DNA from: Gemmatimonadota bacterium
GTDB lineage: Bacteria > Gemmatimonadota > Gemmatimonadetes > Longimicrobiales > Gaopeijiaceae
NCBI GenBank assembly: GCA_022822325.1
Contig: JAJEBW010000036.1
Coordinates: 62,001 to 126,000, forward strand
Length of the DNA: 64,000 bases
Direction of reading: 5' to 3'
Positions 1-64,000 of this stretch are shown here, one piece after another. A program made the translations under genes and the position numbers. The first letter of the stretch is position 1, and each line of letters opens with the position of its first letter. The notes below the pieces were generated by a model that saw only the letters and a program-made list of their open reading frames with translations, was not told the DNA's origin and did no database searches.

Positions 1-390
1 GTCCTTCTGCGAGGCCGAAAACCAGGCCAGGCTTGCGACGAGAAAGCGCGCGTAGTCAAGCTTGGTCACCGCTCCCGTTCCGAAGCTCATCGATGCGGAG
101 GCGTCCAGAAGGAAGGCGACGTCGGCGTTGGTTTCGGCCTCGAACTGCTTGATGTAGAAGCGGTCGGTGCGCGCATAGAGACGCCAGTCGATGCGGCGGA
201 TGTCGTCGCCCGGGTTGTAGGGACGGTGTTCGGCGAAGTCCATGCTGACGCCCAGATAGGGCGAGCGGTGAATCCCCTGCAGAAAGCCGTCCACCACGGT
301 GCGCGCCACAAGCTGAAGGTTGTCGATCCGGGCAAGGACGGCCGGGTCGAGGAAGGCGGCGCGCGGCGAGGTCGCGGGAGATCGGGCCAA
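1..390 (-). CDS. DUF58 domain protein (N-terminal part, cut by window edge)
   Basis: The minus-strand frame reads from TTG at 390 out through base 1, about 130 residues. It carries the hallmark of DUF58 proteins: the stretch EHRPYNPGDDIRRIDWRLYA, then RTDRFYIKQFEAETN and a VWA-like LLDASASMSFG near the left edge. DUF58 proteins usually act with a MoxR-type AAA+ ATPase and VWA proteins in cell-envelope or metal-insertion chaperoning; the exact substrate here is unknown. The TTG start is chosen because GGAAGG lies about ten bases upstream and an in-frame TAG (397-399) closes the frame just before it. The only early ATG, at 243, would delete conserved sequence. It lies 92 bp downstream of the MoxR stop, so the two are probably co-transcribed. 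The C-terminus is outside the window. Confidence 0.88.
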   Translation of the reverse strand, partial: MARSPATSPRAAFLDPAVLARIDNLQLVARTVVDGFLQGIHRSPYLGVSMDFAEHRPYNPGDDIRRIDWRLYARTDRFYIKQFEAETNADVAFLLDASASMSFGTGAVTKLDYARFLVASLAWFSASQKD

Positions 391-482
391 GGGGCGCTAT
401 CCTTCCGGGGCGAGTCCGGCGCAGGCGTTTTGGGCGACCGGGGACGCGATCGCGGCGGTGGACGGGAGAGCCATGCGGGCGC

Positions 483-1511
483 CTACATCCCCGACTTCGG
501 CAGTGGCACGGCCCCCAGCAGCTTCGTCACGATTTCGTCGGTGGTGCGGCCTTCCGACTCGGCGTGGAAGTTGGCGATGATCCGGTGACGCATGACCGGC
601 AACGCCAGGGCGCGAATGTCGTCGAAACTCACCGTGAGGCGTCCCTGCGTCAGCGCACGCGCCTTGCCCCCCAGGATCAGGTACTGCGCCGCGCGCACGC
701 TCGCCCCGTACGACACCCACTTCGTCACGAAGTCCAGCGAATCCTTCCCCTCCGGCCGGCTTGCCCGCACCAGGTTGACCGCATAGCGCAGGACCGGCTC
801 GGCCACCGGAACCCGCCGCACAAGCTCCTGAAAGGCGATCATGTCGTCGCGCGAAACCACCGGCGACAGCTCCGGCTCGACCTCGTCCGTCGTCTCGCGC
901 ACCACCTCCATCTCTTCCTCTTCGGCCAGATGCTCCATGCGAATGTGAAACATGAAACGGTCCAACTGCGCCTCGGGCAGAGGATAGGTCCCCTCGAGCT
1001 CGATCGGGTTCTGCGTGGCGAAGACGTAGAAGGGCGGATCCAGCTCGTAGGTGTTGGCCTGCACGGTGACCCGGTGCTCCTGCATGGCTTCGAGGAGCGC
1101 GGCCTGCGTCTTGGGCGGCGTCCGGTTGATCTCGTCGGCGAGCACGACATTGGCGAAGATCGGCCCGGGGGTGAAGACCAGCTCGCGGTTCCCGTCCTTG
1201 CGCTGCTGAATGATGTCGGTCCCGGTGATGTCCGAGGGCATCAGATCCGGCGTGAACTGAATGCGCGAAAAGTTCAGGTCGAGCACGCGCGCGATCGAAT
1301 GAATGAGCAGCGTCTTGGCGAGGCCGGGCACCCCCACCAGAAGGCTGTTGCCGCCAACGAGCAGGGTAAGGAGGACATGCTCGACGGCCTCCTCCTGCCC
1401 GATGATGATCTTGCGGGTTTCGGCGAGGATCTTCTCGCGTCCGTCCTGAATGCGCCGCGCAAGGGCGACGTCGGCGACGGGCTCGGTGCGGGGGGTCGGG
1501 GTCTGGGTCAC
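483..1511 (-). CDS. MoxR-family AAA+ ATPase
   Basis: A protein of 342 residues with the MoxR signature. It has a Walker A variant GVPGLAKT, a Walker B LADEINRTPPKTQAALLEAM, a sensor region FATQNPIELEGTYPLPEAQLDRF, and a C-terminal lid domain ending in PLPKSGM. MoxR ATPases are thought to remodel or load cofactors into VWA-domain partners, and DUF58 follows directly downstream. The GTG at 1511 is chosen because the frame upstream to 1847 is proline-rich low-complexity translation with no similarity to MoxR. A weak GGAA precedes this GTG. The length matches the family (about 320-350 residues). The usual neighbour DUF4159 is found 4.2 kb away on the same strand (5735-6580), separated by a pseudogene cluster. 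Confidence 0.92.
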   Translation of the reverse strand: MTQTPTPRTEPVADVALARRIQDGREKILAETRKIIIGQEEAVEHVLLTLLVGGNSLLVGVPGLAKTLLIHSIARVLDLNFSRIQFTPDLMPSDITGTDIIQQRKDGNRELVFTPGPIFANVVLADEINRTPPKTQAALLEAMQEHRVTVQANTYELDPPFYVFATQNPIELEGTYPLPEAQLDRFMFHIRMEHLAEEEEMEVVRETTDEVEPELSPVVSRDDMIAFQELVRRVPVAEPVLRYAVNLVRASRPEGKDSLDFVTKWVSYGASVRAAQYLILGGKARALTQGRLTVSFDDIRALALPVMRHRIIANFHAESEGRTTDEIVTKLLGAVPLPKSGM

Positions 1512-1914
1512 GGTCGTTCCGGCGAAGGGGGGGCGAAGCGGGGTGGGCGAAGGGCGAAATGGCGACTGGGTAAGGTAGCGATTGGGGCGGGGAGGCGGGG
1601 GGATGGGTGGGCACCTGAGGCCGGGTTGGCGGGACCAGGGGAAGCGGGGGCGGGAAGCGGGGGGTGGAGGCGGACAGTGTCGGTGCCGGGCGTACATCCA
1701 CGGTGGACGGGAAGTGCGGACGCGTCGGAATCGGAGCACGGATCGAGGTTTGCGCCCGGAGAAGGATGCCGCTACCCTGCAGAACGCTCGAATCACGAGG
1801 TCAATGGCTCCCGTCTGATGGCGGTGGGGATCGCGACGCCACGTCACGACAGCGACGCTGCGCGACAGGGTTCATTCCCCGAACCGCTTTCAGGAAGGGA
1901 GACGCGGACCACGC
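1512..1914. other. intergenic stretch, no gene seen
   Basis: These 403 bases upstream of MoxR stay open in the MoxR frame up to 1847, but the translation is dominated by Pro, Arg and Ser and shows no domain, so I treat it as untranslated. It also lies upstream of the opposite-strand pseudogene cluster. I see no convincing promoter or terminator. It marks the right border of the MoxR-DUF58 block and the likely left border of an inserted segment. Confidence 0.5.
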
Positions 1915-2195
1915 ATGGCGAACAACGAGGGGACGGGAGGCCGGCCGGCCAGGGATGGGGTGCCGTTCCAGTGGGACCGGGTGGTGACGGGGTGGATCGG
2001 CAGGTGCCGCGAGCGAATGTATGGGACTCGCGACCCGGATGATGCACGACGCCGACGAGGCCGAGGACATCGTGCAGAACGCCTCGATTGCGGCGATCGA
2101 GGCCGTCCGCGCCGACCCGGCCAAGGCGGAGCGTGTGCGCCGGCCCTCGGCGCAAGCTGCGGGCGGCGTACCGGGGTGGGCGGATCGAGATCTGA
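1915..2195 (+). pseudogene. ECF RNA polymerase sigma factor remnant (two frameshifts)
   Basis: Three reading frames join into one sigma-70 region-2-like sequence. From ATG 1915 the first frame gives WDRVVTGWIGRCRERMYG. The next frame, from about 2020, continues LATRMMHDADEAEDIVQNAS, which is a clear ECF region-2 signature (the DAEDxVQ motif). A third frame from 2151 gives RKLRAAYRGGRIEI and stops at TGA 2193-2195. No region 4 follows, so the gene is both frameshifted and truncated. ECF factors often control adjacent secreted-protein genes, so this may have been the regulator of the broken Cys-rich/propeller genes that follow. That link is inferred from position only. Confidence 0.7.
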
Positions 2196-2519
2196 CCGCG
2201 ATGGGGCGTGCGCGGCGTGGAGCCGAAAGTGCGGGCAAGCCAGCAGCGGCAACCGGGGTGCCTTCGGGTGCGACGACTCGGGGGCCCGACCGGCGCGGCA
2301 GTCCGGACCGCAGTGGATTTCCGGTGGCGCGGGGCGTGGACCGGGGGGGGCGTCGGAGCGTCGTGCTTTGGGCCTTCTAAACAAATCGGGGGACTCATGG
2401 CAACTACAGGGCGGAAGGACGATCGGAACGAGATTCGCCGAATCCGTCGGCGGGCCGGACGGCCTTCGGGTACCCTCCGCGTGGGGCGCCATCCCCTCAC
2501 GATCTGAAAGGATCGAAAC

Positions 2520-2889
2520 ATGGACCGGATTACGAAGTTGATTCAGGCCGTCACACGCGTCATCGGGATCGCATTTGCCCGCCTTCCCAGCCGCCGTCGC
2601 CCGCCCGAGCTTCTCGCCCACCCCTGGTTCGCGACGGTTGCGTTGCTGGCCGCGAACGCTGCCCTGGTCGCAATCGTCATGCGTGCACCGGCTGGGGTCG
2701 GGGCGCAGCTCGGTCCGGGTGGCTCCAGCCTGCAATCCGTGCTACGAGGGGTTCGTCGACGGCCAGCTCTGGCACGCGTCGGACGAATTCAAGGGAATGC
2801 AAATGGTCAATCCCGGCACTGATGTCGACCACGGTCCTGCTGAGGGGCACTGTGACGCATACCATATGTTCTGCTGCGCGCCGGATTGA
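2520..2889 (+). pseudogene. small Cys-rich exported protein, frameshifted
   Basis: ATG 2520 follows AAAGGATCGAAAC, a usable ribosome site. The first frame encodes a basic N-terminus and a membrane segment (HPWFATVALLAANAALVAIV), then reaches GVGAQLGPGG. At about 2725 the sense continues in the next frame as ACNPCYEGFVDGQLWHASDE and ends in HCDAYHMFCCAPD with stop TGA 2887-2889. Joined, this gives about 120 residues: one transmembrane or signal segment and a C-terminal domain with five cysteines in two clusters. I know no named family for it. A one-base indel separates the halves; it could be real decay or an assembly error. A propeller lipoprotein gene starts 31 bp downstream, the same arrangement as the intact pair at 61470-63285. 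Confidence 0.6.
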
Positions 2890-2920
2890 TCCACCGATTC
2901 TCGAGAAAGGAAAGCCGCCG

Positions 2921-4036
2921 ATGAGGCACATGACATCCAGGCTTGGCCTCACCTTGGTGCTGATCGGGTGTCAATCCGACCACAGTGCTCCCAGGCCCTC
3001 CGATCCCGCGGCCCAAGAAGTTCCAGTCGCGCAGTGTGATTGGCGGTCCGCACTCGCAATGACCGACGTCCCTCCGACGAGCCCTCCCTGCGCCATTGAG
3101 TTTCGCGAGGCCCTGCGCCTGGAGGGAGACTTGGACGGCGTGATCCCCTCGGATCCGATCACGGTCCTTGCGGATGGCAGCTTCCTCACGGCTACCTACG
3201 GGCAAGGTCGGCTGGCGCGCTGATCGGCCGAAGGCGAGTTCCTGAACGCGATCGGAAACGGCGCGGGAGAGGGTCCCGGCGAGTTCCTTTTCGCAACCGG
3301 CTTCGCGCAGGTTGCCGAAGGCGAGGCGCTCGTCTTCGTAGGCGACAGGGTGGTTCACAGGTACCTGACCAGCGGTAGCTTCCTGGGGTCGGTCCGCGTC
3401 CCGTCTTTCGGAGGGGTGATGGGTGCAGTCAGGTTTGGCGAGCATGCAATCACTTCCGCGCCCGCTCAGGGTGGAGCGGACGGGTTTGCTCTTCATGGCG
3501 ATAGTGTTCGCTTTCTCGCTCCCTTCGGAGGGTTGGGGGAATCGATCATCATGCTCGCGACGGCCGAGGATATCGGCATCTGGTCCGCCGTTTACAATCG
3601 CTATGTACTACGTAGACACACCTGGCCGTCCGGTGCGTTGGCGGACTCGGTCATCGTGGAACGCGACTGGTTTCCGGGTCCCGAAGGCAACGAGGGAAAT
3701 CTCTTCGATCTTCACGCGGATGATCGTGGTTTGTTGTGGATCGTCGCAGGTGCAGCCGATCCCACCGCGCCGGGACCATGGTCTTCTGATGCGTCAATGG
3801 AAGAGCGTGTTATTGACGAGAACCTGGATGAACGCGCCGCGAGGAGTATCCGGTACAGAGACATCGTCATTGAGGCATTCACGCCGAAGGGCAATCTGGT
3901 GGCGTCGGCGCGTTTCGACTCCTATTCGGACGCTGCCGAGCCCATCCGCGGCAACCTTTGGTACCGGACCAGCGCGGACGATATGACGATCATCGTCCTG
4001 GAGGCGCTGCTGGTCGACCGTGGGCGGAGCCGATGA
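2921..4036 (+). pseudogene. 6-bladed beta-propeller lipoprotein with one in-frame TGA
   Basis: From ATG 2921 (AAAGGAAA about ten bases upstream) the protein begins with a lipoprotein signal MRHMTSRLGLTLVLIGC, so the mature chain would be anchored by its cysteine. The frame is open to 4036 except for one TGA at 3221-3223, between GQGRLAR and SAEGEFLNAI. The GAGEGPGEF stretch just after the stop is the blade motif shared by all the propellers in this window. A single TGG to TGA change would explain the stop. The total of about 371 codons fits the family (350-450). No other frameshift is needed, so this may be a recent mutation or a sequence error. It follows the Cys-rich remnant and overlaps the thioredoxin-like remnant by 4 bp. 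Confidence 0.7.
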
Positions 4037-4354
4037 CAGGGGCCAAGGTGCAACAGCAGCCACTTCCGACGACGCGTGGGGATTCGAGCGTGAACCACAG
4101 TCGTGTATCCGTCAGGATGGCCGTCAACGCGGCGCTGTTGGTCACGGCCGTCGTCCTGGGATGGATCGCCCTCAACCGCGGCCCGCCGACGAGCGCGGAT
4201 CTCTCCCCCGGCAGCGAGTTTCCAGGCCTGATGCGGGTTGGCCCGTTACAACGTGACGGCAACTCCGACCCACTACCTGGTCGGAGCGGATGGGCGGGTG
4301 AAGCACTGGGTCGTGGGAATGTTGGCGGAAGTCCCATCGTGGGTGGACCGATGA
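4033..4354 (+). pseudogene. thioredoxin/TlpA-like protein, catalytic middle deleted
   Basis: ATG 4033 overlaps the preceding stop by four bases. The first frame gives a basic N-terminus, a membrane anchor (VRMAVNAALLVTAVVLGWIA) and DLSPGSEFPGL, the usual lead-in to a TlpA/ResA thioredoxin fold. At about 4235 the sense switches frame to ARYNVTATPTHYLVGADGRV and runs to TGA 4352-4354; TPT is the expected cis-Pro loop. The roughly 70 residues in between, which should hold the CxxC active site, are missing. The gene therefore has an internal deletion plus a frameshift and cannot encode an oxidoreductase. Periplasmic thioredoxin-like genes beside propeller lipoproteins and small Cys-containing proteins fit a disulfide-handling role (inference). 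Confidence 0.6.
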
Positions 4355-4489
4355 ATCGCCGCCGCTCATCTTCCGCAGCCGCCATTGCCGCCTTTTTGGC
4401 TTCAATTGACCGGTCCGGGGCCATGACGGCTCGCCATGAACCTGAAGGAATGCGCATGACCTTCCATGTCCTGGATCGAAGTTGACGGA

Positions 4490-5650
4490 ATGATGAAGAT
4501 GCCAAAAGCTGGTTCTCAGCCCTGGTGCCTCCCGCTCTTCGGTGCCATTGTGGCTGGATGCTCCTCTCCCACCCCGGACCCCGCGGCACCGGACCCCGCA
4601 GTCACCACCCTCTCCCCGATCACAGGCGTCGGCGTGCCCCATAGCGCTTCCCCTGCGGTAGCGATCCTGACCGACGGGCAGACAGCCTGTACGATCGACT
4701 CCTTCGAGGCCAGGGTGCGATGTGTGTCGAGGGATGGCGCAACGGTCGGTGTCTTTGGCGGAGAGGGCGAGGGCCCCGGCGAGTTCGAGGGCCCGAGCAG
4801 GTTGGCACGTGGTGCGGACGGAACAGTCGGGGTGATGGACCCTTTTCTGGGTCGCTTCCAGGTGTTCACGCCACCCGGGGAGTTGGTTGGTAGCGTACCG
4901 ATTGACCAACCGCTGTGGGTGCCTCGCTCGGTCTTCGGCGAGAATATGCTGGTTGGCACCTTCAGCGCGGCGGGGTCCGGACCGGAAGCCGCGTCGAGAT
5001 TCACGATGTCGTTGCAGGCGGCGGCTTTGTCGATTCCATCAGGCGAGACAGTCGAGACCTGAAGACCGGCATCGTCGCCCGAAGAAAACGAGTGCGGACC
5101 GCGACTCTACGGCTTTCCGGCGCCGGCGGAGAGGTGGGTCTTCGTCGATTGCGTGGGCACGCTCTCGGTTGTCAACGCTGCGGGGGAAATCAGGAGCGCG
5201 CGGTCACCCATGTGGATCGGCGCATTCCCGAACTAACGCGACGTGGCGGGACTTGTCGCGAGGCAGAGGGACCGGTGGAGTTCCCGAAACAGTCGCATCG
5301 CCGACGGGTATGCGGCGCGAGGAAGGTCTGCCCCCACGCAGAGTGGTTTCCTTGTCGATTCGGCCGCTCTGGAGGAATACAGGCAACGCCCCAAAACATA
5401 CTACCTGCTGCGAGGACTCGAGACGATCGACGAGCAAGACAGGGTGTGGATGCCGACGCAGGTGGATCGCGCAGGACATTCGTACATCGACGTATTCTCG
5501 CTGGAGCCCGAGTACGTGGGAACCGTTCGAGTCGTTGACAGAATGATCGACTTCGATGTGCTCGGCGAGACCCTTGTCGTGCTCGTGGAAGGATCCGATC
5601 TGGAGGGCACAAGACGGATCGACTGGTATGAGATTCCGACCGGGATATGA
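4490..5650 (+). pseudogene. second 6-bladed beta-propeller lipoprotein, two in-frame stops
   Basis: One reading frame from ATG 4490 to TGA 5648-5650 encodes a propeller lipoprotein. It has a signal peptide ending GAIVAGC, a blade motif VFGGEGEGPGEFEGPSRLA, then ERWVFVDCVGTLSVVNAAGE, and a C-terminus ending GTRRIDWYEIPTGI. The frame is interrupted by TGA 5060-5062 (after GETVET) and TAA 5234-5236 (after WIGAFPN); coding character is clear on both sides of each. About 386 codons matches the family length. Two independent stops make decay more likely than a single sequence error. It is the last member of the broken locus; 84 bp further on, the minus-strand DUF4159 gene ends. Confidence 0.65.
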
Positions 5651-5734
5651 TCGACGGGGTGTCGCGGCAAGTCGTCGATGTATCGAGAGATTCGCGGTTC
5701 CCCCTGGTTGTGCCACCGAATGGCTCGAACCCAT

Positions 5735-6580
5735 CTACCGGTTCATCGCATAAATCACGTAGTTGACGCCGAACTTGTACGCCTCGTTGGACAGGTCGAT
5801 CGGGTAGTAGCCCAGATCCGAATACTCCCAGTAGTCGCCGATGTCGTTGTTGAAGTTGGCGATCACCATGAGACGGCCGTCGGGGTCGTCGCCCTCGTGC
5901 AGGCCCAGGAAGATTGGATCGTATTGTCCGAAGGTCGGCGGCGGCAGATCCAGCGTCTCGATCTCGAAAAAGGAGTTGAAGACCGGTTCCTCCAGCTCAA
6001 GAAGACGGAAGCGGTGTCCGGGCAGAATCGCGCCGAAGACCGCCTCGACATTGCGCCATTCGCCATTGCCGCGAAAGTCGTCCAGGATCATGAAACCGCC
6101 CTTGCGCAGGTACTCCGCAACGTTGTCCACCTCGGCCTGCGTGGGCGCCCATTCGCCCGGTTCCGAGACGTAGGCGATCGGGTAGCGCAGCAGATCGGGG
6201 TTGTCGGCGTCGATGATGTTTGTGCCCAGCGTGTTGGGGCCAAGAACGGTGACCTCGTCCAGAATCCTGATGAAGTTGTTGTCCGCATAGGGATAGTCGT
6301 GCGCCCAGCCGGGACCGCCGCCGCGCCCGAAGCCGCGTGCAAAACCGCCGCCCCGGAAACCGTTGAAGCGCACCCGCACAAAGGTGTAGCTGCCGTCGTA
6401 GGGAACGTTCAAAAAATCCTGGCGGGGGATTGAGGGCGACGATTCCCCCGCGGCGGCCACTTCGGCGCGGTGCGGGGCGTTGTGGGCCACGGCCCCGAGG
6501 GTGATCGCCAAAGCCAGCGTCGCAGCGGAGGTCGCCGGGCTTCGGGCCAGTGATCGCCCGGCGCGCGCAAGTCCCGTCAT
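5735..6580 (-). CDS. DUF4159 domain exported protein
   Basis: 281 residues with an N-terminal signal segment (SAATLALAITLGAVAHNAP). The body has the DUF4159 pattern: QDFLNVPYDGSYTFVRVRFN, a Gly/Arg-rich loop, YPYADNNFIRIL, LRKGGFMILDDFRGNGEWRN, and FFEIETLDLPP. DUF4159 has a glutamine-amidotransferase-like fold of unknown function and is often encoded beside MoxR, DUF58 and BatA/VWA genes. The ATG at 6580 overlaps the TPR peptidase stop (ATGA), showing translational coupling. It is the last gene of a four-gene minus-strand operon starting near 12005. The expected next genes, MoxR and DUF58, appear only after the pseudogene cluster. Confidence 0.88.
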   Translation of the reverse strand: MTGLARAGRSLARSPATSAATLALAITLGAVAHNAPHRAEVAAAGESSPSIPRQDFLNVPYDGSYTFVRVRFNGFRGGGFARGFGRGGGPGWAHDYPYADNNFIRILDEVTVLGPNTLGTNIIDADNPDLLRYPIAYVSEPGEWAPTQAEVDNVAEYLRKGGFMILDDFRGNGEWRNVEAVFGAILPGHRFRLLELEEPVFNSFFEIETLDLPPPTFGQYDPIFLGLHEGDDPDGRLMVIANFNNDIGDYWEYSDLGYYPIDLSNEAYKFGVNYVIYAMNR

Positions 6581-9477
6581 GATGGGTGAATTTCCGACAG
6601 TCGGTGAACCACGGAGATTGCCTCCGGGGACCGGCCAGGCGCCGGGCCGGCAGGGCGCGGCCTCTCGTCCCCCGGTTCCTCGCGGCGCAACTCCAGGAGC
6701 AGCTCCAGCGCGGCCTCGTAGTTGGGCGCGATCTCCAGTGCGGCCAGGACGGCGCGGCGGGCGGCGGCGCGGTCTCCATTCAGATGCAGGGTGCGAGCCA
6801 GCTCGTAGTGGGCCGTGGCCAGATCCACGGGGCCGAGCGCCAGGACGCCGCGCCGCGCGAGAATCGCCCCCTCCAGATCGCCGGTCGCTTCCATCAGCGC
6901 GGCCAGCCGTTCGTGATCGTCGATCTCGTATGGGTGAATGTGCGCCAGCTCGCGCAGCGCGGCGGCGGCGCCCGCATCGTCGCCGGTCTCCCGCAACGCC
7001 TCGGCCAGCGCCAGGCGCGCCTCGTAGTGGCTCTCGTTGAGGAGCAGGAGCGCGCGGTAGTGGCGAATCGCCTCGGCCAGCTCGCCCTCCTCCTGGCGGA
7101 TCCGGCCCAGGAACCAGTGCGCGCCGTCGGGGCCGCCGTACTGGGGAAAGAGATCGAGCGCGGCCTCGAAATGGGGGGCGGCCTCGGCGCGGCGACCGTC
7201 CCGGAAGAGGGCCTGCGCGAGCGCCATGCGGGGCCCGAAACGGTCGGGATTTCGCGCCGCCGCAGCCTCCAGCGTCGCGATGTCGGGCATTCCCGGCAGC
7301 CCCGCCGCCGCACCCGCCACCCCTTCCCCCTCCCCCCCCACCGAAGCCAGCGCGGCCGCGAATCGTCGCTTCAGAAACGCCTCGAACTCGCCGTCGAAGT
7401 CCTCCAGTCGCACACCCAGCGCGGTCTCGAAGGCCTCTTCGTTGTCGGCGCCGTCGCGGTAGGCCCGCAGCATGGCCACAATCGCCGCAAAGCCGTGCCG
7501 CTCCTCGAGCATTTCAAAGACCAGCGAGGCCTGGTAGTAGCTCTCGATCACCTCGCCCGGGTGTCGCGGATTCGAAAACCCGCGGTCCAGCTCGCTCACC
7601 GGCCGCATCTCGCCAGAGGCCAGCGACCGAATGAACCCCACCCCCGGCTGATGTCCCCATCCCGCTTCGGCCTTCCTCTGTTCGTGCACGGCCAGCCCTT
7701 CGGAGAACCAGCGCGGCACCTCGTTGTTCGACAGCGCCAGGTGGAAGGAATGCGCGATCTCGTGCCAGAGCGTCGAGGCCCAGTTGAAGTCCCCCCGTTC
7801 GCGCGCGGCCGGCGAATCGATCGCGAGGGCGGGCCCGAAGCTCACCCCGAGCGCCCCGATCCCCACCAGCCCCACCGTGCGCACCGAAAAGTCGGCATGG
7901 CGCGGATAGACCTCGACCCGGATGCGTCCCTCGGGCGCGGCGCCGTACCGACGCGACATCTCGGCGTGGGCGCGTTCGGCGATTCGTTCGACATGCGGCG
8001 CCAGCAGATCGGCCTCCGATTCATGCAGAACCAGGTGGAAGTTGGGCGTCTCGACGATGCGGTAGTCGGCGAAGGTGTCGAGCAGGTCCAGGGTGTTCTT
8101 GAACCAGAGGTTGAAGGGATCGCCGGCGAAGGCGCGCTCCAGATTCGCGCGACCGGCCTCGACCTGCCCGAGCCTCACCTGGTTGAGTCCCATGAGTCCC
8201 CAGGCGGTCCAGCTTCCGGGATCGGACTCGGTGGCCTGGCGCGCGAAGCCGAGGGCGTCGGCGTACTTGCGGTGATCGGCGGCCAGCTCGGCGAGAAGGA
8301 TGAGCGGTGCGGAAGGGGTCGGCGCCAGGGTGCGAATTCGCTGCATCGCGGCCTGGAATCCGGTCTCGTCGTGCGAGAGGTGAAGGATTGCGGCGCGGGT
8401 GGCCAGGGCCTCCGGATCGGCGGGATTGACCTCGAGCACGGCCTCCGCCTCGGCCAGCGCGGCCTCGCGGTTCCCCGCCATCAGCCGGATGCGCGCCAGG
8501 AGGGTGCGGGCGCCGGCCAGTTGGGGATTGGTGGCGAGCGCGGCCTCCACGTGGGCCTGGGCGTTGCCGCCGCCCTCCAGACGGGCCACCCGGGCCAGAC
8601 CGAGGCGCGCCGCCGCGTGCGACGGATTCTCCTGGAGGATTGCGTTGAAAGCGTCGGCGGCCTGGCGCGCGTCGTAGCGCTCGAGGAATAGTTCGCCGAT
8701 GGCGAGCCTGGCCGCGTGGTCGAGGGGGCCGGCGGCTACGGCCTCGTCCAGGGCGCGGAGCGCGTCGTGAGCGTATTCGTGGTTCCAGTGGGAAAGCTGA
8801 ACCAGCGCGCGTCCCACCGCGGTGAGCTCGGCGGCCGTGAGGCGGGCGGCCCGGTTGTAATGGTCGATGAAGCCGTCGAAGAGATCGCGCGCGCGCGCCC
8901 GATCGCCGTAGCGGTAATGCAGAATGCCCAGCTCGACGCGCGCGGCCGCGCCCGCCCCTCCCCCCTCCCCCGCCCCCTCCTCCAGCACGGTGCGCGCCTC
9001 GGCCACGCGGCCCCGTTCCAGGAGCGCGGCCCCGAGCAGCGCCCGCGCCCCCGCCACCCCCGCCGCCACCCCTCTCTCGGCCACCTCGATCGCGCCGTCG
9101 TAGTCCCCGGTCTCGCGCAGCGCCGCCACCCACCCGTGGAGCGCGGCCGCGTCTCCATCGCGCGCGGCGGGCCGCAGCTCCCTCGCGGCGCGTTCGTAAT
9201 CCCCTGCCCGGAGCGCGTCCAGACCCCCCGCCACCCCCGTCGCCTGCCCCTGCACGGCGGCCATCGGCGCGGCCAGCGCCACCGCGACCGCAAGCCATCG
9301 CACCAGCAGCGCCCGCCTGTCACGCAGGCCGCGCGTGCAACCAGGCCGGGCCGAAAGGTCGTGGTCGCCCGGCCCCCGCGCCCCCCGCGACCATCCAGCC
9401 GGTATTTTCTCCAACGCGTCGCGCCCCCTCGCGGCGACAACGTCCTCGCCCGCGATCCCGCAACGTCGCCGCGTCAC
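6577..9477 (-). CDS. TPR-repeat protein with embedded HExxH metallopeptidase-like domain
   Basis: Up to 966 residues. Tandem TPR units fill roughly residues 80-480 and 740-940. Between them lies a peptidase-MA-like gluzincin domain with HEIAHSFHLALSNNEVPRWF then SEGLAVHE: zinc ligands from HExxH (about residue 572) and a downstream Glu about 20 residues later. A signal-like segment LVRWLAVAVALAAPMAAVQG sits near residue 60. The GTG at 9477 has a strong site (GGGGGATGAGG), but a GTG at 9303 would place the signal peptide at the N-terminus, so the start is uncertain. It lies 12 bp after the YjbQ-like gene and overlaps DUF4159 by 4 bp. The substrate is unknown; it is probably periplasmic. Confidence 0.85.
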   Translation of the reverse strand: MTRRRCGIAGEDVVAARGRDALEKIPAGWSRGARGPGDHDLSARPGCTRGLRDRRALLVRWLAVAVALAAPMAAVQGQATGVAGGLDALRAGDYERAARELRPAARDGDAAALHGWVAALRETGDYDGAIEVAERGVAAGVAGARALLGAALLERGRVAEARTVLEEGAGEGGGAGAAARVELGILHYRYGDRARARDLFDGFIDHYNRAARLTAAELTAVGRALVQLSHWNHEYAHDALRALDEAVAAGPLDHAARLAIGELFLERYDARQAADAFNAILQENPSHAAARLGLARVARLEGGGNAQAHVEAALATNPQLAGARTLLARIRLMAGNREAALAEAEAVLEVNPADPEALATRAAILHLSHDETGFQAAMQRIRTLAPTPSAPLILLAELAADHRKYADALGFARQATESDPGSWTAWGLMGLNQVRLGQVEAGRANLERAFAGDPFNLWFKNTLDLLDTFADYRIVETPNFHLVLHESEADLLAPHVERIAERAHAEMSRRYGAAPEGRIRVEVYPRHADFSVRTVGLVGIGALGVSFGPALAIDSPAARERGDFNWASTLWHEIAHSFHLALSNNEVPRWFSEGLAVHEQRKAEAGWGHQPGVGFIRSLASGEMRPVSELDRGFSNPRHPGEVIESYYQASLVFEMLEERHGFAAIVAMLRAYRDGADNEEAFETALGVRLEDFDGEFEAFLKRRFAAALASVGGEGEGVAGAAAGLPGMPDIATLEAAAARNPDRFGPRMALAQALFRDGRRAEAAPHFEAALDLFPQYGGPDGAHWFLGRIRQEEGELAEAIRHYRALLLLNESHYEARLALAEALRETGDDAGAAAALRELAHIHPYEIDDHERLAALMEATGDLEGAILARRGVLALGPVDLATAHYELARTLHLNGDRAAARRAVLAALEIAPNYEAALELLLELRREEPGDERPRPAGPAPGRSPEAISVVHRLSEIHPS

Positions 9478-9489
9478 CGCCTCATCCCC

Positions 9490-10602
9490 CTACACAAACT
9501 TCACCAGCCGCACATTCAGCACCCGCTCCTCGCGCTCGGATCCCTTCCACTGCACCAGAATCGGGCTCTGGTAGGTTCCCCACCCGATCTCGCCCACCCC
9601 GTCTCCGCTCCGGTCCAGCACCGGCAGGCTGAATCCCCGCTTCATGCGCAGGAAGTGCGACACCGGCAGCGCCACCGCGCGATTGACGACCCGCTCCACC
9701 ACCGAGTCCCGCAGGCCGATTCGGTCGAGCACAACATTGAGCACATGAAAGGCGTCGAACTGTGCAAAGTTGACGGCCTTGGCGGGAATTGTGCGCGGAT
9801 TCCGCAACGCCGCCGAAACGTCCTTGCCGGTCCGCGCCATGAAACGGAAGGGGTTGGTGAGCGCCTCGCGGAGATCGTAGTTCATCAGCAGCGGTTCGTA
9901 TTCGTTCACCGTCAGACCCGAGTGCCGCTCCTCGTCGGGCAGGGTCACGTCGAAGCGGCCAAAGGCCACGCCATGCTGCTCGACGATGCGTTGCAGCCTG
10001 GAGAGGAATCCGAAGGCGGGGTCGCGCAGATTCTGGGCGTCGATGGGGTGCGCCGAAGCCTGGATCCGGATCTGAGAGCGCGCAACTTCCTCTTCGCCGT
10101 CGTAGGCCACCACCGTTGTACGCCGATGACGCGTTCCCCCGACATGCACCCCGTCGAGCTCCACGAACCAGACCGGCTCGGCCCCATCCAGTTCGTAGGA
10201 GGCGGAGTTGCGCAGGCCCGCCCCGATGAAGGTCAGGTGCGAATCGGCGTTGAGCGGCTCGTTGACGCGCTGTTCCTCGGAGAGCTCCTCGCGCAGATGC
10301 ATGGCGTCGTGCACATAGTCGGCGCCCGGGGGAAAGAGCTCCTGAAAGAGCTGGAGGTAGCCCTCGATCCCTTCGCCGTCGTGCTCGAGAAGTTCGGCCA
10401 GGCGCTGGTCGAGGTAGCCGGCGGTGGTGTGGTTGGAGATGTAGAAGGAACGGGTGTAGCGCGTGAAGTCGCGTCCGAACTCTTCCAGCAGCTTTCCGCG
10501 AACATTGATCAGCTCGATGCGCGAAGCCGGCATGATGCGCAGCGTGGCGTGGAAGGGCCCCTTGTCGTTGCCCGAGGTGGTGTGGCGGTCGATGAGGATC
10601 AT
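9490..10602 (-). CDS. YjbQ/UPF0047-like protein with extra C-terminal domain
   Basis: 370 residues. Residues about 15-190 resemble the UPF0047/YjbQ family: an [11 protein letters not shown] segment, [21 protein letters not shown], then [20 protein letters not shown], which correspond to the family's HTTA, DYxHD, NxDxH and terminal strand motifs. YjbQ proteins are reported to have weak thiamine phosphate synthase activity but their real role is unclear. The remaining 180 or so residues (from [11 protein letters not shown] to LNVRLVKFV) are not part of the usual ~140-residue protein and I do not recognise them. ATG 10602 overlaps the serine hydrolase stop by 4 bp. No signal peptide is seen, unlike its exported neighbours. 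Confidence 0.7.
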
Positions 10603-12005
10603 TCTGCGATTGCGCCGTAGATCAGGGCGCGCAGCTTGCCGAAGTCGTCGATGGGCCGGTTGCCGCGGAGCTGGGTGAGATAGACCACAACCAGAGCCTG
10701 GGCGGGATCGACCCAGTAGGTCGTGTGATAGGCGCCGCCCCACCCGAACTCGCCCACCGATCCGGGCTGGCCGGTCGCGGCCGCGTCGAGGCGGATCTGG
10801 AAGCCGAGGCCGAAGCCGGTGTCTCCCCCCATGAGGTCGCCGACATGATTGGCGGTCATCAGCGCCACGGTGGCGGGCGAAAGGATGCGCGCATCGCCGA
10901 GGGTGCCGCCATTCGCCATCATCTGGAGGAAACGGGCGTAGTCGCGCGCGGTGGAAAGAAGACCGGCGCCGCCCGAGAAGCTGGCGCGGGGGCCGTCGAC
11001 ATACTGTCCCTGCGTGTTCATTCCGGGGCCGTCGGGGGCGCGGACGAGGTTGCCGCCGCGATCGTGACTGTAAACGGCGGCCAGACGCGCGGCCTTCTCC
11101 AGAGGCAGGAAGAAGTGCGTGTCGCGCATGTCGAGCGGATCGAAGATGCGCGTGGCGAAGAACTCGTCGAGGGAAAGACCCGAGGCCTCTTCGACGACCG
11201 CGCCCAGGATGTCGGTGGCGTAGCCATAGACGAAGCGCTCGCCGGGACGGGCCTGGAAGGGAAGGGCGGCCATGCGGTCCACCGTGGCGCGGATGGGTTC
11301 GTCGCGGTGGGCGAAGTACCAGCCGGTGATCCCGGCCTCGCGCCAGCGGTCGCCGCCCGGGCCCGCGCCGTAGCCGATTCCGGCGGTGTGGGTCAGGAGG
11401 TCGCGCAGGGTGACGGGACGCGGGGCGGGAATCGCATCGTAGCCGCCATCGCCGTTGGGCGTCGCGACGGTGGTTGCGGCGAAGGCCGGAAGGTGCCGGG
11501 CCAGCGGGTCGGTGATCAGGAGCGCGCCCTCTTCCTGCAGCATCATGATCGCCACGCTCGTGATCGCCTTGGTCATCGACGCGATGCGAAAGATCGCGTC
11601 GGTCCGCAGGCTGTCCCCCGATTCGAGATCGCGGAAGCCCGCCGCCGCCTCGTGCACGACCGCGCCGTCGCGCAGGATGGTCGTCACCGCGCCCGGTATG
11701 CTTCCGTCGGCAACGTAGTCCTCCATGAAGGCGGCGACCCGTCCCAGCCCCTCCGGCACGAATCCCGCGTCTTCGGCCGCGATCCCGGGCAGTTCGCCGG
11801 AAGAGACCGAGGGCGGGGCGCACTGCGGAAGCGCAAGGAGGGCGGCCGCGAAGAGGAGCCTCGCGCATGACCGCAATCCCGCGCCCGACCGGGTGGAGCC
11901 GCGGACCCGTCGGGCAATCCCCCTTCGCTCGCCGAGTCGCGTGCCGGACCGGGTGGAGCCCCGCGCCCACCAGGCCACCGCCCATCGTTCGCCGAATGAT
12001 CTCAT
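10599..12005 (-). CDS. serine hydrolase, beta-lactamase class C family, lipoprotein
   Basis: About 468 residues from ATG 12005 (GGCAGG upstream). A long basic N-terminus leads to a lipoprotein signal [13 protein letters not shown]. The catalytic SxxK is SMTK (Ser about 143), followed by [11 protein letters not shown], a YGYATD motif in the place of YxN, and a C-terminal strand region [15 protein letters not shown]. This places it with penicillin-binding-protein-like esterases and peptidases (class C beta-lactamase fold), not necessarily with antibiotic hydrolysis. It is the first gene of the minus operon ending with DUF4159. The N-terminus contains a near-duplicate stretch (RGSTRSG twice). 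It is divergent from the DinB gene with a 170-bp gap. Confidence 0.88.
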
Positions 12006-12175
12006 GCCTGCCCCGGGGTTGAGTCGAGTGACCGTGTAAGCTAGACTGTTGCCCGTTTGCTCACAAAGGACATGCCCGTTCGCTCGCAAGGTACAACCGT
12101 CCATCCGTTCGCCATCCGCTCGCAAGGAGCTGCCACGCCGCTCGCGACGAGCCGCCCGGCCGCCAGGAGAATCCC

Positions 12176-12646
12176 ATGACCATGCAGGAAACGCTGGCCA
12201 CGCAACTCGCCACTTCGCAGAAGTACTTTCAGGGCACCGTCTCGATCTTCGACGAGGACGATTCGGTCTTCGCGCCCACTTCCGGGATGTTCACCGCGGC
12301 CGCACAGGTTGCCCATGCGGCCGATACCGTGGACTGGTTCGTGAAGGGGGCCTTTGGCGAGGGATGGGATCTGGACTTCGCCGCCATCGAGGCGCGGATT
12401 CGGAAGGCGACCTCGCTGGCCGACGCCAAGGCCTGGCTGGACCGAGCCTTCGCCGCCGCGATCGAGGCCGTGCGGGGCGCCACCGACGAAGAACTCCTGG
12501 GCCCGATCCCCGACGAGCGGATGTTCAAGGGACAGCCCCGCGCCGCGATCGTGAACGGAATCGTGGACCACACCGCTCATCACCGCGGTTCGCTGGCCGT
12601 CTATGCGCGGGTCATCGGCAAGACGCCGAAGATGCCCTACGCCTGA
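12176..12646 (+). CDS. DinB-family four-helix protein
   Basis: 156 residues starting after a good AGGAGAATCCC site. The sequence is helical. Putative metal ligands are in [11 protein letters not shown] (His near the second helix) and the closing [15 protein letters not shown], the HxxxH-type pair typical of DinB/DUF1993 proteins. DinB proteins include thiol-dependent transferases that use bacillithiol or mycothiol, but many have no known reaction. Its stop overlaps the SDR start by one base (TGATG), so it heads a three-gene operon with the SDR and the fused hydantoinase. Together these suggest a small-molecule catabolic or detoxification operon; the substrate cannot be deduced. Confidence 0.85.
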
Positions 12647-13434
12647 TGATCTCGCTCGATGGCCGGACCGCGATCGTAACCGGCGCCGCACAGGGAATCG
12701 GGGCCGCCTGCGCGCGGTCCTTCGCCGAACATGGCGCCTCCGTCCTCCTTGCCGACATCCAGGGGGAAAAGTGCGCGAGGACCGCCCGCTCGATCGCCGC
12801 CGACACCGGCGCGGCCACCGCTTCGGTGCGCGCCGACGTGAGCGACGAGGCCGCCTGCGAGCGCGTCATGGGGGCCTGTCTGGACCGCTTCGGCGCCTGC
12901 GACATCCTGCTGAACAACGCGGGAATCCTCGTCGCCGGATCGATTCTGGACGCCGCCGTCGAAGACTTCGACCGGGTGATCGCCGTGAATCTGCGGAGCG
13001 CCTTCCTCATGGGCCGGCTTGCCGCGCGCGAGATGGCGAAGCGGGGCACGCGCGGCGCAATCATCAACATGTCGTCCACCAATGCGGTGGTGACGATTCC
13101 CAGCCAGCTCGCCTACGCGGCCTCGAAGGGGGGGATCGCGCAGCTTACCCGGGTGATGGCGATGGGGCTCGCCGAGCATGGCGTCCGGGTGAACGCCATC
13201 GGTCCCGGCACGATCCTCACCGATATCCTGCATACGGTGATCCAGGACGACTCGACGCGCCGGACGATCCTCTCGCGGACGCCTCTGGGCCGCTTCGGCG
13301 AACCGGAGGAGGTGGCGCGCGTCGCCGTCTTTCTCGCTTCGGACTACGCCTCCTACCTGACCGGCGAGACGATCTATCCGGATGGGGGACGGCTCTCGCT
13401 CAACTACACGGTGCCCGTTCCCAATGACGCCTGA
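12646..13434 (+). CDS. short-chain dehydrogenase/reductase
   Basis: 262 residues with a full classical SDR layout: the dinucleotide-binding TGAAQGIGAA, NNAGIL after strand 4, catalytic Ser in INMSSTNAVVT, and the YxxxK motif in LAYAASKGG. The C-terminus has PEEVARVAVFLASDYASYLTGETIYPDGG. It is a cytosolic NAD(P)-dependent oxidoreductase; the substrate cannot be predicted from sequence. It sits in an operon between DinB (1-bp overlap) and the hydantoinase (11-bp overlap). The tight packing argues that the three proteins act on the same or linked compounds. Confidence 0.93.
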   Translation: MISLDGRTAIVTGAAQGIGAACARSFAEHGASVLLADIQGEKCARTARSIAADTGAATASVRADVSDEAACERVMGACLDRFGACDILLNNAGILVAGSILDAAVEDFDRVIAVNLRSAFLMGRLAAREMAKRGTRGAIINMSSTNAVVTIPSQLAYAASKGGIAQLTRVMAMGLAEHGVRVNAIGPGTILTDILHTVIQDDSTRRTILSRTPLGRFGEPEEVARVAVFLASDYASYLTGETIYPDGGRLSLNYTVPVPNDA

Positions 13435-16400
13435 TCCCGCAGGCCCGCGCCTCGCCGTCGATATCGGCGGAACCTTCACCGATGTGGCGCTGGAGGTGCG
13501 GGGCCGTCTCGTCACCACCAAGGTTCTGACCACCCACGCGGCCCCCGAACGGGGCGTCCTGGAGGGTGTGCGCAAGGTCCTGGCCAGCGCCGAAGTCGCC
13601 CCCGCGGAGGTGCGTCTCGTCATTCACGGCACCACCCTGGCCACCAACGCGATCATCGAGCGAAAGGGCGCGCGCACCGCTCTGATCGTCACCGAGGGCC
13701 ACCGCGACGCCCTCGAGATGGCCCACGAGAATCGCTTCGAGCAGTACGACATCGGGGTCGATCGTCCCCCGCCCCTCGTTCCCCGCCGCCTCCGCCTTCC
13801 CGTCGCCGAGCGCGTCGACTGGCGCGGCCGCGTCCTCGCGCCCCTCGACGAACGCGCCGTGCAGGGCCTCCTCCCCACCCTCGACGCCCACGCGGTCGAA
13901 GCGGTCGCGGTCGGTCTCATTCACGGCTACGCCAACCCTGCCCACGAACGGCGCATCGGCGAAATCCTGGCCACCGAACGGCCCGGACTCTCGGTCACCC
14001 TGGCCTCCGACGTCTGCCCCGAGGTCCGCGAATACGAACGCCTCTCGACCGCCTGCGCCAACGCCTACGTTCAGCCTCTCATGGCGCGCTACCTGACCGG
14101 GCTGGCGGCGTCGCTGCGCGAAACCGGCCTTGTCTGCCCCTTCCTCCTGATGACCTCGGGCGGGGGACTGACCACCCTCGAGACGGCGGTGTCGGCGCCG
14201 GTGCGGCTGGTCGAATCGGGGCCGGCGGGGGGCGCGATCCTGGCGAGTCACCTTGCGCGCGAGCTCGATCTGGGCGACGTGCTTTCCTTCGACATGGGCG
14301 GAACCACGGCCAAGCTCTGCATGATCGACGGAGGCGAACCGCTCCATTCCCGCACCTTCGAGGTGGCCCGCAGCTACCGCTTCAAGCAGGGGAGCGGTCT
14401 GCCGGTGCGGATTCCGGTGATCGAGATGGTGGAGATCGGAGCGGGTGGCGGCTCGATCGCGGCGGTGGACGATCTGGACCGGATTCTGGTGGGTCCCGGG
14501 AGCGCGGGGTCGGAGCCGGGTCCGGCGGCCTATGGCCGGGGGGGGGAGGAACCGACGGTGACCGACGCCGACGTGGTGCTCGGCCGAATCGATCCGGAAC
14601 ACTTCGCGGGGGGATCGATGGCGCTGGACCGGGGCCGCGCCGAGGCGGCGATCGGCAGCCGGGTGGGGTCGAAGCTGGGGCTGAACGAGGCGGTGGCCGC
14701 GCTGGGGGTCAGCGAGATGGTGGACGAGAACATGTCCAACGCGGCCCGCACGCACGCGATCGAATGGGGGAAGGGGCTGGCGGCGCGCACCGTGATCGCC
14801 TTCGGGGGATCGGCTCCGATTCATGCCGCGCGGGTGGCCGAGAAGCTGGAGCTGGACCGGGTGCTGGTGCCGGGCGACGCGGGAGTGGGATCGGCGGTCG
14901 GGTTCCTCCTGGCACCCATCTCCTACGAGGTCGTGCGGAGCCGCTACATGCGACTCTCCGGGTTCGACCGGGAACTCGTGCAGGGGGTGCTGGCCGGGAT
15001 GAAGACCGAGGCCGAGGCGGTGGTGGCCAGCGGCGCGCCGGGCAGGCCAACGTCGGTGCGCGCTCACGCCTACATGCGCTACGCGGGGCAGGGACACGAG
15101 ATCGGCGTCGAGCTGCCGGGGGCGGTGATGCGGGGGGAGGGGGATGCGGCCCGGGCGTTGCGCGACGCCTTCGACCGCGGCTACGAGAAGGTGTACGGAC
15201 GCACGATCCCGGGTCTGGACGTGGAGGTGCTGAGCTGGACGCTGGTGGTCTCGGCGCCGGGACGGCAGGGGGGGATGACAGCGCGGAAAGCGGCCCCGGC
15301 CGATCCGCCTCCCGGCGGCGCGCCTTCCTCCGACGGCCATTCCTCCCGCAACGGCGCTTCTTCCTCAAGCGGCTCGTCTTTCCCCACCGGCCCTTCTTCC
15401 CTCACCGACCCGGCTCCCGAACCCGGCGGCCACTCCGATCTCTTCGTCGGCACCGGCGAGGGCTACGTCGGCGCGGCGGTCCACGAGCGGTCCGGCCTCC
15501 GGGAGGGCGCGCGGGTTGCGGGCCCGGCGCTGATCGTGGAGGCGCAGACGACGACGGTGGTTCCTCCCGGGTGGCGGGCGCGGGCGCTGCCGGGCGGCCA
15601 TCTGGCGCTCGAGCGGGATTCGCGGCCGAAACCGCTGGCGGCCCGGTCCGGCGCCGCCTCCGCCACCGATGGCCTGGGCGCGCTTCAGGATCAGATCATG
15701 TGGAGCCGTCTCCTCTCGGTGGTCGAGGAACAGGCGCGCACACTTGTCCGCACCGCCTTCTCCACACCGGTTCGCGAGGCCGGAGATCTCTCGGCGGGCG
15801 TCTTCGATCTCCGCGGGCGAATGTTGGCGCAGGCCGTCACCGGGACTCCCGGACATGTCAACGCGATGGCCGCCTCGGTGGGTTGCTTCCTCCGCGACCA
15901 CCCGGCTTCCACCCTGCGCGAAGGCGACGTTCTCGTCACCAACGACCCCTGGGAGGGCACCGGCCACCTCAACGACTTCACGGTCGTCACTCCCGCCTTC
16001 CTGGACGGCCGTCTCGTTGCGCTCTTCGCGGCCACCAGTCATATCGCCGATGTGGGCGGACGCGGTTTCGGCGCCGACGCCAACCAGGTCTTCGAAGAGG
16101 GAATCCGCATCCCGATCGGCTACCTCATCCGTCGCGGCCGGCTCGACCGCACGCTGATGCGGATGGTGCGCGCAAATGTGCGGGATCCCGACGTCGCGCA
16201 GGGCGATCTCTATTCGCTGGCGGCCTGCAACGAAACCGGCTGCGAGCGCCTCGTCGCCATGATGACCGAGTTCGGTCTGGATTCGCTCGACGAGCTGGCC
16301 GAGATGATCGTCGCTTCCTCGCGCCGCGCCATGCTGGAACGGATCCGCGCGCTCGAGCCCGGAAGCTGGACCCACCGCATGACGATCGACGGCTACGACC

Positions 16401-17347
16401 AGGATCTGGAGCTCGTCTGCGCCCTGACCGTTTCCCCCGACGGGATCCTCATCGACTTCGACGGCACCTCCCCGCAGTCCCCCTGGGGAATCAACGTTCC
16501 CGTCACCTATACCCGCGCCTACGCCTCCTTCGGCGTGCGCTGCGTGGTCGGATCGGAGATCCCCAACAACGCCGGTTCGCTCAGCGCGATCGAGGTCGTC
16601 GCGCCGCTCGGCTCTCTCCTCAATGCGCCGCCGCCGGCCGCCGTTTCGGCCCGCCATGCGATCGGCCAGATGCTTCCCGACGTCGTGCTGGGCTGTCTGG
16701 GGAAGGCGATGCCGGCCGGTTCGGTGCCCGCCGAGGGCGCCTCCTGCCTCTGGAACCCGGTCATCATGGGGGGACCCGGGCTCACCGGCGCGCACCGCTA
16801 CGAGGACGCTTCGCCCTTTGTCGTCAATCCCTTCCACACCGGGGGAACCGGGGCCAGGCCGGGCAAGGACGGACTGTCGGCGACCGCCTTTCCGTCGGGC
16901 GTTCGCTCCACCCCGGTCGAGATCACCGAAACCGTTGCGCCGCTGATCTTTCGCCGCAAGGAATACATCGTCGATTCGGGCGGTCCGGGCCGCTTCCGGG
17001 GCGGTCTGGGGCAGGTGATGGAGATCGAGCACGCCGATGGCGCTCCCTTCGCCGTATCCAAGATGTTCGAGCGGGTGCGCAACGCCGCGCGCGGACGCGA
17101 GGGCGGCGGGGCGGGGCGGGCGGGGCGGGTGACGGTGCCGGGGGTGGGGCCGCTGCGGGTGAAGGGGCGCGAGATCGTGCCGCCGGGGCGGAGCATCGTC
17201 CTGGAAACGCCGGGAGGCGGGGGACTGGGAGATCCGCGCAGCCGCGACCGCGAAAGAGTGCGCGCCGATGTGGCGGACGGGTTGGTGAGCGCGGAGGCGG
17301 CGCGGGAGGAGTATGGGGCGGAGGGGGGGTCGGGGGACGACGGCTGA
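13424..17347 (+). CDS. fused hydantoinase A/B (5-oxoprolinase-type) protein
   Basis: 1307 residues. The N-terminal half is HyuA-like: AVDIGGTFTDVAL near the start (ATP phosphate-binding loop), VIHGTTLATNAIIERKGA, and a second actin-fold motif SFDMGGTTAKLCMI near residue 290. The C-terminal half is HyuB-like, from about residue 750: LQDQIMWSRLLSVVEEQART, VTNDPWEGTGHLND, and a glycine-rich end PGGGGLGDP. In many bacteria these halves are separate genes; the fused length matches eukaryote-type 5-oxoprolinases (about 1290 residues). A Ser/Pro-rich linker of some 50 residues joins them (about 15290-15430). The likely reaction is ATP-dependent hydrolysis of a cyclic amide such as 5-oxoproline or a hydantoin. 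It is cytosolic. ATG 13424 overlaps the SDR gene. Confidence 0.9.
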   Translation: MTPDPAGPRLAVDIGGTFTDVALEVRGRLVTTKVLTTHAAPERGVLEGVRKVLASAEVAPAEVRLVIHGTTLATNAIIERKGARTALIVTEGHRDALEMAHENRFEQYDIGVDRPPPLVPRRLRLPVAERVDWRGRVLAPLDERAVQGLLPTLDAHAVEAVAVGLIHGYANPAHERRIGEILATERPGLSVTLASDVCPEVREYERLSTACANAYVQPLMARYLTGLAASLRETGLVCPFLLMTSGGGLTTLETAVSAPVRLVESGPAGGAILASHLARELDLGDVLSFDMGGTTAKLCMIDGGEPLHSRTFEVARSYRFKQGSGLPVRIPVIEMVEIGAGGGSIAAVDDLDRILVGPGSAGSEPGPAAYGRGGEEPTVTDADVVLGRIDPEHFAGGSMALDRGRAEAAIGSRVGSKLGLNEAVAALGVSEMVDENMSNAARTHAIEWGKGLAARTVIAFGGSAPIHAARVAEKLELDRVLVPGDAGVGSAVGFLLAPISYEVVRSRYMRLSGFDRELVQGVLAGMKTEAEAVVASGAPGRPTSVRAHAYMRYAGQGHEIGVELPGAVMRGEGDAARALRDAFDRGYEKVYGRTIPGLDVEVLSWTLVVSAPGRQGGMTARKAAPADPPPGGAPSSDGHSSRNGASSSSGSSFPTGPSSLTDPAPEPGGHSDLFVGTGEGYVGAAVHERSGLREGARVAGPALIVEAQTTTVVPPGWRARALPGGHLALERDSRPKPLAARSGAASATDGLGALQDQIMWSRLLSVVEEQARTLVRTAFSTPVREAGDLSAGVFDLRGRMLAQAVTGTPGHVNAMAASVGCFLRDHPASTLREGDVLVTNDPWEGTGHLNDFTVVTPAFLDGRLVALFAATSHIADVGGRGFGADANQVFEEGIRIPIGYLIRRGRLDRTLMRMVRANVRDPDVAQGDLYSLAACNETGCERLVAMMTEFGLDSLDELAEMIVASSRRAMLERIRALEPGSWTHRMTIDGYDQDLELVCALTVSPDGILIDFDGTSPQSPWGINVPVTYTRAYASFGVRCVVGSEIPNNAGSLSAIEVVAPLGSLLNAPPPAAVSARHAIGQMLPDVVLGCLGKAMPAGSVPAEGASCLWNPVIMGGPGLTGAHRYEDASPFVVNPFHTGGTGARPGKDGLSATAFPSGVRSTPVEITETVAPLIFRRKEYIVDSGGPGRFRGGLGQVMEIEHADGAPFAVSKMFERVRNAARGREGGGAGRAGRVTVPGVGPLRVKGREIVPPGRSIVLETPGGGGLGDPRSRDRERVRADVADGLVSAEAAREEYGAEGGSGDDG

Positions 17348-17401
17348 TTCGTTGTTGCTCGAACGGGGCTGCTCGTTCGGGCGGGAAAGTCGCGAGGCCG
17401 G

Positions 17402-18613
17402 TCAGTGGAGCGCGGGATCCGAGAGACGCGCCACGACGACCACCGTGGCTTCGAATTCATCCTTCTGGATGAACGCAATGAGGCCGTTTGGCCCAAACGC
17501 GTCCGGCATCTCGGTTGCGCCAGGCGAAAAAGTCCCGAAGTAGCTCCCTTCCGGCCCGATGACGTCGATGGCCGACGCGTCCCCGAAGGCATCGTCGTCG
17601 CACCGCTGAATCCAGATTCCACCGTTCCATGTCGTACGCATTCCGCAAACCACCGGTACCTCGGGGAAGAAGCGCATGTTGTCGATGGCGTCGAAGATCA
17701 GGTCGCGATACCGGCTGGGCGACAGGCCGTCGAACCAATCGCGTTGTCGTCGTTTCGCTTCGTCTCGCATCGTTCGTGTGATGGCGTGCGGGGAAAGCGG
17801 ACGTCGAATCAGGCGGTCCACGCTTCCGTCCGACCCCACGATCCTGATCAGCCAGGACGACGTATCGGCCACCGCGATTCCACCGCCAGGCAACCGCTCG
17901 AAGTGGGCCTCGGGATACCACCACTCGAACGGACCCGACGTTTCGTAGCCGGAGAACATGAACTCCACTCCGTCGGGGTGAACCTTGTCGCGGGGGCGCC
18001 ATGTCGAGAACAACGGTCGGTGAACGGCCGTGCCACCGACGAGATCCACGATCTCGAAACGACGTGCGGTCTGGGTCTCGGCGAGGGTGAGGAAGCTCTG
18101 GCCGGAAACCGCGCCACGCATTTCGCGGCTCAACCCTCCGGCGTTCCCAAGACGGAACTGATCGACGAAGTCGCCAGCGGCAGAAAAAGCATGATAGACA
18201 CGCCTCTGAGCATCGCCGATGACCAACGTTCCATCTCTTGACACCACCATGTCACGCGTCGATCCGAACTCGCCCGGTCCCTCCCCTTGCCGCCCAAGCC
18301 GACGGACGAGTTCGCCCTCCGAATCCACGACATGGACCACACTCTCGTCGGCGTCGAGCACATAAAGGAGTCCTCGTTCGTCGAAGGCCACTGTCGGGAC
18401 GTACCCCAGCACATCCCAACCGCGCGCGCGCGCTCCACCGATCCGAAATGCATCCCCCAGGACGGAGGCGTCGATGGAAATGTCGCGCTTCGGCAGCTCA
18501 ATGACTTCCTGGGCCCTGAGCGGAGGCGCTGCCACAATCGGACGATGGCCTTCCGGCAGGACCAGGAGCGAGAAGGGCAGCAGAACCAGCGACGAGCGCG
18601 CGGTGGCGGACAT
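17402..18613 (-). CDS. 6-bladed beta-propeller exported protein
   Basis: 403 residues with a signal peptide (SSLVLLPFSLLVLP) and then QEVIELPKRD, the same post-cleavage opening as the three propellers at 35281-39345. Blade motifs include AFDERGLLYVLDADESVVHV and LGRQGEGPGEFGSTRDMVV, and it closes with FGPNGLIAFIQKDEFEATVV. Propellers of this kind resemble PF17170-type proteins; the ligand is unknown, and export suggests a periplasmic or surface role. ATG 18613 lies one base after the stop of the small lipoprotein gene (TGACATG), so the two form an operon. The gene converges with the hydantoinase across a 54-bp gap. Confidence 0.88.
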   Translation of the reverse strand: MSATARSSLVLLPFSLLVLPEGHRPIVAAPPLRAQEVIELPKRDISIDASVLGDAFRIGGARARGWDVLGYVPTVAFDERGLLYVLDADESVVHVVDSEGELVRRLGRQGEGPGEFGSTRDMVVSRDGTLVIGDAQRRVYHAFSAAGDFVDQFRLGNAGGLSREMRGAVSGQSFLTLAETQTARRFEIVDLVGGTAVHRPLFSTWRPRDKVHPDGVEFMFSGYETSGPFEWWYPEAHFERLPGGGIAVADTSSWLIRIVGSDGSVDRLIRRPLSPHAITRTMRDEAKRRQRDWFDGLSPSRYRDLIFDAIDNMRFFPEVPVVCGMRTTWNGGIWIQRCDDDAFGDASAIDVIGPEGSYFGTFSPGATEMPDAFGPNGLIAFIQKDEFEATVVVVARLSDPALH

Positions 18614-18614
18614 G

Positions 18615-19052
18615 TCAAATCTCCGGACACTCCGCATAGACGACCAGCGACTCCAGGTCTTCCCTGATCGCCTGGTACGCGGACTGCGGTTCCACGGGAT
18701 TTTCGTTCTCGACCCAGACCCCGCAGCGCGCACCGCCGGACATCTCGCCTTCGTAGCGGATGCGGCCGGTCGGATGATAGACGGCGAGCTCGCCCTCCCA
18801 GGTGCCGTCCCGCATCGCAGCCTCGAGTTGGCGGCCGCCCTCCTCGCCGCCGAAGTCGTGGAAGACGCGACCGGAGAAGGGAAGGCCGGTGGCCGGATCG
18901 AAGTAGGTGCTGTCGCGCACGACGAGTTCGGTCAGGGGACGGCTTGGCGGCCCGGAGCAGGAAGCGATCGCGAGCGCGGCAAGCGCCAGGACCGCCAGCG
19001 TCGCGGCCACATTCGGCCGCGTGGACCTCCGCGACAACTGCGCGGCCGTCAT
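18615..19052 (-). CDS. small MORN/YwqK-like lipoprotein
   Basis: 145 residues from ATG 19052. The N-terminus is a lipoprotein signal (AATLAVLALAALAIASC). The mature part has the repeating layout of YwqK/MORN-type beta-hairpins: STYFDPATGLPFSGRVFHDF, then GTWEGELAVYHPTGRIRYEG, and GARCGVWVEN. Such repeats bind proteins or lipids but carry no catalytic residues. It has one cysteine pair (GARC and the terminal AECPEI). It is the first gene of a two-gene operon with the propeller, which suggests the two exported proteins work together. No partner has been identified. The longer upstream frame to 19145 would bury the signal peptide, so it was not used. Confidence 0.75.
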   Translation of the reverse strand: MTAAQLSRRSTRPNVAATLAVLALAALAIASCSGPPSRPLTELVVRDSTYFDPATGLPFSGRVFHDFGGEEGGRQLEAAMRDGTWEGELAVYHPTGRIRYEGEMSGGARCGVWVENENPVEPQSAYQAIREDLESLVVYAECPEI

Positions 19053-19157
19053 CGGGAGAGCATCCGAATCGGGCCTGACGCCACACGGCCGGGACCCAAC
19101 CGTGATAGAATTCCCATCCCTCTTGATCCCCCCACCCGAAGACACAAAGATTGCTTC

Positions 19158-19661
19158 ATGGCCATCAATCTAGCCGAAGACTCCGTCCACGCCCTCAATC
19201 GCGCCGCAGCCGCAGCCGCTCGCGAAGACCGGGACGCCACCGGACCGCGCCACATTCTGGTCGGCGTGCTCTCGCAGCGGGATTCCGCGCTTCTGGAGAT
19301 TCTGGAGGAGATGGGACTCGATCCCGACGCGCTTCCCGCCGAACTTCGCGACGCGCCCGAGACCTTCGGGGGACACCTCCCCTTCACCCCCGCCGCCCAC
19401 GAGGTTCTTGCGGCCGCCATCGAAAGCAGCACCGCGGAGGGCTTCCCCGCGACCGACACTCCGCACCTCCTGCTGGGCGTGGTCCGGCGGGGCGACGACG
19501 AGTGCCGTGAGATCCTGGGTGGGTGGGGACTTGCCGCGGATGCGCTCGCGGAGGCGATGGCGGCGAGGGCCAATGAAGACGAAGAGGCCGGCGAAAACGG
19601 AGACGGTCCGGACGGCGATGCCGCCGCTTCGCACTCGGGCTCGGGCTCGGCGGGACCATGA
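19158..19661 (+). CDS. stand-alone Clp N-terminal domain protein
   Basis: 167 residues. The sequence matches the double Clp-N repeat: NLAEDSVHALNRAAAAAARE, GPRHILVGVLSQRDSALLEI, then FTPAAHEVLAAAIESSTAEG and PHLLLGVVRRGDDECREILG. The tail is acidic and disordered (NEDEEAGENGDGPDGDAA). There is no AAA+ module, so it is not ClpA or ClpC itself. Stand-alone Clp-N proteins may act as substrate adaptors or decoys for Clp ATPases; that is family knowledge and untested here. The stop overlaps the esterase start (ATGA), which is odd because the partner is exported. Confidence 0.85.
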   Translation: MAINLAEDSVHALNRAAAAAAREDRDATGPRHILVGVLSQRDSALLEILEEMGLDPDALPAELRDAPETFGGHLPFTPAAHEVLAAAIESSTAEGFPATDTPHLLLGVVRRGDDECREILGGWGLAADALAEAMAARANEDEEAGENGDGPDGDAAASHSGSGSAGP

Positions 19662-21523
19662 TGACCGGCCGCGGCGGCAAGGATGGCGCTACCCGACGAG
19701 GCGTCCGGCCCTTCCCGGCCGGCCTCCGCAGTCCGACGCGACCGGGGATCGCGCTGATCGCGGCGACGCTGGCTGCGTGCAACGCCGAGATGGACGCGAA
19801 CGCACCCACCGACGCTTCGGTTCACACCATCGGCGGCGACCGTCCCGCCTCGCTGACGCTTCCCGCGGACTACGATGGGAGCCGACCCCTGCCCCTGGTC
19901 ATGGTCCTGCACGGATTCACCGGGAATGCGGAGTGGACCGACGAACGCTTCGGGATCTCGCGGCGGATCGATGCCGACGACATCGCGGTCGTCCTGCCGA
20001 ACGGAACGCGCAATCCCGAGGGCCAGTCCTTCTGGAACGCAACCGACTACTGCTGCAACTTCCACGGGAGCGACGTCGACGATGTCGGCTACCTGAATCG
20101 TCTGGTCGAGGATGCGAGCGAGCACCTGACGGTGGATGGCGTCTACCTGGTGGGCCTCTCGAACGGCGGCTTCATGTCGTACCGGATGGCGTGCGAAACG
20201 ATGCCCGGTCTGCGCGCGATCGCGGCCATTGCCGGCACAACCTTCTCCGATCCCGCCCGATGCGAGGACGCCGCCCCGATTTCGGTCCTTCACATCCACG
20301 GCACGGCGGACAGCACCATTCGGTACGGAGGAGGCGAGAGCCGCAGGGGCGCCCGGTATCCTGGCGCGGTCGAAACGGTGCGCCGCTGGGCCCTTCGCGC
20401 GGGGTGCGATCTGGAAGCCGGCGATTCGATGCCCGCCCTGGATCTGCTTGCGGATTTGCCGGACGCCGAAACGGAGGCGATGCGTTACCGGACCGGCTGC
20501 TCGGATGCGCACACGATCGAACTCTGGACGATTCGGGGCGGGCCGCATGTTCCGGACTTCGATCCGGGCGGCTTTGGCGCGCGCGTGGTTCAATGGCTCA
20601 CCGGCGACCGGGCTGCCGGGTCCCTGGCCGAAGACCCCTTCGCGGCCACCCCCGCCGACGGACCGGCGCCCGAGATCGGCCCGGCCCCGGACGACTACCG
20701 TCCCACCGCGGCAGGCGCACCCTCGACCGACATCTGGCTTGGCCGGCTCGAAGAATCCGCGACCGGCGCGCTTGCGGTCCGTGAACTCGCGAATGTCACC
20801 GCCCGCGACGGCTACGACAACCAGCCCACCTTCGATCCCGCGGGCGAGGCGCTCTACTACGCCTCGGCGGTCGATTCCACCCAAACCGAGATCTTCCGCT
20901 ACGGATTCGGGCGGGGAATCGTGGAACAGCTTACGCGAACATCCGGGGCCAGCGAGTTTTCGCCCACGGCGATCCCCGGCCAGGACGCCCTCTCGGCCAT
21001 TCACGAAGAGAGCGGCCTGCAATACCTCTGGCGCTACGGAACCGACGGCGCCGATCTGGGCCCGATCTTCGCGACGGTCGAGCCGGTCGGATACCACGCC
21101 TGGGCCGACGAGCGCACGGCGGTCATCTTCGTGCTGGGAGATCCGCCCACCCTGCAGATCGGCGACGCGCTCACCGGCGCGGTCCGCACGGTGGCCGCCA
21201 ACCCCGGCCGCTCCATCCATCGCATCCCCGGAACCGAATCCGTTTCCTTTGTACGGAAGCTGTCGGAAGAGGAATGGTGGATCGAGAGGCTCGACCCGGA
21301 GACCGGCGAAACCGAGCGCATCACGCAGACGCTTCCCGGGCGAGAGGACTACGCCTGGACGCCCGGCGGCGCGATCCTGATGGGCGACGGCGCTTCGCTG
21401 CGAATGTGGACGGCAAATGCAGACTGGACCGAAGTGGCGACGCCGGCGCCTGGCGATGCCGACATCTCGCGGCTGGCGGTGAGCCCGGACGGTTCCCGCA
21501 TCGCGATGGCGATCGCCCGATGA
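19658..21523 (+). CDS. lipoprotein fusing an LpqC-like esterase to a TolB/WD40-like propeller
   Basis: 621 residues. A lipobox (ALIAATLAAC) gives an anchored protein. Residues about 45-320 form an alpha/beta-hydrolase of the PHB-depolymerase/feruloyl-esterase type: LVMVLHGFTG (oxyanion region), nucleophile motif GLSNGG (Ser about 168), and HIHGTADSTIRYGG plus GPHVPDF for the Asp/His region. From about residue 360 a different domain begins with repeated beta-propeller strands: DNQPTFDPAGEALYYASAVD, YGTDGADLGPIF, and closing RLAVSPDGSRIAMAIAR, as in TolB-type propellers. Esterases of this type are normally about 300 residues and stand alone. The fused propeller may bind the polymer or ester substrate. 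Confidence 0.85.
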   Translation: MMTGRGGKDGATRRGVRPFPAGLRSPTRPGIALIAATLAACNAEMDANAPTDASVHTIGGDRPASLTLPADYDGSRPLPLVMVLHGFTGNAEWTDERFGISRRIDADDIAVVLPNGTRNPEGQSFWNATDYCCNFHGSDVDDVGYLNRLVEDASEHLTVDGVYLVGLSNGGFMSYRMACETMPGLRAIAAIAGTTFSDPARCEDAAPISVLHIHGTADSTIRYGGGESRRGARYPGAVETVRRWALRAGCDLEAGDSMPALDLLADLPDAETEAMRYRTGCSDAHTIELWTIRGGPHVPDFDPGGFGARVVQWLTGDRAAGSLAEDPFAATPADGPAPEIGPAPDDYRPTAAGAPSTDIWLGRLEESATGALAVRELANVTARDGYDNQPTFDPAGEALYYASAVDSTQTEIFRYGFGRGIVEQLTRTSGASEFSPTAIPGQDALSAIHEESGLQYLWRYGTDGADLGPIFATVEPVGYHAWADERTAVIFVLGDPPTLQIGDALTGAVRTVAANPGRSIHRIPGTESVSFVRKLSEEEWWIERLDPETGETERITQTLPGREDYAWTPGGAILMGDGASLRMWTANADWTEVATPAPGDADISRLAVSPDGSRIAMAIAR

Positions 21524-21659
21524 ATGCCCGCGCAACCGTAGCAGGAGCGGGTCGGCCGCGGCGCGCAGCGGGCGAAACGCGGCGGACGAGACGAGCGTTG
21601 CAAGAAACGACAGGGCGGGCCCGCCCCGGCGGGCGTCGCGCAGCGACAGGGAGGCACCG

Positions 21660-21848
21660 ATGACAAACCGGCGACGCGAAATTCGCATTCTGGCCTGGCA
21701 CAGCGCGATCGGTGGAGTCGTGGTTGCGGCGGCGGCAGCTTCCGGCTTCCTCTTCACGCCGAATCTCTGGGCCACCCTGGGCGGACTGGTCATGGGCGCG
21801 TGGGCGGGCCTGGCGATCTACCGGCTGAGGTCCGATTCTCTCTTCTGA
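21660..21848 (+). CDS. small two-helix membrane protein
   Basis: 62 residues, preceded by GGGAGGCACCG. It has a basic N-terminus (TNRRREIRI) and two hydrophobic stretches (GGVVVAAAAASGFLF and WATLGGLVMGAWAGLAIYRL). Positive residues lie at both ends, suggesting both termini face the cytoplasm. I do not recognise a family. It follows the esterase fusion by 136 bp; that gap contains a GC-rich perfect 7-bp inverted repeat (21619-21634) that may end the upstream transcript. The small size and simple composition keep confidence moderate, but the ribosome site is good. Confidence 0.6.
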   Translation: MTNRRREIRILAWHSAIGGVVVAAAAASGFLFTPNLWATLGGLVMGAWAGLAIYRLRSDSLF

Positions 21849-22026
21849 TCGACGCACTCGTCCTTCAACCGCCGTCCACTTCGTGCCACCTCTCGCGCGC
21901 GGCCAACCGCTTCATCCTTCGAGCGCCGCCGCGTTCCCGTCCCTGGCCGCTTCCCCCGATTCGTTATCTTCCTTCCCCCCGCCTTCCCCCCGCCCTTCCC
22001 GCACCTCAACGCCACAGGAGAGTGAC

Positions 22027-22317
22027 ATGCCCGACATCGTGAACTGGTACCTGGAATCGCTCGCCACCTTCTGGAGCTCGGCGCTGCGGATCGGCCTTCC
22101 CCAGATCGTCCTTCTGGTCCTTCTGGCCTGCTGGTTGCGGCGGCGGTGCTGCGAGAAGTCCCGCAGACGGTGCGGCCGGGGCTGGGAGGGTGGAGAGGGC
22201 CGCGGTCGCCGTCCCCGATACCCTGGATGCGGTTGCACTCGCGGTTGTTGCCGGTACGCCGCTCGCCACGAGGAAGCCACCGCCGAAGCGCCCGCCGACG
22301 CCACCGCCGAATCCTGA
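22027..22317 (+). CDS. small membrane protein with Cys/Arg-rich tail
   Basis: 96 residues, with a strong AGGAGAGTGAC site ahead of ATG 22027. The N-terminal half is a plausible single membrane segment with an amphipathic lead (IVNWYLESLATFWSS, then LPQIVLLVLLACWL). The rest is Arg- and Cys-rich, with RRRCCEKSRRRC and GCGCTRGCCRYAARH: eight cysteines after the membrane segment. The cysteine pairs could bind metal or form disulfides, depending on topology. No family was recognised. The tail composition might instead reflect a frameshift into GC-rich noise, so the C-terminus is less secure than the N-terminus. Confidence 0.5.
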   Translation: MPDIVNWYLESLATFWSSALRIGLPQIVLLVLLACWLRRRCCEKSRRRCGRGWEGGEGRGRRPRYPGCGCTRGCCRYAARHEEATAEAPADATAES

Positions 22318-22479
22318 CTCGAATCGCTCCGGCAGGACTCCCCGGGAGTGCCCTGTCTTCCGCCTCGGAGTCATGACCTCTCGGTCGGCTGCCACCGGGA
22401 ACGGGTCCGTCCGCGCCCGCGTCGCATCCGCCTGCCTGTCGGGCCGGTCATGCCGATCCGCCTGGGAGGCCATGGGGGA

Positions 22480-24687
22480 ATGACCGCCCGTCTCCGCTGC
22501 CGCCCCTGTGCCCCCGCGTTCGTCGCCCTCGCGCTGTCCGCCGCCGGGTTGCCGCTCTTCGCACTGAACGGGTCCGCCGCCGCCCAGACCGTGCGGGCCG
22601 TGCGCACCGACCGGCCGCCGACCATCGACGGCATTCTCGACGAGCCCTTCTGGCAGACGATCGAGCCGGTCTCCGACTTCCGCCAGCGCGTTCCCGTCGA
22701 TGGAGCCCCTTCTTCCGAACGGACCGAGCTGCGGGTCGCCTTCGACGATGACAAGCTCTACTTCGCCATCGTCGCCTTCGATTCCGACCCCACCGGCATC
22801 CGCCGCAGCATTCTGCACCGCGAGGGACGAATCGACCAGGACGACAACATCCGCATCGGTCTGGACACCTATCACGACCGCCGCAACGCCTACATCTTCG
22901 AGATCAACCCCCTCGGAACCCAGGGCGACGCGCTCATCACCGACGAGGACATGACCCTCGCCGACTGGAATTGGGAGGGCGTCTACGAGAGCGAGGGCCG
23001 CATCACCGAGGACGGCTGGGTGGTCGAGGCCGCGGTTCCCTTCACCACAATCCGCTTCGCCGACTCGGCTTCCCCCACCATGGGAATCCTCATGGAGCGC
23101 ACCATCCGCCGCAAGAACGAGATGGTGTACTTTCCGCACATCGGCCAGGAGTTCAGCCGCGCGCTCACGCAGGTCTCGCAGTATGCAACGCTGACCGGAC
23201 TGGAGGGACTGCGCCGCGGCCGCTACATGGAGGCCAAGCCCTTCGCGATCGCCGGGCGGTCGGTCGCGGGCGGAACGGAAGGAAGCGACGGCAACACGGA
23301 AACGCTCAACGACCTGGGGCTCGACCTGAAATATTCGGTCACATCCAACCTGACGCTGGACGCGACCCTCAACCCGGACTTCGCGCAGGTGGAGGCCGAC
23401 AATGTGCAGATCAACCTGACGCGCTTTGGTCTCTTCTTTCCGGAGAAGCGCGAGTTTTTCCTGGAGCGGGCGGGATTGTTCGACTTCGGCGACACCGAGG
23501 CCACGCAGATCTTCTTCAGCCGGCGCATCGGGATCGCGAACGACATTGTCGGGGGCGGACGACTGACCGGGCAGGCGGGACCGCTCTCGGTGGGCGCCCT
23601 CAGCCTCTTCACCGACGACGCGACGGGCACCGATGGGCGGATGGTCGCCGGGGGACTGAACTCGGTGCTGCGGCTGCGGGCGGATCCCTTTCCACGAACC
23701 ACGGTCGGGGGGATTCTGACCTCGCTGGAGACCGACGACGGGTCGAACCGGGTGGTGGGGGGCGATCTGGCGATTCGTTTCGCCGGGTCAAGCTTCGTGC
23801 GGGGGTGGGTGGCGAGATCGTCCGGCGATGGGGTGGGGACGAGGGGAGGGGGGGAAGCGACGGCGGGGACACTGGAGGCCGATCTGCGCAACAGTCTGCT
23901 CTCGGTGGGCGCCGGATTCAACCAGGTTCCCGAGAACTTCAATCCCGCGCTCGGTTTTGTGCGCCGACGGGACATGCGCCGCGCTTCGGGTTCGCTGGCG
24001 GCATTCCCCCGCTTCGAACAGAGCCGCTGGGCGCGCCAACTCCTGACCGTTGTTCATGGCGAGCGCATCACCGGTCTGGACGGCGAACCGCAGAGCACAT
24101 TCCTCCTCTCCCGAAACATGCTGACCTTCGAGAGCGGCAACCGCGCAATGGTCTTTCTCACGCGCCGTTCCGAGACGCTCGACGCCCCCGCCCACATTCA
24201 GGGACGGCAAATCCCCGTCGGCAACCATGTCTTCCGTGGTGTCCAGCTCCGGTTCAACACCAACGACAGCCGCGAGTTTTCCGCCCGCGGAGGCCTCGGA
24301 GCGGGGGAATTCTGGAACGGGTCCGGACGCGAACTCTCCATCGGCGGCATGTGGAAGACCGGCCCCTACCTCACGATCAGCGGCGACTACACCCGCAACG
24401 ACATCAACCTCCCCGTCGAGGACGGCGACTTCGCCACGCAACTCTTCGGCATCACGATCCTGGGCGCGGTCAGCCGCTCGCTCTTCGCCAACGCCCTCGT
24501 CCAGTACGACGACGTTTCGAACATGGTGCAAGCCAATGTGCGCATCAACTGGATCCACACCCCCGGCAGCGACCTCTTCGTCGTCTTCGACACCGGCTAC
24601 CTGACGGGCGACCTGCTCGACCCGCGAACCGAGCGCTGGCAAAGGCGGACGGGGGTGGTGAAGGTGACCTATCTGAAAGCGTTTTGA
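22480..24687 (+). CDS. DUF5916 protein with CBM9-like N-terminal domain
   Basis: 735 residues. A signal peptide ends near GSAAAQ. The N-terminal domain (about 35-240) is the carbohydrate-binding-family-9-like module: PPTIDGILDEPFWQTIEPVS, ELRVAFDDDKLYFAIVAFDS, DGWVVEAAVPFTTIRF. The DUF5916 region follows with its hallmark LNPDFAQVEADNVQINLTRF and FPEKREFFLERAGLF, and ends as an amphipathic beta-rich, barrel-like region closing VVKVTYLKAF. The terminal aromatic residue fits an outer-membrane barrel. The function of DUF5916 is unknown. GGAGG lies about 11 bases upstream of ATG 22480. A second, divergent copy is at 57320-59635. Confidence 0.9.
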   Translation: MTARLRCRPCAPAFVALALSAAGLPLFALNGSAAAQTVRAVRTDRPPTIDGILDEPFWQTIEPVSDFRQRVPVDGAPSSERTELRVAFDDDKLYFAIVAFDSDPTGIRRSILHREGRIDQDDNIRIGLDTYHDRRNAYIFEINPLGTQGDALITDEDMTLADWNWEGVYESEGRITEDGWVVEAAVPFTTIRFADSASPTMGILMERTIRRKNEMVYFPHIGQEFSRALTQVSQYATLTGLEGLRRGRYMEAKPFAIAGRSVAGGTEGSDGNTETLNDLGLDLKYSVTSNLTLDATLNPDFAQVEADNVQINLTRFGLFFPEKREFFLERAGLFDFGDTEATQIFFSRRIGIANDIVGGGRLTGQAGPLSVGALSLFTDDATGTDGRMVAGGLNSVLRLRADPFPRTTVGGILTSLETDDGSNRVVGGDLAIRFAGSSFVRGWVARSSGDGVGTRGGGEATAGTLEADLRNSLLSVGAGFNQVPENFNPALGFVRRRDMRRASGSLAAFPRFEQSRWARQLLTVVHGERITGLDGEPQSTFLLSRNMLTFESGNRAMVFLTRRSETLDAPAHIQGRQIPVGNHVFRGVQLRFNTNDSREFSARGGLGAGEFWNGSGRELSIGGMWKTGPYLTISGDYTRNDINLPVEDGDFATQLFGITILGAVSRSLFANALVQYDDVSNMVQANVRINWIHTPGSDLFVVFDTGYLTGDLLDPRTERWQRRTGVVKVTYLKAF

Positions 24688-25002
24688 GGGGGGTCGGGAG
24701 CGAGACGGCCGGATGCCGACCATACTGATTGAGGGGGAGAAATACTGGGCAAGGCGGCATCCCAAGCTTGGCGTCTTGGTGCATTCAGATCGTTGGCAGA
24801 GCGACATGCCCTCCGACAGGGTCCGTCTCCTCGTCGTGTCGGAGCGGCGCCTGGGCACTTTCATGAGAAGAGCCACGCGGGAATTGCAGACGCACGGAGG
24901 AAGCGGGAAGCCATGCCCTGACGGGATGCATACCTTCCCCCTGCGGGTTCAGGGCCGTTCCGAGCCCACGCCCGACGCCACTCCCTCCCCAGGAGACGTG
25001 CC
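24688..25002 (+). other. intergenic stretch with a doubtful small ORF
   Basis: These 315 bases separate DUF5916 from the MBL hydrolase. A frame from ATG 24713 reads MPTILIEGEKYWARRHPKLG and RLLVVSERRLGTFM, which looks protein-like for about 60 residues, then becomes low-complexity and runs into the MBL gene. There is no good ribosome site and no family match, and codon third positions are less GC-rich than in the neighbours. It may be a gene remnant. No promoter was identified. Confidence 0.25.
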
Positions 25003-26082
25003 ATGCGCATCGCCGCCCCCGTCGCCCGTTGTCTCTTCCCCCTCCGTCTCTTCCCCCTCTGCCCTCTGGCCGCCTGCCAACCCGCCGCGGATCCGACCGT
25101 CGATGCCGCGCCCCCGCCAGGCTCCGACTTTGCGGGGGCTGCCTTCGAGTTCGAGGAGGTGGTGCCGGGAATTTTTCACGCGCGGGGAACGGGCGCTCTT
25201 GCGGTGGGCTCGCACGGCGCCGTGATCGTCAACGAAGACGATGTGCTACTGGTCGAATCACACATATCGCCGGCGGCGGCGTGGGCGGTCGTGGACGAAG
25301 TCGAAGCGCTCACCGACAAGCCCGTCCGCTTCGTCGTCAACACCCACTACCACTTCGACCATGCCCACGGCAACCAGATCTATCCCCCGGAGGTCCAGGT
25401 CATCGGTCACGAAGCCACCCGCGAGATGCTGGAAAATGGCGGTTCGATGGGGCGTTCCTGGGAAACGTTCGTCGGCGGGCTGCCCGGTCAGATCGCGGCC
25501 CTCGAGGAGCGCGTTGCGGCGGCCGAGGACGATTCCGCCCGCTCCGAGCTCGAATCCCGCCTGGCCTACTTGCGCAACTACCTGGCCGGTCAGGAGGGTC
25601 TGGTCCCCACCGGCCCCAACACCACCCTTTCGGAGCGGCTCACCCTCTTCCGCGGCGACCGCGAGATCCGCCTCCTCTTCTTCGGGCGCGGCCACACCGG
25701 CGGCGACGTGGTCGTCCACCTTCCCAACGAACGCGTCGTCATCACCGGCGATCTGCTGGTTCCCGGCCTGCCGTACATGGGCGACGGCTACCTGGACGAA
25801 TGGGACGACACCCTGGAGCATCTGAAATCGCTGGAGTTCGACTGGGTGCTGCCCGGGCACGGCAACCCGTTCCAGGAGAAGGATCGGATCGCCTGGCTGC
25901 AGGATTACATGCGCGACCTGCAGGCGCGGGCGACGGCGCTCCATGCGCAGGGGCTGTCCTACGAAGAGGCCGCCACGCGGATCGACATGACCGACCACGC
26001 CGAACGCTACCCGCAGATCATCGGGCCGGGGGTGCCCGCGGTCGCGGTGCAACGGATCTTCGAACTGCTGGAAGAGGGTTGA
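25003..26082 (+). CDS. MBL-fold metallo-hydrolase, lipoprotein
   Basis: 359 residues. A lipobox (CPLAAC) follows a hydrophobic signal. The metallo-beta-lactamase fold shows all its metal-binding motifs: THYHFDHAHG (HxHxDH, about residue 113), GRGHTGGD (third His), VITGDLLVPG (bridging Asp) and LPGHG (final His). The segment from about 150 to 205 is a helical insertion with charged repeats (LEERVAAAEDDSARSELESR). Similar exported MBL proteins act on a range of small substrates such as lactones and phosphodiesters; none can be assigned. It stands alone, with 115 bp to the DUF4143 gene on the same strand. Confidence 0.92.
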   Translation: MRIAAPVARCLFPLRLFPLCPLAACQPAADPTVDAAPPPGSDFAGAAFEFEEVVPGIFHARGTGALAVGSHGAVIVNEDDVLLVESHISPAAAWAVVDEVEALTDKPVRFVVNTHYHFDHAHGNQIYPPEVQVIGHEATREMLENGGSMGRSWETFVGGLPGQIAALEERVAAAEDDSARSELESRLAYLRNYLAGQEGLVPTGPNTTLSERLTLFRGDREIRLLFFGRGHTGGDVVVHLPNERVVITGDLLVPGLPYMGDGYLDEWDDTLEHLKSLEFDWVLPGHGNPFQEKDRIAWLQDYMRDLQARATALHAQGLSYEEAATRIDMTDHAERYPQIIGPGVPAVAVQRIFELLEEG

Positions 26083-26175
26083 CGGGCTGGTTGCGTTTGC
26101 GGGCTGGGCGCGGGCCGGGGTCGTGGGCGGATGGGTGGAATCGGCGGCCGACACTGGAGATGGGTGATTCGCGGT

Positions 26176-26194
26176 GTGATTGATTATCATTCAC
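26176..26194. promoter_or_regulatory. Fur-like palindromic operator candidate
   Basis: GTGATTGATTATCATTCAC is an exact dyad of the form GTGA-n-TGAT-n-ATCA-n-TCAC, in an otherwise GC-rich sequence. It matches the classical Fur box (GATAATGATAATCATTATC) at 13 of 19 positions by my count. It ends four bases before the ATG of the DUF4143 ATPase, so a bound repressor would block translation start and transcription. Which regulator binds it is inferred. Confidence 0.5.
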
Positions 26195-26197
26195 GGC

Positions 26198-27457
26198 ATG
26201 AATGATCTTACGCTTTCGCGGGTTGTCGCGGCGAAGCTGAAGGCCGCGTTGCGGGTTATGCCTGCAGTGGTCGTCGCCGGTGCGCGCCAAACGGGCAAGA
26301 GCACCCTGGCCCGCGCGCTCGGAGGAAGGGGCGATGCGCCCGGAGCCCGCCCATCGGCCATTCACGATCGTCGATACCTGTCATTGGACGATTTCGATCT
26401 CCTTCATCTTGCCCGTAGCGATCCCGACAGTCTGGTGCGCAGCTCTCATCCGGTCACCCTGGACGAGGTTCAGCGCGAGCCCGCCCTGCTTAGCGCGGTC
26501 AAGCGCGAGATCGACCGCGATCGCCGGCCGGGTCGGTTCCTGCTCACCGGTTCGGCGAACCTGCTGATGATGCAACGCGTCTCGGAGTCGCTCGCCGGCC
26601 GGGCCAGCTACCTGACCCTCTGGCCGATGACCAGGCGGGAGCAAATCGGGCTCGGGCGGTGCGGTATCTGGGAGAAGTTCTTCGAGCTGAATGACAGACA
26701 TTGGCTCGACGCCGTCGCGACCAACGGCGACGATCGGGAGGACTGGCGGATGTTCGCGCGGCGCGGCGGCTTCCCCATACCCGCCGTCCATCTCACCCTC
26801 CCCGAGGAGCGTTCCATCTGGTTCGACGGCTATGTGCGCACTTACCTGGAGCGCGACCTTCAGGCGCTGTCCTCCGTAGCCGCTCTGCCCGACTATCGCC
26901 GTCTGATGCAGGCTGCGGCCCTGCGACTCGGTTCTCTCGTCAATCAGACCCAACTGGGCCGCGACATTGGATTGCGCCAGCCCACGGTTCGCCGCTATCT
27001 GAACCTGCTCGAAACCTCGTACCTCCTGGTGCGCGTTCCCGCCTACGCGGTAAATCGCAGGAAGCGGCTCATGAAATCGCCGAAGCTCTACTGGGGCGAC
27101 ACCGGTCTGGCGATGCATCTGTCGCAGGAGACGGAGCCGCGCGGCGCCCATCTCGAAAACCTGATCTTGCAGGATCTGCTCGTCTGGCGCGATTGTCGGC
27201 CCGCGCCCGCGGAGGTGCTCCACTGGCGCACGACGAGCGGCGAGGAGGTGGATTTCGTGATCGAAGCGGACGAGTCCCTGCTGCCGATCGAGATCAAGGC
27301 GACGCGACGCCCCAGGATCCGCGATGCGAACAACCTGCACGCCTTTCGCCGGGAATATGGGAACAGCGTCCACCCGGGATTGCTTCTGCATGGCGGGGAC
27401 ACCCTGGAGTGGATGACTCCGGAGGTGCTGGCGGCGCCGTGGTGGATGGTGGTGTGA
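26198..27457 (+). CDS. DUF4143-type AAA ATPase
   Basis: 419 residues. It has a P-loop GARQTGKST at residues 28-36, a Walker B-like VTLDEVQREP, and sensor-type LLTGSANLLMM. The C-terminal DUF4143 domain shows SLVNQTQLGRDIGLRQPTVR (winged-helix-like) and a nuclease-like core with GEEVDFVIE and IEIKATRRP. This is the common, widely transferred ATPase/DUF4143 family of uncertain role, sometimes placed near toxin-antitoxin or defence genes. ATG 26198 is preferred; a TTG at 26180 lies inside the palindrome. There is no partner gene in the immediate surroundings. Confidence 0.9.
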   Translation: MNDLTLSRVVAAKLKAALRVMPAVVVAGARQTGKSTLARALGGRGDAPGARPSAIHDRRYLSLDDFDLLHLARSDPDSLVRSSHPVTLDEVQREPALLSAVKREIDRDRRPGRFLLTGSANLLMMQRVSESLAGRASYLTLWPMTRREQIGLGRCGIWEKFFELNDRHWLDAVATNGDDREDWRMFARRGGFPIPAVHLTLPEERSIWFDGYVRTYLERDLQALSSVAALPDYRRLMQAAALRLGSLVNQTQLGRDIGLRQPTVRRYLNLLETSYLLVRVPAYAVNRRKRLMKSPKLYWGDTGLAMHLSQETEPRGAHLENLILQDLLVWRDCRPAPAEVLHWRTTSGEEVDFVIEADESLLPIEIKATRRPRIRDANNLHAFRREYGNSVHPGLLLHGGDTLEWMTPEVLAAPWWMVV

Positions 27458-27547
27458 CGATGGCGCTTTTGCGTTTCAGCTTGGCCGGTCTGTGGGATCC
27501 AGGGATCGAGGATTCCGAAGGCCGGTCAGTGGGAAACGGGAGGAGAA

Positions 27548-30500
27548 TCAGCGCGGCCGGTCACCCTCCCCGATCCCCACCGCCTCGCCCGGCTGCGGCC
27601 TCACGCCCTCGGCGTAGATCCCGGCATTGAGCGCGGGAAGGCGCGACGTGATCAGTTCGTTGAGCGGTTCCAGCAGCTCTTCCAGAAGCTCGCGGGCCCG
27701 CTCGGCCTGCCACCTGTGGTCGGCGGTCGGCAGGGTGGACGACCCCTGAATGGCCCGCGCGACCCCGGCGTTGCGGCGCGCCTCGTCCAGATCGTCGTCG
27801 ATCTCGTCGAGGGCCTCCCGAATCGCCTCCACCTCGTCGCCGAGACCGTCGGGCGGCTCGGTCGCGGCCTCGATCAGCTCCCCGGCCGCGTCGAGTTGGT
27901 GCCGCATGGCGCGGATGGCCCGGCCCGCCCGGTAGATCGGCGCGGCGAGACGGTGCAGCTCCATCAGCACCTCCTGGCGGGCCAGCCGGTCGGCGCGGCT
28001 CATGGGACGGCGCGGATCGGCCTGGATCTCGAAGGTTGCGGAGTAGCTCTCGCCGGCCACGGTCATGCTTGCGGTGTAGCGGCCGGGCAGCGCGACCGGT
28101 CCCTGGGGGGCGCCGCCGCCCCCTCCGAAGCCGCCGCCTCCGCCCGCGTCCGGATCGGGTTCCCAGGGCGGATCCAGGCGCCAGTCCCAGACGACCTCGT
28201 TGATGCCGGCCTCGCCGGGGGCCTCCAGGGTCCGAATGCGATTGCCGGCCGCATCGGCGATCGCGAGGGTGAAGGCGTCGTTGTCCCGAGCTGTCGACCC
28301 TTGCGCGGTTCCGGCGGCCGCGCTTCCCGCAGGCTCGACGTTGTCCATGGGGCCGCCGGTCGCGCCGGTTTGGGTGGCCGCGCCGTTGTGGTCGTCCTCT
28401 TCCCCCTCCTCCTCCGCCAATGTTGTGGCAAAGGCATCGCGCAGATAGTAGCGGATCGGGGTGCCGCGCGGGGGGTTCGGCGCCGACCAGGTTGCGCCGG
28501 TGAAGGGCCAGTCGCCGCGCTCGGCCCACATGATCGTCTCGCGGGCCTGAGGAAAGATGCGCCCCGGTTCGGCGAGGAGCTCGGCCGAGAGATGCTCGAG
28601 GGGCGTGACGTCGGCGAGGATGTAGAAGGAGCGGCCATGTGTGCCGACGAGCAGGTCGTTGTCGCGCGGATGCACAAGGATGTCGTCGACGGGAACGGTG
28701 GGCAGATTGTTCTTGAGCTGGACCCACTCCTCGCCGCGATCGATGGAGACGAAGACGCCCACCTCGTTGCCGGCAAAGAGAAGGTTGGGGGCGCGGTGAT
28801 GCTCGGCGACCACATTGACCGAGGCCCCGTCGGGAAGGCCATTGGCGATGCGGCGCCAGCTCTGCCCGGCGTCCTCGCTGACGTAAACATATGCCGCGTA
28901 GTCGGCGTTGCGGTGGCCGTCGAAGCTGGCGTAGACCCGCTCTGCAATGTGGTGCGAAGGCTCGAGACGGCTGACGTAGGTGCGCTCGGGGAGGCCGGGA
29001 ATGCGGTTGGCGACATTGGTCCAGGTGGCGCCGTCGTCGCGGCTGACCTGAACGTTGCCGTCGTCGGTGCCGACATAGAGAAGCCCGCGCGCAATGGGAG
29101 ATTCGGCGAAGGCGGTGATGTTGCCGTAGCTGGAGATTCCGTCGTTGGCCGACAGTTGGGGCTCGGAGCCGGCCACGCCCATGATCTCAAGTTCCTCGCG
29201 GTCCATCCCCTTCGTGAGGTCGACGCCGCCGACCTCCTCCCAGCTCATCCCGCGGTCGCGCGAGCGCAGCAGGTAGTTGGCGCCCAGGTACACGGTGGAA
29301 GGATCGTGGGGCGAAAGTTGCAGCGCCGAATTCCAGTTGAAACGGTAGCTCCTGGCGGTGTCGCCGTCGGCCCGGGGTCCGGGAATGGGACGCATGGGCG
29401 TCTTCTCGCCGGTGTTGAGGTCGTATCGGTTCATGTTGCCGCCCTGCGACTCGGAGTAGACGATGGAGGAGTCGGTGGGATCGACAATGGTGAAGAAGCC
29501 GTCGCCATAGACGGTCTCGTACCAGTCCTGGTGGCGAATGCCGTGAAAGGAGCGGGTGTTGGAGGGACCGCACCAGGCGTCGTTGTCCTGGAGACCGCCG
29601 CAGACGAAATACGGATCGCGCATGTCGTGGCCGATCGCGTAGAACTGGCCGAGCGGGAGGTTGTCGAACATGCGCCAGTGCGCGGTGCCGTCCCAGCTTG
29701 CCGAGACGCCGCCATCGCTGCCGATGATGAGGTGGTCGGGGTCGTTGGGATTGATCCAGAGGGCGTGATGGTCCACATGAATCTGCTCGGCGCCATCGCT
29801 GCGGAAGGTGCGGCCGGCGTCGTCGGAGACCATGAGCTGGGTGCCGAGGACGTAAATCCGGTCCGGGTTGGTGGGATCGATGCGAACCTGCGAGTAGTAC
29901 ATCGGACGGGGATTGGTGTCGGACATCTTCTCCCAACTGTCGCCCCGGTCGAGGGAACGGAAGAGGCCTCCCCGGCGTTCGCGCCGCCCGCCCCCTCCGC
30001 CGAAGCCCTGGCCGGGTGTGCGCGCGTCCGCCTCGACGAGCGCATAGACGACATTGCCGTCCTGGCGAAAGACGTCGACGCCGATTCGTCCCTTGTCGCC
30101 CGCAGGCAGCCCATTGGCGAGCTCGGTCCAGCTCTCGCCGCCGTCGAAGGTGCGGTAGAGGCCGCTGCCGGGCCCGCCCCCGTTGAATCCCCAGCCGGTC
30201 CGCTGGCGCTGGTACATGGCCGCGAAGATGGTGCGGGGGTCGCCCGGGTCCATGGCGAGATCGATCGCGCCGGTGCGTTCGTCGATATGGAGGACCTTCT
30301 CCCAGCTTTCGCCGCCGTCCATGGTGCGATAGACGCCGCGCTCCTCGCTGGGGCCCCAGAGGTCGCCGACCGCCGCCACATAGACGACGTCGGGGTTGTG
30401 CGGATGAATCAGGATGCGCCCGATGTGCTTTGTCCCGGCCAGCCCCATGTGCCGCCAACTGTTCCCGGCGTCGGTGGATCTGTACACGCCGTTGCCCCAC

Positions 30501-30883
30501 CCGGACGACTGCCGGTTCTGCGGCTCGCCGGTGCCGACCCAGACCAGATTCGGGTTGGACTGGTCGAGGGTGACGTCGCCGATGGAGCTGACCGGCTGGT
30601 CGTCGAAGAGGGGCGTCCAGGAGGTGCCGTGATTCTCGGTCTTCCAGACGCCGCCGGTGCCGGTCGCGATGTAGAAGATCTGGGGCTTCGACTCGACGAC
30701 GGCGAGATCGGCGATGCGGCCGCCCATCAGCGCCGGGCCGATTCCGCGGTATTGCAGGTGCGAGATCGCGGTCTCGAGGGGGGTCTGGGCGGGGGCGGGG
30801 GAAGGGACGGCGAGGATGGCCACGGTGGCCGCGAGGAAGGGGAGGGCGGTGGGGCGGGGGGAAGCGGTGCGAGGCGATGTCAT
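27548..30883 (-). CDS. VPS10/sortilin-like BNR-repeat exported protein
   Basis: 1111 residues. A signal peptide (PFLAATVAILAVPSPAPAQ) leads into a long series of BNR/Asp-box units such as VWKTENHGTSWTPL, YRSTDAGNSWRHMG, YRTMDGGESWEKV and LFRSLDRGDSWEKM, consistent with two large beta-propellers (about residues 40-740). After that come a region with LPGRYTASMTVAGESY resembling a carbohydrate-binding or Ig-like strand set, a glycine-rich loop, and a C-terminal helical bundle with LLEELLEPLNELITSRLPAL. Annotation pipelines often call these glycosyl hydrolases, but I see no catalytic pair that proves it. ATG 30883 is chosen as the start closest to the signal peptide. It is probably secreted or periplasmic. 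Confidence 0.88.
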   Translation of the reverse strand: MTSPRTASPRPTALPFLAATVAILAVPSPAPAQTPLETAISHLQYRGIGPALMGGRIADLAVVESKPQIFYIATGTGGVWKTENHGTSWTPLFDDQPVSSIGDVTLDQSNPNLVWVGTGEPQNRQSSGWGNGVYRSTDAGNSWRHMGLAGTKHIGRILIHPHNPDVVYVAAVGDLWGPSEERGVYRTMDGGESWEKVLHIDERTGAIDLAMDPGDPRTIFAAMYQRQRTGWGFNGGGPGSGLYRTFDGGESWTELANGLPAGDKGRIGVDVFRQDGNVVYALVEADARTPGQGFGGGGGRRERRGGLFRSLDRGDSWEKMSDTNPRPMYYSQVRIDPTNPDRIYVLGTQLMVSDDAGRTFRSDGAEQIHVDHHALWINPNDPDHLIIGSDGGVSASWDGTAHWRMFDNLPLGQFYAIGHDMRDPYFVCGGLQDNDAWCGPSNTRSFHGIRHQDWYETVYGDGFFTIVDPTDSSIVYSESQGGNMNRYDLNTGEKTPMRPIPGPRADGDTARSYRFNWNSALQLSPHDPSTVYLGANYLLRSRDRGMSWEEVGGVDLTKGMDREELEIMGVAGSEPQLSANDGISSYGNITAFAESPIARGLLYVGTDDGNVQVSRDDGATWTNVANRIPGLPERTYVSRLEPSHHIAERVYASFDGHRNADYAAYVYVSEDAGQSWRRIANGLPDGASVNVVAEHHRAPNLLFAGNEVGVFVSIDRGEEWVQLKNNLPTVPVDDILVHPRDNDLLVGTHGRSFYILADVTPLEHLSAELLAEPGRIFPQARETIMWAERGDWPFTGATWSAPNPPRGTPIRYYLRDAFATTLAEEEGEEDDHNGAATQTGATGGPMDNVEPAGSAAAGTAQGSTARDNDAFTLAIADAAGNRIRTLEAPGEAGINEVVWDWRLDPPWEPDPDAGGGGGFGGGGGAPQGPVALPGRYTASMTVAGESYSATFEIQADPRRPMSRADRLARQEVLMELHRLAAPIYRAGRAIRAMRHQLDAAGELIEAATEPPDGLGDEVEAIREALDEIDDDLDEARRNAGVARAIQGSSTLPTADHRWQAERARELLEELLEPLNELITSRLPALNAGIYAEGVRPQPGEAVGIGEGDRPR

Positions 30884-30993
30884 GGGGCGGGGTCCGGTCG
30901 GGGGCGCGAGGGTGGCCGAATCGGAGTGTGGGGCGGGGGGGATGGGGGGGCAAGGGAGGGCGGAGTCGTAGCTCCTTCCCTGGAAGCCGAAGG

Positions 30994-32148
30994 TCAGCGC
31001 GGCATCATCGCCTGCACCCCCGCCAGGAAGTCCTCCGGTCCCTCGCAATCCACCACCAGGTCGGCGACCGCGTCGATATCGTTCGTGCTCGCCCCGGCCA
31101 GCAACTCGGCCACCCGGGCCGCCGCCGCGGCCCCGAATCTGCGCTCCACCTGTCGGCCAACGATGGCCCGGCTCCCCTGCTCCACTCCCTCGCGCCGACC
31201 GCGTTCACGGCCCTCCACGAGCCCCTGCCGCACCAGATCGTCCATGCTCCGGCGAAATGTGGCCACCACCTCGTTCATCGTCCTCTCCTCCATGAGTGCC
31301 TGCGGAAAGTCTCTCGATTCTAACATCGCGCGGATCACCCCGGCCAGATGCCGGCCCAGATGCTCGCTGCCGACCCCTTTCAGAGCGCGCCGCACCGCCC
31401 CCAACTGCTCCGCCAGGTCCGGCGCGGTTCACCTCCGCGCCAGCCCCAGCAGGATCCGCGGCAGATCGAGCGCCTGCGGCTTCGCCTCATGGCCGGTGCC
31501 CCCGATCCAGGCTTCCACCAGTCTGTAGCGGCCCAGGTCCGAGCCGTGCAGCAGCTCCGCGGTCGTCTTCGGCGCCGTCCACCGGCCCGTTCCGTGGTGC
31601 AGCACCAGTGACTCGACCACGAACTCGCGCGGCGCTCGCCCCCGGGCGCGGTCCAGATTGATCAGCTCATGCACCGCCGAGCCCGCGTAATCCATCGTGC
31701 GCAGCGCCATCAGCCGCTCCGGCCTGTTCTGGAACTCCATGAGCACCACCAGGTCGCGCCGCGAGGAACGGTAGCTCGCCCGCCAGATCAGGTCGGGGTA
31801 GCGGCGGCGGAAGGCTCTGCGGGGTTTGCCTCTGGAATCCTCGCCGATTGCGCCGCCGGGTTCCGGCGTATCCTCGCCCGCCGGCAGGGACGGTTTGCCG
31901 CCCGGTTTCTCGCCGGTTTTCTCACTGGACCTGGCGTCCGGCTTTCCGCCCCGTTTGTCTCCGACTTTCCCGCCGGGATCCCGGCCCGCGTGCGCCACGG
32001 TCCGTTCCCCGATCTGCTCCGTGGGTTCCTTTCGCAGGGTGGCGAAGTCGAGATCCGCCGCACGGGCCGGCAGCACGCCGCGGATCAGGAGCTCGACGAT
32101 ACGAGGGTGCGAGAAGGCGGTCTTGAGGAAGGCGTCGTGGTCGTGCAC
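30994..32148 (-). pseudogene. Rpn-family recombination-promoting nuclease, in-frame TGA
   Basis: GTG 32148 opens HDHDAFLKTAFSHPRIVELL, the typical Rpn/YhgA start. The PD-(D/E)xK core follows: RRRYPDLIWRASYR and LVVLMEFQNRPERLMALR (Asp and Glu of the active site). Between them lies an insertion of about 60 residues rich in Gly/Lys/Glu (about 31830-32020). The frame meets TGA at 31429-31431 after LGLARR, then continues in the same frame as TAPDLAEQLGAVRRALKG and runs to 30994 with a charged tail RERGRREGVEQG. Rpn proteins are DNA nucleases linked to transposase-like recombination. A TGG to TGA change would explain the stop. If the stop is real, the nuclease core is still intact and a shortened protein may be made. 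Confidence 0.72.
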
Positions 32149-32546
32149 GGGCGTGCGGCTTCTTCGGCAGAATCGGTTCCGGCGAGAACGGCGTCATCAG
32201 CGGGAAGGCGAGCGGGTTCCCCGACAATTTCGGGATCCCGGGGGGCACATCCATGGCCAGATCGGACAACCGTCCTGCGACGCCTCCGGGCCCACCCCGC
32301 CGCCGCTCCCCGCCACGCAACTGGCGCCTGGCTCCGCAGCCGTGCAGTTTTCCCGGGGGTTCTTCAAGCGGGTTCGCGCCCTGCGCGCCCGCAACGCCCG
32401 TTTCCCATGCCGGAGCGCGCCGCCGGTTCCTGTTCGCGGTCGACGCCGCGAAGGCTGCCGCCGTCCTTCTCCCACCCCATTCGATCCTCCCCCGCTCGAC
32501 AGGGCCTGACGACCCAGGCCGCCAACCTGGAGGAAATGAGATCACC
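32149..32546. other. intergenic stretch, nothing recognised
   Basis: These 398 bases lie between the start of the Rpn-like gene and the start of the TSUP transporter, so they should contain two divergent promoters. The transporter frame stays open upstream to 32253, but its translation is Pro/Arg-rich with no domain. I see no RNA gene, repeat or clear operator. Confidence 0.45.
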
Positions 32547-33488
32547 GTGTCCGCACTCTCCGACCCCCGCTTCCTCCTCCTCGGCGGCCTCGCCGTGCTC
32601 GTCGTCGTCTTTCTCTTCGCGTGGCGCCGCGCCGCCACCGCCGCCAGCCGCGCCCCCGGAGGCGGAATCGCGGTGGGCCCCGACGCCCGTTCCGATGGCT
32701 GGACCGGGCCGCCCAACTTCTACGAGAACGCGGTCGGCTTCGTCACCAACTTCTTCGACACCCTGGGGATCGGGTCGTTCGCGCCCACGACCTCGCTCTT
32801 CAAGCTGCGGCAGGTGGTGCCGGACGGGCAGATTCCCGGCACGATGATGATCGGCCACACCCCGCCGGTGGTGATCCAGGCCTTCATCTTCATCGTCATC
32901 ATCGCGGTCGATCCGGTCACCCTCTTCACGATGCTCGGCGGAGCGGTGCTCGGCGCGTGGCTCGGCGCGGGGGTGGTGGCCAGGCTTCCCCGCTACCGGA
33001 TTCAGGTGGGGATGGGAATCGCGCTGCTCATCGCGGCGGCGACCTTCGTCCTCTCGATCTTCGAGATCGCCGCCGTGGGGGGCGAGGCGACCGGTCTCTC
33101 CGGCGCGAACCTCGCGATCGCCGCCGCGGTCATGTTTGTGCTGGGCGCGCTCATGACCATCGGGATCGGGATGTACGCCCCGACGATGATCGTGATCAGT
33201 CTGATGGGGATGAACCCCGCCGTCGCCTTCCCGATCATGATGGGCGCGTCGGCCTTCCTGATGCCGGTGGCGGGGCTGCGGTTTCTGAAGGCCGGCCGCT
33301 ACGGCTTGAAGGCGGCGCTGGGGCTCGCGATCGGGGGGATTCCGGCGGTGCTGATCGCGGCCTTCATCGTGTCGTCGTTTCCGCTGAACGTGATGCGCTG
33401 GCTGGTGGTCGCGGTGGTGCTCTACGCGGCGGTGCTGATGCTGCGGTCGGCCGCGCGGGAGCGCCGGGGGGCGGCCGGGGCGGCATGA
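32547..33488 (+). CDS. TSUP (TauE/SafE) family membrane transporter
   Basis: 313 residues from GTG 32547, with GGAGGAA about 12 bases upstream. A first membrane helix (FLLLGGLAVLVVVFLFAW) is followed by the TSUP-family segment NAVGFVTNFFDTLGIGSFAP, then seven or so further helices including MLGGAVLGAWLGAGVVA and AAVMFVLGALMTIGIGMYAP. TSUP proteins export or import small organic or sulfur anions such as sulfite, sulfoacetate or taurine; the substrate here is unknown. Inner membrane. There is no regulator or metabolic partner next to it. A hairpin repeat element starts just after its stop codon. Confidence 0.88.
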   Translation: MSALSDPRFLLLGGLAVLVVVFLFAWRRAATAASRAPGGGIAVGPDARSDGWTGPPNFYENAVGFVTNFFDTLGIGSFAPTTSLFKLRQVVPDGQIPGTMMIGHTPPVVIQAFIFIVIIAVDPVTLFTMLGGAVLGAWLGAGVVARLPRYRIQVGMGIALLIAAATFVLSIFEIAAVGGEATGLSGANLAIAAAVMFVLGALMTIGIGMYAPTMIVISLMGMNPAVAFPIMMGASAFLMPVAGLRFLKAGRYGLKAALGLAIGGIPAVLIAAFIVSSFPLNVMRWLVVAVVLYAAVLMLRSAARERRGAAGAA

Positions 33489-33494
33489 CTCAAC

Positions 33495-33556
33495 CCGGCC
33501 CCTGCGCGGGCCGGCCCCAATGGTCGCCGCGGAGACCGGGTGCGCGCGCAACCCCA
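33495..33556 (+). repeat. interspersed hairpin repeat, copy 1
   Basis: Core CCGGCCC-CTGCGC-GGGCCGG (33495-33514) is a perfect 7-bp stem with a 6-base loop. About 30 bases later comes the second block TGCGCGCGCAACCCC. The same two blocks recur at 59737-59797 (inverted), 61337-61396 and 63542-63601. It sits 6 bp after the TSUP stop and may double as a transcript end, but no U-run follows. Confidence 0.6.
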
Positions 33557-33617
33557 CCTTCCCACCCCGCGGTTTCGGCTTCCACCCGGCTTCGCATTCC
33601 GCGCTCCGGGCCTCCTG

Positions 33618-35090
33618 CTACTCCCCCACCCGCCGCGAGAAGTTCCCGTGGACGCTGTAGCTCTCGACCCGGCCCGATTCGTCTCTGTGGAAGATGTAGG
33701 CCTCGCCCAGCTCGCCGTCGTCGCGCACTCGCCGGAAGGTGTCGCCCTCGATGCGCCGCAGCGTGCCCCGCGCCTCCGCCGGATTTCCGCTTGGCAGACC
33801 GAGCGTCGCCAGATCCTCGCCCCAGCGCAGGATGGCGGTCTCGCCCCAGGTCGATTCATAGAGGCCCTCGTACTCCGCCAGCGAGGCGGGCCGCGCGGCG
33901 CCGCCACCCGGGTTGGCCTGAATCGACTCCAGCGCCGCGCCCACCGTCGACATCATCCGCGACCACACGTCGGTCGGGTTGGCATGCGCGCTGATCATCG
34001 CGATCCCGGCCAGCTTCCTTTCGGGTTGCAACTGAAATGTCGTCCGGAATCCCGGGCAGCTTCCGCCGTGTCCCACCGTCCGCTCGCCACCGCGCTCCCC
34101 GACCGAGAATCCCAGCCCCCACATCGTGTCGAAGTCGGGATCGACCCAGTGCACGCGGTGCATCTCGCGCAGGGTGTTGACATCGAGAATCTCGCTTCCC
34201 CCGTTCTCGAGCAGCCGGAACTGCCACGAGGCCAGCTTCGCCAGATCCTCGACCGTCGATGAAAACCCCGCCGCCGGCGCAATCCCGTGGGCCTGGAAGA
34301 AGGGCGACTCGCTGCGTTCGCCATCGCGCTTGAGCCGTCCATAGCCGGTGGCGAAACGTCCGCCGCGGTGCTCCTCCGGGATGTCGGTGTAGGTGTCCGC
34401 CATGCCGAGCGGCTCGAGAATCCGCGTCCGCACATAGTCGTCGTAGCTCATCCCCGACGCCTCTTCCACGATCTGCCCCGCCAGCGCCATCCCCAGATTC
34501 GAGTACTGGAAGTAGTGCGAGCCCGGGTAGAGCGTCTCCTGCCGCGAGAGGCCGTCGATGATCTCGTCGCGAGTGGGGAAGGGGAAGTCGGGACCGGTCC
34601 AGTAGGGATGCGCCGATTCGCGCGGGAGCCCCGACGAGTGGGTCAGAATCCCCTCGACCGTGACCGGCGGACCCTCGGGGAAGGCCTGCTCCAGATTGTA
34701 CCAGGGAAGCAGCGCCGAGACCCGGTCGTCCAGCCGCAACTTCCCCTCGTCGCGCAACTGCATGACCCCGATCGAGGTGAAGAGCTTCGAGATCGAACAG
34801 ATCGAGTACATCGTGGCGGGCGTCGCCGGATCGCCGGACTCGGGATGCGCTTCGCCGTAGCCCCGCGCCCAGACCAGGTTCTGATCGTGAACCAGTCCGA
34901 CCGCAACGGAGGGGATCTTCTCGTAGTCCATCTTCGCGTCGAGCCACACCTCGAAGAGTTCGGCGGCCTGCTGGAAACGCGGATCCCGGGTCGGATCGGA
35001 TGCGGACTGCGCGCAGGCGGTCGCCGGGAGGAGGAGGAGGGGGAGGGGGAAGAGGGCGGCGGTGCGGGCGTGGCGGCGGCTCGGGCGCAT
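33618..35090 (-). CDS. exported serine hydrolase, beta-lactamase class C family
   Basis: 490 residues. The signal peptide LFPLPLLLLPATACAQ ends in a possible lipobox. The catalytic SxxK is SISK (Ser99-Lys102), followed by ILTHSSGLPRESAHP, the YxN motif in YFQYSNLGMALAG, and VGHGGSCPGFRTTFQL as the third active-site element (HxG). A C-terminal extension of about 100 residues (from LAEYEGLYESTWG) is a lipocalin-like strand domain often seen in this family. It is a distinct paralogue of the hydrolase at 10599-12005; they share only the core fold. ATG 35090 is chosen at the start of the signal peptide. It is likely to act on peptides or esters in the periplasm. Confidence 0.9.
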   Translation of the reverse strand: MRPSRRHARTAALFPLPLLLLPATACAQSASDPTRDPRFQQAAELFEVWLDAKMDYEKIPSVAVGLVHDQNLVWARGYGEAHPESGDPATPATMYSICSISKLFTSIGVMQLRDEGKLRLDDRVSALLPWYNLEQAFPEGPPVTVEGILTHSSGLPRESAHPYWTGPDFPFPTRDEIIDGLSRQETLYPGSHYFQYSNLGMALAGQIVEEASGMSYDDYVRTRILEPLGMADTYTDIPEEHRGGRFATGYGRLKRDGERSESPFFQAHGIAPAAGFSSTVEDLAKLASWQFRLLENGGSEILDVNTLREMHRVHWVDPDFDTMWGLGFSVGERGGERTVGHGGSCPGFRTTFQLQPERKLAGIAMISAHANPTDVWSRMMSTVGAALESIQANPGGGAARPASLAEYEGLYESTWGETAILRWGEDLATLGLPSGNPAEARGTLRRIEGDTFRRVRDDGELGEAYIFHRDESGRVESYSVHGNFSRRVGE

Positions 35091-35280
35091 GGGGCGGCCT
35101 CCTGGGGTGCGGGGCGGGGGGGATGGAAGGCGGGGCCTGATCCGTTCCATCCAAGATGAGGGCGCGGGTGGCGTCGTCGTCAAGCGGGCGGGCGGAGGTT
35201 GCGCGCGCGCAAGGAAGCCACCGGCCGGTTCACGCCGTCCGGGACGATCGCGACGAGCCGACCGGGGTCGGCCCTGGTCC

Positions 35281-36600
35281 TCAGTGGTCGCGCGAAGGAG
35301 CGGCCCGGGAGATGCGCCTCACCACCACCGTCTCGACCTCGAACTCGTCGCTCTCGACGAAGGCCGCGAGTCCCCCCGGACCGAACGCGGTCGGCATCGG
35401 CGTTCCGGCGGGGTAGCTGCCCAGGTAGCGGCCGTCGGGGGTCAGCAGGTCGATTGGGCCCGTCGCGGCCGGATCGGCGCCGTGCCGCTGCACCCAGATC
35501 GTCCCGTCGGGGCTCGTCTGGATGTCGCGGATCACGGGAAGCTCATGGTAGCACTGGGAAAGCTCCACCCTCCCGCGCAGCATGGCCAGCATGCGGTCGC
35601 CCAGGCGGAGCCGGTCGTCGATTCTGCGGAGATCCGCATCCATCTCGGCAAGATTGCGTTCCCGTTCCGCCGCGCAGGCGCGATCGGTCATGGGTTGGGG
35701 GAAGAGCGGCCGCGCGAGGATGCGCTCCACTTCGCCCTGCGCGTCCGCCACGCCGATCCGGTACGCCGACGAATCGGAGAAGACCACGCCGCCGCCGGGG
35801 AGCGCACCGGCCAGCAATGGCGGAACCAGCAACGTTTCGGGACGCATCGCGTTGGGCGTCGGACGGGCCACGGGCTCCAGCTCCGGTTCCCAGGCCATCG
35901 CCAAGGTGTCGGTTTGGACCCGCTCGCCCTTCAGCGACAGGCGCACGACCGGGCGTCCGCTCACCCGGTTTTCGTAGCCGCCCGCCAGCGCCACCGCGAT
36001 CGACATCGACATCACCGGACCATTGGGGATCAGCGCGTCGCCCGCCGCGGTCAGGTCGAGATCGTCCGGCATGATGGTGGCATTGCCCGGCAGGGAAACC
36101 GTGCGCTCGAATTCGCCGTCCCCGCCGAAGATGAGAAAGCCGTTGCGAGCCACATCGAAAACCACCACCCGCTCGTCCTCCCTGGCCCCGATCCACCGGG
36201 CGTCCTGGAATTCGCCGGGGCCCTCGCCCGCGCGGCCGTATTCGCGCAGCAGACCGCCACCCGGATCCACCACGACCACCCGCGACGCCAGCCGGTCGAG
36301 GATGTGCAGATTGCCGGTTCCATCGAAGGCCAGCCCGGCGATCTCCCCGAACTGCTCCCAATCGGCGCCGCTGATCCCTCCGATCCGGACGAGCTCGGTG
36401 AAGTCGGCAGCCAGCCAACGGTCCTCGGCGGGCAGCTCGATCACCTCCTGGGCGGCCGCGGGCCCCGCAGGCGGCAACAGGAGAAGGACGGACACGGGCG
36501 CCCAGCCCAACAACGCTACCGCAGGAGCCGCGCGCGACGGCCCGGTGCACTCGCGCATGCGAAGACTCGCACTACCGGTCATGTCGCGGCCGCGACTCAT
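35281..36600 (-). CDS. 6-bladed beta-propeller exported protein (tandem copy 3)
   Basis: About 440 residues. The signal region [16 protein letters not shown] is followed by [20 protein letters not shown]. Blade motifs include [38 protein letters not shown] and [20 protein letters not shown], and it ends [20 protein letters not shown]. Several starts exist: ATG 36600 has an upstream GGGGA, while ATG 36582 and 36558 sit closer to the signal peptide. With the first two the gene overlaps the stop of copy 2. This is the last of three tandem, same-strand propellers with the same post-signal motif. The ligand is unknown; it is probably periplasmic or surface-exposed. Confidence 0.85.
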
Positions 36601-37951
36601 CGCTCCGTATCCCCGCAGGGTCCGCATCCCCGGGACTGCCGGTCAACCGCATTCGGCTCACTCGCACCGTGTACTGCCCCAGCTCGCCGGTTTCGACAAA
36701 GGCCACGAGTCCGCCGGGTCCGAAGGCATCGGGCATGGGCGTGTCGGCCGGAAGGCTGCCCAGGTAGCGGCCATCGGGGGTGAGCACATCGATCGGTCCG
36801 TCGCTGGAAGGTCGATCGCCCCGGCGCCGAACCCAGATCTCGCCCTCCCAGGTGGTGCGCAGATCGAGGACGACCGGCACCTCTTCGGCGGCGGCCCGCG
36901 CTTCGAGGGATGCCCGCTGACTTCTCAGACCGCCCTCGACGATCATTTCGTCCGGGATCAGGCCCTCGATCGGATTGCCCGCTCCATCCACAACCCTCGA
37001 TGCCCGGCGGAACGTCGCCACCGCCGTAAGCGCGAACTCATCGAGCCGGCGTTCGATCTCTTCCTCGACAATGCGATCGGTGACGGGCTCCGGGGCAAAG
37101 GGACGGGACAGGATGCGCGCGATTCCGCCGGACGCGTCGGTGACCTTGACGCTGTACGCCGACGAATCCGAAAAGGCGATGCCCCCGCCCGGAAGCGTGC
37201 CCAGGAAAAGACCGGGATCGAAGATGCGGGGAGGTGGCGTCGTCTCGCCGGTGCCGATCGTGCGATTGCCGATGCGAAACTCGATCGGTTCGGGAGTCGG
37301 GGGCGCCCAGGCGTAGGCGAAGGCTTCCTGCGCCAGATCGTCGTCTTCCAGCTTCAGCCGCAGGATGGAGCGCGTGCCCGGCGGATCCTTCGATTCCTCG
37401 GGTTGCATGGGCAGGTATCGGGCCATGTTGGCGGAGGAAAGGATGATCGCGTCGCTGCCGCCCCGGTCGGCGTGGAATGCGCCATGAATGCCCAGCAGGT
37501 CGTTCCCGACGCGGACGCCGCGGTCGAAGGCGCCGTCGCCGTGGAAGATCTGGAAGAAGCGGTGCCGGGGAATGTCCGCGACCACGATGCGACCGTCCGG
37601 CAAGACGGCCAGGTAGCGCGGAAAGTCGAACTCGCCGGGACCGCCTCCGGGGCGGCCGATCCTCCCGGCCAAAGCGCCCTCGCCGTCCACCACCAGGATG
37701 TTTCGCGCGTCGATGTCCAGCAGAAAGAGGTTGCCTTCACCGTCGAAGGCCGAGGATTGGATCTTCCCGAAGTGCTGCCACTCCGGCGCGTCCAGCGACC
37801 CGAGACCGAAGACATTCTCCATCTCGACCGACAGCGGCCGGTCCTCGGCGGGCAGCTCCACGACTTCCTGGGCGGCAGCGGTCGCGGCCAGGACGGTCAG
37901 CGATCCCGCCACTGCCCACCGCGCAATCACGAATCTGCTCATCGGATCCAT
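36572..37951 (-). CDS. 6-bladed beta-propeller exported protein (tandem copy 2)
   Basis: 459 residues from ATG 37951, with GAGGAG eight bases upstream. Signal peptide [16 protein letters not shown], then [20 protein letters not shown]. Blades: [57 protein letters not shown]. It closes [20 protein letters not shown]. The pattern SDSSAY plus [19 protein letters not shown] recurs in all three neighbours, so these are duplicates of one gene that have diverged. It overlaps copy 3 at its 3' end and lies 71 bp after copy 1, consistent with one transcript. Confidence 0.87.
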
Positions 37952-38022
37952 TCCTTCCACTCCTCGTTAGTTCAGGTCCATTTAGTTCAGGTTCATCAGT
38001 TCAGGTCCATCGGTGCAGGTCG

Positions 38023-39345
38023 TCAGTTCACGCCTTCCGGCAAACGCCGCACCACCACCGTCCGCACCCCCAGCTCGTCCTCTTCGATGAACGCCGCCAG
38101 CCCCTCCGGGCCGAATGCGGCCGGCATCCGGATCGCCCCCGCCCGATAGCTGCCCAGGTACCGTCCCTCCATCGCCAGCAGGTCGATCGGGCCCTCGTCG
38201 TCGCCGGGATCCTCGCCGCGCCGCTGCACCCAGATGCGGCCATTCCAGGTGGTGGCGAGATCGCGCACGATTGAGATCTCGTCGAAGAACTCGAGGTTGG
38301 CGATTCGCTCGCGGGCCCGGGCCGGAACCGATCCGGAGACCACGACCCCATTCACCGTCCTTCGCGGTCCTTCTCCGGAAGACTCTTCCAGCTCCCGCAA
38401 CTGGCGATCCTTCTCGTTTGCGATCACGCGATCGGTGACGGGCTCGGGATCGAGGGGCCGCCGGAGGATCCTCCACACGCCCGCGTCCGGCCGCGCAATC
38501 TTGATCGCGTAGGCCGACGAATCCGAGAAGGCGACGCTTCCATCCGGCAACGCGCCGGGAAGCATCTTCGGTCCGAACACCCGCGGCGGCGGAAGACGAA
38601 TCCCCAGCGCCAGCCGGCGGTCCCGCGCGTCCGGCCAATTCCCCTCCTGCGGCAGCCAGCCCTCGGCCACGGTGTCCTTCCTGGCCTCGTCGCCGGTCAG
38701 CAGGATGCGCTCGACGGGGCGCGACATGTGCGGAGCGGGCTCTCCGGCATCGGCGCTTGCGGAAAAGGAGGATGAGAGCAACGGGGCGCCCACCGCCGAG
38801 AAGATCGCCTCGCCGCCTGGGCCGGGCAGAAGATCGGTGATGAACAGGGCCCCCGGTTCAGGCCTCATCCGCACCATGCGTTCGAACTCTCCGTCGGCGG
38901 CAAAGATGTGGTAGGCGCGGTGCCCCCTGTCCGCCAGGACCGCCCGTCCGTCCCGCATGATCGCCAGTCCATCCGCATTGCGAAACTCCCCCGGCCCCTC
39001 GCCCGCTCTGCCGAAGGCGTGCAGGAAGTCGCCCCGGGGTCCCGCCACCGTGACGCGGTCGGCCTGGTTATCGAAGACGAACAACCGGCCCGCGCCGTCG
39101 AACCCGACCAGACGCACCCGTCCGAACTGCTCCCAGTCCGCCCCGTCGATCCCGCCGACGCGGTAGACCTCCTCGAACTCGGGCTCCAGCCAGCGGTCTT
39201 CGCCCGGAAGCTCGACGACTTCCTGGGCCGCGGCGGTTCCCGCGGACGCCAGCGCCAGTCCCGCGATCCCGAGCGCGCCCGCCAGTCCCCCGGCCAGCGG
39301 CGTTCCGCCCAGCCCGGGTCCCCTCCTCATCCAGCGATTCCTCAT
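38023..39345 (-). CDS. 6-bladed beta-propeller exported protein (tandem copy 1)
   Basis: 440 residues from ATG 39345, which has a strong GGAGGTCGGAGA site. Signal peptide ending [12 protein letters not shown], then [20 protein letters not shown]. Blades: [58 protein letters not shown]; the end is [20 protein letters not shown]. It is the first gene of the three-copy array and shares the [16 protein letters not shown] helix-like insert with copies 2 and 3. The intergenic space to copy 2 carries short repeated stretches (three copies of TTCAGGTCCAT-like sequence around 37970-38010). Confidence 0.88.
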
Positions 39346-39514
39346 TCTCCGACCTCCGTGGTTGCGCCGCGCCATGATCCGTGATTCATGCGCGGCCTCC
39401 GTTGATTCCGCCGTTGTCGGCGTCCGACCCGACCGCCCTCTGCAATCTGTTCGCGACCCCCGACTTGGGGCCACTTCCCGCAGGGTCCGCCGCCAACCCC
39501 GTTTGGACTCCCGA

Positions 39515-41095
39515 TCACGCCTCCGGGTTGCCCGCTCCCGCCACCGCCGCTCCGCCTCTGTCCGGCTCCTGAAGCGCTTTGCCCCGGCCCCACCGTCCAT
39601 ACAAAGCGCCCAGCCCCCACCCCACCGCCAGCACGATCGCCGCCAGCGCGACCCAACGCATCGCCAGCGCACCGGCCGCGGTCCCCGTCGCCGGCCAGCG
39701 GAAGTCATAGGCCGAGAAGACCGTCCACCGCTCCGCCATCCAGTGCCAGCTCGTGTGTGCCACCAGCGCTGAAGCCAGAATCCCCGCCACCCGCGGCCGC
39801 GGCGCCTTCGCCAGGATCAGCGCCAGCGCCGGGACCATGATCAGCAGCGCGAAGAGTTGCCCGAGTTCCACTCCCACATTGAAGCCGAGCAGCGATGACC
39901 AGAGGTGCGATCCCGCGAATTGGAGCGATTCGCGCAGAAGGAATGAGAAGCCGAAGCCATGCACAAGGCCGAAGCCGAAGGCCCAGATCCACCGCCGCTG
40001 CACCGTGCGCCCGACGATGTTCTCGAGCGCCATGAAGACGATCGAGGCCGCGATCAGCATCTCGATCAGGGGAGGAAACCAGAGCGCGTTCGGCGCCAGC
40101 CCCATCACCGACGCCCCCAGAGTGATCGAGTGCGCCGCCGTGAAGGCCGTCACGACCTTGACAAGCGGAATGACCCGCCGCAGCGGAATCACCAGGCAGA
40201 GCAGGAAGAGGAGGTGGTCGATTCCGTCCAGGATATGCGCGAATCCCAGCGCCACAAAGCGCAGAAAGGCCTGATGCCAGCGCGGATCCAGGCGCACGCG
40301 ACCCGGATTGCCGGTGTACTGGAAGACCCGTTCGGCGCCGTCGGGGGTGACAAATCGCAGCACCGTTGTTGTCCGAAGCCCCAGATGCGCCCAGCGCGGA
40401 TCAATCGAGAAGCGCGCGTCCTCCGACGAAACCGGCGTGGTCAGCGTCACATCCAGCATCGCCTGTTCGAGCACCAGATCGATTCCATCGGCCAGCGGGG
40501 GAGCGCTCATGTGGGCCAGCGCGCGCTCGTAGTCCGCAAAGGAGGGGTCCGAGGGCAGCGAGATCCGCGTGGCCGTTACCGCCGGAGCGGGCAATGCAAT
40601 ATCCGAATTGACCGAACTCCCAGCCCCCGCGCCCTCCTCGAAGAGCGTCACATATCCCGCAATCCAGAGCTGCGCCAGATCGGGCAGCATCTCGGTGGCC
40701 TCGGCGATCTCGACATATCCGGGCCCGCGCACCGGAAAGTCCACATCGCGCATCGAGGTCAGCGGCACCCGCAGGATCAGGCGCAGCACCCCCTCCTCGG
40801 CCTTCGCAAAGGCCCGCACTACCACATCGGCGGGGATGTCGTGCGGAGCGGGTTCGGCGTTCGCGGCGAAAGGCGCGCCGGGCGCGAGATCCATGCCGGG
40901 GACAGGCAGCTCGCCGGGAGACCAACCCACGGAAAACAGGGGATGGGGGAGCCGCGTGGTTTCCGCCATCGACGGCGCGGCCAGGGTGGCAAGCCCCACG
41001 CTCAGAGCGACCGCTCCCGCGCGGCCAGGTCGGCCCGGCCCCCTCCATCGCCGCATCCGGCCGCCCCCCGGATCCGGCCACCGGAACCCCGTCAT
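39515..41095 (-). CDS. HupE/UreJ-family membrane protein with exported N-terminal domain
   Basis: 526 residues from ATG 41095 (GGAGG seven bases upstream). After a signal peptide ending LAAPSMAE, residues about 35-300 form a beta-rich extracytoplasmic domain. The C-terminal part matches the HupE/UreJ_2 domain: [52 protein letters not shown], and further helices to GGLGALYG-like ends. The conserved His residues ([19 protein letters not shown]) are the family's likely metal or proton path. HupE/UreJ proteins are associated with nickel uptake, but no hydrogenase or urease gene is nearby, so the transported ion is uncertain. It is divergent from the NHL lipoprotein. Confidence 0.87.
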
Positions 41096-41513
41096 CCGGC
41101 GCCTCCGGCCATTGCTTCGCCCGCCAGGCGGTCGCATTCCATCGTCCGGCACGCATTCAGCCGACTCCGTGCGGAGAGTCCGGCCGCCACTCCCCTTGCC
41201 ATTCATTCCGCTTCCGTTCATGCCGCTCTTCCCTCCGTCGATTCCTTGTCCAGCGCGCTTTCGCTCGCAAACGCGGGCGGCCTCGCAAATCCGGGCGACC
41301 AGGCCGCCGAAATCCCCCGCCGACCGGAGTCGGTTCGGCATTTCACCGCACGCCCGGCCCCGGACCGGCCCCTCGTCCACCGCCAATCTCGCCGCCCCCC
41401 TTGCGGCCGCCGCTCTTTCATCATCGGCCTGGGCGCCCTACTTTGCCCGTCTGGAAAATCCAGGCGCCCATTCGCAAACGGCAAGAAGCCGAGATCACAT
41501 GGAGAAAGGTCAG
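41096..41513. other. divergent intergenic region with nested inverted repeats
   Basis: These 418 bases separate two divergent genes. Close to the NHL gene, TGGGCGCC (41430-41437) and GGCGCCCA (41463-41470) form 8-bp arms around 25 bases, and the inner right part CTGGA-AAA-TCCAG (41451-41463) is a second small hairpin. They lie about 45-85 bases before the chosen start and could be an operator or leader structure. No other gene is seen; open frames here translate to low-complexity sequence. Confidence 0.4.
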
Positions 41514-42740
41514 ATGGAGAACGGACCAATGAACCACAAACCAGCGCAGCACAGACCAGCCAGGCGCGGCGCCCTCGTCGCCGCCGCCCTCATCGTCGCG
41601 GTCATCGCCGCCTGCGAGGCCCAGGACCGGATGGCCGAGGCCAACGGCCAGGATGCGGACGCCGTCATGGCCCCGGCCTTCGAGGTCGATCCCTTCTGGC
41701 CCAGGCCGCTTCCGGACCACATGGTGCTCGGTTCCGCGATCGGGGTCGGGGTCGATTCGCGCGACCACGTCTTCATCGTGCACCGCGGCAACCTCACCGA
41801 GCGCACCGAGGGGGGCGCCGACGCGGATCCGCCGATCGGGGAGTGCTGCCGCGCCGCGCCGCCGGTCCTCGAGTTCGATCCGGAGGGCAATCTCGTGAAT
41901 GCCTGGGGCGGTCCATCGGACGAATATGTGTGGCCGGCTTCCAATCACGGCATCACCGTCGACCACATGGACAACATCTGGATCGGGGGCAACGGGCCGA
42001 ACGACACCCACATCCTCAAGTTCTCGCGCGATGGGCAGTTCCTGGCGTCCTACGGCGAACCCGAGGCCGGACCCGTGGACAGCCACAGCACCACGCGCTT
42101 CAACCGGGTCGCCAAGCTCGCCTTCGACGCCGAGGCCAACGAAGCCTATCTGGCCGACGGCTACGGGGGGCGCCGCGTGGCCGTCCTCGACGCCTCCACC
42201 GGCGAGTTCAAGCGCTACTGGGGCGCCTACGGCAACGAGCCCGACGATGCCCGCACCCCGCCCTACGACCCCGACGCGCCGCTCATCCAGCAGTTCCGGA
42301 CACCCGTCCACTGCGCCGATCCCTCGCGCGACGGTCACGTTTACGTATGCGACCGTCCCAACAACCGCATTCAGGTCTTCCGCACCGACGGCACCTTCGT
42401 GGACGAGGTGCAGTTGGCGCCGCGCACCCTGGGCGACGGTTCGACCTGGGATGTGGCCTTCTCGCGCGACCCGGAGCAGAAGTACATGTACGTGGCCGAC
42501 GGCAAGAACATGCGCGTCTATGTGCTGGACCGGCTGAACCTGGACGTTCTGACCAGCTTCGGCGACGGCGGACGCCAGCCGGGCCTTTTCTTCGCCGTCC
42601 ACTCGATCGCGACCGATTCCCAGGGGAACATCTACACGACCGAAACCTACGAAGGGAAGCGCGTCCAGAAGTTCATCCACAAGGGACTCGCTCCGGTGAC
42701 GGCCATGCACCAGGGCGCGCCCTGGCCGTCGGCGAACTGA
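41514..42740 (+). CDS. NHL-repeat lipoprotein
   Basis: 408 residues. ATG 41514 follows GGAGAAAGGTCAG; ATG 41499 and 41529 are also possible. A lipobox occurs in ALIVAVIAAC. The body is an NHL-type six-bladed propeller: IGVGVDSRDHVFIVHRGNL, ASNHGITVDHMDNIWIGGNG, AKLAFDAEANEAYLADGYGG, CADPSRDGHVYVCDRPNNRI and IATDSQGNIYTTETYEGKRV. Related propellers include peptidylglycine amidating lyases, but the catalytic residues were not checked, so no enzyme is claimed. This is a different propeller subfamily from the QEVxELP group. It is the first of three lipoprotein genes on the plus strand. Confidence 0.88.
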   Translation: MENGPMNHKPAQHRPARRGALVAAALIVAVIAACEAQDRMAEANGQDADAVMAPAFEVDPFWPRPLPDHMVLGSAIGVGVDSRDHVFIVHRGNLTERTEGGADADPPIGECCRAAPPVLEFDPEGNLVNAWGGPSDEYVWPASNHGITVDHMDNIWIGGNGPNDTHILKFSRDGQFLASYGEPEAGPVDSHSTTRFNRVAKLAFDAEANEAYLADGYGGRRVAVLDASTGEFKRYWGAYGNEPDDARTPPYDPDAPLIQQFRTPVHCADPSRDGHVYVCDRPNNRIQVFRTDGTFVDEVQLAPRTLGDGSTWDVAFSRDPEQKYMYVADGKNMRVYVLDRLNLDVLTSFGDGGRQPGLFFAVHSIATDSQGNIYTTETYEGKRVQKFIHKGLAPVTAMHQGAPWPSAN

Positions 42741-42804
42741 TGGGGGCAAACATGGTGAACCCATAACGGGAACCATCGTACACCCGCACGAAAGGAACCA
42801 GACC

Positions 42805-43533
42805 ATGCCCCACATTCTCAATTGCCGATTCGATGCTCGCCGCTCCGCCCACGGCCGCTTTGCCATCGGGGCCGCTATCGTGGCTGTTGCCGCCGCCGGT
42901 TGCACCCAGGGGAATGGGGAAGCCGAGGCCGAGAACGAGATGGCCGCGCAGTCCCCGATGACCTTCTTCATCACCAGCGCGGGGCCGGGCGATGGCGCCA
43001 ATCTGGGTGGCCTGGAAGGGGCCGACGCCCACTGCGAGACGCTGGCGGCAGCGGTCGGGGCGGGGGCACGGGGGTGGGCGGCCTACCTCAGCACGATCAA
43101 CGAAGACGGAACCGCGGCGGTGCACGCGCGCGACCGGATTGGGGCGGGGCCGTGGCACAACCAGGCTGGGGCGCTGATCGCCAACAGTGTGGACGAGCTC
43201 CACTCCGAGGCCGCCAATCTCACAAAGGAGTCGATCCTGACCGAGATGGGCGAGATGGTGAACGGGCGCGGCGACGACCCCAACATGCACGACATCCTGA
43301 CCGGATCGCAGATGGACGGCACCGCCTTCACCGGCGAGGGCTACGACAACTGCATGAACTGGACAAGCAACGACGACGAGGGCAGCGCGGCCGTGGGTCA
43401 CCACGATCGCATCGGCGGCGGCCAGAATCCGACCTCCTGGAACTCGGCCCACGGATCGCGCGGATGCGGCCAGACGAACCTCCAGGCGACCGGCGGCAAC
43501 GGCTTCTACTACTGCTTCGCGGCGGGCAACTGA
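42805..43533 (+). CDS. endostatin/lectin-like lipoprotein
   Basis: 242 residues with lipobox VAVAAAGC. The mature domain has the pattern of bacterial endostatin-like (collagenase NC10, C-type-lectin fold) proteins: FFITSAGPGDGANLGGLEGA, HCETLAAA, WAAYLSTINEDG, HARDRIGAGPWHN, NLTKESIL, HDILTGSQMDG, NCMNWTSNDDEG, and SWNSAHGSRGCGQTNL ending in FYYCFAAG. Cysteines fall at the positions expected for disulfides. Such domains probably bind a surface ligand; none is known here. The stop overlaps the start of the creatininase-like gene (TGATG). Confidence 0.85.
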   Translation: MPHILNCRFDARRSAHGRFAIGAAIVAVAAAGCTQGNGEAEAENEMAAQSPMTFFITSAGPGDGANLGGLEGADAHCETLAAAVGAGARGWAAYLSTINEDGTAAVHARDRIGAGPWHNQAGALIANSVDELHSEAANLTKESILTEMGEMVNGRGDDPNMHDILTGSQMDGTAFTGEGYDNCMNWTSNDDEGSAAVGHHDRIGGGQNPTSWNSAHGSRGCGQTNLQATGGNGFYYCFAAGN

Positions 43534-44414
43534 TGCGCCGAAGCGTCCTTCCGATCCTGCCCGCGCTCCTGGTTGCGGCCGCCTCGCTCGCAGCCTGCGG
43601 CGGCAACGGACCCAATGGCGCCGACGAATCCCCTGCCAACGAATCCACCGCCCCCAACGCCACCGCCAGTCAATCCCGGCCCCCACCCAACACCGTCTTC
43701 ATCGAAGAGCTGACCTGGACCGAGATCCGCGACGCCCTCGCGGCCGGCGCCACGACCGTCATCATTCCCACGGCGGGCACCGAGCAGAACGGCCCCCACA
43801 TGGTGATGGGCAAGCACCGCTACATCATCGAGGCCGCCAGCGACCGGATCGCCCGCGAGCTCGGCAACGCCCTCGTCGCGCCCACCGTCACCTATGTGCC
43901 CGAAGGCGATATCGATCCACCCTCCGGCCACATGCGCTACCCCGGCTCGATCACCCTGCCGAACGAGTTCTTCGTCAAGCTGCTCGAATACGCGGCCCGC
44001 AGCTTCCGCGTCCACGGCTTCACCGACATCGTTCTCATCGGCGACTCGGGCGGCAACCAGGCGGGAATGGAAGAAGTGGCGGCCGCGCTCAACGAGGAGT
44101 GGGGCGGCGAAGGCGCGATCGTGCACTTCATCGGTGACTACTACGCCAACAACGGCTACCGCGAGTGGCTCATGGAGCAGGGCGAAAGCGCGGAAGCGAT
44201 CGGACGCCACGCCGGAATCACCGACACCTCGCTCCTCCTCCATGTCGAACCGCGCCATATCCGGCTGGACCAGCGCGCCCCCGGCGGCGGCTTCGAGGGC
44301 AGCGGCGTCTCCGGCGACCCGACCCGCGCCAACGCGGAATACGGCCGCATGGGAATGGATCTCCGGGTGAACGCCGCCCTCCGCCAGATCCGCGCGGCGA
44401 TGGGCGCAAGCTGA
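43533..44414 (+). CDS. creatininase-family lipoprotein with altered metal site
   Basis: 293 residues with lipobox LVAAASLAAC and a Ser/Pro/Asn-rich linker. The fold is that of creatininase/arginine-amide hydrolases: VFIEELTWTEIRDALAAGAT, ATTVIIPTAGTEQNGPHMVM, SGHMRYPGSITLP, and VLIGDSGGNQAGMEEVAAAL. In typical members the first site reads EQHGPHLP..TD and the later one GHGGN; here they read EQNGPHMVMGKH and GDSGGN, so several usual metal ligands (His, Asp, His) are replaced. The protein is exported, unlike classical creatininase. It may use a different metal set or have lost hydrolase activity. Translationally linked to the endostatin-like gene. Confidence 0.85.
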   Translation: MRRSVLPILPALLVAAASLAACGGNGPNGADESPANESTAPNATASQSRPPPNTVFIEELTWTEIRDALAAGATTVIIPTAGTEQNGPHMVMGKHRYIIEAASDRIARELGNALVAPTVTYVPEGDIDPPSGHMRYPGSITLPNEFFVKLLEYAARSFRVHGFTDIVLIGDSGGNQAGMEEVAAALNEEWGGEGAIVHFIGDYYANNGYREWLMEQGESAEAIGRHAGITDTSLLLHVEPRHIRLDQRAPGGGFEGSGVSGDPTRANAEYGRMGMDLRVNAALRQIRAAMGAS

Positions 44415-44462
44415 CCGAGGGGAGCGACCGCGATGGCGGGCTACGGCAATCACGGCCGTAAA

Positions 44463-44491
44463 TTGACATGACAGCCGGAATCGCCTACTAT
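44463..44491 (+). promoter_or_regulatory. sigma-70-type promoter of the restriction-modification genes
   Basis: TTGACA (44463-44468), exactly 17 bases, then TACTAT (44486-44491): a perfect -35 and a 4/6 -10 at ideal spacing. Transcription would begin near 44498, which excludes ATG 44494 as the methyltransferase start. Such a consensus-like promoter stands out in this GC-rich window. Confidence 0.7.
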
Positions 44492-44553
44492 GAATGCTTG
44501 CCGACCGATGCCGGTCACTTGCTAGGATGGTCGAAAATGCGAGGGTGCATGTG

Positions 44554-45486
44554 ATGCGTGAAATGTTTTTGGAAGAGCGTAACGAGAGTTGGAAGAACCA
44601 CCCCTTGGTGCCTTCCTGGGTTGATCCGAGAGAAGTAGGAGTAGATGCTTTCTACACTCGGCCGGAGATCGCACGTCAATGCCACGATCTCCTGCTCGGG
44701 CACATGAGGGATGACGGTGCGCAACATGAGATGTATCGCTTCATAGAACCCGCTGCTGGCACTGGCTCATTCTACGACTTATTGCCGATAGACCGCCGAA
44801 TCGGTATAGATATTGTGCCGCACCGTCTCGAGTTTGTTATCGGAGACTTTCTGTCCTGGGATCCCCCGACCAACGGACGACCGAATGTGATCGTAGGCAA
44901 TCCTCCGTTTGGATACCGCGGCTGGCTTGCGCTTGCCTTCATGAACAGGGCGGCTGAGTTTGCGGATTATGTCGGCCTGATTCTCCCGATGTCGTTCCAG
45001 AGCGAAGGAAAGGGCAGTCCCAAACTGCGTGTGCGCGGCCTTCGTCATGTCCTCACGGAATATCTTCCGCCGAACGCTTTTACGGACGATCAGGAAAGAC
45101 CGGTGAAGATCAATGCTCTCTTCCAGGTATGGCAGCGCGGCGTCAACAATCTTGGGACGGCACCTTCCTGCGACTCGTGGCTGGACTTGTTCACCGTGGA
45201 CTCGAGGAAGGAACGGTTGTGTGGACAGAAACGCCTGGCGGAAGCCGACTTTTTTCTGCAACGCACTTTTTTTAACGACCCTCCCAACTTGGTGCGATCG
45301 TTTTCTGATGTGCGCTACGTGTGCGGGTACGGATTAGTTCTAAAGCGAGACAAGGAAGCGGTTGAGGCGGTTCTCCGGAGTGCTGACTGGCGACGATACA
45401 GCAATCTTGCCGCGCACAGTGCTCGGCACATCAGCATGTATCACATTCGGAGAGCTCTAACTGACGCTGGGTATTGCGATGACTGA
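44554..45486 (+). CDS. DNA adenine-type methyltransferase (restriction-modification)
   Basis: 310 residues from ATG 44554, which has GAGGG about eight bases upstream. Motif I EPAAGTGSF (residues 65-73) binds AdoMet and motif IV NPPF (116-119) is the catalytic loop of amino-methyltransferases, most often N6-adenine. FADYVGLILPMSFQSEGKGS follows, as in Type II enzymes. The target-recognition part is the C-terminal half, so the site cannot be read from sequence. The gene is visibly richer in A and T than its neighbours. Eight bases overlap the downstream endonuclease gene. It protects host DNA from that enzyme. Confidence 0.88.
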   Translation: MREMFLEERNESWKNHPLVPSWVDPREVGVDAFYTRPEIARQCHDLLLGHMRDDGAQHEMYRFIEPAAGTGSFYDLLPIDRRIGIDIVPHRLEFVIGDFLSWDPPTNGRPNVIVGNPPFGYRGWLALAFMNRAAEFADYVGLILPMSFQSEGKGSPKLRVRGLRHVLTEYLPPNAFTDDQERPVKINALFQVWQRGVNNLGTAPSCDSWLDLFTVDSRKERLCGQKRLAEADFFLQRTFFNDPPNLVRSFSDVRYVCGYGLVLKRDKEAVEAVLRSADWRRYSNLAAHSARHISMYHIRRALTDAGYCDD

Positions 45487-46012
45487 TGGCGTTCAGAGGT
45501 TGCTGGTATCAATCATTGAGGCCCACAGCAGCTTGCCGAGCAAATGGCGTGGTGCGCCTTTTTTCGGTATCAAACACGTAGCCAATACAAAAGTCGGGCA
45601 AGTAGGACAGGAATTCGTTGAGACACTCTGCGGAATCTGTGACTTTGAAACGGAAGTGCCCCGGAAGCCGGATGGGACAAGGACACCGACATCGCCATGG
45701 GACATCAAGATTGCGGGGGTGGCCTATGAGATCAAGACCGCCAGCGAGGACGTCAGCGGGAGTTTTCAGTTCAATCATATTCGTCTCCACCGTCCGTACG
45801 ATGCGGTGCTGTGTTTGGGTATCGGGCCCGGAGACGTCTTGTTCAATGCATGGTCCAAAGCCGACATTGCGACCAGTAAGGCAGGCCACCTGGTGACGAT
45901 GGACAAGGGGTCGTCGGCGACGTTCAAGCTGACCAAGAGGCGGGATGCTTTGCGGCCGATCGACGAATTTGAAGATTGCATTCTGGAGTTGACCAGTGAC
46001 TTGTTGTCGTAA
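45479..46012 (+). CDS. Type II restriction endonuclease candidate (PD-(D/E)xK)
   Basis: 177 residues. The core reads SPWDIKIAGVAYEIKTASED: Asp75 then Glu84-x-Lys86, a PD-(D/E)xK active site for Mg-dependent DNA cleavage. The segment SFQFNHIRLHRPYDAVLCLG continues the central sheet. No close family name was recognised, which is normal for restriction enzymes. It overlaps the methyltransferase by 8 bp, giving coupled expression and a complete two-gene system. It shares the A+T-richer composition of the methyltransferase, and composition returns to the GC-rich norm immediately after its stop. Confidence 0.8.
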   Translation: MTDGVQRLLVSIIEAHSSLPSKWRGAPFFGIKHVANTKVGQVGQEFVETLCGICDFETEVPRKPDGTRTPTSPWDIKIAGVAYEIKTASEDVSGSFQFNHIRLHRPYDAVLCLGIGPGDVLFNAWSKADIATSKAGHLVTMDKGSSATFKLTKRRDALRPIDEFEDCILELTSDLLS

Positions 46013-46856
46013 TCGTGGCGAATACCGGTCGACGCCGGCTGAACGGCGCGCGAGAGGGAAATCCAGGTCGTGGCGCATCCGGGACATTCGGCGACCGCGG
46101 GCATCGCGCATCTCGTTCCTCGTCCTCGCCCTCGCTCTCCCCCCCATCCCCGCCACCCCCCAGGACACCCTCCCGCCCCCCACCTTCACCCTCGCCGGCC
46201 AGGTCGTCGACGCACTCAGCGGCGCCCCCGTCGTCTCGGCGGTCATCAAGGTCCCCGACCTTCGGCGCTACGTCTTCGCCGACCTGAACGGACGCTTCCG
46301 CCTCCCCGATTTTCCGGCCGGCACCTGGGAGATCGTCGTCGAGATGCTCGGCTATCACACCATCGACGGCGCCGTCACGGTGACCGAAGGCAATGGGCTC
46401 GTCCTGCAGATGCGCCCCGATCCCGTCGCCCTCGAAGCGCTGGTCGTCCGCACCCGCGCCGACCGCCTCCTCCAGGATCGCCGCCGCCGCTTCCCGCTCC
46501 GCGTCACCACGATTGGCGCGCCCGAGATCAACGGCGCAATCAACCCCGATCCGGTCGCGATCTTCAAGAAGAACGTCACCTCCATCGTCGTCGGTTGCGA
46601 AGACAGCTTCGGCAGTTGGGCCTACGGCGGCTGCTACTGGGACGGACGCAAGGGCAAGGTGCCCGTCACCGTCTATCTCAACGAAAACCGTCTGCTTGGC
46701 GGCGTCAACGAGCTGTCCGCGGTGCCCGCCTACCAGATCCACTCGATGGACTGGGTGCATGCAACCGGCCAACTGCGCGTCTACACCTACTGGTTCATCA
46801 ACCGGCTGAACGAAACGCGGCTCGGTCTGGAGCCGTGGATGGTGCCGATGGGGTAG
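45996..46856 (+). CDS. carboxypeptidase-regulatory-like exported protein with plug-like end, start uncertain
   Basis: A signal segment (RISFLVLALALPPIPATPQD) precedes a carboxypeptidase D regulatory-like domain: FTLAGQVVDALSGAPVVSAV, RYVFADLNGRFRLPDFPAGT, WEIVVEMLGYHTIDGAV. The rest (to VYTYWFINRLN) resembles the edge of a TonB plug, with VPVTVYLNENRLLGGVNEL and IHSMDWVHATGQLRVYTYW, but no barrel follows. There is no ATG before the signal peptide; the only in-frame start is GTG 45996 inside the endonuclease gene, giving about 38 residues before the hydrophobic core. The native start was probably lost when the restriction genes arrived. The reading frame itself is intact. Confidence 0.65.
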   Translation: MTCCRNRGEYRSTPAERRARGKSRSWRIRDIRRPRASRISFLVLALALPPIPATPQDTLPPPTFTLAGQVVDALSGAPVVSAVIKVPDLRRYVFADLNGRFRLPDFPAGTWEIVVEMLGYHTIDGAVTVTEGNGLVLQMRPDPVALEALVVRTRADRLLQDRRRRFPLRVTTIGAPEINGAINPDPVAIFKKNVTSIVVGCEDSFGSWAYGGCYWDGRKGKVPVTVYLNENRLLGGVNELSAVPAYQIHSMDWVHATGQLRVYTYWFINRLNETRLGLEPWMVPMG

Positions 46857-47128
46857 GGTCCATTTCCTCAAATCGCCCGCGCGCGCAATCCATCGGGACG
46901 GCAAGGACGCGGGCAAGATCGGTTGGGGGGAACGAGCGCGACCCGCCCCGCCCGGCCGCCATCTTCGCGCCACCGGCCCCCACCCTTGCACGGAACGCCT
47001 GCACGGCTGCGCCCGCGGCCTCTCGCGCGCTCCACATGGCCCCATTTCTTGCCCCCGGCCCCGGGCAACGCCGACCCCGCCCCGCTCCCCCGGCACCCGG
47101 CACCCTGTCCCGCGGCGGCTCGCGGAAG

Positions 47129-48346
47129 ATGGCCCTGACCGCCTTTCCGTGGCGGCGTGCAGTCCCGCGCGCGCCCTGCCTTTCTGTTTTGCCGCCGCTG
47201 TTCTGCCTTCTCCTTGCGGCCGCCGCCTGCACCCCCACCCTCCCGGATGCGGCCGCCACCGGCGATCCCCTGCCCGGCCTGACCCAACGCGAGCTCGCCC
47301 GCTTCGAGTCCGGCCGCGCCCTCTTCGACCGCGTCTTCACCATCCCGGAAGGAACCGGCCCGCTCTTCAACGAGAACCAGTGCAGCGCCTGCCACACCTT
47401 CCCGGCCACCGGCGGCACCGGCGAACAGCTCGTCATCAAGGCCACGAGGCGGCGCGCGGACGGCAGTTGCGACATCCTGGCCGACGAGGGCGGCGAGAAT
47501 CTGCGGCGACAGGCGATTCCCTCCCTGGCCCGGCTCGGCGTCCTGCGCGACACGATTCCCTCGGCGACGGCCACGGTCGCCACCTTCGCGGTTCCCTTTC
47601 TCTTTGGGCTGGGCGCGGCCGATCTGGTTCCCGAGCGCGCTCTCCTCGCGGCCGCCGATCCCGACGACCTCGACGGCGACGGCATCTCGGGGCGGGTGGG
47701 GCGCACCCCGGACGGCCGCGCGGGGCGCTTCGGGCGCAAAGCCGACGTGGCCTCGCTGCATGACTTCACCCACCTGGCGCTCTTCAACGAGATGGGGATC
47801 ACCACCTCGGCGCACCCCCGCGAACGCGGCTCGAACGGCGCACCTTTGCCGCCCGGCGCCGACCCCGTCCCCGACCCCGAGCTCGGCGACGATTCCGCCC
47901 AACTCATCACCGACTTCGTGCGGATGCTCGCCCCGCCCCCCCGCCGCTCCCCCGAACCCGCCGCGGCCTCCGCCATCGCGCACGGCGAGTCGCTCTTCGC
48001 GGCCATCGGCTGCGCGGCCTGCCACACGCCCTACATCGTCACCGGACCGTCGCGGCTCGCCCCCCTCGACCGCGTCCGCGCTCCCCTCTATTCGGACCTC
48101 CTCCTCCACGATCTCGGTCCGGCGCTGGCCAGCACCTGCGCACCCGGCGCCACCGAAACCGAATACCGCACCTCGCCGCTGCTCGGTCTTGGGGCGCGGC
48201 GCCGCTACCTGCACGATCTGCGGGCCTTCACCCTCGAACGCGCGATCGAGCTGCACGGTGGCGAGGCCCGGTCCGCCCGCGACGCCTTCGCCGCCCTTCC
48301 GGTCGCCGACCGCCAGGCGCTGCTCCGCTTCCTGCGCTCGCTGTAG
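47129..48346 (+). CDS. di-heme oxidoreductase (DHOR) lipoprotein
   Basis: 405 residues. A lipobox (LLLAAAAC) anchors the protein. Two heme c-binding CxxCH motifs are present: CSACH at residues 85-89 and CAACH at 295-299. Family context includes LFNENQCSACHTFPATGG, FGLGAADLVPERALLAAADP, GRFGRKADVASLHDFTHLAL, and LLHDLGPALAS ... EYRTSPLLGLG. This matches the DHOR/thiol-oxidoreductase family of putative di-heme peroxidases. It is periplasmic or surface-attached. In relatives, such genes often accompany imelysin-type or metal-uptake genes, none of which is seen here. A 272-bp non-coding gap precedes it. Confidence 0.88.
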   Translation: MALTAFPWRRAVPRAPCLSVLPPLFCLLLAAAACTPTLPDAAATGDPLPGLTQRELARFESGRALFDRVFTIPEGTGPLFNENQCSACHTFPATGGTGEQLVIKATRRRADGSCDILADEGGENLRRQAIPSLARLGVLRDTIPSATATVATFAVPFLFGLGAADLVPERALLAAADPDDLDGDGISGRVGRTPDGRAGRFGRKADVASLHDFTHLALFNEMGITTSAHPRERGSNGAPLPPGADPVPDPELGDDSAQLITDFVRMLAPPPRRSPEPAAASAIAHGESLFAAIGCAACHTPYIVTGPSRLAPLDRVRAPLYSDLLLHDLGPALASTCAPGATETEYRTSPLLGLGARRRYLHDLRAFTLERAIELHGGEARSARDAFAALPVADRQALLRFLRSL

Positions 48347-48455
48347 TCCGCATTTTTCGCGCCACCCGCCCCCGCAATCGCGACCGCTTCCCACCGCGTG
48401 CGGGCCTGTAATTCCACCGCCTGCGCACCTGCGGGGCCAAATACGGGATGGAAGA

Positions 48456-49766
48456 CTACCGCTCCCGCTCCGCCCGAAACAATCGGTCCGTCAGCGTCGC
48501 CACGAGCGGCACCGCCAGGGTGAGCGTCACCAGGCCGACCTCTTCCGCGATGCCGGTGTCGTCGCGCTGTCCGGCAATCCCCAATGCATAGCCCGGTACC
48601 AGCGTCACCACCGCTCCGATCAGCGCGGCGCCCAGCGTCCCCCTTGACCGGTCGGTCTCGCCGGCGAAGCGCGCCCCCAGCGCCGCTCCCAGCGCGGGCA
48701 ATCCCACCGCCGCCACGCCCGCGGCCATCGTCGTCGTGGCGTCGCAATCCGAGACGACCGCATCTCTGTCGGTCCCCCGAAACCCGACGCAGCGGCTGGC
48801 CAACGCCACGCCCGCGGCCAGACCTAGCGCATTGCCCGCCGCCGATCCCAGAAAGACCCGGCCGGTTCGGTGCGGCGCGGCCTCCAGCGACCAGTCGTGC
48901 CGCCGCGGCCCGAGCATCCGCAATCCGCCTCGCTCTCCGGGGGCGACTCCCGGCCGGCGCGTCTCGATGATCAGCGCGCCCCACATCGACCCGGTTCCGA
49001 AGCGCGCTCCCGCCTCCGACGGCTGGACCACCTCGATGCTCTCGACCATCTCGATCGGCAGGGTGGCGTAGAGAGTCGAGGGATTGGTGACGAGCACCCC
49101 GTCAAGATAGACCTCCGGCGAGTTGCAGCCGGGATCGGTGCTGCCCAGTCCGCGAATGAAGTTGCCGGTCCGCGCGCCGCGAAACTCGAGGCAGGTCGGC
49201 CTTCCCACGACGCCGCTCCGGGTGATGTGGACGCCCGGGACCTGCGCGGTCAGCAGCTCGACGAGGGTGACGGCGGTGTTCTCGTAGCGAGCGATCTCCT
49301 CGCGCGAGATGCGGTTCAGTTGACGGCCCGCGCCGCGGCGCGCCTCCTCCCTGCGGGTCGGCGCCTCCACCAACAGCGGAGCCAGGCGGATCTCCTCGCG
49401 CGCGATCTCGATGGTCAGCCGCCGCGCCTCGCTTCCGACGGCGATCTCGCGCCGGTGCGTTCCGTAGGCTAGATGGCGCACCGTCAGGATCCAGTCCCCC
49501 GGCGGCACCTCGGCGAACTCGAAGAACCCCTGGGCATCGGTCGCGCGCACCCCGAAATCGCCCAGCTCCACCCCCACGTCGGCGACCGCGGCGCCGGTGT
49601 CCCGGTCCACCACCCGACCGGAGACCGAGCCGGTTCCCTGGGCGGTGGCGGCGGAAGGGAACGCGCACAGAAACGCCAGCAGCGCGGGGACCGAAGTCGC
49701 CCGGTTCCGCCGTCCGCGCCGCCTCGCCTTCATCCCCAGCGCCCTCGTCTTCGCTCTCCTCGTCAT
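48456..49766 (-). CDS. orphan TonB-plug protein with membrane C-terminus, no barrel
   Basis: 436 residues from ATG 49766 (GGAGG eight bases upstream). After a very basic N-terminus and signal peptide (LLAFLCAFPSAATAQ), a carboxypeptidase-regulatory domain (SVSGRVVDRDTGAAVADVGV) and a TonB-receptor plug domain follow: LVELLTAQVPGVHITRSGVV, SPEVYLDGVLVTNP, IEMVESIEVVQPSEAGARFG, GALIIETRRP. Where a 22-strand barrel should begin, the protein instead has three or four Gly/Ala-rich hydrophobic segments (AAGNALGLAAGVALAS, TMAAGVAAVGLPALGAALGA, LIGAVVTLVPGYALGIAG) and ends. It cannot be a normal receptor. It is divergent from SusC. Confidence 0.8.
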   Translation of the reverse strand: MTRRAKTRALGMKARRRGRRNRATSVPALLAFLCAFPSAATAQGTGSVSGRVVDRDTGAAVADVGVELGDFGVRATDAQGFFEFAEVPPGDWILTVRHLAYGTHRREIAVGSEARRLTIEIAREEIRLAPLLVEAPTRREEARRGAGRQLNRISREEIARYENTAVTLVELLTAQVPGVHITRSGVVGRPTCLEFRGARTGNFIRGLGSTDPGCNSPEVYLDGVLVTNPSTLYATLPIEMVESIEVVQPSEAGARFGTGSMWGALIIETRRPGVAPGERGGLRMLGPRRHDWSLEAAPHRTGRVFLGSAAGNALGLAAGVALASRCVGFRGTDRDAVVSDCDATTTMAAGVAAVGLPALGAALGARFAGETDRSRGTLGAALIGAVVTLVPGYALGIAGQRDDTGIAEEVGLVTLTLAVPLVATLTDRLFRAERER

Positions 49767-49825
49767 CGTCTTCGCCTCCCGCGTCATTTGCCGCACGCCC
49801 CTCCGGCGCACTAACATGTCCGTCG

Positions 49826-49844
49826 ACAATGTCCATCGCATTGT
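49826..49844. promoter_or_regulatory. inverted repeat in the divergent plug/SusC promoter region
   Basis: ACAATG-TCCATCG-CATTGT gives exact 6-base arms with a 7-base spacer, 60 bp from the plug start and 75 bp from the SusC start. The location and relative A/T content suggest a shared operator. No known regulator consensus was recognised. Confidence 0.3.
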
Positions 49845-49918
49845 AGGGGAGAGACCGTCCGGGACGCATCTTCGCTCCCTCTCTCCCCGCTTTCACCCCG
49901 GGTCCCAAGGAGGACGCC

Positions 49919-52900
49919 ATGGAACGAAGAACGGGTCAGAAGCCACGCTGGGGAGGAATCGTCGCGCTCGCGGCGCTTGCCCTGGCGCTCCCCGCCGCCC
50001 TCGAAGCCCAGACGGGTTCGATTCGAGGCGAGGTGGTGGATGCAATCACGCAAAGGCCGATCGCGGGAGCCCAGGTCGAGATCGTCAATTCCCGCCTCGG
50101 CGGCCTCACCACGACCGCAGGGCAGTACCTCGTCCTCAATGTGCCGGTCGGCGAGCACGAGGTGCGGATTCAGTACATCGGGTTCGCGACGGCGACGCAG
50201 ACGGTGTCGGTGACGAGCGGCCAGGCGGCGACCGCCAACTTCGAGCTCGCCCAGGCGGCGCTGCAGCTCGACCAGATCGTGGTCACGGGAACGGCGCAAG
50301 AGACCGAGGCGCGGTCGGTCGGGAACACGGTCTCCACCATCGACGCGGCCGCGATCGCCGAGATCGCGCCGATCAGCACGGTGCAGCAGCTCCTCACCGC
50401 GCGCACGCCGGGGCTTACGCTGACCGCCAACTCCGGCCAGGCGGGTTCGAGCTCCAAGCTGCGGATTCGCGGAGCCGGTTCGCTGGCGGCCGGGCTGGCG
50501 CCGGTGGTGTACGTCGATGGCGTGCGGATGAAGTCGGGCACGCAGGGCGGACTCGATGTGGGCTGGGGCGGCGCGCAGGGCACCGACGCCCTCGACTTCC
50601 TGAACCCGAACGACATCGAGTCGATCGAGACGATCAAGGGACCGGCGGCCTCCACCCTCTACGGCGCCGATGCGGCCGGCGGAGTGATCCAGATCATCAC
50701 CAAGAAGGGCCGCGCCGGATCCGGCCTGGTCTGGAACGCATCCTTCGAGATGGGCTACAACGAGTGGGCGCTCGACACGCCGACCAACTACTGGCGCTGC
50801 ACCTCGTCCAACATCGCCAACCCCTCGGTCTATCCGGGGTGCGCGGGCGTCGCCGAGAACACGGTGCTCATGGACGATCCGGTCAAGCGTCATCCGATGG
50901 CGCTGCGGCAGAACGAGGGCGGTCCGGAGAGCTACGCCGACCTCAGCACCTTCAACCTCTCGGCTCGCGGCGGCGGCGAGGCCTTCAACTACTACCTCTC
51001 CTTCGAGACGGGGGGCGAAGAGGGCGTCTACTACAACAACTTCCGCAACCGCACCTCCGGCCGCGCAAACTTCGGCTTCACCCCGACCGAGCGGTTCTCG
51101 ACCACGGTCAATGTGGGATACGCGCGCACGCATGTGCAGATGCCCTTCGCGAACAACTCTTCCAACTCGATCCTGCGGAACGGATTCCGCGGGCGGCCCG
51201 GTTCTTCGGCGCCATGGGAAGAGGGATTCCGGGGCTTCGGACCCAATCTTTCCAATCAGTACGACAACCAGACCGAGGCCGAACGCACGACCATCGGCAT
51301 GACCGTCAACTACCAGCCGTGGGACTGGTTCACCAACCGCCTCACCCTGGGAATGGACAAGCAGGACCGGGTCAACAGCGAAGTCTACGAGATCGACACG
51401 ACCGGGGCCCAGCCCTGGGGATCGCTGGCCGCCAATGGACGGGTGCAGCGCGAACTGCCGGTCGATCACTACTGGACGCTCGACTACGCCGGCACGATGT
51501 CCACCGACGTCACCGCCGACATCGGCTCGTCGCTCTCCTTCGGGATGCAACTCGTGCGCGAACAGTACTCGTCGCACTACGTCGAGGGACAGGGATTCGT
51601 GGCCAACAACCTCAACCTCATCGGGACCGCCGCAACGACGCTGGCTTCGCAGGGATTCGTGGAGCAGACCTCGCTGGGCGTGTACTTCCAGGAACAGTTG
51701 GCCTGGCGGGATCGGCTCTACGGCCAGGTTGCGGTGCGCGTGGACGACAACTCGGCCTTCGGCAGCGACTTCTCGCTCGTCGTCTATCCGAAGGCGTCGA
51801 TCTCCTACATCATCTCGGACGAGGATTTCTTCGACCTTCCCTATCTGGACGAGCTGAAGTTGCGGACGGCCTGGGGACAGGCAGGCAAGGCGCCCGATCC
51901 CTTTACCGCCGACCGGGCCTACGCGCCCGATGTGACCGTGGTCGGCGATGCGGCCGTGAACCAGCTCTCGACCGCTTCCTACGGCAACCCCGACCTCAAG
52001 GCCGAGACCGGATCGGAGCTGGAGATCGGCTTCGACGCTTCCTTCCTGAACGGTCGCGCGGCGCTGGAAGCCACCTACTACAATCAGCGCACCACCGACG
52101 CACTGATTCAGGTTCCCGATCCGCCCTCCAGCGGGTTCAGCGGCAGCCACTTCGTGAATATCGGCGAGATCGCCAACAGCGGTTTCGAATTCCTGCTCAC
52201 CGGTTCGCCGATCTATTCGCGCAACCTTGCATGGGACGCCACCCTCTCCCTCTACACCAACTCGAACGAACTGGTCTCCTTCGGGGGAGCGCTCGACGAG
52301 ATCGCCTTCGGCGCCTTCGCCCAGGTCCACAAGCACATCGAAGGCTATCCCCTCGGCGGGTACTGGTATGTGGATGTGCAGCGCGACGGCAGCGGCAATC
52401 CCGTTCTGAACGCCAGCGGCGGCGCCATTGTCGATTACGACAACGAGGTCTACCTGGGGCCGCAACTGCCCACGCGCGAGATCGCCTTCTCCAACACCGT
52501 CACCCTTCTGGGCAACCTGCGCATCTTCGCCCAGATGGACTACAAGGGCGGCAACTACCAGTGGTGCGCCATCTGCTCCATTCGCAACCGCATCGACCGC
52601 AACTCCTGGGAGGTCAACAACCCCGATGCGAGTCCTGCGGAGGTCGCGGTCTGGCGCAGCCGTCAGACGAAGACGCACCTCTTCCCGGCCGACCTCATCA
52701 AGCTTCGCGAGGTGGCGCTGAGCTACACGCTGCCCACGCAGATGAGCACCGCCTTCCGCGCGGACCGGGCCACCCTGACGGTTTCGGGAAGGAACCTCTG
52801 GATGTGGACGAAATACGGGGGCACGGCCGATCCGGAGGTCACCTTCTACAGCACGCGCGAGTTCAACGAGCTCGACTACGCTTCCACGCCGATGAGCCGC

Positions 52901-52933
52901 AGGTTGGCGGCGTCGCTCGCCCTGCAGTTCTAG
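49919..52933 (+). CDS. SusC/RagA-family TonB-linked outer-membrane protein
   Basis: 1004 residues with a strong AAGGAGGACGCC site. A signal peptide ending LPAALEAQ is followed by a carboxypeptidase-regulatory domain (SIRGEVVDAITQRPIAGAQV), then the plug: STVQQLLTARTPGLTLTANS, VVYVDGVRM, IESIETIKGPAASTLYGADA and GGVIQIITKKG. The remaining 750 residues are barrel strands, and the chain ends RRLAASLALQF with terminal Phe, as expected for outer-membrane assembly. It imports an oligomer together with the SusD protein encoded 16 bp downstream. No glycosidase or peptidase is adjacent, so the ligand is not clear. Confidence 0.95.
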   Translation: MERRTGQKPRWGGIVALAALALALPAALEAQTGSIRGEVVDAITQRPIAGAQVEIVNSRLGGLTTTAGQYLVLNVPVGEHEVRIQYIGFATATQTVSVTSGQAATANFELAQAALQLDQIVVTGTAQETEARSVGNTVSTIDAAAIAEIAPISTVQQLLTARTPGLTLTANSGQAGSSSKLRIRGAGSLAAGLAPVVYVDGVRMKSGTQGGLDVGWGGAQGTDALDFLNPNDIESIETIKGPAASTLYGADAAGGVIQIITKKGRAGSGLVWNASFEMGYNEWALDTPTNYWRCTSSNIANPSVYPGCAGVAENTVLMDDPVKRHPMALRQNEGGPESYADLSTFNLSARGGGEAFNYYLSFETGGEEGVYYNNFRNRTSGRANFGFTPTERFSTTVNVGYARTHVQMPFANNSSNSILRNGFRGRPGSSAPWEEGFRGFGPNLSNQYDNQTEAERTTIGMTVNYQPWDWFTNRLTLGMDKQDRVNSEVYEIDTTGAQPWGSLAANGRVQRELPVDHYWTLDYAGTMSTDVTADIGSSLSFGMQLVREQYSSHYVEGQGFVANNLNLIGTAATTLASQGFVEQTSLGVYFQEQLAWRDRLYGQVAVRVDDNSAFGSDFSLVVYPKASISYIISDEDFFDLPYLDELKLRTAWGQAGKAPDPFTADRAYAPDVTVVGDAAVNQLSTASYGNPDLKAETGSELEIGFDASFLNGRAALEATYYNQRTTDALIQVPDPPSSGFSGSHFVNIGEIANSGFEFLLTGSPIYSRNLAWDATLSLYTNSNELVSFGGALDEIAFGAFAQVHKHIEGYPLGGYWYVDVQRDGSGNPVLNASGGAIVDYDNEVYLGPQLPTREIAFSNTVTLLGNLRIFAQMDYKGGNYQWCAICSIRNRIDRNSWEVNNPDASPAEVAVWRSRQTKTHLFPADLIKLREVALSYTLPTQMSTAFRADRATLTVSGRNLWMWTKYGGTADPEVTFYSTREFNELDYASTPMSRRLAASLALQF

Positions 52934-52948
52934 GAGAGGAGGAACAAG

Positions 52949-54364
52949 ATGATCTCTCGACCCGGCAAGACTCGACACAACCACAATCGACACAACCACA
53001 ATCGGACAGCGACACCTGGCGCGACCGGCAAGGCGCTGCGAATCGTCGGCGCGCTTGCGTTGCTCGCGGCCATTCCGGCCTGCGACACCCTCGACGAGCT
53101 CCTGGTGGCGAACAACCCCGAGCGAATCTCGGAGGACGCCCTCAACGACGAGTTGCTGGTCGATGTGCTGACCAACAGCGTGATCGGCGAGTTCTCCGGA
53201 ATGTACGACGACCCGTACATCTGGCGGGGAAGCATGTTCACCGACGAACAGATCACCGGCATCAACTGGGAATCGACCGCACGGCTCAGCCAGCGTCTGG
53301 TTCGCTACGACGAGGGCGATCCCGACTACATGTTCTCGGCGACCAGCGCCGCGCGCGCCATGGCGGACAGCGTCGCGGGGAGGTTCCGCACCCTGCTCGA
53401 CAATCCCACCGCCGACGATCGGATGGCCACCGCGCTGATCTACGCCGGCTATTCCCACATTGTGATGGGCGACGTCATGTGCGAAGCCGTCTTCGATGTG
53501 GGCGAATCCATCGTCTCGCAGGCGCAGATCTACGAGCGTGGGCTGTCGCGCCTTGAAGAGGGAATGCAGGTGGCGGCGGCCGCAGGACGCGGTGATCTGG
53601 TGAATCTGGCGCGCGTCGGGTTGGCCCGTTCCCACCTCAACCTGGGCAACCACAGCCAGGTCGTTCAGTATGCGTCCGAGGTCCCCGAGGACTTCGTGCA
53701 CTGGGTGGAATACGAGCAAACCTCCGACGGCGGCACCGATCTGGTGCTCTGGGGCAGGATCAATGGCGGGAATCACTCGCTGGGCGTGCACCCGAACTTC
53801 CTGAATGGCGAGTTCGGCACACAGGACATCGTGGCGAGCCAAACCGATCCGCGGGTCCAGCACACGACAAGCTGGTCGCTGGGCCACAACCGGCTCACGC
53901 GGCTCTACAAGCCGTACCAGTCGCTTCCCTACAGCGGCTTCAATGGCGAAGCGATCGCCGATGGCGGGACGCCGCCCTTCTACGACCGCGGCACCGATAT
54001 CAGTATGGCTTCGGGGCTGGAGGCGCTTCACCACCTCTACGAAGCGGCGGGCCCGAGTGGAATGGGTCCGGCGGGGTCCACGCTCGACTTCGTGAATGCG
54101 CGGCGAGCCTTCGGCAACCAGGATCCGGTCGATCTTTCCGGCGCGGCGCTGATGGCCGAACTGCGCGAACAGCGCGGACGCGATCTGTACATGGGCGGCT
54201 TCCGGCTGGGCGATCTGCGCCGCTGGCGGAACCAGGGCGCGGGGGATTTCTTCCCCTCCGGGACCCACCCGACCACCGAGTGGGGATCATATGGCGACGC
54301 GACCTGCTTCCCGCTCCCGCTCGAGGAGTATGAAGGCAATCCCAACCTGACCAAGCCCTCCTGA
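52949..54364 (+). CDS. SusD/RagB-family surface lipoprotein
   Basis: 471 residues. A long N-terminus with a duplicated RHNHN (from a 15-bp tandem repeat near 52975-53005) leads to the lipobox ALLAAIPAC. The helical TPR-like SusD body contains SGMYDDPYIWRGSMFTDEQI, ATALIYAGYSHIVMGDVMC, LARVGLARSHLNLGNHSQVV, and the C-terminal family motif LREQRGRDLYMGGFRLGDLR ending FPLPLEEYEGNPNL. SusD covers the SusC channel and binds substrate. The 15-bp intergenic distance and order are typical of SusCD pairs. A third gene for a small lipoprotein follows 20 bp later. Confidence 0.93.
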   Translation: MISRPGKTRHNHNRHNHNRTATPGATGKALRIVGALALLAAIPACDTLDELLVANNPERISEDALNDELLVDVLTNSVIGEFSGMYDDPYIWRGSMFTDEQITGINWESTARLSQRLVRYDEGDPDYMFSATSAARAMADSVAGRFRTLLDNPTADDRMATALIYAGYSHIVMGDVMCEAVFDVGESIVSQAQIYERGLSRLEEGMQVAAAAGRGDLVNLARVGLARSHLNLGNHSQVVQYASEVPEDFVHWVEYEQTSDGGTDLVLWGRINGGNHSLGVHPNFLNGEFGTQDIVASQTDPRVQHTTSWSLGHNRLTRLYKPYQSLPYSGFNGEAIADGGTPPFYDRGTDISMASGLEALHHLYEAAGPSGMGPAGSTLDFVNARRAFGNQDPVDLSGAALMAELREQRGRDLYMGGFRLGDLRRWRNQGAGDFFPSGTHPTTEWGSYGDATCFPLPLEEYEGNPNLTKPS

Positions 54365-54384
54365 CGCTGGACAGCGAAGACGGC

Positions 54385-54900
54385 GTGACCACGCGTTCAG
54401 GCAATGGGGGTGCGGCGGCCGGCAAGGTCGTCGCGCCCCCTCGCGTCTTCACGGCTGCGGGGCCGGCGCGCCCGTCTTTGACCCTGGGGATTGCGCGGAT
54501 GGCGGGGGTGACGGCGATCGCGGCGGCGGTTGCCTCCTGCGGCCTCCTCGACGACGACCAGGCGCTCCCGGAGGTTGCCCGGGTGGAGATTGCGGGCACG
54601 GCGCCGGTGCCGCTCGAGGTGATCGTTTCGGACGACTTTGTGCGGGTGAACGACTTCAACCAGGGCATTCGCTACACCACCCTGACGAGCGCCGACACCC
54701 TGCTTGTGCAGCCGGACTTCGTGCGCGACTACGACATCAGCGTCACGCGCCGCTTCCTGGTGCGGGTGGCCAATCACGCGGCGGAGGCGGCTTCGATCAC
54801 TCTCGTGGTCAGCTTTGACGGCGTGGAGGAATACCGGCAGGGAGCGACGCTCGCGGAGGGTGGATCGCTCGAGTTCAGCGAGGTCTTCTTCGGAACCTGA
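54385..54900 (+). CDS. small lipoprotein of the SusCD operon, unknown
   Basis: 171 residues from GTG 54385; the later ATG 54499 would leave only a very short signal. A lipobox occurs in TAIAAAVASC, followed by acidic GLLDDD as a surface-export-like patch. The mature domain is beta-rich: VARVEIAGTAPVPLEVIVSD, FLVRVANHAAEAASITLVVS, ending in SLEFSEVFFGT. I do not recognise the family; by position it could play the role of SusE/SusF-type accessory binding proteins. The 3' end overlaps the end of the convergent PepSY gene by 26 bp. Confidence 0.7.
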   Translation: MTTRSGNGGAAAGKVVAPPRVFTAAGPARPSLTLGIARMAGVTAIAAAVASCGLLDDDQALPEVARVEIAGTAPVPLEVIVSDDFVRVNDFNQGIRYTTLTSADTLLVQPDFVRDYDISVTRRFLVRVANHAAEAASITLVVSFDGVEEYRQGATLAEGGSLEFSEVFFGT

Positions 54901-56278
54901 GTCTTCGGGACCTGAGTCCCACGAAGCGAACCGCGCGCCGCGCCGCCAGCGACAGACCGGTCCACACCATGAGCGCGGCCGCCGCCGAAAAGAGTCCCGC
55001 CAGCACCCCGCCCCACCACCCCCAGTACTCGCCGGTATGCGCGTACCGGAGAAACTGCTGTCCTCGCCGACCCGGTGTCTCGTCGGCAAAGGTCCGCCAC
55101 CCCCGCACGGCCGCGTTCCGCGCATCGATCGTCAGGTGGCCGGTCCGGTGCGGCTGTCCCTCCGCGCCGCCGCGCACCTCGACCCGCACCACCTCGTCGC
55201 GCGGTCGCGGCAGCGTCAGCACGAGCGTCTTCCACCCCGGCGCCCATGACATTGCCGTGGCGAGCACGCCGGAAAGCTGCGCGCCGCCCCGCTCCTCGCC
55301 GACAACCCCGGCCGCCTCCGGCCACCCCCCGCCCCCCACACCCCTTCCCACCACCGGATTCACCCGGTCGCCCACGCCCGGATAGGAGGTCGCGATCCCC
55401 GTCGCGACGATGATCGCAAGGGGCGCCGCCGACCAGATTCCCACCACCTGGTGCCAATCGAGATCCCGCAGCGCGCCCCGCGTCCCCCGCCGCAACCGCA
55501 GCGCCCGGCCCAGCGAGCTGCGCGACGGCGCCCGCGGCCACCACAGCACCGGTCCGGTCAGAAGCAGCGCCAGAAGCGCCAGGTTGGCCGCGCCGGTCAC
55601 CGCGCGGGCCCGCCGCACCGATCCACCCGAAACATTGAACCAGCGATGCCAGCCCTCGACCGCCTCGAAGAAGCGCTCCGCACGGCCCGGGCCCACGGCG
55701 AGAACGGCGCCCGTCCAGGGATCGAGGTCGGCGTGGCGACCGCGTCCCGCGAAGACGCGCACCGGGGCCCGGGGATCGGACCGATAGCGCAGGGAGGTGG
55801 CCGTGAAGGGGGTTCCGCCGTTGACTGCCGCCGCGTCTCCGTCTCCCGAGAGCGCGCCCTCCGCCGCCGCCACGATCTCGGCGGGGGTCAGCCGCGCCGC
55901 CCGGTCGTCCGCTTCCGGCTGCGGCAGGGCGCCTTCCACGGTCAAAGCGCCTTCCCCAACCCAGGTCCCTCCCCCAACCAAAGCGTCCCTCTCGACCAGA
56001 GCCCCGGCCTCAGCCAGGGCCCCGGCCTCGACCGCAGTCCCTTCCTCCACCAAATCCGCGAAGTGCCGACGCTCAGCCAACGCCAGCACCGGAGCCCGAA
56101 GCGAGAGCAGCGCGCCGGTGAGAGACATCATCAGAATGACCGCGGCGGCCCCGACAGCCACCGAGAGATGAATCCGGAAAACGACCCGCCGGATCACGAC
56201 GGCCGCATCCCGCCGGATACCGCCCCCGCCCGGCTCCGCGTCAAACCGCTTGGCGACATCCCGCCCCGACAACCCCAT
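54875..56278 (-). CDS. PepSY-associated membrane protein (iron-regulated type)
   Basis: 467 residues. Membrane helices occur at about 28-52 (VFRIHLSVAVGAAAVILMMS), 230-250 (ANLALLALLLTGPVLWW), about 275-298 (WHQVVGIWSAAPLAIIVATG) and near the end (GGVLAGLFSAAAALMVWTGL). The family signature HRWFNVSG and LDWHQVVGIW place it in the PepSY_TM/PiuB group of membrane proteins usually linked to iron or siderophore handling, possibly ferric reductases; histidines in the helices would bind heme. A repetitive insertion of about 35 residues (GALAEAGALVERDALVGGG) lies between helix 1 and the first PepSY-like domain. It is downstream of the HhH lipoprotein by 65 bp, in the same direction, and so probably under the same Fur-like box. 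Confidence 0.87.
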   Translation of the reverse strand: MGLSGRDVAKRFDAEPGGGGIRRDAAVVIRRVVFRIHLSVAVGAAAVILMMSLTGALLSLRAPVLALAERRHFADLVEEGTAVEAGALAEAGALVERDALVGGGTWVGEGALTVEGALPQPEADDRAARLTPAEIVAAAEGALSGDGDAAAVNGGTPFTATSLRYRSDPRAPVRVFAGRGRHADLDPWTGAVLAVGPGRAERFFEAVEGWHRWFNVSGGSVRRARAVTGAANLALLALLLTGPVLWWPRAPSRSSLGRALRLRRGTRGALRDLDWHQVVGIWSAAPLAIIVATGIATSYPGVGDRVNPVVGRGVGGGGWPEAAGVVGEERGGAQLSGVLATAMSWAPGWKTLVLTLPRPRDEVVRVEVRGGAEGQPHRTGHLTIDARNAAVRGWRTFADETPGRRGQQFLRYAHTGEYWGWWGGVLAGLFSAAAALMVWTGLSLAARRAVRFVGLRSRRLRFRRRPR

Positions 56279-56343
56279 CCGCCACGGCCACTCTCCGGGC
56301 CCGGCGTCACCCGCTTCAGCCCTCCGACCCGGCTCGGCGCCAC

Positions 56344-57063
56344 TCAGTTCAGCGTCACGTACCGCTCGAAGCGCGCGACCTCGTTCTCGTCCACATACTT
56401 CCCGATCTCGCGCCGAAACTGCTCCAGATCGGCATAGGGCCGGTACTCCTCGAACTCGTGCGCCATTCGGTCGGTCATTCCCGGCACCGCCATGATCTCG
56501 TCGCGCGTCGCGGCGTTCAGATCGATCGGCACAAAGACGTATCCCGCCAGCCGCTCGACCTCGGCCTCGTCGACGTACTTCCCGATCTCGCGCCGAAACT
56601 CGGCCATGTCCTCGTAGGGCCGGTATTCCTCGAACTCGTGCGCCATCCGGTCGCCGACCCCGGGGATCAGCAGGATCTCGTCGTTCGTCACGTCGTTCAG
56701 ATTGATCGGCAGCCAGAGCGACTCATAGGCCGCCAGCGCCGCCTCCTCGCCGACCGCGCCCGCCAACGCCCCGTGCAGATCAGCCGCGCGCAGCCAGGGC
56801 CGGCCTTCGACCACCGCATTCACGGCATCGTCGCTCATTCCCGCCAGCGCCATCAGCTCCTCCGCAGAGGCCAGATTGGGGTTGACGAGGGTCGCCGAGG
56901 GAGTATCGGCGCCGCCCGCGTCCGTCGTGGCGACGACCTCCGCGGCTTCCGGCTCGGATTCGGGCGCGTCGGCGCCGCCACCGCAACCGGAGACGAGCAG
57001 TGGGATCAGGACGACGGCGAGGGCTGCGGATGGGTTGACGGGGATGCATTTCATGCTGAACAT
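56344..57063 (-). CDS. helix-hairpin-helix lipoprotein with duplicated domain
   Basis: 239 residues; AGGAGAATCCC precedes ATG 57063. Lipobox LLVSGC (Cys27) is followed by an acidic linker (PESEPEAAEVV). Three ComEA-like helix-hairpin-helix units follow: NPNLASAEELMALAGMSDDA (61-80), then two nearly identical 60-residue blocks at 119-178 and 179-239, sharing DRMAHEFEEYRPY and FRREIGKYVDE. ComEA-type HhH domains bind DNA, but in this duplicated exported form the ligand is uncertain. It starts an operon with the PepSY protein and has a Fur-like box upstream, so a role in iron or heme handling is also possible. Confidence 0.82.
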   Translation of the reverse strand: MFSMKCIPVNPSAALAVVLIPLLVSGCGGGADAPESEPEAAEVVATTDAGGADTPSATLVNPNLASAEELMALAGMSDDAVNAVVEGRPWLRAADLHGALAGAVGEEAALAAYESLWLPINLNDVTNDEILLIPGVGDRMAHEFEEYRPYEDMAEFRREIGKYVDEAEVERLAGYVFVPIDLNAATRDEIMAVPGMTDRMAHEFEEYRPYADLEQFRREIGKYVDENEVARFERYVTLN

Positions 57064-57080
57064 GGGATTCTCCTGTGTCG

Positions 57081-57101
57081 TGGAAATGAGACTCATTCTC
57101 A
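57081..57101 (-). promoter_or_regulatory. Fur-box-like palindrome upstream of the HhH/PepSY operon
   Basis: On the minus strand TGAGAATGAGTCTCATTTCCA contains the exact dyad AATGAG-T-CTCATT with outer TG/CA matches. It fits the 7-1-7 Fur pattern (TGAnAATnAnnnTnATTnTCA) closely. It lies 18-38 bases before ATG 57063. The downstream gene for a PepSY iron-regulated membrane protein supports iron control. Confidence 0.65.
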
Positions 57102-57319
57102 AACGCCTGGATCTGCGCATCGGATAGTACATGCTGCGGAGTTCCGGTCAAGCGCGCAACCGGATTTCCCGCCATCCGCCACCCGCCGCTACACTTCCCC
57201 GTCCCGCCGTTCTCCAGAGAAACGCGCCGCGCAGGAGCAACGGGCGGCTTTTCGCCAACAAACGCCGCAGCGCGGGTGTCTTGACTGGGAACCCAGCCTT
57301 CCGACCAACGAGCAAGCGA

Positions 57320-59635
57320 ATGACACGAAGACTCATCCCGGCGCCGGGCCCCTCCGCACCGACGCCGTTCCAATTTGCCGCTGCGACGGCCCTCGTCGCC
57401 CTTGCCTCCACCGGCGCCGACGCCCAGTCCGGCAACGGCGCCAACGGCAATGTCCCCGTCCTCGAGGCCGCCGCCCTTCCCCCCGCCGCCAACATCGATC
57501 TCGACGGCCGCCTGATCGAGGAGATCTGGCGCACCGCGGTCCCGATCACCGACTTCACCCAGCAGGAACCGGTCGAGGGCGGCACCCCCTCCGAAGAGAC
57601 CGAGATCCGCGTGGTCTTCGACGCGGACAACCTCTATATCGGCGCGGTCTTCTACGGCGATCCCGCCCACATTCTCGCCTACCAGCGCCAGCGCGACGCC
57701 AGCCTCGGCACCGACGACCGCTTCATGTGGATCCTGGACACCTTCCAGGACGGGCGCACCGGGTACTTCTTCGAGATCAATCCCGCCGGGCTGATGGGCG
57801 ACGGGTTGCTGACGGGGGGCGGCGGCGGAGGCGGCGGGTTCGGGCGCGGCGGCGGCAAGGCGTGGGACGGAATCTGGGAAGCGCGCACCGCCGAACGCGA
57901 CGACGGCTGGTCGGCCGAGATCCGCATTCCCTTTCGAACGCTGAACTTCAACCCCGAACTGGATAGCTGGGGAATCAACTTTCAGCGCACCATTCGCCAC
58001 CGCAACGAAGAGATTCTCTGGCGCGGGTACCGCCGCAACGAGGGCCTCTTTCGACCGATCAACGCCGGACGGCTGACGGGGCTCGGGAATCTCTCGCAGG
58101 GGCTCGGGCTGGAGGCGAGGCCGTCGGGGGTCACGACCTGGAAGAACGTTCCCGGCAACGCCGACCCGACCACCTTCCCCAGCGACATCAGCCTGGATGT
58201 GAACTACAGCGTCACCTCGAGTCTGCGCGCGTCGGCGAGCGTCAACACCGACTTCGCCGAGGTCGAGAGCGATCAGCGGCGCGTCAACCTCACCCGCTTT
58301 CCGCAGCGCTTCCCCGAACGGCGCGACTTCTTCCTGGAAGGCTCGGGGGTCTTCTCCTTCGCGCCCCGCAGCGGCCCCTCGCCCTTCTTCTCGCGGCGCA
58401 TCGGTCTCCGCTCCGGCCAGCAAATCCCCATTCGGTACGGCACCCGCCTCACCGGACAGGCGGGCCGCTACGAGTTGGGATTCTACCAGGTCGGCACTGC
58501 CGAGCACGCCTTTTTCGACGAGAGCTCGCTGACCGATCTGAGCGTGCCGAGCGAGATCTTCACCGTGGCCCGCGCCAAGCGCACGATCTTCGAGCAGTCC
58601 ACCATCGGAGCGATCTACACGCGGCGCTCAAGCGCTGCGGGCGCGGATGGCATCGCGACGCCCGACGGCCACACCATGGGGATCGACGCCCAACTCAACA
58701 CGCGCCACTTCCTTGGCGACAAGCGGCTCGAGATGGAGGCCTTCGTCGTCTGGAACTCCAACCCCGATCCGGCGATCGACCGCTCCCTCAACGATCTCAC
58801 CGCGCGCGGGCTGCGCCTCAACTATCCCAACGACATCTGGACCGCGCACATCTCCTACCGCGAGTTCGGCGGCGACTACCGTCCCTCGCTCGGATTCGTC
58901 ACCCGCAACGGCTTTCGGCGCGTCGAACCCCGCATCGGTTGGGCGCCCCGCCCCGCGAGCGTCGGCTGGATCCGGCAGCTGGACTTCTCCGTCCAGTTTC
59001 GCAATCTGACCAACCTCTACAGCGGCGTCCTGGAGGAGCGCGAGTGGCGCTTCAACCTCTTCGGAATCGACTTCGAGAGCGGCGACAACATCGAAATCCA
59101 GGCCACCCGCACCCGGGAATTCCTCGACTACAGCTACGAGGTCAGCGACGGAATCGACATCCTGGCGGGCGACTACACCACCGTCAATTGGCAGCTTCAG
59201 GCGCGCACCACCGGCCGGCGCCGCATCTCGGGCTTCGGACAGCTCAGCCGCGGGGGCTTCTGGGACGGCGACCGCACCCGCTTCGGCGCCCGCATCTCCT
59301 TCCGTCCCAACCCGGGCGTGAGCCTGTCCACCAACTTCGAGCACAACAGCGTCACCCTGCCGCGCGGCGACTTCACCGCCGACGTGTACGAGATCGAGGG
59401 ACAGTGGAACGCCAACCAGTGGATCAGCGTGACCAACCAGCTCCGCTACGACAACGACAGCGACATCGTCGGCCTCTTCGCCCGGCTGCGCTGGATCGTC
59501 AAGCCCGGCAACGACATCTTCCTCGTCTACACCCACAACTGGCGCAACCTCGGGCTCGACATCCTCGACGACCGCGATCTGATCACCCTCTCGCGCGGCG
59601 GCGCCGTCAAGGCCAACTACACCTACCGCTTCTAA
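57320..59635 (+). CDS. DUF5916 protein with CBM9-like N-terminal domain (second copy)
   Basis: 771 residues from ATG 57320. Signal peptide AAATALVALASTGADAQ. N-terminal CBM9-like domain: ANIDLDGRLIEEIWRTAVPI, EIRVVFDADNLYIGAVFYGD, FFEINPAGLMGDGLL with a Gly-rich loop after it, and DGWSAEIRIPFRTLNF. DUF5916 hallmarks: VNTDFAEVESDQRRVNLTRF and FPERRDFFLEGSGVF. The C-terminal beta-rich part ends KANYTYRF, again with terminal Phe. It is a divergent paralogue of 22480-24687 (same architecture, clearly different sequence). The function is unknown; an outer-membrane location is likely. It stands alone upstream of the tRNA gene. Confidence 0.9.
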   Translation: MTRRLIPAPGPSAPTPFQFAAATALVALASTGADAQSGNGANGNVPVLEAAALPPAANIDLDGRLIEEIWRTAVPITDFTQQEPVEGGTPSEETEIRVVFDADNLYIGAVFYGDPAHILAYQRQRDASLGTDDRFMWILDTFQDGRTGYFFEINPAGLMGDGLLTGGGGGGGGFGRGGGKAWDGIWEARTAERDDGWSAEIRIPFRTLNFNPELDSWGINFQRTIRHRNEEILWRGYRRNEGLFRPINAGRLTGLGNLSQGLGLEARPSGVTTWKNVPGNADPTTFPSDISLDVNYSVTSSLRASASVNTDFAEVESDQRRVNLTRFPQRFPERRDFFLEGSGVFSFAPRSGPSPFFSRRIGLRSGQQIPIRYGTRLTGQAGRYELGFYQVGTAEHAFFDESSLTDLSVPSEIFTVARAKRTIFEQSTIGAIYTRRSSAAGADGIATPDGHTMGIDAQLNTRHFLGDKRLEMEAFVVWNSNPDPAIDRSLNDLTARGLRLNYPNDIWTAHISYREFGGDYRPSLGFVTRNGFRRVEPRIGWAPRPASVGWIRQLDFSVQFRNLTNLYSGVLEEREWRFNLFGIDFESGDNIEIQATRTREFLDYSYEVSDGIDILAGDYTTVNWQLQARTTGRRRISGFGQLSRGGFWDGDRTRFGARISFRPNPGVSLSTNFEHNSVTLPRGDFTADVYEIEGQWNANQWISVTNQLRYDNDSDIVGLFARLRWIVKPGNDIFLVYTHNWRNLGLDILDDRDLITLSRGGAVKANYTYRF

Positions 59636-59736
59636 CCGCCGGACAGGCCGAACCGCACGACGCAACGGACGAACCACAGGCTGCGGGCAACGTCTTTCAC
59701 GCGACGGCCAGCGTCGCCCGGCCAGCGAAATGCGAA

Positions 59737-59797
59737 GGGGTTGCGCGCGCGCCATCGTCGCCCGGCCAGCGCCCGGGCCGGCCCGCGCAGGGGCCGG
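59737..59797 (-). repeat. interspersed hairpin repeat, copy 2 (inverted)
   Basis: The hairpin CCGGCCC-loop-GGGCCGG lies at 59778-59797 and the block GGGGTTGCGCGCGCG at 59737-59751, so the element is in reverse orientation to copies 1, 3 and 4. Flanking TCTTTCCGGCC/GGCCGGAAAGAG also matches copies 3 and 4. It sits between the DUF5916 stop and the tRNA. Confidence 0.6.
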
Positions 59798-59881
59798 AAA
59801 GAGCCGTCCAGGCCGCGGCGCCCGGGAGAGTGTCGCGCAGGGCGGTCGCGGGCATCGGGCAAATGGATCCGGCCCGCGAAG

Positions 59882-59954
59882 TGGAGCCAACCGGGATCGA
59901 ACCGGTGACCTCTGGCTTGCAAAGCCAGCGCTCTCCCAGCTGAGCTATGGCCCC
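59882..59954 (-). tRNA. tRNA-Ala (anticodon UGC)
   Basis: The minus strand folds into a complete 73-nt cloverleaf: acceptor GGGGCCA/TGGCTCC, D arm GCTCAGCTGGGAGAGC, anticodon stem CTGGC/GCCAG with loop TTTGCAA (anticodon TGC), and T arm ACCGG-TTCGATC-CCGGT. The third acceptor pair is G3-U70, the alanine identity element. The discriminator is A. No CCA is encoded. tRNA genes are common integration sites; the unusual 60215-63653 region begins about 260 bp away. Confidence 0.97.
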
Positions 59955-60214
59955 ATGGGGGTCGGCCCTGGGCCGACGTCCGCGCACCCAAGATAGCCCG
60001 CGTCGCCCGTGGCCGGAAGCCGTGCGGCAACGCAGGCGGATTGGCTCGTGCCCGTTCTCGGTCGGTCGGGCGCTGGGCGCTCTCTTGCGGGTGCTGACCA
60101 GCGCATTGCGCGATTCCCTCGCAATCACCACGCTACCGGCCAAACCGCTTATAACCACGGCCCCGGTGATCGCTACTACGGCCGCCGGGTTGATGGAAGC
60201 TGCTCCGGGAGATT

Positions 60215-60886
60215 TCATCGCGGGAGGTCCGATTCCGATTCGATGCGGAACCGCGCGGCACACCACAATCTGCCGTTCAGTTCAGGGATCCAACCCTCTG
60301 GAACGAGGTCGGTCCCGCGGTGCATCTTCGGCGCTTTCTTCGTTGTCTCTGTCCAAAGGAGCATTCCACACGTATGCCGCCACGGCTGCGAGACACCCGA
60401 GAATGACAACGGGCACGAGGACGGGCCAAAGCCCAATCGCTCGACGACTTCCGTCATCTCAAGTTCCATCGACCACTCGTCAAGTAGATCAAGATAGGAT
60501 TGCGCTTGAGCTGCGGGGCCGCCACCAGATGCCGCGGCACCCGGTTCAATGGATTCTGTGCGCCTGCAGGCGATCAGATCAATCCCTCTGGTATAGGCCT
60601 CAAAGCAGAATCCACCGGCTATTCCGATTGCCCCCATTGCTATCCTCTTCCACGTTCGTACACGCTGGCCAGCGATGATCTTGGCGGCGCCACGGGCTGC
60701 CCTGTAGGTCTTGACTGCGCCACGCCAAACACCCACAGCGTAACCGGCCGGAGTGGCAGAGGCCGCACACCCGGCCAGGGTAAGCAGGAAGGCCGTATTC
60801 TCCCCCTCGCACCCGGTGGCGACCGCTCTCGTCAAAGGACCGCGTACGAAACATTCGGTCGGCCACGCGGTAAGTGGAAGGTCCAT
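60215..60886 (-). CDS. hypothetical two-helix protein behind leader cassette A
   Basis: 223 residues from ATG 60886 (a TTG at 60892 would overlap the preceding stop by 4 bp). Two hydrophobic Gly/Ala-rich segments, AFLLTLAGCAASATPAGYAV and KRIAMGAIGIAGGFCFEAY, are separated by a basic stretch (TYRAARGAAKIIAGQRVRTW). The second half is soluble, with LDLLDEWSMELEMTEVVERL and several cysteines (SCPLS, HTCGM, LWCAARF). No family was recognised. The pair of short Gly-rich helices with a basic loop recalls bacteriocin-like or holin-like peptides, but the long C-terminus argues against a simple assignment. GC content looks lower than in core genes. Confidence 0.45.
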   Translation of the reverse strand: MDLPLTAWPTECFVRGPLTRAVATGCEGENTAFLLTLAGCAASATPAGYAVGVWRGAVKTYRAARGAAKIIAGQRVRTWKRIAMGAIGIAGGFCFEAYTRGIDLIACRRTESIEPGAAASGGGPAAQAQSYLDLLDEWSMELEMTEVVERLGFGPSSCPLSFSGVSQPWRHTCGMLLWTETTKKAPKMHRGTDLVPEGWIPELNGRLWCAARFRIESESDLPR

Positions 60887-60888
60887 GC

Positions 60889-61080
60889 TCAACCCAGCCC
60901 ATCCAGAGTTGAGGCTGGCATCCCGCGGAAGGTGGGAACCCGGGTTTCGAGAACGTCCGTTCGTCGTGGACTCCCGACAAGATCCTCGTCGGCCACGGGG
61001 ACGCGGTTGTCAACCGTCTCGGCGGTCGGAACCGCGAAGACGGGCGACGGGGCCGCCACCACCATGCCGAGCGCCAGCAC
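60889..61080 (-). CDS. short exported leader-like peptide (cassette A)
   Basis: 63 residues from GTG 61080, placed to match the better-supported start of the homologous gene at 63285. The first 35 residues (LALGMVVAAPSPVFAVPTAE, then TVDNRVPVADED) are almost identical to the N-terminus of the Cys-rich protein 62683-63285. After this, similarity fades (DLVGSPRRTDVLETRVPTFR) and the frame stops at TGA 60889-60891 without any cysteine. It may be a truncated Cys-rich protein or a short peptide in its own right. The next gene starts within a few bases. Confidence 0.5.
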   Translation of the reverse strand: MLALGMVVAAPSPVFAVPTAETVDNRVPVADEDLVGSPRRTDVLETRVPTFRGMPASTLDGLG

Positions 61081-61147
61081 GCACACACCATCCTGGGTGA
61101 GAAGTGATTCCCCCCGGGAGGCGGTTTCCCCCCGGGAGAATGTGAAA

Positions 61148-61177
61148 ATGATCAACGCCTTTTGGGGTCGGTGTCAA
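61148..61177 (-). promoter_or_regulatory. predicted promoter of cassette A
   Basis: Minus-strand TTGACA (61172-61177), 18 bases, then GATCAT (61148-61153). An identical arrangement occurs in cassette B at 63352-63381. The leader to the GTG start is about 60 bases and holds the duplicated CTCCCGGGGGGAA. Confidence 0.5.
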
Positions 61178-61336
61178 GTCCGAAGCGTTCCGGGCCCCCG
61201 GAAACCCGTGCCCCACATCCATATGCGCTACCGGGCCCGTCCATTTCGGGACCGGGCCGGAGGAACGCGAGAGCGTTCGCGTCAGTTCACGTTGGTTGGA
61301 CGCCCCATTTGGGCGCAATGGCGCGGACGGCCCTTT

Positions 61337-61396
61337 CCGGCCCCTGCGCGGGCCGGCCCGGGCGCTCACCGGATGAAGATGGTGCGCGCGCAACCC
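61337..61396 (+). repeat. interspersed hairpin repeat, copy 3
   Basis: CCGGCCC-CTGCGC-GGGCCGG at 61337-61356 and TGCGCGCGCAACCCC near 61382-61396, within direct repeat A. Same orientation as copies 1 and 4. Confidence 0.65.
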
Positions 61397-61469
61397 CACT
61401 CGCGCTTTTCGTTGGTCCGCGGTGCGCCCCGCTCGTCGATTCCGGTCGATGGAATGCGGGAGCCCGGAT

Positions 61470-62690
61470 TCAGCTTGCCGGAATGATCTCCCGGGCTTCC
61501 ACGAAATTAACGTCCAAGGCATCATACGCAACGCCCCACAAGAGATGCCCTCGATACGCCAGCGGGAAGAAGTAGTCGGGCAACAACACGCCGCTCAGAG
61601 TATCGTCCTGATCGCTTCCCCGCATGACGGGATACCAGACGCGCACGGTGTCCGTCTCCTCGTTCCCGGCAGTCCTCAACCAAACCTCGCCATTCCCGGT
61701 TGCAGAGATGACATCCACCGCAGGGTAATGCTCCGGCACGAAGAGTGCTTCCTGCAAACTGCGCCGGGCGCGATCCAGCGATACGTCAGGCCATGTGGCC
61801 GCAACTTCTCGCGATTCCGCGTCCAGGAATCTCCTGACGGCGGCGGGTTCAATGCGAACCGGAGGAAACTGGACATTGCGCGTCCACACCGTGTCGCCGT
61901 CGATCGACACCTCTGTGAGGTAAACCTGTCCCGGAGCGAGCCCTCTTCTCCTCGCAATCACCACGCTACCGGTCTCGGGGTCGAAGACTGTCAGGTCCGA
62001 ATCCCCGTAGGGCTGGACAGAATGGTATCCGCCCACATCTCCTTCGTAGGGCCGGATGCTCAGTCCCCCGTTCCGATCGTCGACTTGCAACAGCGTCCGC
62101 ACATCCCAGCCGGAATCCGTCTCGGTCACGATCAATAGTGGGTACTCCCATGTTGGATCATCGCCATGCCAACCGGCTGTGACACTGGCGGGTGTCTGCG
62201 GAAACGCCACGATCTCTCCCTGGCGGGTCCGGCCCATGGGCACCAACCGAAAGCCTCGGTAGCTTGTGGCGGCGGGCAACTGATGGACACCGGTTACTTC
62301 CCCTGCCGACGAGAACGAGGTGAATCTCGAACCGTCCATCACTTGGAAGCCGTCGTCCAATGGAACCACTGCTCCGGGATCGCGGAAGTCCCCCGGACCG
62401 TCGCCCCGTCGGCCAACCGTGTTGAGCAACGTGCCCTCCGGTGTCCATATCGTAATCTCAGCGTTCAGCCGGTCAATCACGTAAATGCGCTTTCCGTCCC
62501 GGGACACGGCGACGTTCGCAATCCAGCCGAATGGCGTCTGGCCCTCCGCTTGATCGCCGATTCTGTGCTCGACTGCCGTGACGAGGTAGTCTTGTCCGTA
62601 TTCCGGCCCGTATTCCCGCGCGTCGCAGGCCGCCAGGATGGACCCGCAGCACAGCGAAAGAAGAAGGGTCGCTCGCGGAAGACTAGCCAC
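61470..62690 (-). CDS. 6-bladed beta-propeller lipoprotein paired with Cys-rich protein
   Basis: 406 residues from GTG 62690, whose codon overlaps the TAG of the Cys-rich gene (GTGGCTAG). Lipoprotein signal ATLLLSLCCGSILAAC. Blades include NVAVSRDGKRIYVIDRLNAE, VGRRGDGPGDFRDPGAVVPL, DLTVFDPETGSVVIARRRG and VISATGNGEVWLRTAGNEE. It differs in sequence from the QEVxELP group but has the same fold and GDGPGDF motif. The translational overlap and shared promoter with the Cys-rich gene point to a stoichiometric pair, perhaps a surface propeller with its secreted ligand or chaperoned client. Compare the broken pair at 2520-4036. Confidence 0.85.
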   Translation of the reverse strand: MASLPRATLLLSLCCGSILAACDAREYGPEYGQDYLVTAVEHRIGDQAEGQTPFGWIANVAVSRDGKRIYVIDRLNAEITIWTPEGTLLNTVGRRGDGPGDFRDPGAVVPLDDGFQVMDGSRFTSFSSAGEVTGVHQLPAATSYRGFRLVPMGRTRQGEIVAFPQTPASVTAGWHGDDPTWEYPLLIVTETDSGWDVRTLLQVDDRNGGLSIRPYEGDVGGYHSVQPYGDSDLTVFDPETGSVVIARRRGLAPGQVYLTEVSIDGDTVWTRNVQFPPVRIEPAAVRRFLDAESREVAATWPDVSLDRARRSLQEALFVPEHYPAVDVISATGNGEVWLRTAGNEETDTVRVWYPVMRGSDQDDTLSGVLLPDYFFPLAYRGHLLWGVAYDALDVNFVEAREIIPAS

Positions 62691-63285
62691 CAGCCAGAAT
62701 CACTCTTGATCGGTGGCCGACGTTGGCGGTTGCCAAACGAGCGACCGCTGCGCCACCGCACTTCTGCCTCAAGACCAACTCATTCCCGGCGACCCCGATG
62801 TAATAGCGGCCGTCGCTCGGGAGCATCTCGCCGCTTGCGAATGCGTCCAGGGCTGCATCGGTCTCGTCGATGCTCGCGAAAGTCTCCTCGCAAAGTTCCC
62901 CTCGGTCGATGCAGCGTCCGCAGGGGCGGCCCTTCCTGTACCCGCCCTGACGGCAGTTCGATGACCCCACTTCGGTGGCAGCGCATGTCCTGTACTCACC
63001 CCCAATGTGGCACTTGGCCCGTGCGCACCCCCAGCATTCATCTTCCTCTTGCGGCAAGGGCACTCGGACCGTCACCGCCCCATCCGGTCCCGCAGCGGTT
63101 CCGGACACTGCACTGCGTGTACTCGGGGAGGCGAATGCGCGAACCCCGAGATCCAGAAAGGGAGGTCGCGCGAGACTCCTGACGGCATCCTCGCCGGCCA
63201 CGGGGACGGGGTTGTCAACCGTCTCGGCGGTCGGAACCGCGAAGACCGGCGACGGGGCCGCCACCACCATGCCGAGCGCCAGCAC
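62683..63285 (-). CDS. secreted Cys-rich protein, unknown family
   Basis: 200 residues. GTG 63285 is chosen because AGGAGGG lies seven bases upstream and the frame further up is disrupted relative to copy A. Signal peptide LALGMVVAAPSPVFA, then a spacer. Eight of the nine cysteines fall in about 45 residues: ECWGCARAKC, YRTCAATEVGSSNC, GRPCGRC and GELC; the ninth is in LRQKCGG. The C-terminal part (GRYYIGVAGNELVLRQKC, then VGHRSRVILAGG) is compact and beta-like. CxxC pairs could bind zinc or form disulfides; in an exported protein disulfides are likelier. I know no matching family. It overlaps the propeller gene by 8 bp. Confidence 0.72.
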   Translation of the reverse strand: MLALGMVVAAPSPVFAVPTAETVDNPVPVAGEDAVRSLARPPFLDLGVRAFASPSTRSAVSGTAAGPDGAVTVRVPLPQEEDECWGCARAKCHIGGEYRTCAATEVGSSNCRQGGYRKGRPCGRCIDRGELCEETFASIDETDAALDAFASGEMLPSDGRYYIGVAGNELVLRQKCGGAAVARLATANVGHRSRVILAGG

Positions 63286-63351
63286 GCACACACCCTCCTG
63301 GGTGAGAAGTGAATCCCCCGGGAGGCGGTTTCCCCCCGGGAGAATGTGAAA

Positions 63352-63381
63352 ATGATCAACGCCTTTTGGGGTCGGTGTCAA
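63352..63381 (-). promoter_or_regulatory. predicted promoter of cassette B
   Basis: Minus-strand TTGACA (63376-63381), 18 bases, then GATCAT (63352-63357), identical in layout to cassette A. It drives the Cys-rich/propeller pair. Confidence 0.5.
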
Positions 63382-63541
63382 GTCCGAAGCGTTCCAGGGC
63401 CCCGGAAACCCGTTCCCCCACATCCATTTCGGCTACAGGGTCCGTCCATTTCGGGACCAGGCCGGAGGAATTCGAGAGCGTTCGCGTCAGTTCACGTTGG
63501 TTGGACGCCCCATTTGGGCGCAATGGCGCGGACGGCCCTTT

Positions 63542-63601
63542 CCGGCCCCTGCGCGGGCCGGCCCAGGCGCTCGCCGGATGAAGATGGTGCGCGCGCAACC
63601 C
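63542..63601 (+). repeat. interspersed hairpin repeat, copy 4
   Basis: CCGGCCC-CTGCGC-GGGCCGG at 63542-63561 and TGCGCGCGCAACCCC ending near 63601, within direct repeat B. Confidence 0.65.
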
Positions 63602-63733
63602 CACTCGCGCTTCTCGTTGGTCCGCGGTGCGCCCCGCTCGTCGATTCCGGTCGCCGCAAGAATGGCCGGTTGGCCCGGGGTCGCGAAAGCGCGTCCCTGG
63701 AGATTGCGCCTCCCGCCGGTTAGATTGGCCGTC

Positions 63734-64000
63734 ATGAATGGTCCCCTCCGGTGCTGGTGCGCCATCGTGCTCCTGGTGGCTTGCACAGCCGATTCGGGCT
63801 CCCGGGACGGAACCGAATCCTCCCCTTCCGCCGAACCCGCGCCTTCCGCTGCGCCTCCCGCCGCGGTCGCTCCCGATTCGTCGCCGACTCCCGATTCCGC
63901 CGCGTCGATCGCCGGCTCCGCGTCCACCGTGGATTCCGTGGCCCCCGCCCCCGCCCCTCCCACTCCCGAGGAGATCGCGCGGGAGCTGGATCGCTCCTTC
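63734..64000 (+). CDS. lipoprotein with Pro/Ser/Ala linker (cut by window end)
   Basis: ATG 63734 opens MNGPLRCWCAIVLLVAC, a lipoprotein signal with lipobox LVAC, and the frame runs off the window edge after 89 codons with no stop. The mature part so far is a disordered Ser/Pro/Ala/Asp linker (ESSPSAEPAPSAAPPAAVAP and more), ending TPEEIARELDRSF, where a folded domain seems to begin. The function cannot be judged. It is divergent from the Cys-rich gene. Confidence 0.7.
   Translation, partial: MNGPLRCWCAIVLLVACTADSGSRDGTESSPSAEPAPSAAPPAAVAPDSSPTPDSAASIAGSASTVDSVAPAPAPPTPEEIARELDRSF

Follow-up and report, generated by a model that had tools for sequence, protein, structure and literature searches.

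The window analyzed here, a stretch of 64,000 nucleotides from a Gemmatimonadota bacterium (source assembly of 3.48 Mb in 49 contigs, 94% complete), harbors two copies of a segment of about 465 bp, each carrying a promoter-like site and the beginning of a reading frame. This raises the question whether a constant expression and secretion module is joined here to variable cargo, as had been proposed in a first-pass annotation, or whether the repeat is the trace of a local duplication. We favor the second answer. According to this reading, to which we assign a probability of roughly 55%, the locus encodes a matched pair of envelope proteins with mosaic partner genes, the repeat is a recent local duplication and copy 1 has lost its partner.

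The duplicated segment described in the first-pass annotation was confirmed as a direct repeat on the minus strand (Table 1) with 95.5% identity over 468 alignment columns, 21 differences, one gap in each direction, abrupt edges and a spacing of approximately 2205 bp. Both copies contain the same predicted promoter, a sigma-70-like site of the form TTGACA-18-GATCAT with 10 of 12 matches; three promoter-like sites were found in 59700-64000 compared to a mean of 0.5 in shuffled sequences. The shared 5' leader with tandem GC-rich repeats was likewise recovered, as two units of CTCCCGGGGG(G) after the promoter site. The start region is preceded by AGGATGG in copy 1 and by AGGAGGG in copy 2. The peptide LALGMVVAAPSPVFAVPTAE is encoded in both copies, which agrees with the proposed near-identical N-terminus, but its export is doubtful at this locus. 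Since a run of G residues differs in length by one G between the copies, the reading frame upstream of LALGMVVAAPSPVFAVPTAE is not the same in both. Downstream of the repeat the copies part sharply, as stated before, and copy 2 indeed continues into a frame with nine cysteines after VPTAE and a propeller ORF overlapping its end. An isolated 23-nt sequence of the propeller ORF is also repeated exactly (two matches versus a mean of 0.00 in 100 shuffles). No plasmid relatives of the region 60900-63700 were found.

Table 1. Positions of the features in the window.
Feature	Position	Strand	Remarks
Repeat copy 2	63187..63653	-	Contains 61-nt element, promoter-like site, GC-rich units and 5' start of the Cys-rich gene
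Repeat copy 1	60982..61448	-	About 20 bp past the end of the propeller ORF
Sigma-70-like site, copy 2	63352..63381	-	TTGACA-18-GATCAT
Sigma-70-like site, copy 1	61148..61177	-	TTGACA-18-GATCAT
Cys-rich frame	62683..63306	-	207 aa as searched, start uncertain; all seven family-invariant Cys
Propeller	61470..62690	-	6-bladed, NHL-like; lipoprotein-like N-terminus; 406-aa ORF; overlap with the end of the Cys-rich frame
Copy 1 leader frame	60889..61155	-	88 aa; no relation to copy 2 in the tail beyond 60982; probable remnant
Orphan frame	60215..60886	-	223 aa; two-helix cargo of the first-pass annotation; no relative found
Isolated 23-nt exact repeat	60117..60139		Identical to propeller DNA 61950-61972
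61-nt element, repeat copy 2	63542..63602	-	
61-nt element, repeat copy 1	61337..61397	-	
61-nt element, third copy	59737..59797	+	Near tRNA-Ala (59881-59954)
61-nt element, fourth copy	33495..33555	-	

Copy 1 had been described as leading into a short peptide and a two-helix protein. Frames of 88 and 223 aa do follow each other there, but the longer one lacked any relative in 58 other genomes, and its single match in a large protein collection is marked as the window's own protein. It is the sole stop-free frame of the six, and its codon score, a measure that separates frames weakly, was slightly negative, yet the highest of the six. A protein alignment of copy 1 extending past the repeat (68%, residues 10-77) was rejected; DNA homology stops at 60982. 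Copy 1 is probably a remnant left by decay, and the 465-bp repeat probably arose when the 5' end of the Cys-rich gene was duplicated locally.

The Cys-rich frame of copy 2 belongs to a recurring protein family. An alignment of 14 members (A1) has a mean column identity of 27% and contains seven invariant cysteines, C91, C94, C108, C118, C132, C139 and C183 in the numbering of the query, together with a C-terminal motif around LPADG...VVRRKCD..VARV. These members represent 14 of 21 loci, the remainder (L037, L040, L041, L045, L055, L056 and the G008 locus L059) having been left out as partial or unclear. P0008, a further homologue, lacks one of the seven cysteines. Matches near query residues 58-147 were not accepted as members: judged from their sequence, seven of the eight such loci examined (L048-L052, L060, L061 and L063) look like DnaJ-type chaperones and one resembles neither group. 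As the tally of the protein search (19 of 59 genomes) includes such DnaJ-type loci, the counts given here are taken from profile surveys. When up to 30 candidates were scored in each genome, the profile matched at least 17 of 121 genomes of the bacterial family, 14 of these in the window's own genus (23 genomes including its own), and nine of the 23 had no match among the candidates scored. With at most 12 candidates scored per genome, at least 14 of 298 genomes of the phylum were matched, 12 of these in the own genus. Four named records that contain close relatives come from MAGs assigned to Gemmatimonadota or Longimicrobiales. Comparison of the members with Pfam and NCBIfam yielded no match better than E 0.05, and comparison with solved structures none better than E 0.63. 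Both structure models predict one helix and three strands for the C-terminal unit, with pLDDT values of about 71-77 (residues 151-200) in one and 80-89 (residues 91-140) in the other, and structural comparison of these models revealed no convincing known fold. The family thus appears to be undescribed and probably consists of exported proteins.

The second constant feature of these loci is the propeller. The window protein scored 20.6 bits against PF17170, which is below the gathering cut-off of 22.9, over 47 matched residues. An alignment of 16 propellers with the window protein as its first entry (A2) matched solved NHL chains with a best E of 7.6e-27 and was classified as NHL-type on this basis. 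The N-termini of the propellers are lipobox-like as judged by eye. Linkage was assessed for the 34 Cys loci of the profile surveys except L080, where a second scan gave no readable Cys frame, and L082, which ends at a contig edge. A propeller on the same strand follows the Cys frame in 31 of the 32 members with sufficient room, at distances of -9 to 361 nt in 30 loci and with overlapping frames in L086. The exception, L095, has no downstream propeller and a weak upstream one (25.0 bits). Among the linked propellers, those of L079 (33.7 bits) and L094 (54.6 bits) are weak and that of L093 is partial. The window locus, which has all seven cysteines and a propeller frame that overlaps the Cys-rich one, is a pair of this kind.

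The divergence of the Cys-rich proteins correlates with that of their propellers (Mantel r 0.69 for 22 pairs, with 0 of 5000 permutations as high, and r 0.56 over 228 comparisons after removal of close ones). To obtain the 22 pairs, 33 Cys loci were filtered for the length of the Cys match, a gap between -60 and 150 nt and the strength of the propeller. L085 is the nearest relative of the window pair on both the Cys and the propeller side. Comparisons within genomes showed no such correlation (n=13, r -0.10), so that the co-divergence may partly stem from shared descent of the operons. Seven genomes contain 43-107 propeller profile matches each versus 0-5 Cys-family matches, which indicates that most propellers lack a partner of this kind. 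Small frames immediately upstream of propellers were also given a crude look, in which the Cys family was the sole recurring partner; this look covered propellers above 40 bits, which excludes that of G008 (39.3 bits), at loci that were partly picked by their Cys matches. Twelve of the 80 regions examined surround matches near query residues 58-147, mostly DnaJ-type. Among the literature matches listed, none dealt with these Gemmatimonadota propellers.

The 5' end of the Cys-rich gene is less constant than its remainder. P0001, encoded on a 1528-bp contig, shares 200 of 202 residues with the window protein, counted from VCVLALG. It begins with MFRSIRSLIVAT, by eye a normal-looking signal peptide, and the window differs from it before P0001 residue 13. 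Signal peptides were also recognized by eye in other family members. Neither 60800-61460 nor 63000-64000 was found to contain a start of the P0001 type, and the window form of the 5' end occurs in both repeat copies. Two very closely related lineages therefore have unlike 5' ends, which gives the local gene a rearranged appearance. The window frame and that of its G008 relative (see below) both lack a clear start ahead of the hydrophobic stretch, so that export of these copies, and hence of the copy 2 product, is uncertain.

Both repeat copies also contain a 61-nt element that starts with GGGGTTGCGCGCGC and ends with GGCCGGCCCGCGCAGGGGCCGG. It consists of two conserved blocks around a variable interior and includes a short GC-rich palindromic block; information drops outside these limits, and a 22-nt block is invariant by construction, since the copies for the profile were picked by an exact match to it. 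The 22-nt core occurs 73 times in the own genome when up to two mismatches are allowed (66 exact among the 67 matches listed), and a covariance model found at least 75 places there with 150 of 11547 candidates scored. The element is thus dispersed and has been amplified in the window's species. The 58 relatives harbor 0-2 cores each, with any core present in eight of them. A reversed-pattern control gave no match in the own genome and a rate similar to that of the true pattern among the relatives, so that isolated core matches there need context. In three species of the same genus the covariance model has a single match each, and the intergenic-looking sites of these matches correspond; in addition, G006 and G009 contain exact cores whose contexts resemble each other. 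A reading as structured RNA was rejected, as folding of four copies was not more stable than that of shuffled sequences (z -0.29 to 1.52) and 12 loci had no match in Rfam. The pattern was not found in viral contigs. Searches for Y1 transposases gave no match in the own genome (94% complete) or in 15 genomes of the same genus. Of 30 copies compared with genes, 12 were called inside a frame by a crude ORF scorer, from which nothing was drawn. With its near-fixed core and variable interior, the element would fit a selected DNA site better than transposed copies that are drifting.

The position of this element close to the upstream edge of each repeat, with a third copy inverted nearby, could suggest that the locus is a recombination hot spot, at which 5' ends are swapped through the 61-nt elements or the 465-bp direct repeats and the Cys-propeller pair can be looped out in a one-way deletion. 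The difference in 5' sequence between the window and P0001, which are otherwise 99% identical, and the isolated 23-nt exact repeat are consistent with such exchanges. However, the 465-bp repeat and the element differ in their edges, and no rearranged strain was seen at the DNA level. We consider this explanation unlikely.

The modular secretion cassette of the first-pass annotation, in which a constant leader precedes varied cargos beside propellers, is still less probable, although it accounts for the unlike frames behind the two local copies. A search of related genomes for the repeat and its leader, as suggested there, uncovered no relative at the DNA level and one at the protein level. For the leader DNA no comparable match exists elsewhere in the 59 genomes; matches of 23-52 bases (E 4.8e-5 or weaker) in 23 of the 58 relatives and one additional 29-base match in the own genome were taken as background. 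A third leader was not found in the own genome by searches with repeat DNA (40 of 139 candidates scored), protein or leader DNA (11 of 43 candidates scored). The protein relative is a frame in G008 (L217:562-1056, the same locus as L059), which shows 39% identity to window residues 6-79, comprising leader and linker, with E 1.9e-4 for one genome; the assumption that the leader has no relatives was dropped because of this match. None of 5000 shuffles reached the similarity between G008 and the window, whether the full stretch or just the linker was compared. The G008 frame has a C-terminus that is unrelated to that of the window and lacks the Cys module, and it overlaps the start of a propeller-like frame of 411 aa (39.3 bits). 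In this G008 frame, no ATG, GTG or TTG precedes the hydrophobic stretch, and the C-terminus has no other relative among 296 loci. L035 of G003, the nearest relative of the window pair, has a linker similar to the G008 linker (score reached by 5 of 5000 shuffles) and unlike that of the window (3593 of 5000). A profile of three leaders, built from and hence including those of the window pair and G008, placed only these below E 0.3 among 14200 frames from 296 loci.

The idea of a constant leader with variable cargo is therefore supported by a single locus, G008, where another C-terminus and then a propeller follow, but none of the 58 relatives has the promoter and leader DNA in common with the window and the cargo of copy 1 is an orphan. 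Of the three endings behind this leader, the Cys module in the window, the unrelated C-terminus in G008 and the orphan frame in copy 1, only the first recurs, and it belongs to the sole small partner that recurs upstream of propellers in the crude look. Far more loci show the opposite arrangement, a constant C-terminal half with varied N-termini. An assembly artefact, i.e. repeat copies wrongly joined within the contig, is very improbable, since the copies differ at 21 positions and lie inside a contig of 154 kb, even though the assembly is fragmented into 49 contigs and the 5' end of P0001 is different.

Under the preferred reading of a matched envelope pair, the locus would be one member of a multi-copy gene pair in a Gemmatimonadota genus. 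The small protein, composed of a disulfide-type Cys module and the conserved C-terminal unit, is presumably exported in intact relatives, and the propeller lipoprotein encoded directly after it is most likely anchored in the envelope. The Cys-rich protein may undergo oxidative folding outside the cytoplasm and then dock on the propeller, and the two could act as a matched surface unit for binding or sensing. The pairs appear to have been duplicated, diversified and, in places, recombined. Mosaicism is suggested by the C-terminal half, which is found behind several N-termini, and by the N-terminal half of the window protein, which recurs once elsewhere, in G008, in front of another C-terminus and with a propeller beside it. 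Copy 1 would have lost its partner and now runs into unrelated sequence, probably by decay. A more far-reaching interpretation can be offered tentatively: mosaic small exported partners, whose halves are swapped between genes, might constitute an undescribed, matched surface recognition system, with 5' ends shuffled near the 61-nt element in the window's species.

What emerges more generally is a mosaic family of partners for propeller lipoproteins, apparently not described before, together with a dispersed element amplified in the window's species. A small partner that diverges together with its propeller provides a concrete handle on these numerous proteins, as the pair can be expressed and its binding tested. 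The G008 locus shows that partner halves can recombine, which would make specificity testable across natural variants.

Three known systems resemble parts of this locus. REP elements accompany RAYT transposases and resemble the 61-nt element in having a short, GC-rich palindromic block of which many copies are scattered over the genome. In contrast to REP elements, the 61-nt element has two blocks with a variable interior, in a genome lacking a Y1 transposase match. The 6-bladed beta-propellers of the NHL type (PF17170, DUF5128; chains such as those of Thin and TRIM71) are matched by the propeller profile, whereas the window protein is lipoprotein-like, scores under the PF17170 cut-off and is directly preceded by a small Cys-rich gene. 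NVEALA proteins are small exported proteins encoded beside 6-bladed propellers in Bacteroidota. No NVEALA entry was among the Pfam matches with E up to 10 for the 14 Cys-family members, a search in which filters drop most weak matches. The arrangement is similar in that the gene of a small exported protein adjoins that of a propeller lipoprotein, but the Cys family occurs in another phylum and is distinguished by its pattern of seven cysteines and a C-terminal unit of its own.

The 61-nt element, which has two conserved blocks and a variable interior, is dispersed well beyond its window copies. A pattern count that allows up to 2 mismatches puts the 22-nt core at 73 occurrences in the source genome, and among the matches listed for this genome the core is exact in 66 of 67. 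In 58 relatives the count is 0-2 per genome. A Y1 transposase, searched for in connection with the element, was not found in the source genome. Three species of the same genus each carry a single copy (loci L173, L174 and L175, positions 1501-1579) at corresponding sites that look intergenic, and this matching site is possibly the ancestral location of the element. The window also harbors an isolated 23-nt exact repeat, both copies of which lie within open frames and read GSVVIAR.

Repeats in the window
Feature	Positions	Details
61-nt element	63542-63602	
61-nt element	61337-61397	
61-nt element	59737-59797	
61-nt element	33495-33555	
23-nt repeat	60117-60139	
23-nt repeat	61950-61972	
Tandem repeat	56372-56711	period 180, 1.9 copies, matches 80%

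Propeller matches number 43-107 per genome at E <= 1e-10 (G000, the source genome, and G001, G002, G003, G009, G018 and G021). In genome G008 (L217, 556-2288) a relative of the window leader continues into a C-terminus of unrelated sequence, with a propeller downstream; the leader relative's frame lacks a usual start codon upstream of the hydrophobic stretch. The Cys-then-propeller order is inverted at L095 (G245, a different family of the same class), where a weak propeller frame lies upstream of a small Cys-rich frame on the same strand. At L086 (G021), L093 and L097 (both G003) short or overlapping Cys-family frames adjoin propellers, and these loci are perhaps Cys-propeller pairs in decay.
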